A stretch of DNA of 50,216 nt from an uncultured Chloroflexus sp. (GTDB taxonomy: Bacteria > Chloroflexota > Chloroflexia > Chloroflexales > Chloroflexaceae). The stretch lies in the NCBI RefSeq assembly GCF_937129525.1, contig NZ_CAKZNK010000117.1, positions 1 through 50,216 of the forward strand, read 5' to 3'. Under the pieces are notes generated by a model, which was not told the DNA's origin, ran no database searches, and saw only the letters and a list, made by a program, of their open reading frames with translations. The translations under genes were made by a program, and so were the position numbers. This document shows positions 1-50,216 of the stretch, in pieces. Numbering within the stretch: position 1 is the first letter of the stretch; every line of letters begins with the position of its first letter.

Positions 1-107
1 CGCGCCGGATTAAGCGGTTGCCAGTGGTCGATGCCGATCATCGACTGGTGGGAATGGTGGGACGGGCTGCGTTGTTGGGAGCGTTGTTGAAGAGCGCAGA
101 ATCATAG
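1..107 (+). CDS. CBS-domain protein, 3' end only (partial)
   Basis: The window opens inside a gene read in frame 3, with a TAG stop at 105-107. The visible residues are the end of a CBS domain, including the typical RLPVVDADHRLVGMV segment. CBS domains bind adenine nucleotides or S-adenosyl compounds and act as regulatory modules. The rest of the protein lies to the left of the window, so its full function cannot be read. Compared with the second copy (131-379), this one carries a 9-bp in-frame insertion near 77-86 that adds three residues just before the C-terminus. A hairpin overlaps and follows the stop codon. Confidence 0.75.
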   Translation, partial: RRIKRLPVVDADHRLVGMVGRAALLGALLKSAES

Positions 108-130
108 GGGTATGAGCGAACCATACCCCT
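106..130 (+). terminator. Hairpin after CBS copy 1
   Basis: A perfect 9-bp stem (106-114 with 122-130) and a 7-nt loop overlap the TAG stop of the partial CBS gene. There is no T tract, so it may act as a mRNA 3'-end stabiliser or a weak terminator. The equivalent hairpin in copy 2 has different stem bases but still pairs. Confidence 0.5.
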
Positions 131-379
131 GTGAGCGCATATCCGCCCGAACTCGAACTGGCGCTGAAGAATCAGGTGGCCGCCAGTGTGATGAGCAGTC
201 CGGTGATAACCGTCACGCCGGATACGCCGGTATCGGCGGCGGTGGAGCTGATGATTGCGCGCCGGATTAAGCGGTTGCCAGTGGTCGATGCCGATCATCG
301 ACTGGTGGGAATGGTGGGACGGGCTGCGTTGTTGAAAAGCGCAGAATCAGAGGGGTACGAGAGAGTCGTACCCCTCTGA
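131..379 (+). CDS. Short single-CBS-domain ORF, possible duplication remnant
   Basis: This is an 82-residue frame with a GTG start just after the first hairpin. It encodes one nearly complete CBS domain: VMSSPVITVTPDTPVSAAV, then the RLPVVDADHRLVGMV segment shared with the upstream gene. CBS domains normally work in pairs, so a lone one would have to dimerise or is inactive. No Shine-Dalgarno sequence is clear before the GTG, and the frame ends by reading through the second hairpin to a TGA. The simplest reading is a fragment left by tandem duplication of the preceding gene's 3' end, perhaps still translated. A functional small CBS protein cannot be excluded. Confidence 0.45.
   Translation: MSAYPPELELALKNQVAASVMSSPVITVTPDTPVSAAVELMIARRIKRLPVVDADHRLVGMVGRAALLKSAESEGYERVVPL
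351..375 (+). terminator. Hairpin at end of CBS copy 2
   Basis: A perfect 10-bp stem (351-360 with 366-375) with a 5-nt loop sits where the copy 1 hairpin is expected. The stem bases differ from copy 1 on both arms in a compensating way. Confidence 0.5.
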
Positions 380-383
380 GCAC

Positions 384-416
384 ATATCCGCAGACTATCC
401 GGCAGTCTGCGGATAT
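384..416. terminator. Terminator between convergent CBS ORF and clpC
   Basis: A perfect 13-bp stem (384-396 with 404-416) and a 7-nt loop lie 8 bp beyond the clpC stop codon and just past the CBS ORF. The position suits a bidirectional terminator for two convergent genes. There is no long T run. Confidence 0.65.
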
Positions 417-424
417 ATCTAGAC

Positions 425-2929
425 CTAGGCCAGCGCCGGACTCTCTTCGACCTTCTCCTGATCGATTTCTCGTTGCGAGCGCAAGCGCAACTGATCTTCG
501 CAGGTATCGACGATCACCGTATCGCCATCCCTGAACTGACCGGAGAGCAACCCTTCAGCCAGTGGGTCTTCGATCAGGTTAGTAATCACCCGGCGGAGCG
601 GACGCGCGCCGAAGGCCGGGTCGTAGCCGCGGCGCGCCAGAAATTCGAGCGCATCTGGTTGCACCACCAGCTTAATCTGATGCTCGTCGAGCTGGGTCTG
701 CACCCGCTTGAGCATTAGTTGGGTAATCGACTGGATCTCTTCGCTGGTAAGCGGATGGAAGATGATCGTAGCATCGATCCGGTTGAGGAACTCAGGCCGG
801 AAGAGCATTCTGAGCGCATCATCAACTTTGCGCCGCATATCAGCCTGATCGATCTCGTTGGCGTTGCTACCGAACCCGATCCGGGAGGCGCGGCGGATGT
901 GCTCGGTACCGACGTTGCTGGTCATGATAATGATGGTGTTGCGGAAATCAACCCGCCGCCCCTTGCCATCGGTCAAATGACCATCTTCCAGCACTTGCAG
1001 CAAGAGATTGAAGGCATCGGGATGGGCCTTCTCAATCTCATCGAACAGCACGACACTGTAGGGCTTGCGCCGCACTGCATCGGTAAGCTGACCACCTTCG
1101 CCGTAGCCGATATAGCCGGGCGGTGAACCGACCAGGCGCGACGTTGTGTGCCGCTCCTGGAACTCAGACATGTCGATCTTGATCAGCGCCTCTTCGGTGC
1201 CGAACATAAACTCGGCGAGGGCTTTGGCCAGCTCGGTCTTACCAACGCCGGTAGGGCCGAGGAAGATGAAGCTTCCAATTGGGCGTTTGGGATCCTTGAG
1301 GCCGGCGCGGGCGCGGCGCACCGCCTTCGAGATGGTAACAATCGCCTCGTGCTGACCAACGATCCGACTGTGGAGGAACTCCTCCATGTGCATCAATCGC
1401 TGTGTCTCATTGCCGGTCAGTCGCGTAACGGGCACACCCGTCCACATACCGACCACCTCAGCGATGTCTTCCTCGGTGACGTAAGGTCGTTCGTAGCGTT
1501 CATCGCTGCGGGTGCCGAGTTCGGCTTCAATCTCTTGAATGCGTTGGAGCATACGCTCTTCGCGTTCTCGCAGATCGTTAGCCAGCTCGAACTGTTGATC
1601 TTCCAGCGCGGCTTCGCGCTCTTTGCGCAGCGCTTCAAGGCCGCGCAAGGCATCGCGCAGGCGCGGCGGGGTAGCCGAGCGATACATCCGCACCCGAGAC
1701 GCTGCCTCGTCGATCAGGTCAATTGCCTTGTCGGGCAACTGACGGTCGGGCACATAGCGGGCCGACAACACCGCAGCAGCTCGGATCGCTTCGTCGCTGA
1801 TCTGTAACTGGTGGAAGTCTTCGTAGCGCGACTTGATGCCACGCAGGATCTGGATGGTATCTTCAATCGACGGCTCATCCACCATGACCGGCTGGAAGCG
1901 ACGCTCGAGAGCGGCATCACGCTCGATATACTTGCGGTACTCATCGAGGGTAGTAGCGCCAATTGTTTGCAATTCACCGCGGGAAAGCGCCGGTTTGAGA
2001 ATATTGGCCGCGTCGAGAGTACCCTCTGCGCCGCCAGCGCCGATAATGGTATGGAACTCATCGATAAAGAGGATGCAGCGCGACTCTTTAATCTCGTCGA
2101 TCACGCGCTTGAGACGCTCTTCAAACTGGCCGCGATACTTGGTGCCGGCGACCAGCGCGCCCATATCGAGGGTAACCACCCGCTTGCCTTTAATGCTATC
2201 AGGCACATCACCCTGCACGATTCGCTGCGCCAACCCTTCCACAATAGCCGTCTTGCCGACACCGGGTTCGCCGATCAGGGCCGGATTGTTCTTGGTGCGG
2301 CGTGAAAGGATCTGAATCACGCGCTCGATCTCGTGCTGGCGACCGATAATCGGATCGAGCCGACCTTGTTCGGCCATTTCGGTCAAATCAGTGCCGAGCG
2401 CGTCGAGATAAGGAGTCTTCGACTGGCGTTGCGGCGATGGCGCGCCGGTGGGTGTCGCGCGCGCTTCGCCGGTTGCGCCGGCAGTGCCGTGGCGCAGCGT
2501 GCGCATCACCTGATTGCGCACCTGTTCGAGCGATACACCCAAAATGTCAAGCACACCGGTGGCGACGCCTTCACCGTTGCGCACCAGACCCAGCAACAGG
2601 TGCTCAGTGCCAATATAGTGATGGTTCAGGCGATTCGCTTCTTCGATGGCGTATTTGATCACTTTTTGGGCGCGGGCAGTCAATTCCTGATCGGTCACCA
2701 GCGTACTCTCGCCGGGGCCGACGATAAATTCGACGGCGCTCCGCGCCTGCGGTAATTTCACCCCCAACTCATCGAGCACTCGCGCTGCGATCCCTTCACT
2801 TTCTCGGATCAGGCCCAGCAAAATATGCTCGGTGCCGATGTATGGATGGTTGAATGCGCGTGCCTCTTCGGCAGCCAGTTGCAACACCTGCTTGGCACGC
2901 TTGGTGAATTTGCTGTAGAGGTCAGACAT
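425..2929 (-). CDS. clpC: ATP-dependent Clp protease ATP-binding subunit ClpC
   Basis: The gene encodes an 834-residue Hsp100/Clp AAA+ unfoldase, the usual length for ClpC. It unfolds protein substrates and feeds them to the ClpP peptidase in the cytosol. In order there are two Clp N-terminal repeats (about residues 15-65 and 90-140, each with a YIGTEH motif), the first AAA+ module with Walker A GEPGVGKT and Walker [10 protein letters not shown], a UVR-type linker (about 430-465, [18 protein letters not shown]), the second AAA+ module with GPTGVGKT and [11 protein letters not shown], and a C-terminal D2-small domain. The UVR linker separates ClpC from ClpA and ClpB. A GGAG Shine-Dalgarno sequence precedes the ATG with about 8-nt spacing. 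It stands alone, downstream of the S1-domain gene on the same strand. Confidence 0.97.
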
Positions 2930-2983
2930 AACTTATTCTCCGCATGCTCGATTGGAGGAAACGACTATTGGGCCAGACAGACC

Positions 2984-3012
2984 GGAATACACAACGATGC
3001 CCGTCACTGCAA
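2984..3012 (-). promoter_or_regulatory. Possible clpC promoter
   Basis: On the minus strand, TTGCAG (3007-3012) and TATTCC (2984-2989) are separated by 17 bp, about 55 bp before the clpC ATG. The -35 resembles that of the glyS promoter in this window, but the -10 is weak. I see no CtsR- or CIRCE-type operator in the 127-bp spacer. Confidence 0.35.
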
Positions 3013-3056
3013 TGCTCGTGGGTGAGAGCGCCATCTCAGCCACGAACCCGCGAGCG

Positions 3057-4262
3057 CTAGCCGGACTCCTCCGTTTCATCGCCGCTCTCGGTCTCAGTTG
3101 GTTCATGGTGTAGTCGCAAGCTTAACCCCATTCGCTTCCGGGCTGGATCGATCCGAATGATCCGCGCTTGCACCACCTGACCTTCACTCAACACCTCACG
3201 TGGGTGTTGGATCCGCTCATCGCCTATTTCGGAAATATGGATCAGCCCCTCCACCCCGTCTTCAATACGGGCAAATGCGCCGAACGATGTCAATTGTGTG
3301 ATCGTGCCTTCGACGATTTGTCCTAATTGATACCGTTCGGCAACGCGCGACCATGGCTCGCTTTGCGTGCGCTTAATTGACAGAGCGATGCGTTTTCGTT
3401 CGTAGTCGATGTTGAGAATGGTAACTTTGACTTTATCACCGACCTTGAGCACCTCTCCGGGATGCTTCACGCGCGACCATGAAATCTCGGACAGATGCAC
3501 CAGGCCATCAGCGCCACCAATATCAACGAAGACGCCGAAATCGCAGATCGATGATACGACGCCTTCACGCACATCTCCTTCGCGCAGCGCAGCGAGCAAC
3601 TCATCTTTCTTGGTCTCGCGGGTCTCAGCCAGGGCCTGTCGCTCTGACAGGATGAGGCGATTGCGGTTGCGATTAATCTCAATGACCTTCAGCGGCAATT
3701 CGACATTCACCAGCCGGGCCATTTCGGATTGTTTTTGGGTTTCTGAGCTGCGACTGATGCTCGACACCTGTGAAGCGGGTACGAAGCCACGCACACCGTC
3801 GAGATCGACCAGCAATCCGCCCTTGTTATAATTTTTCACGCGGGCATAGATGATCTCGCCCCTCTCGTAGCACTCTTGCAATGCGCGCCAGCTCTTCTCC
3901 TGGCGGGCTTTGTCAATCGAAAGAATTGCGCGCCCTTCTTTATCTTCCGATTGTACAACGAAGACCAGCACGGTATCGCCAACCTTCAGCGCAGCGCGAT
4001 CTTCGTCGCTCAGGGTTTGCATTTCACGGCCAGGAATGATCCCTTCAGCCTTCGCGCCAATATCGACCAGTATCTCATCACGGTCGATCCGCATGATCCG
4101 CCCGTCAACCGTGTCGCCGTGTTTTAAGTTGCGATACGAATGAGCGGGATCGCGGAGTATCTCTTCCATGAGCGCCTGGTCGCCACGGTCGAGCAGATCG
4201 TTCAAATCAGGTTGGCGAACGTCGTCATTTGATTTAGTACCGGCATGATTCAGCTCTTCCAT
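3057..4262 (-). CDS. rpsA: 30S ribosomal protein S1-like protein, four S1 domains
   Basis: This 401-residue protein has four tandem S1/OB-fold RNA-binding domains (about residues 48-118, 132-198, 219-287 and 304-373). Each has a recognisable core such as GGLLVDLDGVRGFVP, FGVFVDIGGADGLVHLSE or FGAFARIEDGVEGLIHISE. S1 proteins bind mRNA at the ribosome and help initiation on weak leaders. Four domains instead of the six of Escherichia coli is the usual short form in many non-proteobacterial phyla. The acidic C-terminal tail (TETESGDETEESG) is typical. The ATG at 4262 is preceded by AGGGATC and by a near-consensus promoter at 4331-4359, so the gene is probably transcribed alone. Confidence 0.92.
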   Translation of the reverse strand: MEELNHAGTKSNDDVRQPDLNDLLDRGDQALMEEILRDPAHSYRNLKHGDTVDGRIMRIDRDEILVDIGAKAEGIIPGREMQTLSDEDRAALKVGDTVLVFVVQSEDKEGRAILSIDKARQEKSWRALQECYERGEIIYARVKNYNKGGLLVDLDGVRGFVPASQVSSISRSSETQKQSEMARLVNVELPLKVIEINRNRNRLILSERQALAETRETKKDELLAALREGDVREGVVSSICDFGVFVDIGGADGLVHLSEISWSRVKHPGEVLKVGDKVKVTILNIDYERKRIALSIKRTQSEPWSRVAERYQLGQIVEGTITQLTSFGAFARIEDGVEGLIHISEIGDERIQHPREVLSEGQVVQARIIRIDPARKRMGLSLRLHHEPTETESGDETEESG

Positions 4263-4330
4263 GAAAGATCCCTGCGCAGAAGCGGCGGCGCGCCATTCGA
4301 CGGGGCTTGGTCGGAGTAATACGTAGGAAT

Positions 4331-4359
4331 ATTATACGCCGGGCTGATGTAAAACGCAA
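4331..4359 (-). promoter_or_regulatory. Promoter of the S1 gene
   Basis: The minus strand carries TTGCGT (4354-4359), a 17-bp spacer and a perfect TATAAT (4331-4336). The predicted leader to the ATG is about 60 nt. This is a good sigma-70-type match. Confidence 0.75.
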
Positions 4360-4370
4360 GGATCGTATCA

Positions 4371-5345
4371 TTATTCTGGCTGCCGATACTGCTGGATGGC
4401 GCCTCGTTCGAGCGTTTTGTTGCGGGTGGCAATCACCAGGCGCGCGCCTGACAGGGTGGCGAGGCCGGTGTTGCGGAGCTGAAAACTGGCCTCTTCGCTA
4501 CACATCAGGATGTCCGGCTCGCTCTGCCGAACGAGCGAGCTGGCCTGTTCGAGGGGCGTGCCGGTGACGTAGAGACCGAGTAAGGGCACAACTGCTACGC
4601 GCCCAATACCTGCGCTAAGCGCGAAGGATGGTTGCGGCAGACCAGTAGCGAGTGCGGCAGTGGTGATTGCGTTGGTAGCAGCAATGGCCTGCCGGATAGG
4701 ATCTGACCCGGCACTCAGCGCGCCAAAGATGAGGAGTATGTGATCACTATGCCACTGGATAAGCGCTTGCTGGCGCTCTGCCGATTCGTGAATGAGGTGA
4801 GCAAAAGCGCGAATTTCGGTGATCGGATCAGATATAGCTGATCGACCAATCGCCAGGACGGCAATGGATACGAGCTGTCCATCGACCGGTGGATGCAACG
4901 TGAGTGGATCGATGTGCTGTAGCGCGGGTTGGGTTGGTTGCAGGCGCTGAATGTGTTGTGCGGTGCGCCATTGTTGCAAAATGCGGTTGATGGCGTGACA
5001 GACCTCACCCCATACCCCGGCGCCGACTTCCAGTTTGGTGTCGAATTGGCCGGCCTGCAAGTGGCCGACCAGCGCGCGCATAGCGCGGAAGAGCAGAAAA
5101 CGATCGATCAACAAGAATACTATCAAGACGCTGAGCGCGCAGATGGTGATGATGTGCGAAATCGCCAGCCCGATGAGCGCGATAAGGCCTGGCGTCAGAA
5201 TGAGTGTTATCGGCAGGATTGGCGCGTGCTTCCAGCGACCCATAGCATTTCCGCTTGCGGCTATGCGTATCCGTATCAATGCTTGCAGCGTAGCATGGCC
5301 GTCGAAGTATGCAGATCGGGCGTAGATTACAGATTGGCGAATCAT
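4371..5345 (-). CDS. Membrane protein with HAMP-like linker and degenerate nucleotide-cyclase domain
   Basis: The protein has 324 residues (or 290 if the ATG at 5243 is used). An N-terminal hydrophobic block (about residues 42-90, with ILPITLILTPGLIALIGLAI followed by a second helix) gives two membrane helices. A HAMP-like stretch (LQAGQFDTKLEVGAGVWGEV) follows, then a domain laid out like a class III adenylate/guanylate cyclase: WHSDHILLIFGAL matches the GDAILAVFG region and LYVTGTPLEQASSL matches the YTVIGDAVNLAARL region. The first metal Asp (normally F-A-D-I) is replaced in VLAIGRSAIS, and the Asn/Arg transition-state pair is missing, so cyclase activity is unlikely. The 5345 start overlaps the upstream MBL stop by an ATGA, which suggests coupling, but no Shine-Dalgarno sequence is visible. 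The role is unknown, possibly sensory. Confidence 0.6.
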   Translation of the reverse strand: MIRQSVIYARSAYFDGHATLQALIRIRIAASGNAMGRWKHAPILPITLILTPGLIALIGLAISHIITICALSVLIVFLLIDRFLLFRAMRALVGHLQAGQFDTKLEVGAGVWGEVCHAINRILQQWRTAQHIQRLQPTQPALQHIDPLTLHPPVDGQLVSIAVLAIGRSAISDPITEIRAFAHLIHESAERQQALIQWHSDHILLIFGALSAGSDPIRQAIAATNAITTAALATGLPQPSFALSAGIGRVAVVPLLGLYVTGTPLEQASSLVRQSEPDILMCSEEASFQLRNTGLATLSGARLVIATRNKTLERGAIQQYRQPE

Positions 5346-6313
5346 TGCAGGGAGATATAACGTACCAGTTCGTCTTCCCGCCGCTCGATCAGGCCGTCAG
5401 CAACCAGTAATTCGAGGTGAGCAATCGTTTCAGCAATTGCAAATCGCGCCTCGTGGGGGGTAAAGCGTTCGACATCGAAGACGCGCCGCGCGACGGTAAA
5501 GGCGGTATCGGCGCCATCGCGCGTGGCCCGGAGCATCGCTGCCAGCCGCTCGTGATGGTGGGCTTGCAATTCGGTCAGTCGCTCCTGCCAGGTAGTAATG
5601 GTCTTTCCGTGACCGGGTAGGGCCAGATCAACCGCTAACGTCCTCAATTCAGCCAGTGAGTTCAGATATTTGCGTAAGGGATCTGGTTCGCTTTCAGGCC
5701 AGACGCCAATGTGTGGCGTGATCTTGAGCAGTACCTGATCGCCTACCAGCGCCAATCGCTCGGCAGGAGCGTAGAAGATCAACTGCCCGTCACTGTGGCC
5801 GGGAGCATGGATGGCTTGAAAGCGCCGTCCACCCATCGTCAACCAGGCGCCGGCAGGCAGTGGTGTCAGCGGCGGATGCGGTCGGGTCGCAGCGCGCAGC
5901 GCGGCAATCGCGCCGACTACCTGCCGGACGAGATCTGCCGGCATGCCGTGACGAAGAAAATGGCGTAAACTGGGATCGTCATGGTCGGCGCGGTGGATCC
6001 ATACCTCCTCGGCCAGTTCGATCTCGCGCGGCGCCAGTAACACTTGCGCGCCGGAGCGTTCGTACAACCAGCCGGCCATGCCAAAGTGATCGGGGTGAAA
6101 ATGGGTGAGGACGATCGTATGGATCCGACGCGGATCGATATCCAGTTCGGCGAATGCGGCCTGCCATCCTGCTTCGGCAGCGGGCGTGTGCAGACCGGTG
6201 TCAACAATCGTCCAGCCCTGTTCATCGCGGAGCAAATAGGCGTTAACATGGTTGAGGGCGAAGGGGAGGGGCAGGCGTAACTGGTAGAGATCGGGGAGTA
6301 GTGCAGTGATCAT
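5342..6313 (-). CDS. MBL-fold metallo-hydrolase (glyoxalase II / LACTB2-like)
   Basis: The protein has 323 residues when started at the ATG at 6313; the open frame runs further upstream but there lies antisense to the divergent rhodanese gene. It is a metallo-beta-lactamase-fold hydrolase with the zinc motif THFHPDHFG (HxHxDH), followed by HAPGHSDGQL, LVGDQVL and LALPGHGK, which supply the remaining metal ligands. The C-terminal region ends in a winged-helix-like segment (AETIAHLELLVADGLIERRE), as in LACTB2-type proteins, which hydrolyse thioesters or RNA. The substrate cannot be assigned. The start follows CAGGAATGAC. Its stop overlaps the start of the pseudo-cyclase gene by 4 bp. Confidence 0.88.
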   Translation of the reverse strand: MITALLPDLYQLRLPLPFALNHVNAYLLRDEQGWTIVDTGLHTPAAEAGWQAAFAELDIDPRRIHTIVLTHFHPDHFGMAGWLYERSGAQVLLAPREIELAEEVWIHRADHDDPSLRHFLRHGMPADLVRQVVGAIAALRAATRPHPPLTPLPAGAWLTMGGRRFQAIHAPGHSDGQLIFYAPAERLALVGDQVLLKITPHIGVWPESEPDPLRKYLNSLAELRTLAVDLALPGHGKTITTWQERLTELQAHHHERLAAMLRATRDGADTAFTVARRVFDVERFTPHEARFAIAETIAHLELLVADGLIERREDELVRYISLQ

Positions 6314-6407
6314 AATCGAGTCATTCCTGTTGTGTAAGGCGGCGGGTCGCTGATCGACTATCGGCATTATAATACGATGAGGACATAGACTATACCACAT
6401 TTGACGT

Positions 6408-6926
6408 ATGGAACATTTTGAACCTTCAGTATCCAACCAGCCACCGGCATGGCGCTTGCCGGCTATCATCGGTGGTATCGTGATCCTGGCCGGAATCTTA
6501 GCCTTTGTAGTGACCGGAACCGGCGCGCCATCGACGGCAGTTACCCCAACTGCTACGCCAATCGTTGAGACGGCAGCCGGCCATGGCGATCCCGGTAACA
6601 GCCCACCTGCCCCGGTTATTTCGGTAACTGATGCGTACCAACGCTGGCAGGCCGGCAACGTCATCTTTGTCGATATGCGCACTGGCGACGAGTATCGCCA
6701 GGCACATTTGCCCGGCGCGCTGAACCTGGCCACGCCAGATCTCAATCAGCGGCTGGCGGCATTGCCACCCGATGGAATCATTATCACCTACGGCGATGTC
6801 AACCGTCCGACTGCCGGGCAGCGAGGAGCGCAGATCTTCCGCGATCTTGGCTATGGGCCGGTCGCGGAACTAGAGGGTGGGATTGAAGCCTGGCAGGCGG
6901 CTAATCTGCCGTTGGAGCGACCATGA
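6408..6926 (+). CDS. Membrane-anchored rhodanese-like protein lacking cysteine
   Basis: The protein has 172 residues: one N-terminal membrane anchor (about residues 19-37, IIGGIVILAGILAFVVTG), a Thr/Pro-rich linker, and a rhodanese domain facing outward (DMRTGDEYRQAHLPGALNL; C-terminal ELEGGIEAWQAANLPLE). Rhodaneses carry sulfur on an active-site Cys in a loop after the central strand (YCxxGxRS). Here that loop reads ITYGDVNRP, and the whole protein contains no Cys, so sulfurtransferase activity is not expected. A binding or redox-sensing scaffold role is possible. The stop overlaps the PHP gene start by ATGA, so the two are probably co-translated. A TATAAT lies at 6368-6373 in the divergent spacer, without a clear -35. 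Confidence 0.85.
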   Translation: MEHFEPSVSNQPPAWRLPAIIGGIVILAGILAFVVTGTGAPSTAVTPTATPIVETAAGHGDPGNSPPAPVISVTDAYQRWQAGNVIFVDMRTGDEYRQAHLPGALNLATPDLNQRLAALPPDGIIITYGDVNRPTAGQRGAQIFRDLGYGPVAELEGGIEAWQAANLPLERP

Positions 6927-7744
6927 TCGATTTGCACATTCACACCAATGCCACACCGCACCACGCGACCTGGACACCGGTGGCGCTGGCAGTAGCGGCG
7001 GCAGCGCGCGGCTTGACGATGATTGCAGTGACCGATCACAATACCACGGCGAATGTGATCACGACAGCGATGGCCGGGATGCACTACGGTGTGCGGGTCA
7101 TCAGCGGGGTGGAAATCGATAGCGCCTTTGGCGGTAAGCTCTGGCATACGCTGGTCTACGGTGTTGATCCGGAAGCGCCGGCGTTGCTCGATCTGTGCGC
7201 CGAAGTTGTGCAGCGCAATGCGGCTGATGCGGCGCAATTGATGCGCGATTTGCCTGCCGCTGGCTTTGTCTTGCCCGGCATGACCGACCGCGACCGACCA
7301 CCAACCGTAGCCGAGGTCGCAACGACACTGGCTCGACATAATGATCTGCCCGGGCGGGTAGTCGGGGAAGGCGATGAAGAGGCCGGCATGCGGTTCATTC
7401 TCACCCACTTTGCCGCTGCGTACCATCCGGTGGGGGTTCACGAGATCATCAGCGTCGCCCACGATCTGGGTGGGCTGGCAGTGTTAGCGCACCCCGGTCG
7501 AGAGAAGGGGATTTATGCTATCCCGGCTACGGATGAAGACATTGCAGCGCTGGCGGCTGCCGGTCTTGATGGAATCGAAGTCTATTATCCAACCCACGAT
7601 GCTGCCACTCGCGCGCGGCTATTAAACGCCGCAGCTCGCTACGGGTTGCTGGTGTCGGGGGGGAGTGACTCGCACCATCCGCATCAGGATCTGGCAGCGT
7701 GGCGTGAGCAAGACCTGACAATTGTCGCGCAATTACGAGGGTAA
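6923..7744 (+). CDS. PHP-domain phosphoesterase
   Basis: This is a 273-residue PHP (polymerase and histidinol phosphatase) domain protein, similar in layout to the YciV/RNase AM and TrpH group, which hydrolyse nucleotide or RNA phosphoester bonds. Metal-binding motifs appear in order: DLHIHTNA near the N-terminus, VTDHNT, GVEID, VLAHPGRE near residue 190, and SGGSDSHHPH near the C-terminus. The usual HSxxSDG after the first motif is altered to HTNATPHHATW, so the substrate may differ. The start overlaps the rhodanese stop by 4 bp. A strong hairpin terminator at 7775-7805 ends the two-gene unit. Confidence 0.88.
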   Translation: MIDLHIHTNATPHHATWTPVALAVAAAARGLTMIAVTDHNTTANVITTAMAGMHYGVRVISGVEIDSAFGGKLWHTLVYGVDPEAPALLDLCAEVVQRNAADAAQLMRDLPAAGFVLPGMTDRDRPPTVAEVATTLARHNDLPGRVVGEGDEEAGMRFILTHFAAAYHPVGVHEIISVAHDLGGLAVLAHPGREKGIYAIPATDEDIAALAAAGLDGIEVYYPTHDAATRARLLNAAARYGLLVSGGSDSHHPHQDLAAWREQDLTIVAQLRG

Positions 7745-7774
7745 GCTTGCCTCAGAGGAGGCATTCCACAGCGA

Positions 7775-7805
7775 GCGACCCGGCGAGCCGTTACTGCCGG
7801 GTCGC
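7775..7805 (+). terminator. Terminator after the PHP gene
   Basis: A perfect 10-bp GC-rich stem (7775-7784 with 7796-7805) and an 11-nt loop are followed by a modest T-rich stretch. Confidence 0.8.
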
Positions 7806-7834
7806 GTTCTGATGTTTGCCACAGTGCAGAGGTT

Positions 7835-8452
7835 ATGGCTATGACGATGCAATCGCTATTCAAGTATATTCCTGCCCACCATCAAGACGAAGTTACTGCG
7901 TTGGCCGAACAGTATGGCGCGCCCCACCATCGTCACGCAATATTAGACGACGGCGAGTTTGATCCGTTGACAAAGACCGATCGGGTGGGCGAAGTCGGGA
8001 TGGTTGTGCGGCGACGTGATGGCGGGATCCTGGTGGCGCGCAAGACCTATTACCCTCCCGAAGTGTTTCGGTTGCTGACCGGTGGCGTTGGCCCGGTTGA
8101 GTCGATTACCGCGGCGCTGTCCCGCGAAGTGGCCGAAGAAACGAGCCTGACCGTGCAGATACGGCGCTTTCTGAGTGTCATCACCTATGAATCACCTCTC
8201 TCGGCGCAGCGCCGGTTTGTGAGCTACGTCTTCTTGCTTGATGAGTTAGATGGCGTGCTTCACGTGGCCGATCCAGACGAGCAGGTGGCCGAGCTGCGCG
8301 CGGTGTCTCCTGCTGACCTGCCGGCATTGGCGCAGCGTCTCAATGGGTTGCCTGAACATGATGATCCCGCGATTAATGGCCGCTGGGCCAGTTGGGGACG
8401 GTTTCGCGCCGTGATGCACGAAGAGGTTGCCAGATTGCTGGCAGGCTTGTGA
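7835..8452 (+). CDS. Nudix hydrolase
   Basis: The 205-residue protein carries a complete Nudix box (GGVGPVESITAALSREVAEE then TSL), matching G-x5-E-x7-REUxEExGU, which binds Mg and cleaves nucleoside-diphosphate-linked compounds. The domain is preceded by about 45 residues that do not resemble a known partner domain (a QYGAPHHRHAILDDGEFDPL stretch). The C-terminus includes EQVAELRAVSPADLPAL, typical of the helix after the fold. The substrate cannot be told from the sequence. The gene lies between a terminator and the promoter at 8583, so it is probably monocistronic. The ATG at 7835 follows a weak GAGG; a second in-frame ATG follows two codons later. Confidence 0.9.
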   Translation: MAMTMQSLFKYIPAHHQDEVTALAEQYGAPHHRHAILDDGEFDPLTKTDRVGEVGMVVRRRDGGILVARKTYYPPEVFRLLTGGVGPVESITAALSREVAEETSLTVQIRRFLSVITYESPLSAQRRFVSYVFLLDELDGVLHVADPDEQVAELRAVSPADLPALAQRLNGLPEHDDPAINGRWASWGRFRAVMHEEVARLLAGL

Positions 8453-8582
8453 ACATCATAGATGCTCTTCGCTAAGTGAGTTTACCGGTTATCGATACTC
8501 TTTCCTCGCGAGCATGGCGTTTGATTTGCGCTTTGTCAGCGCGTGGGTTCGATTGCCCCTTTTTCCCTGTCATACGCTTCGC

Positions 8583-8610
8583 TTGACACACCTGCGCTTC
8601 TGTGTAATAC
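8583..8610 (+). promoter_or_regulatory. Promoter for the small membrane-protein pair
   Basis: A perfect TTGACA (8583-8588), a 16-bp spacer and TAATAC (8605-8610). The predicted start lies about 37 nt before the ATG at 8654, which has an AGGAGG Shine-Dalgarno sequence. Confidence 0.65.
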
Positions 8611-8653
8611 TGCAAGGGATTGCTATGATTTAAGTAGATTTAGGAGGGTTTAC

Positions 8654-9067
8654 ATGCTGCAAACAAGTGGTCTCTGGTTAGCGCTGGCTACATTTCTCAG
8701 CATCTGGTGGGGACACGTTGGCGTTCGCTGGCTCGAGGCGCACAGCGCTGATATTCGGCCTCCGATGGTCATCTTGATCATTGCCGGTTTGATTCTGAAT
8801 GTTGCCGCTCTCTTCGCGCCCAGCATCGCCATTGGTGGTGTATGTAGCGTGGTCGGTATCTCGCTCTGGTGGGATGCCTTCGAGCTGGTACGCCAGGATC
8901 GACGAGTGCGCCACGGCCATGCTCCGGCAAATCCCAACAATCCGCGCCATGCCCGTTATCTGGCTGAAGGGAAGGCAACGCTGCACGATCCCCTGGATCG
9001 TGAGCCGAGCGATCCGTCAGAAGCTGAGCAGCCGACTGTGCGTGAGCGAAATCCCGAATTGGCTTGA
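8654..9067 (+). CDS. Small membrane protein, DUF4491-like (first of a pair)
   Basis: The protein has 137 residues, started at the ATG after TAGGAGGG. The first 75 residues form three probable membrane helices (LWLALATFLSIWWGHVGVRW, MVILIIAGLILNVAALFAP, and a third around IAIGGVCSVVGISLWW). The region after the third helix reads WDAFELVRQDRRVRHGHAPA and NPNNPRH, then a hydrophilic, acidic tail. The layout (helix, charged loop, two helices, then an E-L-x-x-Q helix and an xxNPxxPxx end) parallels the next gene, which fits DUF4491 better. I infer the two are diverged paralogues. The function is unknown. Confidence 0.75.
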   Translation: MLQTSGLWLALATFLSIWWGHVGVRWLEAHSADIRPPMVILIIAGLILNVAALFAPSIAIGGVCSVVGISLWWDAFELVRQDRRVRHGHAPANPNNPRHARYLAEGKATLHDPLDREPSDPSEAEQPTVRERNPELA

Positions 9068-9126
9068 GGTTGGCAATTGTGTAGCGTGACAAGTTGTGTG
9101 TTGTTGCAAATGGTGAGGGTACTAAT

Positions 9127-9462
9127 ATGATGTGGGAAGGTCTGGCTATCGGCCTGTTTAGCCTGGGGATTATCGGCTTTGGCTTCTTTTGGGTGATTCG
9201 GATGGAGTACTATCTCGGCTATCTCTGGTGGCCGTACCCTTTACTGTTCGGTATCGGTATGATCGCTCTTTCGCTTTTTGTGGCGGATGCCGGCTGGTCG
9301 GCGCTGCTCGGTGTGACCGGCGCCTCTTTTATCTGGGGGGCAACGGAGTTGAAAGAGCAGGCGGTGCGGGCTGAGCTGGGTTGGTTCCGGCGCAACCCCC
9401 GCCCAAAGCCGTTGCCGCCGTTTGTATCAATTATTCGCAAGATTAAAGCGCCGCATCTGTAG
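9127..9462 (+). CDS. DUF4491 family membrane protein (second of a pair)
   Basis: The protein has 111 residues. The ATG at 9127 (or 9130) follows a GAGGG; an upstream GTG at 9094 has no Shine-Dalgarno sequence. Three hydrophobic helices are seen (EGLAIGLFSLGIIGFGFFWV, LLFGIGMIALSLFVADAGW, ALLGVTGASFIWGATEL), with RMEYYLGYLWWPY between the first two. The C-terminus ELKEQAVRAELGWFRRNPRP matches the family pattern (E-L-x-E-Q ... GWFxxNPxR) as I remember it. No function is known for the family. It lies 59 bp downstream of its presumed paralogue and is followed by a large hairpin. Confidence 0.8.
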   Translation: MMWEGLAIGLFSLGIIGFGFFWVIRMEYYLGYLWWPYPLLFGIGMIALSLFVADAGWSALLGVTGASFIWGATELKEQAVRAELGWFRRNPRPKPLPPFVSIIRKIKAPHL

Positions 9463-9469
9463 CGCGCCA

Positions 9470-9529
9470 ACGAAGGCGCGGAGTAATGGATGGCGAGCCC
9501 TCTGGCGCTTGCCCGCTCCGCGCTTTCGT
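9470..9529 (+). terminator. Large hairpin after the DUF4491 gene
   Basis: A 14-bp stem (9470-9483 with 9516-9529, one G:U pair) closes a 32-nt loop, and a short T-rich run follows. A long-loop terminator is likely. Confidence 0.65.
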
Positions 9530-9575
9530 ATTCTTTTGGAAATGTCATAGCAGAAATGTAGAAATGTAATGTGTA

Positions 9576-10145
9576 ATGACAGAGCTTGCCGCGCAGAAAG
9601 CCGCTTTGCGTGCCGAGATGATAGCGCGCCGTGACGCTTTATCTGATCGTGATCGGCACAGTAGCCACATTTGCAAGCTGATGTTGACATTGCCGGCGTT
9701 TATGAATGCATCGGCAATTCATTGCTATATGCCGATGCGCTCAGAGGTAGATACGCGACCATTGATTGCCGCAGCGCTGGCTGCTGGCAAGGCGGTAGCT
9801 GTGCCGGTGGTGGTCGGCCCGCGCCAGCTTGAACATAGCTGGATCGGTAGTCTGGCTGACACTGAATGGGTGCGCGGACGGTTTGGCACGCTCCAACCAC
9901 GTCATATCATCCCGGCCCGACCGGGTGATTGGTCGTTAACGGTAGTGCCATTGCTCGCATTCGATCGTGATTTGTACCGGTTAGGATACGGCGGCGGTTA
10001 CTACGATACTCTCCTTGCGGCGATGCCAACGATTGCAGTTGGTGTCGCTTTTGCGGCGCAAGCGGTTGATTATCTACCACGCGAGCCGCATGATCGGCGA
10101 CTTGACATGGTGGTTTGCGAAGATGGGGTGCGTAGCAGTCACTGA
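9576..10145 (+). CDS. 5-formyltetrahydrofolate cyclo-ligase
   Basis: The 189-residue enzyme converts 5-formyl-THF to 5,10-methenyl-THF with ATP, returning the storage folate to one-carbon metabolism in the cytosol. Recognised features are the N-terminal basic helix with ALRAEMIARRDAL, the strand IHCYMPMRSEVDTRPLIAAA, AVPVVVGPRQL, the VVPLLAFDRDLYRLGYGGG loop with GGGYYD that binds ATP/folate, and a C-terminal DRRLDMVV. The length is normal for the family. There is no strong Shine-Dalgarno sequence before the ATG at 9576. It is separated from its neighbours by hairpins on both sides and seems to be transcribed alone. Confidence 0.93.
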   Translation: MTELAAQKAALRAEMIARRDALSDRDRHSSHICKLMLTLPAFMNASAIHCYMPMRSEVDTRPLIAAALAAGKAVAVPVVVGPRQLEHSWIGSLADTEWVRGRFGTLQPRHIIPARPGDWSLTVVPLLAFDRDLYRLGYGGGYYDTLLAAMPTIAVGVAFAAQAVDYLPREPHDRRLDMVVCEDGVRSSH

Positions 10146-10184
10146 AGTCGTTTGGTAGCGAATTCTTACCTAGCGCCAGTTTCG

Positions 10185-10211
10185 CCTCTGCGGTATGATA
10201 AGATGCAGAGG
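10185..10211 (+). terminator. Possible hairpin after the cyclo-ligase gene
   Basis: A 7-bp stem (10185-10191 with 10205-10211) and a 13-nt loop lie 40 bp past the stop codon, with no T tract. The rest of the 203-bp spacer before the next gene shows nothing I recognise apart from the AAGGAG Shine-Dalgarno sequence at its end. Confidence 0.4.
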
Positions 10212-10348
10212 GTCAGGCTACCGATGATTGCTGATGTATTCCACCAACCCCGATGACTAGCCTGTGGAACTATACCCAGTCGCTCCGTTTCCGTTACGGC
10301 AGCGTATGTAATCGCCTGTGTTTTGCAATATTTAAGGAGTCTTGAACA

Positions 10349-11815
10349 ATGCGCGCCACCGATTTGCCGATGATCATTCAGGGTGGCATGGGTGCCGCCG
10401 TTTCCGATTGGCGGCTGGCGCGGGCTGTTGCCGCGTGTGGCCAGCTTGGCGTCGTCTCAGGCACCGGTATCGATACGATCCTGATCCGGCGCTTGCAAGA
10501 TGGCGATCCGGACGGTGCGATGCGGCGGGCAATGGCTCACTTCCCAATCCCCGGGGTGGCCGAGCGCGTGCTTGATGTCTACTTTCGGCCATCTGGCCGA
10601 GCGCCTGGCGAACCCTACGCATTGTTGCCAATGTACAACCTGAAGGTGAGTAAAGAACGGCAGCAGGTAGCAATGCTGGCTGCATTTGTGGAGGTGTGGC
10701 TGGCAAAAGAGGGGCACGATCGCCCAATCGGGATGAATCTGCTGACCAAGATTCAGTTGCCGAATCTGGCGCTGCTCTACGGGGCTTTGCTGGCCGGGGT
10801 TGATGTGATTATTATGGGTGCAGGGATCCCGCGTGAAATTCCGGCAGCCCTTGATGCCTTGGTCGCCAATCAGCCGGCGCGCCTGACGGCGGAAATCGAG
10901 GGTGATGATGGCGCGCCACCAACATATATCACGTTTGATCCTGCCGAGCATTGGCCCGGCAACCCGCCGTCGTTGCGTCGTCCCCTGTTTTTGCCGATTG
11001 TCGCGAGTGTGACCCTGGCAACGATGTTTGCGCGTAAAATCGCCGGTGTCGATGGTCTCGTGATCGAAGGCCCGACTGCCGGTGGTCACAATGCGCCGCC
11101 GCGTGGCGAACTGCAACTCAATGAACGTGGCGAACCGATCTATGGCCCGCGCGATCTGGTCGATCCAACCAAAATTGCCGCATTAGGGTTGCCCTTCTGG
11201 CTGGCAGGCGGCACGGCCTCGCCTGAAGGTCTGGCGGCGGCTCGCGCTGCCGGCGCGATGGGTATTCAGGTCGGGACGCTGTTTGCATTCTGTAACGATT
11301 CGGGTCTGGCTGAGCCACTACGCCGTTCGGTGCTCGAAGCTGCGGTTCGGGGCGCGGTTGATGTTTTTACGGATCCGCGCGCCTCGCCTACTGGCTATCC
11401 TTTTAAAGTGGTGCGCTGGGATACCGATCCGGCGCAAGGTGTGCCGCGCCAGCGGATTTGCGACCTTGGCTATCTGCGGACGATGTATCGCACACCAAAA
11501 GGAACAATCGGTTATCGCTGCGCGAGCGAACCGATTGCGACATTTGTGAAGAAGGGTGGCGATCTGGCTGAAACTGAAGGCCGGCGGTGTCTGTGCAACG
11601 CGCTGATGGCCAATATTGGGGTTGGGCAAGCGCGCGCAGATATTGGCGTCGAACCGCCGCTCCTGACCAGCGGTGACGATCTGCTACGCTTGCGCGCGAT
11701 CTTTGATCTCACCCAGGGATATTCAGCCGCCGATGTTATCGCCTACCTGCTTGGCGAACGTCCGGCAGCAGTAACCATTCCGCTAACTGTCCAGTCAACT
11801 GAGCTGGCAGGGTGA
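10349..11815 (+). CDS. NAD(P)H-dependent flavin oxidoreductase, nitronate monooxygenase-like
   Basis: The protein has 488 residues, longer than the 310-380 typical of nitronate monooxygenases. It has the FMN-binding TIM-barrel signature of the COG2070 family: MIIQGGMGAAVSDWRLARAV at the N-terminus, VSGTGID, VDVIIMGAGIPREIP in the middle, VIEGPTAGGHNAPP (with the family's His), FWLAGGTASPEG, and AAGAMGIQVGTLFAF near the phosphate site. The extra C-terminal 120 residues contain several Cys (RRCLCNALMANIGVGQA) and are not explained by the core fold. Some relatives act as enoyl reductases in polyunsaturated fatty acid systems, so the substrate is open. A strong AAGGAG precedes the ATG, and a terminator follows. 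Confidence 0.85.
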   Translation: MRATDLPMIIQGGMGAAVSDWRLARAVAACGQLGVVSGTGIDTILIRRLQDGDPDGAMRRAMAHFPIPGVAERVLDVYFRPSGRAPGEPYALLPMYNLKVSKERQQVAMLAAFVEVWLAKEGHDRPIGMNLLTKIQLPNLALLYGALLAGVDVIIMGAGIPREIPAALDALVANQPARLTAEIEGDDGAPPTYITFDPAEHWPGNPPSLRRPLFLPIVASVTLATMFARKIAGVDGLVIEGPTAGGHNAPPRGELQLNERGEPIYGPRDLVDPTKIAALGLPFWLAGGTASPEGLAAARAAGAMGIQVGTLFAFCNDSGLAEPLRRSVLEAAVRGAVDVFTDPRASPTGYPFKVVRWDTDPAQGVPRQRICDLGYLRTMYRTPKGTIGYRCASEPIATFVKKGGDLAETEGRRCLCNALMANIGVGQARADIGVEPPLLTSGDDLLRLRAIFDLTQGYSAADVIAYLLGERPAAVTIPLTVQSTELAG

Positions 11816-11839
11816 AGGTACGCCAGAGGGTGGGTTGAG

Positions 11840-11862
11840 ACGGGCACGTTGAGCGTGCCCGT
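11840..11862. terminator. Bidirectional terminator, oxidoreductase / lipoprotein
   Basis: A perfect 9-bp stem (11840-11848 with 11854-11862) and a 5-nt loop sit exactly between the two convergent genes. Confidence 0.8.
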
Positions 11863-12843
11863 TTATGGTTTCGCCCAGGACAACCCGGCATCAGCATTGA
11901 TAGCGAAATCGGTGGAGATACGGCGCGGCGTGCCGATCTGCAACCCTTCGTTGGCAACCGTTACCTCAGTCAGGTAGAGATCAAACCCATGTCCTCCGGG
12001 TGGAATGGCGAGAAAGGCCAGCATTGAGCCATCGGGAGAAAAGACCGGTGATCGCGCCGTGCCGAAGTCGGTCAGGCGCGTTGCCGAACCACCATCAGAC
12101 GGCAGCGCGTAGAGATCGCTACCGCCGTTGATTGTCACCGCAAATACCAGCCAGCGTCCATCAGGGCTGAGAGTCGGATCGTAAGCCGGCGCTGGCGCTC
12201 CGGGAAGCGGCGTTGCTCGACCATCCACAATCTGATAGAGCTGTTGCTGGCCTTCACTACCGAGCGGAGTGCGCGTGACAATCAGATTGCCGTTGGGTAG
12301 CGCCACTGCGCGACCAAGGTGGGCATTCGGATCGGCAAAGATCGGTTGACGTTGACCGGCGAGATCGTAGCGGAAGATAGCCAATGGTGCATCGGCAGGC
12401 GGATCGCCCGTTGGTGGCGCTGCCTGGGCTGCGGCCAGAATGCCACTGCCATCGGGTAGCCAGGTCGGGTAGAGCGCCCACATTGCTGCGTAGACGCGCT
12501 CGAGACTCCCCGGTGGCGCTGGCGGATCGTTGCGGGTCAGGCGGGTCACGATGGCGCCGGCGCGATCGGCTACCACGAGATCGCTAGCGCCGGCCCGGGC
12601 AATAACGAACACAATTCGTTCGCCGTCAGGATCGAAGGCCGCCTGGGATGCTGGCGGCGCGATCAATTGTCGCGCAGTGCGCCCTTCCCAGAGCCAGATA
12701 CCGCCACTGCGACTGAAAAGTAGTCGTCCGTTCACTTCTTCGCCGCGCAGGGTGGCCGGCGTTGGTGATGGCGCTGGCGTAGAAGGGGCGACGCAGGCGG
12801 TGAGCAGCAATGTTAGAACGATCAGAAATCGATAGCCAGACAT
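11863..12843 (-). CDS. TolB-like beta-propeller lipoprotein
   Basis: The protein has 326 residues. It begins with a lipoprotein signal (MSGYRFLIVLTLLLTACVAP; lipobox LTAC), so it should be lipid-anchored outside the cytoplasmic membrane. After a Pro/Thr linker it carries PD40/TolB-type repeats, for example SQAAFDPDGERIVFV, DPTLSPDGRWLVFAV, LYALPSDGGSATRLTDFG and SPVFSPDGSMLAFLA, which form a beta-propeller. Chloroflexota lack a classic Tol-Pal system, so a role in protein or polymer binding is more likely than TolB function. The stop abuts the terminator shared with the facing gene. It lies 105 bp downstream of the lipid kinase gene and may be in one transcript with it. Confidence 0.85.
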   Translation of the reverse strand: MSGYRFLIVLTLLLTACVAPSTPAPSPTPATLRGEEVNGRLLFSRSGGIWLWEGRTARQLIAPPASQAAFDPDGERIVFVIARAGASDLVVADRAGAIVTRLTRNDPPAPPGSLERVYAAMWALYPTWLPDGSGILAAAQAAPPTGDPPADAPLAIFRYDLAGQRQPIFADPNAHLGRAVALPNGNLIVTRTPLGSEGQQQLYQIVDGRATPLPGAPAPAYDPTLSPDGRWLVFAVTINGGSDLYALPSDGGSATRLTDFGTARSPVFSPDGSMLAFLAIPPGGHGFDLYLTEVTVANEGLQIGTPRRISTDFAINADAGLSWAKP

Positions 12844-12948
12844 ACAGTGTTGTGGCAGGATTGCGTGATAAGCGGCATTATTCGGGCGAGTCTATGCAGC
12901 AGTGAAGCGCAAAAATCATGTCCCGCGATTGATCATGCTGCGCCGGCT

Positions 12949-13920
12949 CTATTCTACTCGACGACGACGGAGCCATGCCAGCAGTCGTTGCGGCCAACGG
13001 CGAGCACTGGGTGGTGGTTGCTGGATCAAATCATCGGGCAATTCAGGTGGTAATAAGGCGCGTAACGCCGCCGGCACAACGCTAAAGCTTAAGGGAGTTG
13101 TGCCAATGGGGTCGCCATCAACCTGCACCGGCAGTGGTGGGCGCGTTACTACTTCGATCGTGTGGGCGCGGTAATAGGCAATGTCAGGGTTGAGGCTGAA
13201 GCGACGGCGTAAAATGGCGATCAGGTGTCCAATCGCATTGATGCCATTATCACCCTTAATCACGCAGACATCGAGCAAACCATCATCAATGCTGGCGCGG
13301 TGGGTGATTTTGACCAATCCACCATACAACTGAGAATTACCAATCACGATCATCAGCACGCGCGCTTTGATCTGACGACCGTCGAGTCGGATGCGCGCGC
13401 GCGTGCCGCGGATACGCATCACCTCTTCAATGCCGCGCGCGACATAGGCCAGCGCGCCAAATCGACGCTTTTCGTCGGGGCGAACATTCGCCGTGATTGC
13501 GGCGTCAAAACCGATGCCTGCCATCAAAAGAAAGTAGCGCTCACCGGCCCGACCCAGATCAATGACGCGCGGCGACCACGACAGAATGGTCTGCGCAGCA
13601 GCGCGTGGTTGAAGCGGCAGACCTAATTCACGCGCCCAGACATTCATGGTGCCAAGCGGCAAGGTTGCCAGTATGGTTTGACTGCCAACCAGGCCATTGA
13701 CGACTTCGTTGATGGTGCCATCGCCGCCGGCGGCTACCACAAGGTCGTATCCGCTGGTTGCCGCCTGTCTGGCAAGGAAGCGGCCTTCGTCGGGACCGTT
13801 GGTGGGTTGCAATTCGACTATCCAGCCCCGCTCACGCCAGACATTGGCCGCTGCTTCCAGTTCAGCTTCTAACTGCTCTGCGTGGCCGGCTTTTGGATTA
13901 AAGATGATAAGCGTGCGCAT
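12949..13920 (-). CDS. Diacylglycerol/lipid kinase family protein
   Basis: The protein has 323 residues when started at the ATG at 13920, which has AGAGGT 9 nt upstream; the frame extends to 14001 without a good start. It belongs to the DagK/YegS/sphingosine-kinase family, which phosphorylates lipid hydroxyls with ATP at the membrane. Motifs are LIIFNPKAGHA at the N-terminus, the nucleotide-binding VVAAGGDGTINEVVNGL (GGDGT), LGTMNVWARELGLP, GIGFDAAI, and a C-terminal VQVDGDPIGTTPL. The lipid substrate cannot be predicted. The C-terminal tail is rich in Arg (RRWPQRLLAWLRRRR), which could bind the membrane surface. Confidence 0.92.
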   Translation of the reverse strand: MRTLIIFNPKAGHAEQLEAELEAAANVWRERGWIVELQPTNGPDEGRFLARQAATSGYDLVVAAGGDGTINEVVNGLVGSQTILATLPLGTMNVWARELGLPLQPRAAAQTILSWSPRVIDLGRAGERYFLLMAGIGFDAAITANVRPDEKRRFGALAYVARGIEEVMRIRGTRARIRLDGRQIKARVLMIVIGNSQLYGGLVKITHRASIDDGLLDVCVIKGDNGINAIGHLIAILRRRFSLNPDIAYYRAHTIEVVTRPPLPVQVDGDPIGTTPLSFSVVPAALRALLPPELPDDLIQQPPPSARRWPQRLLAWLRRRRVE

Positions 13921-14003
13921 GCAAATGTGACCTCTTCGCAATCGAACTATGGTCAGTATAGCAGAATCCATCACAGAAACCATTGCCGACCAGTTGTGCA
14001 TGG

Positions 14004-14009
14004 TACAAT
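14004..14009 (+). promoter_or_regulatory. Extended -10 promoter for the zinc-ribbon ORF
   Basis: TACAAT is preceded by TGG (an extended -10), with a TTGCCG 15 bp upstream that is too close for a normal spacer. The predicted start is about 28 nt before the ATG at 14044. Confidence 0.4.
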
Positions 14010-14043
14010 AGGAGCGCCTGGATACAGGAGTGGGGGAAAACTG

Positions 14044-14229
14044 ATGAAGATATTGCTAGCCGAACAATCATCGACCGAACCGGAAGAGCCGTTGCAACCA
14101 GATGGTTGCAGTTTCCACGGGGTTGATGATGATGAGAACGAATGCCCCGTTTGTCAGATGCAGATGCATCTCTGGGCAGGTTTCTACCGTTGTCGGTATT
14201 GTGGATACAAAGAGAGCTGCTGTTTCTAA
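14044..14229 (+). CDS. Small zinc-ribbon protein
   Basis: The protein has 61 residues. The second half has paired cysteines, CPVCQMQMHLW then YRCRYCGYKES followed by CC near the C-terminus, which can form a zinc ribbon (CxxC...CxxC). The first half is acidic (EQSSTEPEEPLQPDG, DDDENE). The start is an ATG after GGGGGAAAACTG, which has only a weak Shine-Dalgarno sequence. Its own promoter and the xer gene downstream suggest it is a real short gene. The function is unknown. Confidence 0.65.
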   Translation: MKILLAEQSSTEPEEPLQPDGCSFHGVDDDENECPVCQMQMHLWAGFYRCRYCGYKESCCF

Positions 14230-14310
14230 ATTGACACGCCGCCATCTTTCCATTACCATAACCGCTACGCAGACCGCTACACAGGTAGCGAACAGTGACC
14301 GGGCAGACGC

Positions 14311-15207
14311 ATGAACCAGTATGTAGCGCAATTTCTCACGTATATGGCCGATGAACGGAAGATGTCGGCCAACACTACTGCGGCGTACCGCACCGATCTT
14401 GACCAGCTCTGTGAATTTTTGCGGGAGCGAGGTGTAGAACGCTGGGAAGATGTTGACACCGAGGCTATGATTGCCTTTGTGCTCAATCTGAAGGAGAAAA
14501 AGTACGCTAATTCGACAGTAGCGCGCCGGTTAGCTGCGGTGAAGTCGTTTTTTGGTTTCCTTAAAGAACGCAACGTTATCAGCCACGATCCCACCGGGCA
14601 GCTCGATACACCGCGCGTTGATCGGTTCCCGCCGCGCGCCATCTCCCAGCATCAGGTTGATGAGTTGCTGGAATTGCCATTGCAAAACGGCACTCCGGAA
14701 GGATTGCGCGACAAGGCAATGCTCGAAGTGCTCTACGCGACCGGGATGCGGGTCAGTGAGCTGGTCGCGCTCAATGTTGATGATATTGCTTTTGACACAA
14801 AGACGGTGCGTTGTTTGGGCCGGCAAAGCCGCGAACGGGTCATTCCGCTTAGCGAGCCAGCCTTAACGGCGCTGGAAGAGTATCTTGACATTGCCCGTCC
14901 ACAGTTGGCCCGGCATCCCAACGGTGATAGTGATGCTCTCTTCCTCAATCACCGGGGCAAACGACTGACGCGCCAGGGTTTCTGGCTTATCCTCAAGAGC
15001 TACGCCGAGCAGGTGGGTATGCACGATTTGACTCCACACATGTTGCGCCATTCTTTTGCCGCGCATCAGTTGCGTAGTGGGGTCGATCTGCGCGAATTGC
15101 AAGAGCGCCTGGGGCATGCTTCAATCGCCACAACTCAGATCTACACTCATCTGACGGCAGAGGTCTCTTCGTCCCCTGCTGATAGTAATGGTCATACCCG
15201 TCGTTGA
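14311..15207 (+). CDS. Tyrosine recombinase of the XerC/XerD family
   Basis: The 298-residue protein is normal in length for XerC/D, which resolve chromosome dimers at dif sites; I see no dif here. The N-terminal SAM-like domain (residues 1-90, YLTYMADERK-type helices with SANTTAAYRTDLDQL) is followed by the catalytic domain with the first Arg in ATGMRVSELVALN, HMLRHSFAAHQL (HxxR), LGHASIATTQIYTH (His and the nucleophile Tyr). The beta-hairpin that normally holds the catalytic Lys (GKGxKER) reads LGRQSRERVIPL, so Lys is replaced by Arg. No integrase-linked cargo surrounds it, so a housekeeping role is favoured. A strong terminator follows. Confidence 0.9.
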   Translation: MNQYVAQFLTYMADERKMSANTTAAYRTDLDQLCEFLRERGVERWEDVDTEAMIAFVLNLKEKKYANSTVARRLAAVKSFFGFLKERNVISHDPTGQLDTPRVDRFPPRAISQHQVDELLELPLQNGTPEGLRDKAMLEVLYATGMRVSELVALNVDDIAFDTKTVRCLGRQSRERVIPLSEPALTALEEYLDIARPQLARHPNGDSDALFLNHRGKRLTRQGFWLILKSYAEQVGMHDLTPHMLRHSFAAHQLRSGVDLRELQERLGHASIATTQIYTHLTAEVSSSPADSNGHTRR

Positions 15208-15225
15208 GCGAAGCCTGGCGTAAGG

Positions 15226-15250
15226 AGGGGCACGGTGTCGCCGTGCCCCT
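15226..15250 (+). terminator. Terminator after the xer gene
   Basis: A perfect 10-bp stem (15226-15235 with 15241-15250) and a 5-nt loop, extendable by G:U pairing, just past the recombinase stop codon. The following 15251-15406 holds no gene I can see. It contains two related stretches (15252-15266 and 15340-15354) sharing GTGACCGG. Confidence 0.8.
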
Positions 15251-15406
15251 TCCATATTGTGACCGGCGGAGTGTGCTAGTGCCCGACGCGCGCTGACCGA
15301 CGGGGCGTGAGCAGCAAACGCTCGCAGCAAGGTGGCTCCTCCCATATCGTGACCGGAGAGACGTATGGGCGCCTTCCCGGGGCATGATTGCCGTTGCCCA
15401 TGATGT

Positions 15407-15435
15407 TTGCAGCCTCACATTGCCTGTGCTATACT
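15407..15435 (+). promoter_or_regulatory. Promoter of the T-box/glyS unit
   Basis: TTGCAG (15407-15412), a 17-bp spacer and TATACT (15430-15435) preceded by TGC, which gives an extended -10. The predicted start is near 15442, at the 5' edge of the T-box leader. Confidence 0.75.
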
Positions 15436-15441
15436 CGTAAT

Positions 15442-15640
15442 GCTGGCGAAGATCCGGAGGAGTACGTCGCGATGGGCATCCAGCGAGCCGGGGATGGTGC
15501 AAGCCCGGTTGCTCAGAATGGCGGAAGGGCGCCGGGGAGCCGTAGATTTGATTGAGGTGAGCGGCTATGGCCGCTAACCGGGGTGGAACCGCGCGTCAGA
15601 TTGTGATGCGTCCCCGGGCGATTCGTCGCCCGGTTTTTTT
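15442..15640 (+). promoter_or_regulatory. T-box riboswitch controlling glyS
   Basis: The hallmark T-box sequence GGGTGGAACCGCG is at 15581-15593, in the antiterminator position. Upstream, GCGAGCCGGGGATGGTGCAA (from 15483) resembles the Stem I AG-bulge and GNUG loop. Downstream is an intrinsic terminator: 15614-15621 pairs with 15626-15633 around a TTCG tetraloop, followed by seven T. The element senses uncharged tRNA-Gly, which pairs with a specifier codon and the T-box bulge and so allows read-through. A GGC at 15520-15522 is a candidate specifier, but I could not fold Stem I with confidence. The leader ends about 120 bp before the glyS start. Confidence 0.93.
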
Positions 15641-15762
15641 ATTGCGCTGCGTTCGTGAGTTTGCTATGCAGATGAGTGAGTCGGAAGTAAGGCTGTCTTG
15701 ATGTTGCAATACTGTATCCTGATGCGCTGCTGAACATCTATTGTGTGCGAAGGAGGAAGGTA

Positions 15763-17382
15763 ATGCCGGCTACATCACTTGATCAGATCGTGGCGCTGGC
15801 CAAGCGTCGTGGCTTCATCTTTCCCAGTAGCGAGATTTATGGCGGCCTGCAAGGAGTGTATGATTACGGTCCGCTCGGCGTTGAGTTGAAAAATAACATT
15901 ATCGCGGATTGGTGGCGCACTAACGTCTACGAACGCGATGATATGGAAGGTCTCGATGCCGCGATTTTGATGAATCGGCTGGTCTGGAAGTATTCCGGTC
16001 ACGAAGAGACGTTCAATGATCCGCTGGTCGATTGCCGTACCTGCAAGATGCGCTGGCGGGCAGACCATATTCATGGCGTCTGTCCGAACTGTGGTTCGCG
16101 TGACCTGACCGAACCGCGCCCATTCAATATGATGTTTCGGACTCAGATTGGGCCGGTCGCCGATAGCGGCTCCTTTGCCTACTTGCGACCAGAAACGGCG
16201 CAAGGCATCTTTGTTAACTTCGCCAATGTACTGACGACCACGGCGCGTAAGTTGCCGTTTGGGATCGCGCAGGTAGGGAAGGCGTTTCGCAACGAGATCA
16301 ACCCGCGCAATTTCCTCTTCCGCGTGCGTGAATTCGAGCAGATGGAGATCGAATATTTTGTGATGCCCGGCACTGACGAAGAGTGGCATCAGCGCTGGCT
16401 GGAGGATCGCCTGAAGTGGTGGGAGCAGATTGGGATCCCGCGGAGTCGAATCACGATCTACGATGTGCCGGCTGATGAGCTGGCTCACTACTCGAAACGC
16501 ACCTTCGATCTGATGTACGATTACCCCAATATTGGGGTGCAGGAGATTGAGGGGATTGCAAACCGAACCGACTACGATCTCGGTTCCCATAGCAAAGATC
16601 AGGCTCAGCTCAATCTGACCGCCCGTGTCAACCACAACGAAGACAGTATTGCTCGCCTCACCTATTTCGATCAGGCGAGTGGTCGTCACCTCGTGCCTTA
16701 CGTGATCGAACCCTCAGCGGGTGTGGGGCGCTGTATGCTGGCGGTGTTGTGTGAGGGATATGCTGAGGAGTTGACTAAGGCGCCGCCGGCTGAGCGGCTG
16801 GCAGCAGTCGGTGAGGCGTTGCAGTCATTCCTGAAGTCGGTTGGGCGCAATGAGAAGCTCAGCGGCGAGGCGCGCGATGCTATTCTGGCTCGCGGTCAGG
16901 AGCTGGCTCAGGCGCTAACCGAACGTTTGCCTGAAGTTGAGCAGTTGCTGGCAATGCCCGGCGCCGATCAGATTGAAGTGGGTAAAAAGCTGCGCGGCCA
17001 GGCCCAGCCACTGATCGATGAGCATTACCGCACCGTATTGCGGCTCAAGCCGCGGCTGGCGCCGATCAAAGTGGCGGTCTTTCCGCTTAAGCGCAATCAC
17101 GATCAGCTTGTTGCCACTGCTAAAGCGGTGCGGCGGCAGTTGCAGACAGGCGGCGAGATGCGAACTATTTATGATGATACCGGGGCCATCGGCAAGCTCT
17201 ACCGCCGCCAGGATGAGATCGGCACACCGTTTTGCATCACGGTCGATTTTGATACGATTGGTCAGGGTAAAGACCCGGCATTAGCCGGAACGGTGACGGT
17301 ACGTGATCGCGATACTATGACTCAAGAGCGTGTGCCGATTGCCGAATTAGAAGGATATTTGCGCGAAAAAGTGCGCGGGTAA
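15763..17382 (+). CDS. glyS: Glycyl-tRNA synthetase, single-chain alpha2 type
   Basis: The 539-residue class II aminoacyl-tRNA synthetase charges tRNA-Gly with glycine. It starts at the ATG after AAGGAGGAAGG (the frame opens 18 bp earlier at an ATG without a suitable site). Seen in order: [20 protein letters not shown], the zinc-binding CRTCKM ... CPNCGS insertion, class II motif 2 around [14 protein letters not shown], the glycine-pocket region [10 protein letters not shown], motif 3 around [14 protein letters not shown], and the anticodon-binding domain ([19 protein letters not shown]). Between motif 3 and the anticodon domain is a helical insertion (about residues 335-425). It is the eukaryote/archaea-like homodimer form. 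It is controlled by the T-box upstream. Confidence 0.97.
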
Positions 17383-17440
17383 TCGGTGATCTCGGGTTGT
17401 GTTGAGCGCCGAATGAGAAGGATACTTGCGCGACAAAGTG
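17341..17440 (+). repeat. Decayed tandem copy of the glyS 3' end
   Basis: Bases 17341-17373 (the last codons of glyS) reappear at 17408-17440, 67 bp downstream, with 30 of 33 positions identical. The copy is out of use: its frame holds a TGA where the gene has TTA. A shared GGTGAT follows both. Confidence 0.85.
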
Positions 17441-17456
17441 GGTGATACATTGTTGC

Positions 17457-17483
17457 GACCGGCGTAGCCGCGCTGCGCCGGTC
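17457..17483. terminator. Bidirectional terminator, glyS / sulfite-oxidase-like gene
   Basis: An 8-bp GC-rich stem (17457-17464 with 17476-17483) is followed by AACCTTTT. It lies between convergent genes. Confidence 0.7.
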
Positions 17484-17504
17484 AACCTTTTGCTCAAAAC
17501 AGCT

Positions 17505-18434
17505 TCAATTGATATTGAGCTGCCATTGACGTATCACACTCTGGCCGTGATAGTCAGTCACCCTCACGGCAAGCAGATGGTGGTTGCCAAGAGGTGGCCC
17601 GTGATAAACGAAGCGTCGCCAGGCTCGCGGTCCAAGATCGCAATCGAGGATTGCCTCTTCCCATGAACCCTCATCGAGCGACAGAGACACCTGCGCAACA
17701 CCGCGCGCAGCAGACCATGCCACGCCGCGCAACGGTTGCGAACGATTGTGAAGGTGCGCGACCTCGGCGAGATTAAAGAGCTGGCAATCGATCTCCAATT
17801 CACCACTGAGATGCGCTTCCGGCGGAGCTGAATCTGCCGATAGCAGCGTAATGCGCTTAATCCATTTGACCCAGTACGTACCGGCCCACCCCGGCACAAC
17901 CAGCCGCACCGGCCCGCCGTGGATTGCCGGCAAGGGTTGCCCATTGACGGCATACGCCAGCATGCCGTCTTGCCAGAGTTTGGCGATGGGCAGATACCGC
18001 GCGATAGGTTGAGGACCGTAACTCCAGCAGGCCGCGAAGCTGGCCTGGGGTTTAACGCCGGCTGCGGAGAGAAAGAGCGCCACTGGCGCGCCGATCCACT
18101 CAGCATTGGCTATGGCCGCATGGCTGTCACGGTCGTGCCGACTCCCGATCAAGGCGGCAAACATACTGCTCAGTGGCTGGCGGTATAAATCGTGGTAGTC
18201 GATAGTCAGTGGATGTCGCACCAGACCATCGATCGATAATTCCCAATTGGTAGGATGAAGGTCAGGGACTGGTTGTTGGTTACGCGCGAACATGTGATCG
18301 AGCGCAGTGACAGCTTCGTCCAGGATCGAAAGAGATGGATCAAATTTAAGCTGGCCGTCAGTATGCCGAAGCAGGCCGGTGTCTTTGATAGATGGCGGCG
18401 CCGGGAACGGTTTGTTAATTGTACTTGTTGACAT
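17505..18434 (-). CDS. Sulfite-oxidase-like molybdopterin protein lacking the Mo-ligating Cys
   Basis: The protein has 309 residues when started at the ATG at 18434, after AGGGCATT. It has the sulfite oxidase/nitrate reductase two-domain layout: the N-terminal molybdopterin-binding part with TNWELSIDGLVRHPLTI, SRHDRDSHAAIANAEWIGAP, GGPVRLVVPGWAGTYWVKWI, then a C-terminal Ig-like dimerisation domain (LRGVAWSAARGVAQVSLSLD). No twin-Arg signal is present, so it is cytoplasmic if the start is right. In enzymes of this family a Cys (in LQCAGNRR) binds the metal; here the matching stretch is FAALIGSRHD, with no Cys. It may be inactive or use a different ligand. It is divergent from padR-modABC. Confidence 0.82.
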   Translation of the reverse strand: MSTSTINKPFPAPPSIKDTGLLRHTDGQLKFDPSLSILDEAVTALDHMFARNQQPVPDLHPTNWELSIDGLVRHPLTIDYHDLYRQPLSSMFAALIGSRHDRDSHAAIANAEWIGAPVALFLSAAGVKPQASFAACWSYGPQPIARYLPIAKLWQDGMLAYAVNGQPLPAIHGGPVRLVVPGWAGTYWVKWIKRITLLSADSAPPEAHLSGELEIDCQLFNLAEVAHLHNRSQPLRGVAWSAARGVAQVSLSLDEGSWEEAILDCDLGPRAWRRFVYHGPPLGNHHLLAVRVTDYHGQSVIRQWQLNIN

Positions 18435-18683
18435 AATAATGCCCTGCGCTGGAGAAGCGATCGTAAGCTGGCAGTAGTATATGGCGGCTGCTTGCAAAAA
18501 TGATGAAAAAGGATCATCGTCAGGCTACAAAACGTTTAACAACTGATTTGTCCAGGAGTGTGGAATGCCTGCGCCTCGCGCCACCCATTTGCGTTTTGAC
18601 CAGAGCTTTGCGCGCATGTTGCGGAACGTACCGGGCGGGAAGGGCAGCGCCAGTGCCACGCTGCCTGATGAACTGCGCCGACC

Positions 18684-18713
18684 TTGACGATGGGTAATCG
18701 CTTGCAGTATGAT
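18684..18713 (+). promoter_or_regulatory. Promoter of padR-modABC
   Basis: TTGACG (18684-18689), an 18-bp spacer and TATGAT (18708-18713). The predicted start is about 18720, leaving a leader of about 90 nt to padR. Confidence 0.65.
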
Positions 18714-18720
18714 ACTCATA

Positions 18721-18736
18721 TTGTGAATATTCACAA
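18721..18736. promoter_or_regulatory. Perfect 16-bp palindrome, probable PadR operator
   Basis: TTGTGAATATTCACAA is fully self-complementary and sits right at the predicted transcription start of padR-modABC. A dimeric winged-helix regulator such as the adjacent PadR protein could bind here and block initiation. The assignment to PadR is inferred from position. Confidence 0.6.
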
Positions 18737-18808
18737 AAAGGATATGCGCGCGCTGTCAGGTTGCCTGACCTGCGCAAGCGCAATTGCGTCGGTAGAAGTG
18801 ATACCCGC

Positions 18809-19363
18809 ATGTCGTTGCCGAAACAATCCTTGACGATTGAACTGGCGCTGTTAGGCTTACTGCGTCAGCAACCGATGCATCCATACGAGTTGTTTCGCCA
18901 AATGCAGCAGCGTGATGGCTTAGGTAGCATCTGGCGATTAAAACAGAGCCATCTATATGCCTTGCTCGACCGCTTAGAAGCAGAGGGATATCTCAGCCAT
19001 CACTTTGAGAGTCAAGGCAATCGGCCATGGCGTAAAGTACTCTCGGTGACGGCTCAGGGAGAAACTGTCTTCATCGCGTGGTTAACCACGCCGGTATTCC
19101 ATGGGCGTGATATTCGGCTGGAATTTCTGGCCAAACTGTACTTTGCGCGCCGCGAAGGAAGCGCACTCACTGCGCAATTGCTTGAACGACAGATCGACTC
19201 TTGCCGCCAATGGTTACGTGACACTCATACGCGGATGACTTCGTTACCGGCTGATTCGGTGGAACAGATGGTGCTCAGCTATCGTTTCGGGCAACTACAG
19301 GCGACACTTGCCTGGTTAGAGTCTTGTCGGCAAGCGCTGGTCGAGGTGTCAGAAAACTCATAA
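18809..19363 (+). CDS. PadR family transcriptional regulator
   Basis: The protein has 184 residues from the ATG at 18809; the frame opens 48 bp earlier. The N-terminal winged helix (about residues 8-85) shows the PadR pattern: ALLGLLRQQPMHPYELFRQM, the recognition helix IWRLKQSHLYALLDRLEAEG, and the wing RKVLSVTAQGETVF. The C-terminal helical domain (about 95-180) matches the length of PadR subfamily members with a dimerisation domain. Its stop codon lies 11 bp before modA, so it is probably the first gene of padR-modABC and may repress its own operon through the palindrome at 18721. No ligand is evident; molybdate control is only suggested by context. Confidence 0.88.
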   Translation: MSLPKQSLTIELALLGLLRQQPMHPYELFRQMQQRDGLGSIWRLKQSHLYALLDRLEAEGYLSHHFESQGNRPWRKVLSVTAQGETVFIAWLTTPVFHGRDIRLEFLAKLYFARREGSALTAQLLERQIDSCRQWLRDTHTRMTSLPADSVEQMVLSYRFGQLQATLAWLESCRQALVEVSENS

Positions 19364-19374
19364 GGATGCGCGCG

Positions 19375-20160
19375 ATGCCCCGCTTTCATCTGTTGTTGAT
19401 CGTTCTGTGGGTACTGGTGGGTTGTAGCGCGCCGCGAGCGCCTGTCAGTAGTGAGCTTACGGTTGCGGCTGCTGCCGATCTGACACCGGCATTTCAGGAG
19501 ATCGGCGCTTTGTTTACCGAACGCACCGGCATTCCGGTAGTATTCAATTTTGGTTCAAGCGGTCAACTTGCCCAACAGATCGAACGTGGCGCGCCATTTG
19601 ATCTCTTCTACGCTGCCAATAAGAACTTTATTGAAGATCTGGCTGCGAAAGGGTATGTCGATCCGTCATCAATGAGGGTCTACGCCCAAGGACGCATCAC
19701 GATCTGGACGCGGGCCGATCAATCGTTGCATCCACAGCAATTGCACGATCTCGTTGACCCGGCATATCGGCGCATTGCTATTGCCAATCCCGAACATGCG
19801 CCGTATGGACAGGCAGCGCGGGAAGCGCTTGTGCGGGTCGGAATTTGGGATCAGATTGAGAGTCGACTGGTATTTGGGGAAAATGTGGCTCAGACCCTCA
19901 TGCTGGCTGATACTGGCAATGTTGAAGTAGCCATTGTGGCCCTCTCGCTGAGTGTGCAGAGCAGTGGCTCGTGGGTGCTGATTCCGGCTGAGTTGCATCC
20001 TGAGAATCCCCTGATCCAGATGGTAGCAATTGTTGCCGACTCCAGACAATACGAACGTTCACGCCAGTTTATGGGGTTTGTTGACAGTCCCGCCGGACGC
20101 GAAATTATGCAGAAATACGGTTTTGTTCTACCCGGCGAGATACGTGAATCAGCGAGGTAG
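19375..20160 (+). CDS. modA: Molybdate ABC transporter, substrate-binding lipoprotein ModA
   Basis: The protein has 261 residues from the ATG at 19375, which has AAGGA 8 nt upstream. The N-terminus MPRFHLLLIVLWVLVGCSAP is a lipoprotein signal (lipobox LVGC), so it is anchored on the outside. The mature protein has the ModA pattern: LTVAAAADLTPAFQEIGALF, FNFGSSGQLAQQIERGAPFD, LFYAANKNFIEDL, then IAIANPEHAPYGQAAREAL and the second-lobe TGNVEVAIVALSL. The Ser residues of GSSGQ and the AAADL loop are those that grip the oxyanion in characterised ModA. It captures molybdate or tungstate and passes it to ModB. Confidence 0.93.
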   Translation: MPRFHLLLIVLWVLVGCSAPRAPVSSELTVAAAADLTPAFQEIGALFTERTGIPVVFNFGSSGQLAQQIERGAPFDLFYAANKNFIEDLAAKGYVDPSSMRVYAQGRITIWTRADQSLHPQQLHDLVDPAYRRIAIANPEHAPYGQAAREALVRVGIWDQIESRLVFGENVAQTLMLADTGNVEVAIVALSLSVQSSGSWVLIPAELHPENPLIQMVAIVADSRQYERSRQFMGFVDSPAGREIMQKYGFVLPGEIRESAR

Positions 20161-20166
20161 CGCGAG

Positions 20167-20871
20167 ATGAATTGGCCGGCTTTCTGGCTCTCATTACAGG
20201 TGACGGCGCTGGCAACGTGCGGCATTTTCGTGATTGGTTTGCCAATCGCGATCTGGCTGGCAAGAGTCAAGTTTCCCGGTCAAACGCTTGTCGAGACGGC
20301 GTTGATGTTGCCACTGGTATTACCGCCAAGTGTTGTTGGGTATTATCTGCTGCTCGCTTTAGGGCGGGGTAGTCCGCTGGTAGAATGGTTTCAAATCCGC
20401 ATTCTGTTTTCGTGGCCGGCAGCCGTCGTGGCCGCAGTGGTTGTCGGGTTGCCGCTGATGATTCAGAGCAGCAAAGCTGCGTTGGCGAATGTCGATCTGC
20501 GCCTTGAACAGGCGGCGCGCACGCTGGGCGCGAGCGAATTGCGCATTTTCTTGCGCATCACCCTGCCATTAGCCCGACGCGGTATCATCGCCGGCATCGT
20601 ATTGGGTGGGGCGCGCGCTTTGGGCGAGTTTGGCGCTACCCTAATGGTGACCGGCAATATTCCTGGTCGCACTCAGACATTGCCGGTGGCGATTTATGAC
20701 GCAGTGCAGGCGCAGCGTTATGCCGATGCCCATCTGATGGTGTTGGTGATGACGGCGATAGCGTTTGTGGGATTGTGGTGGGTGCGTCAATTGGAACGCG
20801 CTCGTCCGCTGCGGTCTTCTCCGGTGGTGACCGAGCAGGGAGAAGAGGATGCAACCGCGTTTGCGCGTTGA
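20167..20871 (+). CDS. modB: Molybdate ABC transporter permease ModB
   Basis: The 234-residue inner-membrane permease has five to six hydrophobic helices, for example WLSLQVTALATCGIFVIGLP, LVETALMLPLVLPPSVVGYY and AGIVLGGARALGEFGATLMV. The EAA loop that contacts the ATPase reads QAARTLGASELRIFLRITLP, close to the family consensus. The start is an ATG 6 bp after the modA stop; the 3' end overlaps modC by 23 bp in another frame, so the subunits are probably co-translated. The length is normal for ModB. Confidence 0.95.
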   Translation: MNWPAFWLSLQVTALATCGIFVIGLPIAIWLARVKFPGQTLVETALMLPLVLPPSVVGYYLLLALGRGSPLVEWFQIRILFSWPAAVVAAVVVGLPLMIQSSKAALANVDLRLEQAARTLGASELRIFLRITLPLARRGIIAGIVLGGARALGEFGATLMVTGNIPGRTQTLPVAIYDAVQAQRYADAHLMVLVMTAIAFVGLWWVRQLERARPLRSSPVVTEQGEEDATAFAR

Positions 20872-22003
20872 GCTTCGGCGACGACTTGATCAGCTCCAGC
20901 TCGATATTCGCTTCGAGATGGGTAGCGAGATCCTGGTACTGTTTGGTCCGTCTGGCGCCGGCAAGACCCAGACGTTACAGGCGATTGCCGGTCTGATGAC
21001 GCCTGATGAGGGTTTGATTTGTCTCAATGATACGATCCTGTTTCGTCGCCAGTCTGGTTCTCCGGCGATCAATCTGCCGCCGCGCCGACGCCGGATCGGG
21101 TATGTCTTCCAGCATAATGCCCTCTTTCCCCATATGACGGCGCTGGACAATGTAGCCTTTCCGCTGGGGAATGGCGCTCAGGCGCGCCGCCGCGCCTATG
21201 ACTTGCTCGAACGGATGCATCTGGCTCACCTGGCCTGGCGCAAACCACACGAATTGTCAGGCGGGCAACAGCAACGGGTTGCCATTGCTCGCGCGCTGGC
21301 GACCGAGTCACCTGTCATTCTGTTCGATGAGTCATTCTCGGCGCTTGATCAGCCGGTGCGCGATCGACTGCACGCTGATCTGCGCGCATTGCAAGCCGAG
21401 CGTGATCTGGTAGTGATCTATGTCACCCACAATCTCAATGACGCCTTTGCTATCGGTCATCGGATAGCTATTGTGCGCGAGGGGCGGATTGAGCAGATCG
21501 GTTCACTTCCCGAGGTGTGTCGATATCCAATCAATGTGCGAGTGGCACAGCTTCTTGGCCTGACCAACATCATTCGCGCTCGTGTGATCAGGCGCGATCT
21601 GGAAGGGGTCTGGCTTGATTGGCAAGGCTGGCAGATCGCAGCCGCTCTGCCGGCGCAGCCGCCAACGCCCGGCACTGTGGTTACTGCCTTCATTCGACCG
21701 GAAGAAATCAGGCTGGTCTATCCAGATCGACCATTGCATCGCTTCGCGGGCCATAATCTGTTGCCGGGGCGAATTATTGAGCGGCGACCGGGCTGGCGTC
21801 TATATTATTTGCAGGTTGCAGTAGGGGAAACGGCGCTGGAGATCGCTCATCCCTACGCTGCCTACGCCGATCTTGAAACCGGCTTGGGTTGTCATGTGCA
21901 GATCGGATTTCGCCCTGAAAGTGTTATTATCATTCCAGATGGTGGAACGACGGAGGCGAGCGCGCAGGTTGCAGACCATCCATCGCTTTGTCATCGCGCT
22001 TGA
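20849..22003 (+). CDS. modC: Molybdate ABC transporter ATP-binding protein ModC
   Basis: The protein has 384 residues. The ABC domain (residues 1-235) has Walker A GPSGAGKT, Q-loop VFQHNALFPHMTALDN, signature LSGGQQQRVAIARAL, Walker B VILFDESFSALD (Ser where Pro is common after DE) and the switch His in VIYVTHN. The C-terminal part (about 250-370) resembles a TOBE/MOP-type domain (AQLLGLTNIIRARVI, VVTAFIRPEEIRL, VQIGFRPESVIII), which in this family binds molybdate and adjusts ATPase activity. It starts at an ATG after GGGAGAAGAGG inside modB. A stem-loop follows at 22021-22041. Confidence 0.95.
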   Translation: MQPRLRVELRRRLDQLQLDIRFEMGSEILVLFGPSGAGKTQTLQAIAGLMTPDEGLICLNDTILFRRQSGSPAINLPPRRRRIGYVFQHNALFPHMTALDNVAFPLGNGAQARRRAYDLLERMHLAHLAWRKPHELSGGQQQRVAIARALATESPVILFDESFSALDQPVRDRLHADLRALQAERDLVVIYVTHNLNDAFAIGHRIAIVREGRIEQIGSLPEVCRYPINVRVAQLLGLTNIIRARVIRRDLEGVWLDWQGWQIAAALPAQPPTPGTVVTAFIRPEEIRLVYPDRPLHRFAGHNLLPGRIIERRPGWRLYYLQVAVGETALEIAHPYAAYADLETGLGCHVQIGFRPESVIIIPDGGTTEASAQVADHPSLCHRA

Positions 22004-22020
22004 TGGTAAGGCCATGAATG

Positions 22021-22041
22021 GCGCGAGCGCGACGCTCGCGC
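22021..22041 (+). terminator. Hairpin after modC
   Basis: A 9-bp very GC-rich stem (22021-22029 with 22033-22041) and a 3-nt loop, without a T tract. It may terminate padR-modABC or form a stable mRNA end. Confidence 0.55.
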
Positions 22042-22071
22042 GCCAGCAGTCTCAATTAGGAGTCATTGTCA

Positions 22072-22719
22072 ATGATCTACGACCTGACTCGCCCATTGCA
22101 CACGAATATGCCGGTGTATCCTGGCGATCCCGCCGTGCAGATCAATGCACTGATCGATCCACCCTGGCAGATCAGCGCATTGCGTCTGGGAAGTCATAGC
22201 GGCACGCATCTCGACGCGCCGCGCCACCGTTTCGCCGATGGTGTCAGCGTTGAGGCGATCCCTGTCGAGCGATTTATCGGGCCGGGGCTGGTGATTGATG
22301 CGCGGGGTTACCCGGCCAATGCCGCAATTGACCCGGCAGTGCTAGACGGCTACAATCTCCAGCCGGGGATGATAGTTGTGATCCGCACCGGTTGGGAAGA
22401 GTATTGGAGCCGGGATGAGTATTTCCGCCATCCCTATCTGAGCGCAACACTGGCGCAGGCGCTGGCCCAACGTGGCGTGACCCTGGTCGGGATCGACGCC
22501 TTGAGCGTTGACTCAACGGTTGATGGTGGTGATGCCGCCCATGTGACATTGCTGAGTCAGCAGGTGCTCATTGTGGAAAACCTCTGTAACCTCGCTGCGC
22601 TCGTGTGCGGTGAGCGCTACACCTTTGCCTTCTTGCCGCTTCCGCTGGTTGCTGCCGACGGATCGCCGGTGCGCGCGCTGGCCTGGTCGGCAACCGATTT
22701 TGTTTCCCCACTCCGGTAG
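22072..22719 (+). CDS. Cyclase-family / kynurenine-formamidase-like metal hydrolase
   Basis: The protein has 215 residues from the ATG at 22072, which has AGGAG upstream; a TTG two codons earlier is possible. It is a member of the cyclase family (arylformamidase-like; COG1878) with the metal-binding HSGTHLDAPRH motif, the N-terminal DLTRPLHTNMPVYPGDP, and the downstream IDALSVDS and RYTFAFLPLPL. Known members hydrolyse N-formylkynurenine or related amides and esters. No tryptophan catabolism genes lie nearby, so the substrate is unknown. It follows modC after a hairpin and is probably separate. Confidence 0.88.
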   Translation: MIYDLTRPLHTNMPVYPGDPAVQINALIDPPWQISALRLGSHSGTHLDAPRHRFADGVSVEAIPVERFIGPGLVIDARGYPANAAIDPAVLDGYNLQPGMIVVIRTGWEEYWSRDEYFRHPYLSATLAQALAQRGVTLVGIDALSVDSTVDGGDAAHVTLLSQQVLIVENLCNLAALVCGERYTFAFLPLPLVAADGSPVRALAWSATDFVSPLR

Positions 22720-22972
22720 CGACGCTGCGTTTCCTGTTACTACCCCGGTCTGATTGCTGATTCTGGCGCACTGGAAACATCATCGCCAGGGCAATAGCGC
22801 AAAAAATCTCCCTGTTCTCTGCCGCTGATGCCTGTTGTCAGGTATGATATGAGTGAGCTGATTTCGGTGTTGCTCGAAGGGTACTTCATATTTCGACGCG
22901 ATAGGGTAATTGAGGCTTACGGTTACCGATGACGGATGGCGTGAAATGAGATTATGACGGTGAGGTGAATAT

Positions 22973-23014
22973 ATGTTTGCGCCAGGACAAGATGTTTTTC
23001 TATGCAAACGATGA
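22973..23014 (+). CDS. 13-residue leader peptide overlapping the diguanylate cyclase start
   Basis: A short frame, ATG at 22973 to TGA at 23012-23014, follows GGTGAGGTGA, a better ribosome site than any before the cyclase gene. Its stop overlaps an in-frame ATG of the cyclase (23011) as ATGA. This suggests translational coupling. It is an inference from sequence layout only. Confidence 0.35.
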   Translation: MFAPGQDVFLCKR

Positions 23015-24111
23015 TTGAACAAGAACGCAACCGTTTCGATCAGCAACGGCGTCGCACATACCAGATCGCTGGTTCGCTTGGCATTCTCCTGGTAGCGTTT
23101 GATATTATCAACCTGATCTTCGATCAGGTTCAACCGCTCTGGGTTCGACTCATTTACATCGGCAATGATCTGGCGCTGATCGGTGTGTCGCTCGCTGTGA
23201 TCTGGATGGTGACCTTCCGGCGTGGCAGGCTGGTGACAGTTGAGCGATTCACGTTTATTGTCTTTAGCGCCGAGTCGCTCCTCTTCAATGGTATTGTGCC
23301 GCCGATTCTCGGTCAGACCCTCACGCAGTTGCAGCAACAGACTATCAATGATGACATCTGGTTTTTGTTGATGATCTGCACGTTAGGGTTTCATCTCTTT
23401 CGCCATCGTACCGGTCTCATAATTGTCGCTGGCCTGTATGGCGTATCGATTGCGATTGTTGCCGGCCAGATAACACTGGCCGGAATACGTGGGATCGACA
23501 TTGGTCCGGGATTGCAGGCATTGCAAATTTACGGTATGGGCGCACTCTTTCTCTGCTTGATCTACATTGTCAGTCGTTATCGATCCCAATCACAACGCTT
23601 GCAGATCGAGTATGAACTGGTCGAAACATGGGCATTTATCGATATGCTCACCGGCGTTGCCAACCGTCGCCGGGGTGAACAGGTTTTGGTAGAAGCAATT
23701 GCTCATAGCCGGCGCTACAACGAACCGTTGACCATCTGCCTGTGGGATCTCGATTATTTCAAGCGCATTAACGACACGTATGGTCATGCGGAAGGCGATC
23801 AGGTGTTGCGTCGGGTGGCGCAACTGGCGCAGGCCACCATTCGTGAAACCGACACCATTGCGCGCTGGGGTGGCGAGGAATTCTGTTTGCTGTTACCTCG
23901 CACCCGCCAGACTGAAGCTGAAGCCTTGATCAACCGTCTGCGCCGCGAGATCATGGCTAAAATTACCCTGCGAAATCAGCCGGTCACCGCCAGCTTTGGC
24001 ATCGCCGAATATCGCGCAACTGACGATCTGCAGAGTCTGCTGGCGCGGGCTGACGAGGCGCTCTACGTTGCCAAAGTGTCCGGTCGCAATCGAGTGTGGG
24101 TGGCCGCGTGA
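23002..24111 (+). CDS. Membrane diguanylate cyclase (GGDEF)
   Basis: The protein has 369 residues (366 if started at 23011). The N-terminal half has six probable membrane helices (from SLGILLVAFDIINLIFDQVQ through IYGMGALFLCLIYIVSRYR), forming an unassigned membrane sensor. The C-terminal GGDEF domain (about residues 205-365) makes cyclic di-GMP from two GTP: LTGVANRRRGEQV, LWDLDYFKRINDTYGHAEGD, the active site ARWGGEEFCLLLPR, and the inhibitory I-site RETD five residues before GGEEF. The domain therefore looks active and feedback-inhibited. There is no EAL domain. It is not linked to an obvious c-di-GMP effector here. Confidence 0.93.
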   Translation: MQTMIEQERNRFDQQRRRTYQIAGSLGILLVAFDIINLIFDQVQPLWVRLIYIGNDLALIGVSLAVIWMVTFRRGRLVTVERFTFIVFSAESLLFNGIVPPILGQTLTQLQQQTINDDIWFLLMICTLGFHLFRHRTGLIIVAGLYGVSIAIVAGQITLAGIRGIDIGPGLQALQIYGMGALFLCLIYIVSRYRSQSQRLQIEYELVETWAFIDMLTGVANRRRGEQVLVEAIAHSRRYNEPLTICLWDLDYFKRINDTYGHAEGDQVLRRVAQLAQATIRETDTIARWGGEEFCLLLPRTRQTEAEALINRLRREIMAKITLRNQPVTASFGIAEYRATDDLQSLLARADEALYVAKVSGRNRVWVAA

Positions 24112-24231
24112 TTACCTGCTCTGCGCCATACAGGGAGGAGCTACGTTTGACGCAGGTGGTCTGATCATCGCTGAAACAGTCGTGAATCAGCGAGATGTCG
24201 GCGCAATGGTAGCGCGAATACAAGATGTTGA

Positions 24232-24240
24232 TGCTATAAT
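24232..24240 (+). promoter_or_regulatory. Extended -10 promoter of the translin-family gene
   Basis: TATAAT at 24235-24240 is preceded by TGC, an extended -10, about 30 bp before the ATG at 24271. No good -35 is present. Confidence 0.55.
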
Positions 24241-24270
24241 ACAATACCTTCAGCGAGCGAGAGGTTGAGT

Positions 24271-24900
24271 ATGAGCATCGAGCACATTGTGGCCGGGTGT
24301 GTGGTGCAACTGGAAAGCATCCACGCCGCGCGCGAACGAACCATTGCAGCGACGCGAGTGTTGGTTCGACAAAGCGCTAACAGCATTCGCGCTGCCCATC
24401 GCGGTGATTTTGTGACTGCCCGTCATTTGCTGGATCTGGCGGGAGAGGTGGTTGCTGAAATCAACGATGCCACGGCTGGCGCTATAGAGGTGCGCTACGC
24501 TGGATACACCCAGGACGCGCTGAAAGAATACGCCGAAGCTCATCTCGTGCTGGCTTTTCTGTCTGGTGAAGAACCGCCAACTGGCGAAGTGATTGGCGTT
24601 GAACCGGCGGCCTATCTCAACGGTCTGGCTGAAGCTGCCAGCGAGCTGCGCCGCGCTATTCTCGATGGATTGCGCCGGGGTGAGGTGGAACGGAGTGAGC
24701 GATTGCTCGAGATCATGGATAACGTTTACGGCTCACTGATCACGGTTGACTATCCGGAAGCCATCACCGGCGGTCTCCGTCGCGCAACCGATGCATTGCG
24801 CGCCGTGCTCGAACGCACGCGCGGCGATGTCACGGCTGCTATTCGCCAGGAACAACTGACCGCAGCAATGCGCGCATTAGAAGGGCGCCTGGAACCGTGA
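24271..24900 (+). CDS. Translin family protein
   Basis: The protein has 209 residues, started at the ATG at 24271 after GAGAGG. It is predicted all-helical. The pattern fits translin: an N-terminal helical pair (RTIAATRVLVRQSANSIRAA), KEYAEAHLVLAFLSGEEPPT, and a C-terminal DYPEAITGGLRRATDALRAV ending in RTRGDVTAAIRQ, which matches the hallmark C-terminal helix. Eukaryotic translin binds RNA and single-stranded DNA and, with TRAX, forms the C3PO nuclease; archaeal and bacterial homologues are little studied. Whether this one has nuclease residues cannot be judged here. It is convergent with the kai-operon histidine kinase, 14 bp from its stop codon. Confidence 0.85.
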   Translation: MSIEHIVAGCVVQLESIHAARERTIAATRVLVRQSANSIRAAHRGDFVTARHLLDLAGEVVAEINDATAGAIEVRYAGYTQDALKEYAEAHLVLAFLSGEEPPTGEVIGVEPAAYLNGLAEAASELRRAILDGLRRGEVERSERLLEIMDNVYGSLITVDYPEAITGGLRRATDALRAVLERTRGDVTAAIRQEQLTAAMRALEGRLEP

Positions 24901-24914
24901 TGACCTTGCGATAG

Positions 24915-26066
24915 TTAGCGCTGCTCGACCTTTTCAGTTGGAACGCGGATGATGACGGTTGTCCCTGGGCCAGAGCCGAATTGCAGTGTGGCTCCGATCT
25001 GGCGACAGAGACCGTGAACCAGTTGCATGCCCAGACTGCCACCGCCGGCATTGATCGGCACCGGCATCCCGACCCCATTGTCAGAAACCTCGACATGCAA
25101 GGCATCGGATTCCTTGCGGACTCGCAAGCTAATAACGCCATCACGATCGCCGGTCGGAAAGGCGTGTTTGACGCTGTTTGAGACCAGTTCGGTCACAATC
25201 AGGCCCAGGGCAATCGCCTGATCGATATTAATGCTGACACCGTGGCTCACTTCGCTGGCCAGGCGGATCGGGCTACCGCGCATGCTCAGCGAACGCCAGA
25301 CGCTGGTGGCAATGCTTTGCAAATATTCGCCAATGTCGATATGAGCCAGGCTTTCGGAACGGTAGAGTTGCTCGTGAACCAGCGCCAGCGCTCGGATCCG
25401 ATTCTGACTGTCTTGCACAGCGGCACTGACCCGTTCATCACTGATATTCTCGGCTTGCAAGCGCAACAGACTCGACACGATCTGTAAATTGTTTTTCACG
25501 CGATGATGGACTTCACGCAGCAAGAGATCTTTCTCAGCCAGCGCGGCCCGTAACTGAGCGGCTACCGCTTGCGGCCCCGAAAGATCGGTTACAACTGCGC
25601 ACATGTTGGCTTCAGTCTCATCTTGCAAAGCGCGCAATGAGATTTGGGCCGGACGCTGCGAACCATCGATCGCTTGCAGCGTGATTGGACCTTTACTCGA
25701 GCCGGTGGCGCCGGCAGCCAGCAACTCTGCGCAGAGCAGACGATCGGCGGGCGCAACCAGATCAAGCAGGGAACGTCCGGTCAACTGATCTTGCGGCAAG
25801 CCGACCATCTCGGCAAATTTACCGTTACAGTAGAGAATAGTGCCATCGGCCAGGAGGGTCAAAGCGCCTTCATTCATCGTTTCGACCAGTACCCGGTAGG
25901 GATGTTCAGCGCCGCGTAAGGTGTAGATCAACGGCCCGCGTGGCCCGTCAATCACCAGAGCATCTGCCTCGCCCATCTGTAAGGCGCGCACCAGATCTTC
26001 GAGCTCGGCGAGGCGCGCTTGCAGGCGAGCTATCTCTGCCGGACTCATCTGCAGTTCGTTTCCCAT
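24915..26066 (-). CDS. PAS-domain histidine kinase (HisKA_2 type), end of the kai operon
   Basis: The protein has 383 residues and no membrane helix. It starts with a coiled-coil segment (MSPAEIARLQARLAELEDLV) and a linker typical of this kinase group (GEADALVIDG), then a PAS domain (about 65-170, ALTLLADGTILYCNGKFAEM). The phosphoacceptor His lies in LLREVHHRVKNNLQIVSSLL, a HisKA_2 pattern. The ATPase part has the N box ELVSNSVKHAF, DNGVGMP, and a G2-type GSLGMQLVHGL. It is the last gene of the operon and may phosphorylate the REC domain encoded at 28547-29812. The gap to the preceding kaiB-like gene is 72 bp. Confidence 0.92.
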   Translation of the reverse strand: MGNELQMSPAEIARLQARLAELEDLVRALQMGEADALVIDGPRGPLIYTLRGAEHPYRVLVETMNEGALTLLADGTILYCNGKFAEMVGLPQDQLTGRSLLDLVAPADRLLCAELLAAGATGSSKGPITLQAIDGSQRPAQISLRALQDETEANMCAVVTDLSGPQAVAAQLRAALAEKDLLLREVHHRVKNNLQIVSSLLRLQAENISDERVSAAVQDSQNRIRALALVHEQLYRSESLAHIDIGEYLQSIATSVWRSLSMRGSPIRLASEVSHGVSINIDQAIALGLIVTELVSNSVKHAFPTGDRDGVISLRVRKESDALHVEVSDNGVGMPVPINAGGGSLGMQLVHGLCRQIGATLQFGSGPGTTVIIRVPTEKVEQR

Positions 26067-26138
26067 ACGGCACTTCCCTATCTGTACGAGATCATTGCGC
26101 AGACGGAGGAGGGCGACTCACTGCGTAGCCCTCGCGCC

Positions 26139-26444
26139 TTAATCATCTTCGGTTAAGATATTCAATGCGGCAGCCACCCGCGGCCAATCAGAAGAACGCA
26201 GCTCACCAATAAATGCCGTTGGCGGGCCGGGTTCGACAACCAGCAAGGTTGGCGTGGCGATGATATGATCTTCGCGCGCTCGATCCGGTTGCTGATATAC
26301 ATCAATCACTTCAAGCCGATAGCGACCGGGCATATAGCGTTCGCACAACCGGCGCACGGTTGTAATCGCGCGAGTTGAACGACTGGTCGCGCCGGCGACG
26401 TACAACCGCAGTAATGGCACAACTGGCTGATTGGTAATATCCAT
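26139..26444 (-). CDS. Divergent KaiB-like protein
   Basis: This 101-residue KaiB-domain protein has a thioredoxin-like start (LLRLYVAGATSRSTRAITTV, YRLEVIDVYQQPDRARED, IIATPTLLV). It lacks the LPPPxRKIIGDLS segment of clock KaiB: here the matching part reads EPGPPTAFIGELRSSDW. Clock KaiB changes fold to bind the KaiC CI ring, and this paralogue may not do so in the same way. It starts 4 bp after the stop of the canonical kaiB, with GGGAG upstream. It may be a sensor-type KaiB (as in SasA) acting on its own. Confidence 0.9.
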   Translation of the reverse strand: MDITNQPVVPLLRLYVAGATSRSTRAITTVRRLCERYMPGRYRLEVIDVYQQPDRAREDHIIATPTLLVVEPGPPTAFIGELRSSDWPRVAAALNILTEDD

Positions 26445-26448
26445 CGGC

Positions 26449-26751
26449 TCAGCTCCCTGTATGTCGCCGGGGCGTCAGATCAAGACCAACCAGCACCCGT
26501 TCGGTATTCGAGAGATCGCCAACGATTTTTCGCATAGGTGGTGGCAATTTACGCACCAGAGTTGGAATGGCCAGAATGTTGTCGCTGATAGCCCGTTCGG
26601 GTTCGTGATGAAGATCGATGACCTGGACACGGTAGCGACCACCCAGATACTGATCGCAAATGCGACGCAAATTGGCAATTGCGAGCAAGCTTTTCGGAGT
26701 CTGACCGGCAATATAAAGCCAGAGATCGTACTCCGGTAGTTGATTATCCAT
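26449..26751 (-). CDS. kaiB: KaiB, canonical type
   Basis: The protein has 100 residues and a good match to clock KaiB: LWLYIAGQTPKSLLAIANL, YRVQVIDLHHEPERAISDN, ILAIPTLVRKLPPPMRKIVG then DLSNTERVLVGLDL. In cyanobacteria KaiB binds the phosphorylated KaiC hexamer and sequesters KaiA; no kaiA is present here, so it would act in a simplified KaiBC timer or as a stress/energy module. The start codon overlaps the kaiC stop by 8 bp, which implies coupling. Confidence 0.95.
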   Translation of the reverse strand: MDNQLPEYDLWLYIAGQTPKSLLAIANLRRICDQYLGGRYRVQVIDLHHEPERAISDNILAIPTLVRKLPPPMRKIVGDLSNTERVLVGLDLTPRRHTGS

Positions 26752-28450
26752 CGCTATCCTCTTGGCTCGCGCTACGGTATCGGGCAGCGGCTAGCCGGCT
26801 CTGAGCCTGGGCACGCGCCCGCGCCTCGGTTAACACGGCATCGGTCTGCATCTCCTCTTCAAGCGCGGCAAGTTCTGATTGTAACGCTTCAATTTGCAGC
26901 GCCAACTGCCGGCGTTGCCATGCATAGCGACGCTGGCGTTGTTGCGCTTCGCGCTGGAGCAGTTCATATTCTTGCTGTTCCCTGACTTGCGCGGCAATAC
27001 GCGCCGCGCCGACCAGAATATTCTCGCCGGTGGCGAAAATCTCAACCAGGGCCAGCCCCCGTTCATTCATCACCAGTTCGCGCACCTGATTTGAGTGGCG
27101 CATGCCACGTGATTTGAGCACCAGCAGACTGCGGTTTCGTTCGCCGTTGCCTTCGTGATGACGAAGCACAATCCACGTATCAACGAGCGAGGAAATGTTG
27201 ACTTCGCTTTGAGTGGGGTCGGCGCCAGCATTGGTCAGGCTGGTGGCAAGCGTAGTCGCGCCAAGCGCGCTCAGGCCATCGAAGAGCCGGAAGAGCATAG
27301 CGGTAATATCGACCGGTCGCCCGATAGTGTGAAAGCCGGTGATTGGATCGATCACAACCACCCGCGCGCCGCTCCGTTCGACGGTATCGAGCATGGTAAC
27401 CAGATGGGTCTCCATCCCGGCGAGCGCCGGTCGGCTGCTGATAATGTGCAACAGGCCGCGCTCGCGCCACGGCTGGAGATCAATTCCAATTGAACGCATA
27501 TTACGCGCGACCTGTTCTGCCGACTCCTCGAAGGCGAAAAATACTGCCGGCTCGCCGCGCGCGCATGCCGCTGTGACAAACAGTGCGCCCAGGCTCGTTT
27601 TGCCCGAACCGGTCGGGCCGCTGACCAGAATTCGCGAGCCGCGATAATAGCCACCACCCTCGAAAAGCCGATCGAGATCGGGAAATCCGCTTGACAGGCG
27701 CTCGGTTGAAGCCGGGTAGGAGAGATTCAACGAGGTAATTGGCATCATCACGATTCCGTGTGGCCCGATAGTGAATGGATACTCGTTGACGCCGTGAGCT
27801 GAACCACGGTATTTGACGATCCGGGCTGAGCGGGTCAACACGTGTTCGGTAATCCGATAATCGAGCAAAATCACGCAATCGGCCACGAACTCTTCGATGC
27901 CAAACCGGCTCAGGCCTGGGCCGGCTCGTTCGGCGGTGATGATAGCCGTCAAGCCACGCTGGCGTAACCAGCGGAAGAGTCGTTGTAATTCACCGCGCAG
28001 AATCGTCTGATTACCAAAAGCGCTGAAGAGGGTTTCGATCGTGTCAAGCGCGATTCGCTTTGCCCCGATCCGATCGATCAACAGGCCGAGCCGGATGAAT
28101 AATCCTTCGAGATCATACTCGCCAACTTCGGCTACTTCACCCTGCTCAAGGTCAATCCACTCGATCAGCAGCAATCCACGCTGTTCCAGATCGGCTACAT
28201 CAATAGCGATACTGGCCATATTGAGCCGGAGATCGGCTGGACTTTCTTCGAACGAGATAAACAGACCAGGCTCACCGTAGAGTGCTGCGCCGCGAGCCAG
28301 CGCCTCAAACGCGAGCAGGGTTTTGCCACAGCCGGGACCGCCACAAATCAGCGTTGGCCGACCACGCGGCAGACCGCCGCCAGTGATTTCATCAAGGCCA
28401 CGGATCCCGGTTGGCGCTTTAGGCAAGCTGACAGCGATCTTCTGTTCCAC
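26744..28450 (-). CDS. kaiC: KaiC-family ATPase with two RecA domains
   Basis: The protein has 568 residues from the GTG at 28450, which has GGAG upstream; a TTG at 28510 extends the frame. The CI domain has P-loop ICGGPGCGKTLL and catalytic Glu pair SFEESPADL; CII has VSGPTGSGKTSL and FAFEESAEQ. Both ATPase sites are intact. In Synechococcus KaiC the phosphorylated pair is Ser431-Thr432; here the matching stretch EVNISSLVDTWIVL has Ser-Ser. A C-terminal coiled coil (QEYELLQREAQQRQRRYAWQ and on) replaces the KaiA-binding tail, in line with the missing KaiA. It is a KaiC2-like protein in my judgement. kaiB follows with overlap. Confidence 0.95.
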   Translation of the reverse strand: MEQKIAVSLPKAPTGIRGLDEITGGGLPRGRPTLICGGPGCGKTLLAFEALARGAALYGEPGLFISFEESPADLRLNMASIAIDVADLEQRGLLLIEWIDLEQGEVAEVGEYDLEGLFIRLGLLIDRIGAKRIALDTIETLFSAFGNQTILRGELQRLFRWLRQRGLTAIITAERAGPGLSRFGIEEFVADCVILLDYRITEHVLTRSARIVKYRGSAHGVNEYPFTIGPHGIVMMPITSLNLSYPASTERLSSGFPDLDRLFEGGGYYRGSRILVSGPTGSGKTSLGALFVTAACARGEPAVFFAFEESAEQVARNMRSIGIDLQPWRERGLLHIISSRPALAGMETHLVTMLDTVERSGARVVVIDPITGFHTIGRPVDITAMLFRLFDGLSALGATTLATSLTNAGADPTQSEVNISSLVDTWIVLRHHEGNGERNRSLLVLKSRGMRHSNQVRELVMNERGLALVEIFATGENILVGAARIAAQVREQQEYELLQREAQQRQRRYAWQRRQLALQIEALQSELAALEEEMQTDAVLTEARARAQAQSRLAAARYRSASQEDSDG

Positions 28451-28546
28451 CAACCAGCTCCTCTCCTGCTTGAGCGATACCAGCCCTTTGATGAGTGACG
28501 CGCCGTTCAATGCGTCGACTTACGCAGGCTGATGCAGTCCGGTGAG

Positions 28547-29812
28547 TTATCCGGGTAGAGATTGTTCTGTCAGCGCGCTAAACCCAAGACTGGCCAGCTC
28601 AGCCAGCACGGCAGCCGTCTGGTAACTACCGCCATTAACCGGATCAGGATGGTACAGGCTGAGCAAACCGATGACGTTGCCGTGTTGCCGAATGGGCAGG
28701 CACATCCGCTCACCCAGCAATCCATGCGGAATAAAATGGCAGACATGACTATCACCGGCCAGACTCAAAGCCCAACGACGTTCACCCCAGCACGAGCAAC
28801 GAGGCACCGGTCGATGCACGAGCGGCTCGCCCCAATGTCCAACCGGATGGACGAGATCGGTTGTGGGATTGTAGATTAACAGGGTGCCCCGGTGTCCTGG
28901 CAAGAGCGTGGCGCCAGCGTTAATAATTGCGGTATACACCTCCTGGGGTGAGCGAGCTTCACCGAGGGCATGGGCCAATGTGCCGAGCGTGACCATAGCT
29001 TTCTCGCGTTGTTCCAGGATGGATTGGAACGTATGCAATTGTCGTTTCGCGTCTTGCAATTGATTGATCACACGCTGCCGCTCACTCACATCACGGAAGA
29101 CGATGACCACACCTTCGTTGGCGCCATCGTCGCCGGAGATCTGAGCAACGGTATGCTCGACCAGTAAGCGATTGCCGTTCTTGGTCAGCAGGGTTACTGG
29201 TGGTGGCAGACCATTATCAGTGGTTGCCGTCACACTGTCGGCGGGCAACCCGGTGTTGGTTGCGATCAGAGTGTAGAAACGTGACAGCGGCCAGCCAATT
29301 GCTTCTTCAGGAGTGATTCCCAATAAGCGCGCCGCAACCGGATTGACAAAGGTGATCCGGCTCTGCGGATCAGTGACAATGACCCCGTCGCCGATACTGG
29401 TCAGCGTTGTGCGGAGATGCCGTTCACTGGCCTGAAGACGGCATTCTAACCGATGCTTATACGCGGCAACGGCAATTGCCACCTCAAGTTCACGCTCGTC
29501 AAACGGCTTCAGCAGGTAAGCCCATGGTTCGGCGAGTAAGGCCTCGCGCACTGTTTGATCGTCGGCGTGAGCAGTCAAAAATACAACTGGCACTCCCCAG
29601 CGGCTATAAATCTGGCGCGCGGCTTCAATGCCATCCATCGCGCCGCTCAGACGGATATCCATTAAAACCAGGTCAGGCTGTTGGCGCGCAACCGTGATCA
29701 GAGCTGCTTCACCACTTGTCACTACATCGAGGACTGAATGGCCAATGCGCCGTAAGGTCTGACTCAAGTCTTGCGCGATAATCAGTTCGTCTTCGACGAT
29801 CAACACCCGCAT
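28547..29812 (-). CDS. Response regulator with REC, PAS and GAF domains
   Basis: The protein has 421 residues from the ATG at 29812 (the frame extends to 29839). The REC domain (residues 1-120) has the acidic pair VEDE, the phosphoacceptor in DLVLMDIRLSG, and the Lys in LLKPFDE. It is followed by a PAS domain (about 130-250, DGVIVTDPQSRITFVNPVAA), a short coiled coil, and a GAF domain (about 285-415, with Cys-rich RCSCWGERRW). There is no DNA-binding or enzymatic output domain, so it probably passes signals by protein contact. It is the first gene of the minus-strand cluster with kaiC, 96 bp from the preferred kaiC start, and is a likely partner of the kinase at 24915. Confidence 0.92.
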   Translation of the reverse strand: MRVLIVEDELIIAQDLSQTLRRIGHSVLDVVTSGEAALITVARQQPDLVLMDIRLSGAMDGIEAARQIYSRWGVPVVFLTAHADDQTVREALLAEPWAYLLKPFDERELEVAIAVAAYKHRLECRLQASERHLRTTLTSIGDGVIVTDPQSRITFVNPVAARLLGITPEEAIGWPLSRFYTLIATNTGLPADSVTATTDNGLPPPVTLLTKNGNRLLVEHTVAQISGDDGANEGVVIVFRDVSERQRVINQLQDAKRQLHTFQSILEQREKAMVTLGTLAHALGEARSPQEVYTAIINAGATLLPGHRGTLLIYNPTTDLVHPVGHWGEPLVHRPVPRCSCWGERRWALSLAGDSHVCHFIPHGLLGERMCLPIRQHGNVIGLLSLYHPDPVNGGSYQTAAVLAELASLGFSALTEQSLPG

Positions 29813-29869
29813 GTGTCTTCTCGTAAACTTCCAGTGCAAGGATTTTGCTGGTAGTGCTAGTATACCGCG

Positions 29870-30604
29870 TCATGAAGGTTGGTGTTGCGGAAAGATTTCT
29901 GACCATATTCGGATAATAATGACAAGTATTGTCAACGCGACGACCTGAGACAGGCGAACATTACCCGGCAGCAGCCATCCGGTGGCAGCAAATCCTTCGC
30001 CGATCAACGTACCGGCAGCCAGGATAGCTGTTGTCGTGAGGAAGGCTGCGCCGGCAGGTTGCGGTTGGCGATAGCGCGCGCGCCAGACGATCAGGGCGAT
30101 CAGCGCAGTGAATGCGGCGTAGAGCTGAGTGGGATGGCGTGATTCACCCCAGAGCTGGATGGCCCACGGCAGATCGGCAGGTAACCCATAGCCATCGCCA
30201 CTGGCGAGTTGGGCCAGGGCATAGGTGAGCGCTGCCAGCGCAAGACCGGGAGCGAGCGCATCGAGGGTCGGCCAGAGCGGCCAGCCGCGTCGCCAGAGTA
30301 ACCAGCCACCAAGACCGACAGCGGTGACAACGCCAGCCGGCAGCGAGAAGGCTTGCAAATCGCGTGATAGCAAAGCCCACGGATCGGCCAGATAGCTCGG
30401 CCAGGCCGCCAGAGCATACCCCAGTCGCGCGCCGACTACTCCGGCCAGAAGCGCCACAAAGACGGTCAGAGCGAGCCGTTCGCCATCAAGCTGTCGTCTG
30501 CGCGCAGCTCGTTCAATGGCTTGCAGCAATAGCCACCCGCCGAGCAGCATGATGAGGCCAGGAGTGTATATAGCGAAGGGACCAAGATTAAGCACAGGAA
30601 GCAT
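29870..30604 (-). CDS. Prolipoprotein diacylglyceryl transferase-like membrane protein
   Basis: The 244-residue protein has about seven hydrophobic helices. It resembles Lgt, which adds a diacylglyceryl group to the lipobox Cys. The N-terminal GPFAIYTPGLIMLLGGWLL is typical, GVVGARLGYAL matches the GxxxxRxxY segment, and SRHPTQLYAA matches the HPTQLYE stretch. Some usual polar residues are replaced (Ala where Glu follows Tyr), and the protein is a bit short, so it may be a diverged paralogue. Lipoproteins exist in the window (11863, 19375), so an Lgt is needed somewhere in the genome. It is minus strand, with an AT-rich promoter region at 30630-30720. Confidence 0.75.
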   Translation of the reverse strand: MLPVLNLGPFAIYTPGLIMLLGGWLLLQAIERAARRRQLDGERLALTVFVALLAGVVGARLGYALAAWPSYLADPWALLSRDLQAFSLPAGVVTAVGLGGWLLWRRGWPLWPTLDALAPGLALAALTYALAQLASGDGYGLPADLPWAIQLWGESRHPTQLYAAFTALIALIVWRARYRQPQPAGAAFLTTTAILAAGTLIGEGFAATGWLLPGNVRLSQVVALTILVIIIRIWSEIFPQHQPS

Positions 30605-30629
30605 AGAGTCTGGGAATTTGTATGTCAGC

Positions 30630-30720
30630 TTTTAGATCACTTTGTTATTATATATTATAAATGATTATATACTGACAATGTCCCGCAATCATTTCACACC
30701 AAATCATACAATAGAAAAAA
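30630..30720. promoter_or_regulatory. AT-rich spacer with probable lgt-like promoter
   Basis: This stretch is far richer in A and T than its surroundings. On the minus strand TTGTCA (30673-30678) is followed after 18 bp by TATATA, with further TATAAT-like hexamers nearby. It should drive the Lgt-like gene. The remaining 30721-30827 shows nothing I recognise. Confidence 0.5.
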
Positions 30721-30827
30721 TTACGTTCAGACCATTAGAATGCGCAGCACTCTGACTGCAAACAACGCAGGTTATAGACGGGGTGGCGACAGTCTCGGTG
30801 CGTTTGCGTCGCATATCTGCGCATTGT

Positions 30828-31376
30828 TTACGGTTCTTGTCCGGCGAGTAATGGCTCAATCACGCTTCGTAAACTGGCCTCGCTCAACGGTCCGCCAAAG
30901 AAGACCTGGCGAATGATGCCGTTCCGATCAACGATGAAGGTGGTAGGGAGCATGCGAATGCCGTACCGGTTGGCGGTTTCACCGGTGCGATCAAGGGCAA
31001 TAGGAAAACTCAGACCAAACTCGCGTTGCATGGCGTTGACCGCAGTTATATCGTCCTGACTGGTACTATTAACTGCCAGAATTGTTAACCCGCGCTCACG
31101 CTCTTCCCGGTAGATACGCTCAAATGCCGGCATTTCGGCCCGGCAAGGCCCACACCAGCTTGCCCAGAAATTCACTACCACCACGCGGCCACGCATATCG
31201 GCCAGCGAGAGTGTCTCGCCGTTAGTCAGTGGCAGAGTCAGATCGGGCGCAATGAAACCCGGTCGTGGGCTGACAAGAGCAGGTTGCGTATCCGGCGGGC
31301 GACTGATCACAATCCAGCCAATGCCAGCAATAATAAGAGCGATGGTCAACCAATCACGCCAGACTCCGGTAAGCAT
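30828..31376 (-). CDS. TlpA/ResA-like membrane-anchored thioredoxin
   Basis: The protein has 182 residues from the ATG at 31376, which has GGAG 6 nt upstream. One N-terminal membrane anchor (about residues 6-23, WLTIALIIAGIGWIVI) places the thioredoxin domain outside. The active site is WASWCGPCRAEMP (CGPC) after VVVNFWASW; the cis-Pro is in MLPTTFIVDRNG. The central insertion NSTSQDDITAVNAMQREFGL is typical of AhpC-TSA/TlpA proteins. Such proteins reduce disulfides of apocytochromes or other exported proteins; no cytochrome maturation gene is adjacent. Its neighbour downstream is the Lgt-like gene, 223 bp away. Confidence 0.92.
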   Translation of the reverse strand: MLTGVWRDWLTIALIIAGIGWIVISRPPDTQPALVSPRPGFIAPDLTLPLTNGETLSLADMRGRVVVVNFWASWCGPCRAEMPAFERIYREERERGLTILAVNSTSQDDITAVNAMQREFGLSFPIALDRTGETANRYGIRMLPTTFIVDRNGIIRQVFFGGPLSEASLRSVIEPLLAGQEP

Positions 31377-31752
31377 AGGCATCTCCAGGCGGCAGGCCAG
31401 TGTTGCGCGCCGCAACCTCGGCGAGAAACATCAAATAATGCGCCAGACCCGCATTGCAACGCAAGTCACAATTTTATGGTATCATATAAGGAGTCTGTGG
31501 CCTGCACAGCATGTAACTCTCATCACTATGATTAGGTCACGCGCATATGCAGGCGTCTTGCCGCCGCCAACTGCGTTGCAGCGCCGCCAATGGGGCGCAC
31601 TGTAGGCACAGCTTCCCGTTCTCATCACTTGTGGTTGCGTTTGCAGGTTCGATACGCCAATTGATTGGCGAGGCGTACCATTCATTGCCAGGCTAACGTG
31701 GCATGGCAATAACGGGCGCGATAGCTATTGCGGAGCCTTTCGGAACAGGAAT
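31377..31752. other. Spacer upstream of rpoA
   Basis: I find no gene in this 376-bp stretch between divergent genes. A TCTCATCACT 10-mer occurs twice (near 31517 and 31620). Small inverted repeats lie near 31660 (CGCCAA/TTGGCG) and 31701-31729 (GCAATA/TATTGC) in the probable rpoA leader. No good promoter was picked out. Confidence 0.5.
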
Positions 31753-32766
31753 ATGGAAACGCTTGAATTGTCGCTGATTACGCCAAGGGTTACCCTGATC
31801 ACTGCGGCTGAAAACTATGGCCGCTTCGCCATTGCGCCTTTGCAGCGCGGCCACGGCTCGTCGCTCGGCAATGCGTTGCGCCGGGTGCTCATCTCGTCGA
31901 TTCCCGGCGCTGCGGTCACGCGGATTAAGATTGCAGGGGTCATTCACGAATTTTCTGCCATTCCCGGCGTTGTTGAAGACGGAACGCAATTGGTGCTCAA
32001 TATCAAAGGCATTCGTCTGCGCTCGTACAGCGATCGCGCAGTGGCGTTGCAACTAGTAAAGCAAGGCCCAGGCCCGGTCTTCGCCGGCGATATTGACGCT
32101 CCCAGCACCGTTGAGATCGTCAATCCGCAACACTATCTCTGCACCATCGACGATGAACATACGACGTTTGAGATGCAGTTGACGGTCGAGCGCGGTCGTG
32201 GTGTGCAACTGGCCGATACGGTGAGCGGGATGCCGATTGGCGAGATTGCGGTCGATGCGCTCTTTAGCCCGATCCCGCGCGTGAACTTTGTGGTGGAAGA
32301 GATTGGCGATGATCTGCTCACCGGGTACGACCGCCTGATTATCGAGATCTGGACCGATGGCACCATCAAGCCGGGTGATGCGTTGAGCCATGCTGCTCAG
32401 ATTTTGAGCCAGTATTTTGGTCGGATTGTCAGTCTGAACCAGCCGGTGGAGCAAGAGCAATCACCCAATCTGCCACCGCCCATCCCTGATGAGATTGCTA
32501 ACCGCACGATTGATGAACTTGGCCTAAGCACCCGTACCTACAATAGTTTGCGCCGGGCAGAGATCCATACTATCGGCCAGTTGTTGCGTCTTGACGAGCG
32601 CGGCCTGATGGGAATCCGCAATTTAGGCGCCAAAGGGATCGAAGAAATCCATCTCCGGCTGGCCGCTCTCGGCTATCGCAGTGGTGAATCTGGCGCTGGC
32701 CGGGCATCTGCCTCGCTGACCGATCAGGCCACTCCGCCCACCAATACCCCCCATACAGAGGAGTGA
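31753..32766 (+). CDS. rpoA: RNA polymerase alpha subunit
   Basis: The protein has 337 residues. The N-terminal assembly domain shows FAIAPLQRGHGSSLGNALRR (GxxxxLGNALRR core), VLISSIPGAAVTRIKIAGV and EFSAIPGVVEDGTQLVLNIK. The C-terminal alpha-CTD (about residues 255-315) shows TIDELGLSTRTYNSLRRAEI and LGAKGIEEIHLRLAALGY, with the helix-hairpin-helix that contacts UP-element DNA. The ATG is preceded by CAGGA. In most bacteria rpoA sits in the rpsM-rpsK-rpsD-rpoA-rplQ cluster; here neither neighbour is ribosomal and rho follows after 11 bp. The sequence looks fully functional. Confidence 0.97.
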   Translation: METLELSLITPRVTLITAAENYGRFAIAPLQRGHGSSLGNALRRVLISSIPGAAVTRIKIAGVIHEFSAIPGVVEDGTQLVLNIKGIRLRSYSDRAVALQLVKQGPGPVFAGDIDAPSTVEIVNPQHYLCTIDDEHTTFEMQLTVERGRGVQLADTVSGMPIGEIAVDALFSPIPRVNFVVEEIGDDLLTGYDRLIIEIWTDGTIKPGDALSHAAQILSQYFGRIVSLNQPVEQEQSPNLPPPIPDEIANRTIDELGLSTRTYNSLRRAEIHTIGQLLRLDERGLMGIRNLGAKGIEEIHLRLAALGYRSGESGAGRASASLTDQATPPTNTPHTEE

Positions 32767-32777
32767 TAACACACGCA

Positions 32778-34052
32778 ATGGATGACAAGCGTATGACTTC
32801 AGGAACCTCCGAACAAACCGACAAGGCGCGCCGCCGTCGGCGCCGTATCAATGGTGACCAAAGCGCGACAACGGGTAGCGAGTCTCTCACTGCGCTACCT
32901 GTAAGTACCGCCACTACCACGTCTGTAGTCGAAGAACCGGTAACGATGCAGGGTTCCGGTTTGTTAGAGATTGTGCCGGATGGTCACGGATTCCTGCGTA
33001 ATCCCCGGCTTAGCCCTAGCACTGATGACGTGTATGTTGCCCAGTCGCAGATCCGGCGCTTCAATCTGCGCACCGGCGATATGATTGAGGGCCGTGTGCG
33101 TCCGCCAAAAGAGGTAGAACGATATCCATCTCTGCTTTATGTTGAACGGATTAACGGTCTACCGGCGGAAGCTGCGCAGAAGCGGCCCCAATTTGAGCAA
33201 TTAACCCCAATCCATCCAAATGTTCAGATTGTGCTGTCAACCGAGCCAAATATTTTGCCGACGCGCATTGTTGATGTGATTGCGCCGATTGGTCGCGGCC
33301 AGCGCGGGTTGATTGTCGCGCCGCCAAAGGCGGGCAAGACGATGCTGCTCAAGGCAATTGCAAATGGCGTTACAACCAATGCTCCCGATATTCAGCTCAT
33401 CGTGCTTTTGATCGGCGAGCGCCCTGAAGAAGTGACCGATATGCGCCGTTCGGTGCAGGGCGAAGTGGTTGCAGCCACCTTCGATGAGCCGGTTGAGCAG
33501 CATATCAAAGTGGCCGAGCTGGTGTTGGAAAAGGCGAAACGACAGGTTGAGCACGGACGCCATGTGGTGATCTTGATGGATTCACTCACTCGCTTGACCC
33601 GCGCCTACAATATTGCGATGCCGCCGAGCGGGCGTACCCTCTCTGGCGGTGTTGATCCGGCGGCGCTGTATCCTCCTAAACGGTTCTTCGGTTCGGCGCG
33701 TAATATCGAAGACGGTGGCTCGCTTACGATTATTGCTACCTGTCTGGTTGATACCGGCTCGCGCATGGACGATGTGATCTACGAGGAGTTTAAGGGCACC
33801 GGTAATATGGAGTTGCACCTCGACCGCAAGCTGGCCGAGAAGCGCATCTTCCCCGCAGTTGATATTCAGCGTTCGGGTACGCGCCGCGAGGACCTGTTGC
33901 TCGATCCGGTGACACTGCGTCAGAGCTGGATGCTGCGCCGGATGGTCAGCATGTTGGGCGAGAACGAAGGCGCCGAATTGATGCTGACCCGAATGGCCAA
34001 AACGAAGAGTAATGCCGAGTTCCTTGCCTCGCTCGGCAAAGTTGGTTCATAA
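32778..34052 (+). CDS. rho: Transcription termination factor Rho
   Basis: The protein has 424 residues from the ATG at 32778; a GTG at 32763 overlapping the rpoA stop would add five. After a basic N-terminus (KARRRRRRINGD) comes the RNA-binding cold-shock-like domain (SGLLEIVPDGHGFLRNPRLS), then the hexameric ATPase with Walker A VAPPKAGKTMLLKAI, VLLIGERPEEVTDM, Walker B HVVILMDSLTRL, the Q-loop/R-loop region, and RLAEKRIF-type C-terminal residues (LAEKRIFPAVDIQRSGTRRE). Rho loads on unstructured RNA and stops transcription. It is probably co-transcribed with rpoA. The length is typical. Confidence 0.97.
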   Translation: MDDKRMTSGTSEQTDKARRRRRRINGDQSATTGSESLTALPVSTATTTSVVEEPVTMQGSGLLEIVPDGHGFLRNPRLSPSTDDVYVAQSQIRRFNLRTGDMIEGRVRPPKEVERYPSLLYVERINGLPAEAAQKRPQFEQLTPIHPNVQIVLSTEPNILPTRIVDVIAPIGRGQRGLIVAPPKAGKTMLLKAIANGVTTNAPDIQLIVLLIGERPEEVTDMRRSVQGEVVAATFDEPVEQHIKVAELVLEKAKRQVEHGRHVVILMDSLTRLTRAYNIAMPPSGRTLSGGVDPAALYPPKRFFGSARNIEDGGSLTIIATCLVDTGSRMDDVIYEEFKGTGNMELHLDRKLAEKRIFPAVDIQRSGTRREDLLLDPVTLRQSWMLRRMVSMLGENEGAELMLTRMAKTKSNAEFLASLGKVGS

Positions 34053-34085
34053 CACTTTCTTTCACTCCAGCGTATTGCGACAACG

Positions 34086-34715
34086 ATGACTGAGCAAACG
34101 TTCCTGAGCGGGATCGTGATCGCCGGTGGCCGCAGTCGTCGTTTTGGCACTGATAAGCGAAGGCTGCGGCTGTGGGGCGATTGTGGGCCGCGATTGCTCG
34201 ATCATGCGGTTGCGCTGTTGCAGCCACTATGCGTTGAGACAATTGTTGTGCTCAATGATGCCGAGGCATGGCCTGATATACCAGCGCGACTGGTGTGCGA
34301 TGAACAGCCGGGGAGCGGAGCGATCGGTGGTTTAATCAGTGGTTTGCAGGCGATGCGCGCGCCGGCAGCTCTGGTGATTGCTGCCGATATGCCACTGATC
34401 GCGCCACAATTGCTGGCTGCGCTGGCGCAGTGGCCCTTTACCGGCGATGCGCTGGCGCCAACGCTCCCCGGTCAGCCTGACCGACCGCAACCGCTGCTGG
34501 CAGTCTACCGCCAAAGCGCTTTACCGCCATTGCGCCGCGTTTTCGATCGCGGCGAGCGCCGGTTGCAGACTGCTTTGAGGTCGCTGTCCTGGGTTGATCC
34601 TGGCCCTGAACTCTGGCAACGTTACGATCCCCTCGCGCGCTCGCTGATGAATCTGAATACCCCAGATGATTTAGCCATGGTTCAGGCATGGCTGAAGAGC
34701 AATTCGCCATGTTGA
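34086..34715 (+). CDS. mobA: Molybdenum cofactor guanylyltransferase MobA
   Basis: The 209-residue enzyme attaches GMP to molybdopterin to make the bis-MGD form used by DMSO-reductase-family enzymes. The nucleotide-binding start IVIAGGRSRRFGTDKRRL matches the G-G-x-S-x-R-x-G-x-D-K signature. Also seen are DEQPGSGAIGGLISGL and ALVIAADMPLIAP with the metal-binding Asp, and the C-terminal LMNLNTPDDLA typical of MobA. It starts at an ATG 33 bp after rho and lies on the same strand. Together with modABC it indicates an active molybdenum pathway, although no bis-MGD enzyme is encoded in this window. Confidence 0.93.
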   Translation: MTEQTFLSGIVIAGGRSRRFGTDKRRLRLWGDCGPRLLDHAVALLQPLCVETIVVLNDAEAWPDIPARLVCDEQPGSGAIGGLISGLQAMRAPAALVIAADMPLIAPQLLAALAQWPFTGDALAPTLPGQPDRPQPLLAVYRQSALPPLRRVFDRGERRLQTALRSLSWVDPGPELWQRYDPLARSLMNLNTPDDLAMVQAWLKSNSPC

Positions 34716-34834
34716 AGCCCACATTCATTATCGTTAGTTGATGGTATCATGAAAGAAGTGTTATCTGGCAGGCCGTAATAACACAGGTAACATTTATGTA
34801 GTTCCGGTATGATTCTTGCAATGTCAATGCTATC

Positions 34835-36190
34835 ATGGACATTGTAGTCCACATAACGACCGGAATGAGCACAATGCAGCAACGTTCCATCCCCAACCTG
34901 GTCTTTGATTCGGCCCTCGATCAAGGTTCGTCGGCGCTAGACGCCTTGCGGGCAAGATTGCTGGTGGCCTACGATGGCGCCTGCGCGATGAGTGGCTGTA
35001 AGGTGAGCGCTGTGTTGCGCCCGGTTTTGATCGACTCACAGGGTCCAGCAGAACCACACAATGCATTGTTATTGCGCGCCGATCTGCAAATCCTCTTTCA
35101 AGCCGGTCTCCTGACAATTGATGCCATGACGCTAGAAGTGCTGGTTGCGCCGGAGCTACGTGATAGCGAATACGGTGCTCTGGCTGGCAGACGGTTGCGC
35201 CAGCCCAGTCGCCTGTCCTTGCGCCCCGATCGTCATCTGCTGGCCGCTCACCACCGCTTCTTTCAGCTCGAACGACCGATGTCCGATATGCTCGCCGTTC
35301 AGCGTCCGTTGCTGCGCCAGATGTTGTCGGTGCAGAGTTGGGTGAATAGTATCGCGTTTAGCCCTGACCAGCAGTGGCTGGCTACCGGTTCGTGGGATGG
35401 GATGGTACGGCTCTGGCGGTTGCCTGATGGACAGTTGCAGCGCGTTATTAGCGGCAATATCGGCGAGATTAACGCAGTGTCTTTTAGCGCCGATGGCCGG
35501 TTGATTGCGGCTGCCGGTCGTCAACACGGCGCGCGTGTCTGGCGGGTGAGCGATGGTGAATTGCTGTTCCATCTCGGTGATGAACAGCGTAGTGGCGCGT
35601 TTTTCAGCGTTGCCTTTCAACCACACGGCAATGTGATCGCAACTGGCGGCTGGGAGCCGGTTGTTGGTATCTGGAATGCTGCTGATGGTCGGTTGAGCCA
35701 TTCCTTGTCTGGGCATGAAGGGGTCATCAACAGTGTTGCTTTTAGTCCTGATGGCAAATTGTTGCTCTCTGCCGGTCACGATCGCGTCGCGCGGCTCTGG
35801 CAAACACAGAGCTGGTCACTGATGCGGACGATGCAATTTCACAGCGATGCAGTCTTCAGCGTGGCGTTTAGTTCTGACGGTCAACTGGCGGCGAGCGCTG
35901 GTGGTGATGGGATGATCGTGGTCTGGCGGGTTAGTGACGGTCATCCGCTGCAAATCATGGCAACCCCTTCTGGCGCTTGCTTTAGCCTTGCGTTTAGCCC
36001 CGATAATCGCTATCTGGCCAGCGCTCATTTCGGTCGTATCGCGCGGATCTGGAAGGTGCAAGATGGCACTCTATCGTGGGAACTGAGCGGTCATAATGAG
36101 AGTGTCACTGCGGTTGCATTTGCGCCCGGTGGTGATGTGCTCGCCAGTGGCAGCTTTGACTCAACCGTGCGCATCTGGTCTTATCAGTGA
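34835..36190 (+). CDS. Degenerate HNH_2 domain fused to a seven-blade WD40 propeller
   Basis: The protein has 451 residues (ATGs at 34865 and 34874 are alternative starts; no clear Shine-Dalgarno sequence). Residues about 28-140 follow the HNH_2 nuclease layout: LLVAYDGACAMSGCKVSAVL, HNALLLRADLQILFQAGLL, then EVLVAPELRDSEYGALAGRR. In active members the middle reads EAAHI and LHxLFD; here these are RPVLI and LQILFQ, so the catalytic and a metal-binding His are gone. Residues 165-451 hold seven WD40 repeats (for example NSVAFSPDGKLLLSAGHDRV, TAVAFAPGGDVLASGSFD), enough for one closed beta-propeller. It is likely a cytosolic protein-binding scaffold. The methyltransferase gene starts at its stop codon. 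Confidence 0.8.
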   Translation: MDIVVHITTGMSTMQQRSIPNLVFDSALDQGSSALDALRARLLVAYDGACAMSGCKVSAVLRPVLIDSQGPAEPHNALLLRADLQILFQAGLLTIDAMTLEVLVAPELRDSEYGALAGRRLRQPSRLSLRPDRHLLAAHHRFFQLERPMSDMLAVQRPLLRQMLSVQSWVNSIAFSPDQQWLATGSWDGMVRLWRLPDGQLQRVISGNIGEINAVSFSADGRLIAAAGRQHGARVWRVSDGELLFHLGDEQRSGAFFSVAFQPHGNVIATGGWEPVVGIWNAADGRLSHSLSGHEGVINSVAFSPDGKLLLSAGHDRVARLWQTQSWSLMRTMQFHSDAVFSVAFSSDGQLAASAGGDGMIVVWRVSDGHPLQIMATPSGACFSLAFSPDNRYLASAHFGRIARIWKVQDGTLSWELSGHNESVTAVAFAPGGDVLASGSFDSTVRIWSYQ

Positions 36191-36192
36191 TC

Positions 36193-37044
36193 ATGTCAGC
36201 TCATCATTGCGCGGTGCGCCTATTCTATCGCCAAACCGATTGGATGTTTCGCGTGCTTGGCGTGATTCGCGGTTCCCAGGCTATGCATGCCGGTTTGTGG
36301 CAGCAGGCGCGCACACATCGCGCGGCGCTCCGCTCAATCGATGAGACAATGTTGACTGCTGCCCAACTGGCACCTGGTGAGTGCCTGCTCGATGCCGGTT
36401 GCGGCGCCGGCGCGAGCGCCAATAGTATTGCCGCTCACCACGAGGGGCCTGTCATCGGTCTCACTCTGGTTCCAGAGCAGGCAAAACGCGCTCGACGTGG
36501 AGGAAAAGCTCAGTTTCTCTGCGCCGACTATGCCGCTACACCGCTGTGTGACGCGAGCTGCGATGTTGTGTGGATGCTGGAGAGCATTTGTCACGCTCCT
36601 GACAAGCCGGCATTGTTGGACGAAATTGTCCGTTTGTTGCGTCCAGGCGGTCGATTGGTTATCGCCGACCGCTTTGCTGCGCGGCCTGATCTTAGCCCCG
36701 CCGAGCGTGATGCCCTCCGATCGTGGCTGTATCCATGGGCAATGCCCGATCTGGTCACGGCTGATGAGTTGATTGAACTGGCCGCTCTGGCCGGCCTGCA
36801 ACTGAGTCAGCGCACCGATCTGACACTCAGCGCCGGGCCATCGCTTCGCTTTCTCGGTCACTTTGCTCAACTGACCCTGCCGGCTGCGCTGGTATTGCGC
36901 GCTCTGCGCCTGCAATCCGATCTCCAGATTGCGGCAATGCGCGGTTGTATTGCCCAGACTCACACCTTCAACGCCGGCCTCTGGCGTTACTGTTTACTGC
37001 GGTTTGACAAGCCATCTGGCCGTATCTCTCGCGAGTATACTTGA
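36193..37044 (+). CDS. Class I SAM-dependent methyltransferase
   Basis: The protein has 283 residues from the ATG at 36193 (a GTG at 36187 overlaps the previous stop). It has a Rossmann methyltransferase fold: motif I CLLDAGCGAGASANSIA, then VIGLTLVPEQAKRAR, FLCADYAATP, DVVWMLESICHAPDK and EIVRLLRPGGRLVIADRF. The first 45 residues and the C-terminal 100 residues (with an LGHFAQLTLPAALVLRALRL helix) resemble UbiE/tocopherol-methyltransferase-like small-molecule enzymes. The substrate, possibly a pigment, quinone or lipid, cannot be fixed. It is tightly coupled to the HNH-WD40 gene and 42 bp before the thioesterase gene, suggesting a three-gene unit. Confidence 0.88.
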   Translation: MSAHHCAVRLFYRQTDWMFRVLGVIRGSQAMHAGLWQQARTHRAALRSIDETMLTAAQLAPGECLLDAGCGAGASANSIAAHHEGPVIGLTLVPEQAKRARRGGKAQFLCADYAATPLCDASCDVVWMLESICHAPDKPALLDEIVRLLRPGGRLVIADRFAARPDLSPAERDALRSWLYPWAMPDLVTADELIELAALAGLQLSQRTDLTLSAGPSLRFLGHFAQLTLPAALVLRALRLQSDLQIAAMRGCIAQTHTFNAGLWRYCLLRFDKPSGRISREYT

Positions 37045-37086
37045 CAAAGCAGCATCTTCGACAGGATCCAGCTCGCGGGGTGATGT

Positions 37087-37629
37087 ATGGAAACGAATGG
37101 AGGAACTCACCAGACCGAGCAGTTTCGCACCTTGCAAATGACAGTCTTGATGACGCCCGATATGGCGAATTTCGCCGGCAATGTTCACGGTGGTCATATC
37201 CTGAAATTACTTGATCAGGTGGCATATGCCTGTGCGTCACGCTATTCGGGCCGGTATGTGGTGACCGTTTCTGTCGATCAGGTGATCTTTCGCGCCCGCA
37301 TTCATGTGGGGGAACTGGTGACGTTTTTGGCGTCGATTAACTATACCGGCAATACCTCGATGGAGGTCGGGATTCGGGTGGTGGCCGAGAATATTACTGC
37401 GCGCACGCAGCGCCACGTGATGACGTGCTACTTTACAATGGTGGCTGTTGATGAGCATTTTCGTCCCTGTCCGGTACCACCCGTGCGGATCGAAACCGCC
37501 GAACAGCGTCGGCGCTGGATGGCAGCTCGCTTGCGGCGGGAGTTGCGTCGCGAGATTGAGCAACGGAGTCTGGAGATTCGCCAGCATCCTGAAGATTTTT
37601 TGAACGAACTTGATAGTGAACCGCATTAA
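37087..37629 (+). CDS. Hot-dog-fold acyl-CoA thioesterase
   Basis: The 180-residue protein belongs to the YciA/BFIT-type acyl-CoA hydrolase family, which releases free CoA from acyl-CoA. The active-site strand-helix reads [20 protein letters not shown], with the catalytic Asp in LLDQ and the oxyanion-forming [20 protein letters not shown] and [14 protein letters not shown] form the central sheet. The C-terminal 35 residues are a charged helix ([20 protein letters not shown]). The acyl chain preference is not predictable. The ATG follows GGGGTGATGT. Confidence 0.9.
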
Positions 37630-37641
37630 CCTGTAAATCCG

Positions 37642-37670
37642 TTGACGAACGAACGGTCTCTTCGTATACT
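37642..37670 (+). promoter_or_regulatory. Promoter of the OmpR-type regulator; leaderless start predicted
   Basis: TTGACG (37642-37647), a 17-bp spacer and TATACT (37665-37670). The ATG begins at 37677, six bases after the -10, so the transcript should begin at or within a base or two of the start codon. Confidence 0.8.
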
Positions 37671-37676
37671 ACAGGC

Positions 37677-38357
37677 ATGGCGCGAATTTTGATCATTGAA
37701 GACGAGACGGAAATTGCTTCTTATCTACGACGCGGCCTGAGCCTTGAAGGCTACCGGGTAGACGTGGCTTTTGATGGCGCGCAAGGCCTGAACATGGCAG
37801 CTACCGGCAACTATGATCTCATTGTGCTTGATCTGATGTTGCCGGAAGTTGATGGGTTTGAAGTGGCCCGTCGCCTGCGTGTCGAGTCAAGCATCCCGAT
37901 CATCATGTTAACGGCGCGCGATGCCGTGCGTGACCGCGTGGCCGGTTTGGAAGCCGGCGCTGATGATTACCTGGTGAAGCCGTTTGCGTTTGAAGAGCTG
38001 CTGGCTCGGATCCGCGCCCAGTTGCGACGCCAGCAGGCCGGTCAGCGCCAGGATATATTACGATTTGCTAATCTGACCCTTGATACTCGTTCGCGCGAGC
38101 TGCGGGTGGGAGATCGGCGGGTAGAATTGACTGCCAAAGAGTATGATTTGCTTGAACTCTTTATGCGCCACCCGAATCAGGTGTTGACCCGCGACATCAT
38201 CTACGACCGGGTTTGGAACTACGACTTTGGCGGCGAGAGCAATATTATCGAAGTGTATGTGCGTTACTTGCGCCAGAAGCTTGAGGCAAATGGCGAACCG
38301 CGCTTGATCCATACTGTGCGCAGTGTAGGCTACATTCTGCGTGAAGATGGGTCATGA
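37677..38357 (+). CDS. OmpR/PhoB-family response regulator
   Basis: The protein has 226 residues. The REC domain (1-115) has IIEDETE, the phosphoacceptor Asp in [19 protein letters not shown], and the Lys in DYLVKPFAF. The C-terminal winged helix (about 125-222) shows the OmpR DNA-binding pattern: [39 protein letters not shown] and [13 protein letters not shown]. It resembles MprA/PhoB-type regulators. No histidine kinase gene follows: the stop codon overlaps an ATGA, but that frame ends after four codons. The gene is therefore an orphan in this window. Confidence 0.94.
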
Positions 38358-38368
38358 CACGGCGCTGA
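38354..38368 (+). pseudogene. Possible vestige of a kinase gene start
   Basis: An ATG overlaps the regulator stop as ATGA, as in many regulator-kinase pairs, but the frame ends at a TGA after M-T-R-R. The decayed meaB copy begins 5 bp later. That a histidine kinase once started here is speculative. Confidence 0.2.
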
Positions 38369-38372
38369 CGCT

Positions 38373-38599
38373 CGTTCACGATTCCCCAACCCAGCAGCAA
38401 CTGTGGCGCGTCACTCACCACTACAGCCTGTACAGGTGCCGGTCATTGGATATGCGTTGAGCGCGCGCAACTGCTCATCGATCAGCGAGTAGAGCCAGTC
38501 GCGCTCCTGTTCGCGGCGGTGGGATCCCAGGATTGCCGCGCGCTGTGGCTTCGGCGCGGAAGCATTCGATCTCATACCCCACTGCCATCCGCAAAGGTG
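38373..38599 (-). pseudogene. Decayed copy of the meaB 3' end
   Basis: This stretch matches the 3' end of meaB (38600-38850). It opens with the same 15-mer (38373-38387 and 38600-38614), and a long block near 38459-38520 repeats 38727-38790 almost exactly, followed by a more diverged part. The copy has indels and no continuous frame. It lies directly downstream of meaB, so it is a tandem partial duplication. Confidence 0.85.
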
Positions 38600-38602
38600 C
38601 GT

Positions 38603-39715
38603 TCACGATTCCCCTAATGCGGCCAGCAACTGCTGCACGGCACTCACTACCGGCAGACTACCTTCCACCACTGCCTGCTCAATCACCGGCAATCGGGCAC
38701 GCACCGTCGGATGGGCGAAGAAGAGCGCGCGCAACTGCTCATCGATCAGCGAGTAGAGCCAGTCGCGGGCCTGTTCGCGGCGGCGGGAGGCCAGGACGCC
38801 GCTCGCCGTAGTCTCGGCGCGGAAGCGTTCAATCTCATTCCACACCGCCGCTATCCCGTCTCCGGTGAGTGCCGAGCAGGTGCGCACCGGTGGTTTCCAT
38901 CCCGGTGTCGCCGGCGCGAGGTACCGCAGCGCGTGGCGATATTCGGCCTGCGCCGCCAGCGCTCGCGCCTTATTATCGCCATCGGCTTTCGTGATGACCA
39001 GCGCATCAGCCAGCTCGATCACACCCTTCTTGATCCCTTGCAGCTCATCGCCGGCGCCGGCCAGCATTAACAGCAAAAAGAAGTCAACCATGCCGCGCAC
39101 AGCAGTCTCACTCTGTCCAACGCCGACCGTCTCGACCAGCACAATGTCGAAACCGGCTGCCTCGCAGAGCAGCAGTGTTTCGCGCGTTTTGCGGGCCACG
39201 CCGCCCAAACTACCGCCCGATGGCGAAGGACGAATATAGGCATTGGGATGACGGGCGAGCCGCTCCATGCGCGTTTTATCGCCGAGGATGCTGCCGCGTG
39301 AAATGCTGCTCGAAGGATCGATGGCCAGCACAGCCACCCGATGCCCCCGATCGCAGAGCATCGTGCCGAGCGCCTCAATAAAGGTGCTTTTGCCAACTCC
39401 GGGCACGCCGGTGATACCGACCCGCAAGGCGCCGCCGGTGAAGGGCAGCAAAGCGCGCAACACCTCTTGGGCCTGAGCAATGTGCGATGTTGCATTACTC
39501 TCAATCAGGGTGATAGCGCGAGCAAGGATAGCGCGATCGCCGCGACGCACGCCATCGACGTACTCTTCAACCGTAAGCTGGCGGCGCCGAGAGCCGACTG
39601 ATGGAGTAGCCGGAGCGGGCGCGCTGCCAGGCAGGCCGTCGTGACGGCTGGCAATTCCGGCCAGCACCGACAGCGCGAAGGGCATATCATCGGTAGTTGA
39701 ATGCTCGTTGGTCAT
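38603..39715 (-). CDS. meaB: MeaB GTPase, methylmalonyl-CoA mutase chaperone
   Basis: The protein has 370 residues from the ATG at 39715 (the frame reaches 39742). It is a G3E-family GTPase (MeaB/ArgK) that loads adenosylcobalamin and protects methylmalonyl-CoA mutase from inactivation. GTP motifs: Walker A GITGVPGVGKSTFIEAL, VLAIDPSSSISRGSILGDKT (base and Mg switch), VETVGVGQSE (switch, with the VGQSE hallmark of this family), and ITKADGDNK (guanine-binding). The N-terminal 55 residues are a poorly conserved extension; the C-terminal helix region (LYSLIDEQLRALFF) is the dimerisation arm and is the part duplicated downstream. It follows mutA-mutB in order, on the same strand. Confidence 0.95.
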   Translation of the reverse strand: MTNEHSTTDDMPFALSVLAGIASRHDGLPGSAPAPATPSVGSRRRQLTVEEYVDGVRRGDRAILARAITLIESNATSHIAQAQEVLRALLPFTGGALRVGITGVPGVGKSTFIEALGTMLCDRGHRVAVLAIDPSSSISRGSILGDKTRMERLARHPNAYIRPSPSGGSLGGVARKTRETLLLCEAAGFDIVLVETVGVGQSETAVRGMVDFFLLLMLAGAGDELQGIKKGVIELADALVITKADGDNKARALAAQAEYRHALRYLAPATPGWKPPVRTCSALTGDGIAAVWNEIERFRAETTASGVLASRRREQARDWLYSLIDEQLRALFFAHPTVRARLPVIEQAVVEGSLPVVSAVQQLLAALGES

Positions 39716-39769
39716 AACAGGTCTCTGCAATGGCTGACGCATTCCGCAGCGCTTGTTCGCAAACGCTGC

Positions 39770-39796
39770 CCCCGCTCTCAGTCAACGAGAGCGGGG
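39770..39796 (-). terminator. Hairpin between mutB and meaB
   Basis: A 10-bp GC-rich perfect stem (39770-39779 with 39787-39796) and a 7-nt loop lie 79 bp past the mutB stop. It may partly terminate mutAB or limit meaB expression. Confidence 0.65.
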
Positions 39797-39874
39797 TTGA
39801 TCTGTTTGTCGATCATGGTGGCGCAGACCCACCTCTTGACATGCTAAGTGATGGAGCCTCCTTGCGCCAATCTA

Positions 39875-42076
39875 TCATTGGGCCGGCGCAGCAACGCTGT
39901 CACCGTGCAGACGACGTTGCAATTCGCGCAGTAACTTCTCGGCGGCGACCGGAATGATGGTGCCAGGACCAAAGATCAGTGCCGCGCCATGCGCGCGCAG
40001 GAAGTCGTAATCCTGTGGCGGAATGACACCGCCGATTACAACCATGATGTCGTCCCGGCCCAGTTTGCGCAACTCTTCGACCAGTTGCGGCAACAGCGTC
40101 TTGTGACCGCCGGCCAGTGAGCTGATTCCGACCACGTGGACATCGTTCTCAACGGCCTGTCGGGCTACCTCGTCTGGGGTCTGGAAGAGTGAGCCGATAT
40201 CGACATCGAAGCCGAGGTCGGCGAAGGCGGTTGCCACCACTTTCGCGCCACGATCGTGACCATCCTGGCCGATCTTGGCTACCAGAATGCGGGGCCGGCG
40301 GCCTTCGAGGGCGGCAAAAGAGTCGGCTAGCGCGCGCACGTGCTGAATCTGCTCGGCATCATTATATTCACTACCGTACACTCCCGACACTGAGCGAATG
40401 TCAGCTTTGAAGCGCCCAAAGACCTTCTCCATTGCCAGCGAAATCTCACCGAGGGTAGCCCGCGCGCGCGCCGCTTCGATAGCCGCAGCCAGAAGATTAC
40501 CTTCGCCGGTAGCAGCCACGCGAGTCAGTTCGGCTAAGGTTGCCTGCACTTTGGCTTCGTCGCGTTCGGCGCGCAGCTTCTGCAAGCGCTCGATCTGCTT
40601 CTGGCGCACAGCGGAGTTATCCACTTCCAGAATTTCAATTGGCGCTTCATACTCGAGCCGATACTTGTTGACCCCCACAATCGTCTCGCGACCCGAGTCA
40701 ATATGGGCCTGGCGACGGGCCGCCGCCTCTTCGATGCGGAGTTTGGGCAGGCCGGCTTCGATAGCTTTGGCCATGCCTCCCAGCTCTTCTACTTCCTGGA
40801 TGTGATCCCATGCCCGCCGGGCCAGGGCATCGGTCAGCCACTCAAGATAGTACGAACCACCCCACGGATCGACAATCTTGCAGATACCCGTCTCTTCTTG
40901 CAGGTACAACTGCGTGTTGCGGGCAATGCGGGCCGAGAAGTCAGTTGGTAGAGCGATAGCCTCGTCAAGCGAATTGGTATGCAACGACTGGGTGTGGCCG
41001 AGCGCTGCGGCCATCGCTTCGATGCAGGTACGGGCAACATTGTTGAACGGGTCTTGCTCGGTCAGGCTCCAGCCCGATGTCTGACAATGGGTGCGCAGCG
41101 CCAGCGAACGCGGATCCTTGGGATTGAATTGCTTGATAATCCTGGCCCAGAGCAGGCGGGCAGCGCGCATCTTGGCGATCTCCATGAAATAGTTCATGCC
41201 GATCGCCCAGAAGAACGAGAGTCGCGGCGCAAAGGCGTCGATGGCCAGCCCCGCCTTCAAGCCGGCGCGCACATACTCGAGGCCATCGGCCAGGGTATAG
41301 GCCAGCTCAAGATCGGCGGTGGCGCCAGCCTCTTGCATATGGTAGCCCGAAATGCTGATGCTGTTAAATTTGGGCATATGGCGGGCAGTATAAGCGAAAA
41401 TATCGGCAATGATGCGCATCGATGGCTCAGGCGGGTAGATGTAGGTATTGCGCACCATGTACTCTTTCAAGATGTCGTTTTGGATGGTGCCGGTGAGCTG
41501 TTCGGGTCGCACACCCTGCTCTTCGGCGGCGACGATGTAGAAGGCCATAATCGGAATCACTGCCCCGTTCATCGTCATCGAGACCGACATCTGATCGAGC
41601 GGGATGCCGTCAAACAAAATCTTCATATCAAGCACCGAGTCAATGGCGACGCCAGCCTTGCCGACATCACCCACGACTCGGGGGTGGTCAGAGTCGTAGC
41701 CACGGTGAGTGGCCAGGTCGAATGCGACCGACAGACCTTTTTGCCCCGCGGCCAGATTACGCCGATAGAAGGCATTGCTGGCCTCGGCGGTTGAGAAGCC
41801 AGCGTACTGGCGGATTGTCCATGGTTGGGTGACGTACATGGTTGGGTAGGGTCCGCGCAGATAAGGGGGGATACCGGCGGTAAAGCCGAGATGCTCGAGG
41901 CCGGCCAGGTCGGCAGCCGTGTAGAGTGGGCGCACGTCGATCTGCTCCATCGTGCGCCAGACCAGCTCGCGCAGTGGCTTGCCGGCCTCTTGTTCGGCCA
42001 GGGCCTGCCACTGCGCCAGATCGGGCGCGGGGCGCTCGTCGCGGTATGACAGGGTGGTGAAATCAGGGTTTTTCAC
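39875..42076 (-). CDS. mutB: Methylmalonyl-CoA mutase, large catalytic subunit
   Basis: The 733-residue, adenosylcobalamin-dependent subunit interconverts (R)-methylmalonyl-CoA and succinyl-CoA, needed in the 3-hydroxypropionate bicycle and in propionate use. The N-terminal TIM-barrel carries [20 protein letters not shown] (with the conserved Tyr and Arg that hold the substrate), [39 protein letters not shown] and [20 protein letters not shown]. The C-terminal B12 domain has the cobalt-binding DGHDRG at residues 605-610 and a GG motif near the end. Its start overlaps the mutA stop by ATGA, so the subunits are co-translated. Confidence 0.97.
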
Positions 42077-44214
42077 TCAGCCACTCCTTTCAAGCGTTGC
42101 AGCCGGGCCAGCGTTTCATAACAGTTAGCGCGCAGATGGATGAACTCATCGACTCCGGCAGCGCGATACATGTCGATCAGATCGGTAGGATACCCGGCCA
42201 GGACAATGGTTGTATCGGGTCGTTGCGCTTTAATGGTTTGGGCCAATTCCGGCACAATATCGGGATAGGTTTCGTCGGTTGAGCAGATTGTGACAATTTC
42301 GGCGCCAGAGGCCAATGCAGCCGCAGCAGCTTCAGCAGCGGTAGCAAAGCCATCATTCCCAATGACGGCGAAGCCGCCGGCGGTAAAGAAGCCGGTCGCG
42401 AAGTCGGCGCGTGCCTTGTGCTGGCTGATCGGTCCCATATTGGCAAGAAAGACCGTCGGACGACGACCTGCGCGGGTCGTGTAGGCATCGGCTGCGGCGC
42501 GCAGGGCTTCAAACTGTTCGGCGGCGCGATAGGCTGACAACGATGTTACCTGCGGGGCGGCGCTATCGGCAGCAGCCAGCGCGCAGCTCAGCTCGCCCAA
42601 TGTCGCGCCAGCGCGTGTGGCGGCCAGGGTAGCGGTCATTGTGCGTTGTTGCGCCAGTTCCAACAGAGCGGCGTGGCATGCTTCCTCTGAACGAGTCTCG
42701 CGCGCATGGCGCAGCTCAACGGCGCGTGCCGCATGCAACTGAACATGATCGATCTGGCGCACTTCCGGTAATTTCTCGGCCAGGTTGGGGTACATATTGA
42801 CGCCAACAATCACTTCGCGTCGGTGAGCGATTGCATCGAATCGCTCAGCGCGCGTAGCGGCAATTGCCGTTTGCGGTATTCCGGCTTGCAGTGCTGCCGC
42901 CATACCACCCTGGCGTTCGATCTCCTGGAAGAAGGCCCATGCCCTGGCAGCAATCTCATCGGTCAACTTCTCGACTGCCCACGATCCGCCTGGCGGATCG
43001 ATCAGGCGGAAGAAATTGCACTCCTCTTGCAGGATGACATGCAGATTGCGCGCGATCCGACGCGAAAACTCATCAGGTAAGCCCCAGGCTTCATCGAAGT
43101 GACTGATGTGAATACTCTGCGCTCCACCCATCACCGCTGCCATTGCCTCGCCGGTGGCGCGCAGCATATTGTTATAAACATCGTAGCGCGTTTTCGTCCA
43201 GGCCGAGGTACGGACGTGTAGATGCATCCGTTGCGCCGCTTCATCACCGGCAAATGCGGCAACCACGCGCGCCCACAGCATTCGCGCCGCCCGCAAACGC
43301 GCTACCTCGAGGAAAAACTGCGATCCAACCGAACAGGCAAACTGGATGCGGGGTGCTACCTCGTTAACGCTCAAACCGCGCGCTTGCATAGCGCGGAGAT
43401 AAGCCACGCCGGTGGCGAGCGCGCAGCCAAGCTCTTGCGCGGCGTGCGCGCCGCTATTGTGGTAGACGTGGGTGCTGACAATAATCGAGCGCAGGCGAGG
43501 CGTATTGGCGATCGCCCATCGCGTCCATTCGGCCAGGAGGTCGTAACAGCGATCGAGTGAGGCCGGCAGCGTGCCGCTGGCGGCCAGTATCCCGAGCGGG
43601 TCTGCGCCCAGACAGCCGTGTACCTGATCGAGCGCCGCGCCCTGTTCGGTTGCGGCAGTCAGCAGGATGGCGGCAACCGGCAATGCTTGCGCGCCGGCAT
43701 TGATGAATAACGCCACCCGACTCAGATCAAGTTGATCGAGCAGACGGCGCGCATCGGCCAGAGTTGCCAGTGACAACCCGCCGGCGCCGACCTGAGCTGG
43801 CGCGGCAGAGTCGGGATCGAGGCCGTGCAACGTAGCCTGATCGAGCGGTAGGTTGAGTGCCGTCAACCCACGTGGGAGATCGGCATGGGCCGCCTGATTG
43901 ATTTCGGTTGCCGTTGGGTAGGGCAGTTCCTGCGCAACCTGCCAGCGTTCCAGCAGTGGCCCCAACACGCGAGTATCGCGCGTGAATGGCGCAAAACCGG
44001 GCAGGGAGGCCAGGTGTGGAAGATCGGCAATATCGGCAGCGTTGTAAATCGGTTGGAGCAGGATCTGCTCGTAGGTTTTGGTGATCAGGCGCTTTTCGAA
44101 CGGCGCGCCCTTGAGGGTTTGTTCTGCCGCTGCCCGCCACGCTTCGTAAGTGGCAGGCTCAAACATATCGAATAACGGGACGTGCTGCGCCGTCGTTTGC
44201 GTCTCTGGAGCCAT
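42073..44214 (-). CDS. mutA: Methylmalonyl-CoA mutase, small subunit
   Basis: The 713-residue non-catalytic partner has the same fold as MutB. It retains the barrel-domain outline ([60 protein letters not shown]) but the B12-domain position reads [17 protein letters not shown], lacking the DxHxxG cobalt ligand. It forms the MutAB heterodimer. It is the first gene of mutA-mutB, with meaB behind. The spacer before it (44215-44542) holds a possible minus-strand -10 (TATACT, plus 44260-44265) without a good -35. Confidence 0.95.
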
Positions 44215-44542
44215 AGCAAAACTCCTTACCGGCAGCCCGCGTCAATCCTCGATACCGTTAGTATAACAGCAGATCGAGGCAAAAACGGGCGCAATCAACC
44301 TGACCGACGTCGGGTAAAAACTGCTGGTTCTAACCACAGGGTATCTGATCAATGCCGCTTGTCAATAGTTCATCGTAAGCGAGCGAGTTACAGTTCAATA
44401 ACCTATTGCTGTCGCATTGGGAGTGGGATTATTGCTGAAAGCGGGAACGATCGCTCTTGACAAGCAAGCCGGCGCCGCGTATAGTGCGATGACGATAGAT
44501 GAAAACCGGTTAACTCATATATTACATAATGGAAACTGTCAC
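44215..44542. other. Divergent spacer, mutAB-meaB / topA
   Basis: This 328-bp stretch between divergent genes holds the topA promoter at 44457-44485 and the weak mutA -10. The open frame running into topA from 44417 has no start with a ribosome site and no similarity, so it is taken as non-coding. Confidence 0.6.
44457..44485 (+). promoter_or_regulatory. Promoter of topA
   Basis: A perfect TTGACA (44457-44462), a 17-bp spacer and TATAGT (44480-44485). It is among the closest matches to the sigma-70 consensus in the window. The predicted leader is about 50 nt. Confidence 0.8.
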
Positions 44543-46897
44543 ATGGGCGAAAAAGTTGTGATCGTTGAGTCGCCGGCCAAGGCGCGGACGATTCAAAAAT
44601 ATTTGGGCAAAGGCTATAAAGTGACCTCGAGCATGGGTCACGTGCGCGATCTACCAAAGAGTGGGCTGGCGATCGATATAGAGCACGATTTTGCCCCTTC
44701 TTACGAGATTGTCAAACCGAAAGTCGTGAGTGAGCTGAGTCAGGTGGTGCGCAATGCCGATGCCGTCTACCTGGCGACCGACCCGGATCGCGAAGGTGAA
44801 GCGATTGCCTGGCATATTACCCAGGCAGTCAAGCCGCCAAAGAAGACGCCGGTCTACCGCGTAGTGTTTCAAGAGATTACCCGCAATGCGGTGCAACAGG
44901 CGTTGCAGCAACCGCGCCAGATCGATCAGAATCTGGTCGATGCGCAACAGGCCCGGCGGGTGCTTGACCGGTTGGTCGGTTATCAGCTTAGCCCATTGCT
45001 GTGGGATAAGGTGAAGCGTGGCCTGAGCGCCGGGCGCGTGCAATCGGTGGCAGTGCGGTTGATCGTTGAGCGCGAACGCGAAATCGAAAACTTCCAACCG
45101 CAAGAGTACTGGACGATTGAAGCCGATCTGTTGAAAGTGGCAGGGGTAGCGCCACGTGATCTGTTCCGGGCAACCCTGGTCGAGCGCGACGGTAAAAAGC
45201 TGGAGAAATTTTCGATAGAAAACCGCGAGCAGGCCGAAGCAATTGTCGCCGATCTCCAGGGGGCCGGGTATACCGTTACGCGGGTTGTGCGACGCGATAA
45301 ACGGCGTAATCCTGCGCCGCCGTTTACCACCAGTACCCTGCAACAAGAAGCGGCGCGCAAGTTGGGTTTTAGCGCCAAGAAGACAATGACGCTGGCCCAG
45401 CGCCTTTATGAAGGAGTGGATATTGGCGGCGATGAGGGAATGGTCGGCCTGATCACCTATATGCGCACCGATAGCGTCCAGGTAGCAGCCGAGGCGCAGG
45501 CCGAAGCGCGCGAAGTCATTGATCAGCGATTTGGCGCTGATTACCTCCCCGATCAACCGCCGGTCTATAAGACCAAAGCGAAAGGCGCGCAAGAAGCGCA
45601 CGAAGCCATCCGTCCTACCAGCAGTGCCCGCGTGCCCGAACGATTGGTCAAACAGCTCGAACCTGACCTCTGGCGGCTTTACGATCTGATCTGGAAGCGA
45701 TTTATTGCTTCCCAGATGGCCCCTGCCATATTCGATAGCACGACGGTTGATATTACTGCCCGGCCAGCGATTGCCACGGCGCCGCTGTACCTCTTCCGCG
45801 CTACCGGCTCAGTGCTCAAGTTCCCCGGCTTCCTCGCCGTCTACAACGTCAGTCTTGACGAAGGCGAAGAAGATGAAGATAGCGAGCGCCGTTTGCCGCC
45901 ACTGGCCGAAGGTGAGTCGTTAGAACTGGTTGAGTTGTTGCCAGTGCAACACTTCACGGAACCGCCGCCGCGCTATACCGAAGCCAGTCTGGTCAAAGAA
46001 CTGGAACGGTTGGGAATCGGGCGGCCCAGCACCTATGCGACCATCCTCTCGACCATCCAGGAGCGCGAATACGTCGAGATGGTCGATAAGAAGCTGGTGC
46101 CGACTACCTTAGGGCGCGTGGTGACCGATTTACTGGTTGAATATTTTGGTAACATCGTCGATTATGACTTTACCTCGGCGCTCGAACAGCAGCTCGATGA
46201 TATTGCTGAAGGGGCGAAGAAATGGGTGCCGGTGCTGCGCGAGTTTTACGGCCCCTTCCGCTCGACACTCGAGACAGCTCAGCGCCAGATGCGCAACATC
46301 AAGCGCGAAGAGATCACAACTGATCTTGACTGTCCGAAGTGTGGCCAGGGTAAGCTGGTGATCAAGTTTGGCCGCAACGGTGAGTTTCTGGCCTGTTCGC
46401 GTTACAACCGTGACGATGATAGTGAGTCGTGCGATTTCACCAGCGATTTTCACCGCGACGAAAACGGTCAAATCGTGCTCGACAAGGCCAGTGCCCCCGA
46501 AACGAGCGATGTCCTGTGCAATCTCTGCGGGCGACCGATGGTGATCAAAAAGAGCCGCTTTGGTCCTTTCCTCGGCTGTTCGGGCTATCCCGAATGCGCG
46601 AATACTCGCCGGCTTGGGCGTGATGGCAAACCGGTGCCGTTGCCCGAACCAACTGGCGTGCCGTGCCCAAAGTGCGGTGAAGGCGAATTGTTGCGCCGAC
46701 GCGGCAAGTTTGGTCGTCCGTTCTACGGTTGCTCGCGCTACCCCAAGTGCGATTATATTGCCAACTCGCTCGATGAAGCGCAGGCCGGTGTGGTGGTAGA
46801 GGCGGCAACCGGTAATTCCGCTGTGGCTCCTGCTACGGCAGAAAAACCGGCGCCGTCGAGTCGCAAGTCAGGTGGCAAGGCGCGCAAGACGGCGTAG
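44543..46897 (+). CDS. topA: DNA topoisomerase I
   Basis: The protein has 784 residues from the ATG at 44543. This type IA topoisomerase relaxes negative supercoils. The TOPRIM domain shows VVIVESPAKARTIQKYLG and YLATDPDREGEAIAWHI (acidic metal triad). The catalytic Tyr is in VGLITYMRTDSVQVA. Other signatures are DAQQARRVLDRLVGYQLSPL, GLSAGRVQSVAVRLIVERER and EAHEAIRPT. The C-terminus carries three four-Cys zinc ribbons (CPKCGQGKLVIKFG, CNLCGRPMVIKKSRFGPFLG, CPKCGEGELLRRRGKFGRP) and then a basic tail (SRKSGGKARKTA). The catalytic core and layout are normal for bacteria. Confidence 0.97.
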   Translation: MGEKVVIVESPAKARTIQKYLGKGYKVTSSMGHVRDLPKSGLAIDIEHDFAPSYEIVKPKVVSELSQVVRNADAVYLATDPDREGEAIAWHITQAVKPPKKTPVYRVVFQEITRNAVQQALQQPRQIDQNLVDAQQARRVLDRLVGYQLSPLLWDKVKRGLSAGRVQSVAVRLIVEREREIENFQPQEYWTIEADLLKVAGVAPRDLFRATLVERDGKKLEKFSIENREQAEAIVADLQGAGYTVTRVVRRDKRRNPAPPFTTSTLQQEAARKLGFSAKKTMTLAQRLYEGVDIGGDEGMVGLITYMRTDSVQVAAEAQAEAREVIDQRFGADYLPDQPPVYKTKAKGAQEAHEAIRPTSSARVPERLVKQLEPDLWRLYDLIWKRFIASQMAPAIFDSTTVDITARPAIATAPLYLFRATGSVLKFPGFLAVYNVSLDEGEEDEDSERRLPPLAEGESLELVELLPVQHFTEPPPRYTEASLVKELERLGIGRPSTYATILSTIQEREYVEMVDKKLVPTTLGRVVTDLLVEYFGNIVDYDFTSALEQQLDDIAEGAKKWVPVLREFYGPFRSTLETAQRQMRNIKREEITTDLDCPKCGQGKLVIKFGRNGEFLACSRYNRDDDSESCDFTSDFHRDENGQIVLDKASAPETSDVLCNLCGRPMVIKKSRFGPFLGCSGYPECANTRRLGRDGKPVPLPEPTGVPCPKCGEGELLRRRGKFGRPFYGCSRYPKCDYIANSLDEAQAGVVVEAATGNSAVAPATAEKPAPSSRKSGGKARKTA

Positions 46898-46940
46898 AGC
46901 TGTCGGGTTGGCGCGCCCTCTTGCCTTCATCATCAGGATT

Positions 46941-46969
46941 AAGGCGACAGATGATGAATCTGTCGCCTT
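46941..46969. terminator. Terminator between topA and the zinc-ribbon membrane gene
   Basis: A perfect 11-bp stem (46941-46951 with 46959-46969), a 7-nt loop, then TTTCG. It sits between convergent genes and may serve both. Confidence 0.8.
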
Positions 46970-46978
46970 TCGCAATCG

Positions 46979-48370
46979 CTATGATGATACTGTGCTGCCA
47001 TCGGGCACAACGGTTTCAGCGCGACGGATCTTGTTCGTGGCCTGACCGTAAATAATCTGGCGATATACCGTATAGTTGATGAGGCATAGGGCCGGAATGG
47101 CAAAGATTCCAATCCCAGGCGCCGATTGCAACGCGATCAGAAAGATGGCCACAAACCGCAGCCCCCAATTGGTAAAGCAGCCAATTCCTACCGGTACATA
47201 ACTCTGCAAGCTGGAAATCAGGCTGAGCCGATAATAGATGATTGCCGGTACCACGCCAATGACAGGCACTAATCCGAGCAGTCCACTGATCAGTAACGCA
47301 CGCGGCAGTTGCCGATCAAGTGTGCGGATGAACGTATTGACCTGCGCAATATCGGCAAAGGTGACAGTCGCGCACGCCGGGCATGCCTGTTGGATATCAC
47401 GTTTCTTGAGCCGGGTGGCGCAGCTTGGGCAGCGGCGATTCTTGATCAGGGCAATCCTATGGGCCGCCGGGTCGGTTACCGGTTCTGGTCGTGGTTGGCC
47501 AAACATGCCCACCATGCGGGGCTGCTGGTTGAGCTGGCGGCATGAAGGGCATTCCAGCGCCGAGGGATGCATCTGACTGCCGCAACTGGCACATGCAATG
47601 AGCTGCTTGCGTTCCCGCGCCTCGAAATAACGTCGGATCAACCAGAGACTCAGCACAGTAATCCCGGCCAGGAGTAAGGCCAATAACGGGAAGAAAATCA
47701 GTACGATAGTCGTGGTAATCGCCCACCCGCCATCACCAAGCGAGAAGAGCCGCAACAGGCCGAGATGTCCGCCCGGATCCATCAGTGAAATCAACCCGAT
47801 AATAGCAGCGCGAATGCCAGAGATAATCCAGATCGCGACACTGGCAATAGTTGACCAGATAATTGCGATTGGTTGGGCCAGCCATGCTAATGCCTCAGCC
47901 GGCTGCACTGCCATCGGCGCAACGGTTGCCACTGCCACGCCACCGCTCAGCAGCGCGAGCGCGTCGGGTGGCAACGTTTGCGCTAACAGATTGAGAATTT
48001 CCTCCATCTGGCTATTGACCATACCGTACTGCACTGAGAAGCCGGCAAAGGTCTTGACCATACGGTTGACAAATCCCATCATTTCTTGCGCCGTGGCGCT
48101 GCGTTCGCTTGACCACTCGTAGATGACGCCAAGCGCAATCAAGAATAGAAATGGCCCTTCAAACGCCCATGCCGGCAGATCGACTCCACCGACTTGACTC
48201 GCGAACAAGGTTGAGAACCCCATCGTTTCACGGGCGATCTGTTCGGGATTTAGCATGTGCTGTTGCACCAGGCCGCCGATGAACAGCAACACCAGAACGC
48301 TGGTGAACGGGTAGGCCGACAATGCCGGGGTTAGTCCGACCGATTGAATGAGACTGGTGAAGTGGATCAT
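46979..48370 (-). CDS. Membrane protein with a cytosolic pair of zinc ribbons
   Basis: The protein has 463 residues, started at the ATG after AGGAGAATCC. The N-terminal half has several hydrophobic helices (for example FTSVLVLLFIGGLVQQ, EGPFLFLIALGVIYEW, IIWSTIASVAIWIISGI). A further helix group (IVLIFFPLLALLLAGITVLS) leads into a central soluble part with two zinc-ribbon-like Cys clusters: CASCGSQMHPSALECPSCRQ and CPSCATRLKKRDIQQACPAC. The C-terminal 100 residues have two or three more helices (RALLISGLLGLVPVIGVVPA, IFLIALQSAPGIGIFAIPAL). I do not recognise the family with certainty. The function is unknown; a membrane-linked metal-binding or folding role is only a guess. Confidence 0.8.
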   Translation of the reverse strand: MIHFTSLIQSVGLTPALSAYPFTSVLVLLFIGGLVQQHMLNPEQIARETMGFSTLFASQVGGVDLPAWAFEGPFLFLIALGVIYEWSSERSATAQEMMGFVNRMVKTFAGFSVQYGMVNSQMEEILNLLAQTLPPDALALLSGGVAVATVAPMAVQPAEALAWLAQPIAIIWSTIASVAIWIISGIRAAIIGLISLMDPGGHLGLLRLFSLGDGGWAITTTIVLIFFPLLALLLAGITVLSLWLIRRYFEARERKQLIACASCGSQMHPSALECPSCRQLNQQPRMVGMFGQPRPEPVTDPAAHRIALIKNRRCPSCATRLKKRDIQQACPACATVTFADIAQVNTFIRTLDRQLPRALLISGLLGLVPVIGVVPAIIYYRLSLISSLQSYVPVGIGCFTNWGLRFVAIFLIALQSAPGIGIFAIPALCLINYTVYRQIIYGQATNKIRRAETVVPDGSTVSS

Positions 48371-48712
48371 GGATTCTCCTGCATTGAACGATGATATTTC
48401 CCAATCGGTATGCGCTTACAATTCGATCTTATTTCAGCTCCTTTCTCTGCTATACTCGTTCAAGGCAGGAAGCAGACTCTGCCTTCGCTCACGAAGTCGG
48501 ACGAAGAGGCACTTCGGCTCTGGCGGAAAGCCAGGCAAGACCATCTTGAGCGCTGTTTTCTCTTGCAAACATTGTCTAACGAAAGCTTTACCCGACGATA
48601 TTCTGGTTGTAACAAACTCTTCAGCCAATAACAAGCCGCAAATGCTACAATGAAGTAACACAAGAGTGACACATGCCCGTATGCCGACAAGTGGTGATCT
48701 GGACTCTGAGAA
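48371..48712. other. Spacer before the XRE/NB-ARC regulator
   Basis: This 342-bp stretch has no gene I can support. An extended -10 (TGC then TATACT, 48451-48456) without a good -35 may be the promoter of the regulator downstream, giving a leader of about 250 nt. A 73-residue frame at 48410-48631 has no recognisable similarity or ribosome site. Confidence 0.5.
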
Positions 48713-50216
48713 ATGTCCATATCGTTTGTGTTTGTCGGCGCAAGGATATACTATCTTTCGCAGGTTGATCACGGCATTGCTGACGCTGAGCCGGCATCCG
48801 GCGCTGGAAAGTCGAGCATACCTATCGCTATCACATTTGCCACCATTCTCAAGCAGTGTCGCACCGAACTTGGGTTGACGCAGGCGCAACTGGCTGCGCG
48901 CGCGGCCATTTCACTTTCTCTTCTGCGAAAATATGAGTCTGGCGCGCGGCTCCCGCCATTGGCAATGGCAGTTCGTCTGGCCGATGCGTTAGGTTTGCGC
49001 GGTGAAGAGCGTGGCGCTCTGCTCGACGCGGTTCGCTTTCAGCGGCTTCCCGCAACGAATGCCGGGAATGGGGCGTCTGCCGGTGGCGTATTGCATACCC
49101 GTTTACCGGTAGCGCCGACTCCCTTATTGGGACGTGAAGCAGCTCTGTCGGAGCTTACCCGCTTGATTCGATCGGGTTCGACCCGGCTGATCACGTTAGT
49201 CGGCCCGCCGGGGGTAGGTAAATCACGCCTGGCGTTAGCCGCCACCTGGGCGGCGCAGTCAACTTTTGTCGATGGCGCATACTTTGTTGAACTGGCTGAG
49301 CTAGACGATCCCTCTGCGGTTGCGGCCAAGATCGCGTTGCGCCTGGGGATTACCGGGGAGGATGTGGAAGCGGCAATACTGTCGTTTCTATCTCAGCGTT
49401 CTCTTCTGCTCTGCCTTGACAATTTCGAGCATCTCACGACAGCCGCGCCATTGCTTGCCCGGATCCTCGCTGTGGCGCCTGGTATTATTATTCTCGTGAC
49501 CAGTCGGGTACCGCTGCGCTTGCGGGCCGAGACTCGCGTGCGGGTGAAGCCGCTGGCATTGCCGACAAAACGGCATCTCAGTGCAGTCGTCTCGGCGCCG
49601 GCCATCCGCCTGTTTTGCGAACGCGCCCGGGCAGTCGAACCGTCGTTTACACTCAATGCCGCCAATGTCGAGGCCGTAACGTCGCTTTGCCATTTCCTTG
49701 ATGGGGTGCCACTGGCGATAGAGTTGGCCGCAGCTCGCATCGATACGCTGGAACCGGCTGCGATTCTGGCCGGTCTCAGGGATAATTTAGACGATCTCGA
49801 CAGTGGTTTTGCCGATCTGCCCGCACATCAGCGTTCGTTGAATGCCACCATTGCCTGGAGTGAACGAATGCTCTCGCCGGTAGCGCAGCTCTCATTCGCC
49901 CGATTGGGTGTGTTTCGGGGCGCGTTTGATGCCACTGCTGCCGATGCGCTCGGTGTGGCTGAGTTAGACCAACTGGTTGAAGCAGGACTTGTTCAGTCTG
50001 GCGAGCGTGGACAGTTTCGGCTGCTGGAAACTATTCGGGTCTACGCCGACACTCGTTTGCAGAATCTGCCTGATTCCGCTGTAACCTACCTGCGTCATGC
50101 CGCTCACTATGCCGCATTTGCCGAGGCTGCCGGACCTATGCTTGAAGGTGCTTCAGCAGCCAGCATCCTCGGTCAAATCGACGATAATCTCCCCAATCTG
50201 CGCGCGGCGATCCGCT
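48713..50216 (+). CDS. XRE-type HTH regulator with NB-ARC/AAA ATPase domain (partial)
   Basis: The frame is open from 48710 to the window end; 501 codons are visible. The ATG at 48713 follows TCTGAGAA and is the only ATG before the HTH. Residues about 45-105 form an XRE/Cro HTH (ATILKQCRTELGLTQAQLAA, ISLSLLRKYESGARLPPL). An NB-ARC-like STAND ATPase follows: Walker A LVGPPGVGKSRLAL, Walker B SLLLCLDNFEHL, sensor VTSRVPLRLR, GVPLAIELAAARI, and then a winged-helix region (FARLGVFRGAFDATAADALG). The pattern is that of AfsR/MalT-like signal-responsive regulators, which usually continue into TPR or BTAD repeats beyond the window. The first 40 residues do not resemble family members. Confidence 0.85.
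   Translation, partial: MSISFVFVGARIYYLSQVDHGIADAEPASGAGKSSIPIAITFATILKQCRTELGLTQAQLAARAAISLSLLRKYESGARLPPLAMAVRLADALGLRGEERGALLDAVRFQRLPATNAGNGASAGGVLHTRLPVAPTPLLGREAALSELTRLIRSGSTRLITLVGPPGVGKSRLALAATWAAQSTFVDGAYFVELAELDDPSAVAAKIALRLGITGEDVEAAILSFLSQRSLLLCLDNFEHLTTAAPLLARILAVAPGIIILVTSRVPLRLRAETRVRVKPLALPTKRHLSAVVSAPAIRLFCERARAVEPSFTLNAANVEAVTSLCHFLDGVPLAIELAAARIDTLEPAAILAGLRDNLDDLDSGFADLPAHQRSLNATIAWSERMLSPVAQLSFARLGVFRGAFDATAADALGVAELDQLVEAGLVQSGERGQFRLLETIRVYADTRLQNLPDSAVTYLRHAAHYAAFAEAAGPMLEGASAASILGQIDDNLPNLRAAIR

Follow-up and report, generated by a model that had tools for sequence, protein, structure and literature searches.

The closest described folds to the N-terminal domain considered here are the HNH_2 nuclease domains of TagI and VcaM4I. 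Passages of PMC7897488 describe H224 of VcaM4I as the general base, D250 as a metal ligand and D254 as a proposed metal ligand, all three being required for full activity in vitro; alanine mutants at these positions are drastically impaired in vitro and show some remaining restriction when overexpressed. The same passages assign a structural role to N241 and report that the HNH domain dimerises. For the C-terminal part, the nearest described proteins are prokaryotic seven-bladed WD40 proteins, such as the WD40 domain of PDB 5yzv and the designed ring 7big. HNH and WD40 or other propeller domains both occur in described conflict and immunity proteins, according to passages of PMC8195603 and PMC7159879, and no HNH-WD40 fusion of this kind appears in those passages. 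Neither an HNH-WD40 fusion nor a dead bacterial HNH domain was described in the open-access titles and abstract openings among the matches listed, and the searched terms are absent from PMC5587647.

Here we describe such a fusion in a 50,216-nucleotide stretch of DNA from an uncultured Chloroflexus sp. (the window). Its N-terminal domain is like those of TagI and VcaM4I in predicted fold, in the structural Asn and, at a score just short of the curated cut-off, in sequence profile, but the general base and metal ligands are replaced and the RxGQxxF motif of non-fused relatives is lost. It also differs in that the HNH_2 domain is N-terminal with a propeller after it, and in that no modification sensor (PUA/EVE/SRA or similar) was found in the N-terminal domain, where Pfam gives HNH_2 only. 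The propeller has seven blades, as in the prokaryotic WD40 proteins named above (TM-score 0.96, normalised by target), but is joined to a pseudo-nuclease. Both parts belong to known families; what is new is their combination with a shared loss of catalysis.

The gene and its two domains

The open reading frame at 34835-36190 is real. Its listed start, 34835, is probably not the true one, which we place at 34874 because the residues MQQ encoded there are common to the orthologs of the genus and the 13 codons upstream are not conserved; residues are numbered from 34874. The frame is full-length in the six other genus genomes with a contig spanning the gene, and in a seventh (G002) the contig stops within it. 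A short, poorly conserved N-tail is followed by an HNH_2-type domain, a variable linker and a WD40 propeller.

34874..36190, + strand: HNH_2-WD40 fusion gene, 438 aa, probable start at MQQ, shared by homologs
34934..35269, + strand: catalytically dead HNH_2 (beta-beta-alpha metal) domain, residues ~21-132, from PF13391, AlphaFold2 and TagI/VcaM4I
35027..35029, + strand: Leu52, replacing the general-base His (VcaM4I H224)
35060..35062, + strand: Asn63, the structural Asn of H-N-H, kept (VcaM4I N241)
35087..35089, + strand: Gln72, replacing the metal-ligand His/Asp (VcaM4I D250)
35099..35101, + strand: Gln76, replacing a probable metal-ligand Asp (VcaM4I D254)
35309..36187, + strand: seven-bladed WD40 propeller, residues ~146-438, from Pfam stretches, predicted strands and PDB matches

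In six of the eight genus genomes (L033:8554, L034:5698, L035:5981, L036:7404, L037:7452 and L038:8262) the fusion start codon is preceded, at a distance of some tens of bases, by the palindrome CCACGTGG, which is missing from that place in the window and in L039 and may serve as an operator site.

When searched alone, the N-terminal domain matched HNH_2 (PF13391) with an E value of 3.8e-4 and 20.7 bits (20.7-20.9 across runs), against a curated cut-off of 21. The same model was matched by all 34 members of our alignment A4 (E<=0.1), in agreement with an earlier, sequence-only reading of this DNA, which held that the HNH_2 framework is kept. A4 comprises 15 fusions and 19 non-fused relatives. 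Left out of it were L072 (a near-copy of L071), L096 and L026 (divergent, with the first His kept and Asp at the second-His position), the partial match L098 and G018:C158 (His, His and Asp kept in both), a short match in G026 and three viral loci; the G002 fusion was left out of A4, A5 and the dN/dS comparison. AlphaFold2, run on the N-terminal domain with the 34-row alignment, predicted a core of two strands (48-52 and 64-68) and a helix (69-76), with a mean pLDDT of 85.3 and block means of 93-98 over residues 21-130. The best PDB structure matches of this model were TagI (Z 13.6, 119 residues, rmsd 3.3) and VcaM4I (Z 10.3, 120 residues, rmsd 3.8), the next row being at Z 7.8, and VcaM4I was also found in the PDB by the alignment profile (E 3.4e-9). 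Foldseek gave no match for the N-terminal domain at E<=0.001; its best row was VcaM4I, at 1.3e-3, and weaker rows were mostly HNH proteins (Cap5, Cas9), together with the unrelated threonylcarbamoyladenosine dehydratase and axonemal chains. Both structure-comparison programs use one model, and the alignment behind that model includes intact relatives; the fold is a prediction backed by homology rather than an independent measurement. As such, the beta-beta-alpha metal fold, whose absence would have spoken against the earlier reading, is predicted with high confidence.

The two substitutions named in that reading, EAAHI to RPVLI at the catalytic His and LH to LQ, are real in the alignments, and a third, FD to FQ at the position of VcaM4I D254, had been overlooked. 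The correspondence of the VcaM4I positions to L52, N63, Q72 and Q76 was established by HMMER alignment and A4. The general base is missing in all 15 aligned fusions (Leu in 14, Ala in one), while the second-His position holds Gln in seven, Ala in seven and Cys in one, and position 76 holds Gln in five, Arg in four, His in three, Ser in two and Asn in one. By comparison, H, N, H and D are all kept in the 19 aligned non-fused relatives, with Glu for Asp in one. The visible residues of the G002 fusion, outside A4, also read L/N/Q/Q. An active HNH domain needs a general-base His and metal ligands, in place of which the window protein has L52, Q72 and Q76. Given the sequence and the VcaM4I mutants, the fusion HNH domain very probably no longer cuts, as had been expected, and an automatic annotation based on the HNH_2 match would be misleading. 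An active nuclease with ligands at shifted positions, the other outcome that would have spoken against the earlier reading, was rejected, as no ligand set is conserved across the 15 fusions.

Further features separate the fusions from the non-fused rows. An inter-strand loop three residues shorter is common to the fusions. The R and Q of the RxGQxxF motif are present in 19 of 19 non-fused rows and the G and F in 18, whereas among the 15 fusions R and F are never found, Q occurs in two and G in one. Conversely, D54, P58, Q110, R113, R128 and F130 are each present in 14 or 15 of the 15 fusions and in none to three of the 19 non-fused rows; Asp54, in 14 fusions and one non-fused row, has no conserved partner ligand. 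Cys42 is found in all 15 fusions and in five of 19 non-fused rows. Every one of the 34 rows retains Arg68 and Asp70, which lie next to the former active site and correspond to Ala and His in the active VcaM4I. The net charge of the domain ranges from -4 to +5 in the fusions and from -8 to +5 in the non-fused proteins, so that the fusions are not unusually basic.

The seven-repeat WD40 propeller of the earlier reading was borne out. Pfam finds seven stretches of WD40 (PF00400, E 6.3e-61), and the 25 of 58 families listed as matching the whole protein are all WD40 or propeller models, with no modification sensor among them. From residue 146 on, 28 strands are predicted, that is, seven four-stranded blades, as expected of a WD40 propeller. 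Seven-bladed propellers head the list of PDB matches, and the ring resembles peptide-binding WD40 rings such as that of WDR5. The best plasmid-borne propeller matches differ in carrying kinase, trypsin-like, caspase-family or HTH annotations.

Distribution, origin and selection

The domain profile matched 21 of 82 genomes of the order (E<=1e-12, with up to 55 candidates scored per genome), 16 of them with the fusion and five with non-fused proteins only. Fusions were present in 16 of the 41 searched genomes of the family and in none of the 41 others of the order; they occur in all eight genomes of the window's genus, in five of six of g6, in the single g7 genome and in both of g12. A search of the phylum (E<=1e-8, up to 11 candidates scored per genome) matched 27 of 400 genomes, with 12 fusions among them, none outside the window's family. 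A scan by pattern over 84,980 species, one genome each, which finds only loci fitting its patterns, returned 10 loci: three in Chloroflexus, four in Oscillochloris, two in Candidatus Viridilinea and one in a Chloroflexota bacterium.

In the tree, 15 fusions form one clade (support 100/99), and a single fusion with a single loss of catalysis therefore suffices to account for them. The nearest non-fused rows include two proteins of Oscillochloris fontis, at weak support (88/58). These non-fused HNH_2 proteins (L073 and L031), and that of Viridilinea (L074), which are among the nearest relatives of the domain at weak support, differ from the fusions in having H/N/H/D intact, the HNH_2 domain at the C-terminal end and no propeller. 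No WD40 was found at E<=0.001 in the larger non-fused HNH_2 proteins L068, L075, L087 and L098. Two of these, L068 and L075, have open frames of 864 and 1326 aa in which the HNH_2 domain is intact and lies at the C-terminus, and L075 has a sub-cut-off match to the BREX BrxC helical domain. We rejected a viral element: the three relatives on viral contigs all keep the general-base His, and each is in a short open reading frame with nothing after the HNH domain. The non-fused HNH_2 protein on one of the viral contigs (L113) is intact, and its best segment is 46% identical to the dead domain. A plasmid element was also rejected, there being no plasmid record that covers 80% of the protein.

The HNH part is the more constrained of the two domains. 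Its mean pN is 0.098 and its median dN/dS 0.055 (finite dS in 9 of 21 pairs), compared with 0.155 and 0.078 (15 of 21) for the propeller, while the median dN/dS is 0.36 for the N-tail (20 of 21) and 0.23 for the linker (8 of 21). These 21 pairs come from seven genomes of the genus, and with synonymous sites near saturation the ratios are rough; the HNH part is also more constrained than the propeller by pN alone. Across 15 sequences from four genera, 23 positions in residues 21-132 are invariant. Strong purifying selection acts on the dead domain, which is thus repurposed and not decaying. A pseudogene was rejected on the strength of this selection and of the tree, and it follows from the selection that the domain has been retained for binding. 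The fusion is a natural case of a nuclease fold that lost catalysis, apparently once, and was then held under selection at least as strong as that on its partner domain. With a small protein and 16 orthologs found, the use of a dead HNH domain becomes a testable question.

Gene neighbourhood

In the window the fusion gene lies between the following two genes.

34086..34715, + strand: MobA-like molybdenum cofactor nucleotidyltransferase, below curated NCBIfam cut-offs; upstream neighbour in 8/8 genus genomes
36193..37044, + strand: SAM methyltransferase of small-molecule type (Methyltransf_11), with its probable ATG 2 nt downstream of the fusion gene

The 4-nt overlap of the two reading frames in the open reading frame list requires a GTG start, to which homologs give no support. 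The order rpoA, rho, mobA, fusion, methyltransferase, thioesterase and response regulator is found in all seven genus genomes that cover the region completely, counting the window; G002, the eighth, breaks off within the fusion at a contig end. The rpoA gene beside rho (31753-32766) is a second gene for the RNA polymerase alpha subunit, the other copy being on contig C58, at 47% identity. The fusion and the methyltransferase are a few nucleotides apart in four of the seven Chloroflexus loci, and in the other three they are separated by repeat-bearing inserts of ~0.3-0.8 kb. The inserts are at L033:6375-7205, L034:3955-4349 and L036:8760-9040, with repeats of up to three copies of 201 nt (L033). 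No DNA-methylase model was found for the methyltransferase among all 10 Pfam matches and the 25 of 38 NCBIfam matches listed, and PADLOC gave a local match to mad2 (4.2e-15) that covers part of a 492-position model. A restriction-modification pair was rejected because the methyltransferase is of the small-molecule and not the DNA type.

The coupling to a methyltransferase that the sequence-only reading proposed is valid for Chloroflexus, where the methyltransferase is the direct neighbour, and there only, with repeats between the genes in the three loci noted above. Close homologs of the methyltransferase occur in 10 of the 41 family genomes, every one with the fusion (Fisher P 7e-6, a value inflated by relatedness, as seven of the 10 genomes are of one genus). 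At E<=1e-50, homologs were found in nine of 301 genomes of the phylum sample, all of the same family as the window. Six of the 16 fusion genomes have no close homolog (G012, G018, G027, G029, G064 and G002, the last being 82% complete, with the contig end inside the fusion). In the three genomes outside the genus with a close homolog (G034, G062 and G013), the methyltransferase gene is within ~30 nt of a gene for a xanthine-dehydrogenase-type FAD/FeS subunit, which is thus its closest neighbour outside Chloroflexus; in G013 the methyltransferase and the fusion are on different contigs. None of the xanthine-dehydrogenase-type subunits of the family scores above the TIGR02963 cut-off.

The fusion itself is followed by ureidoglycine aminohydrolase in four of the eight fusion genomes outside the genus (G034, G013, G029 and, by position, G062). 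Next after it is a gene of the hydantoinase/carbamoylase amidase family, which in G034 is above the TIGR01879 cut-off and below the allantoate-amidohydrolase cut-offs. In G018 the aminohydrolase is on another contig than the fusion, and the neighbours of the fusion are different ones in G012, G018 and G064. Over 41 genomes the presence of ureidoglycine aminohydrolase showed no association with the fusion (5/16 versus 7/25, P = 1), and the gene was found in none of the eight Chloroflexus genomes. One Oscillochloris genome (G027) has an aminohydrolase fragment ~0.2 kb after the fusion (L081:11503-11661; 53 residues, 25 bits, E 2.9e-5, below cut-off), which suggests that a purine-ureide operon was lost in that genome.

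Possible roles of the fusion protein

Our preferred explanation, to which we give about an even chance, is that the fusion protein is a non-catalytic adaptor or scaffold for protein docking. In this account an ancestor of the Chloroflexus/Oscillochloris/Viridilinea group would have acquired an HNH_2-type nuclease domain on a single occasion; the domain would have lost the catalytic base and the metal ligands, and its place at the N-terminus of a WD40 protein would have become fixed. The pseudo-HNH fold may form a conserved docking surface, perhaps dimerising, that involves Cys42, Asp54, Gln110, Arg113, Arg128 and Phe130, while the propeller would bind a client protein. It had been proposed that the domain binds DNA or a partner; the loss of RxGQxxF, the ordinary charge without positive enrichment, the new conserved residues and the peptide-binding type of propeller lead us to infer that the ligand is a protein and make DNA the less favoured of the two. 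Gene context makes the SAM methyltransferase the best candidate client, together with the products of purine-ureide or xanthine-dehydrogenase-type operons outside Chloroflexus. As neighbours differ between genera, no single client accounts for all fusions, and an obligatory partner encoded next to the fusion is less likely given this variation. Several observations count against an adaptor: Arg68 and Asp70 are kept throughout A4, so that residual nucleic-acid contact is possible; six fusion genomes have no close methyltransferase homolog; the presence of ureidoglycine aminohydrolase is not associated with that of the fusion across the 41 genomes; Cys42 is also found in some non-fused rows; and the VcaM4I alanine mutants described in the passages of PMC7897488 show some restriction when overexpressed. 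In a bolder form, which we regard as unlikely, a domesticated restriction-type nuclease scaffold would organise a module of SAM methyltransferase and molybdo-flavoenzyme (purine-ureide) in green filamentous phototrophs, and Chloroflexus would later have lost the pathway and kept the scaffold and the methyltransferase. Through the fusion, an uncharacterised methyltransferase with links to purine catabolism genes becomes accessible to study.

The likeliest of the alternatives, though still an improbable one, is that the dead HNH domain continues to bind DNA. The protein would then act as a regulator tethered to DNA, its target being, for example, the operon it belongs to, and the propeller would recruit a partner. 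The predicted retention of the fold, the conservation of Arg68 and Asp70, the place of the gene ahead of an operon-like cluster in four of the eight genomes outside the genus and the restriction that dead enzymes can retain on overexpression (passages of PMC7897488) are all compatible with such a role. However, the motif of the non-fused relatives is lost, the charge of the domain is no higher than theirs and Pfam gives nothing except HNH_2 in the N-terminal domain; moreover, the Ala and His that replace Arg68 and Asp70 in active VcaM4I indicate that this pair is not needed for DNA cleavage there.

We consider it doubtful that the fusion belongs to a defence or conflict system, in which it would be inactive itself and would serve as sensor, decoy or inhibitor for active HNH restriction enzymes related to it, e.g., via mixed dimers. 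TagI and VcaM4I are the closest folds, the VcaM4I HNH domain dimerises, both domain types are described in conflict proteins (in the passages cited at the outset), and intact non-fused HNH_2 proteins also occur in two fusion genera (G012, G018 and G029). Against this are the stable synteny beside rho and rpoA in the genus, the slow evolution, a weak PADLOC match for HNH (3.5e-5) and the lack of any non-fused HNH_2 relative in the eight Chloroflexus genomes at E<=0.001.

A nuclease that still cuts with unusual ligands (Asp54, Asp70 or, in some species, His76) is very unlikely. Asp54 is indeed near-universal in the fusions and rare elsewhere, and the three His residues at position 76 are in Chloroflexus rows, but the general-base position is Leu or Ala in every fusion, and the variation at positions 72 (Q/A/C) and 76 (Q/H/R/S/N) yields no conserved ligand set. 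Least credible is non-adaptive decay, in which a relic domain drifts on a functional WD40 protein: catalytic residues and one motif have been lost, but drift is disfavoured because protein-level change is slower in the HNH part than in the propeller, and the 23 invariant positions also stand against it.
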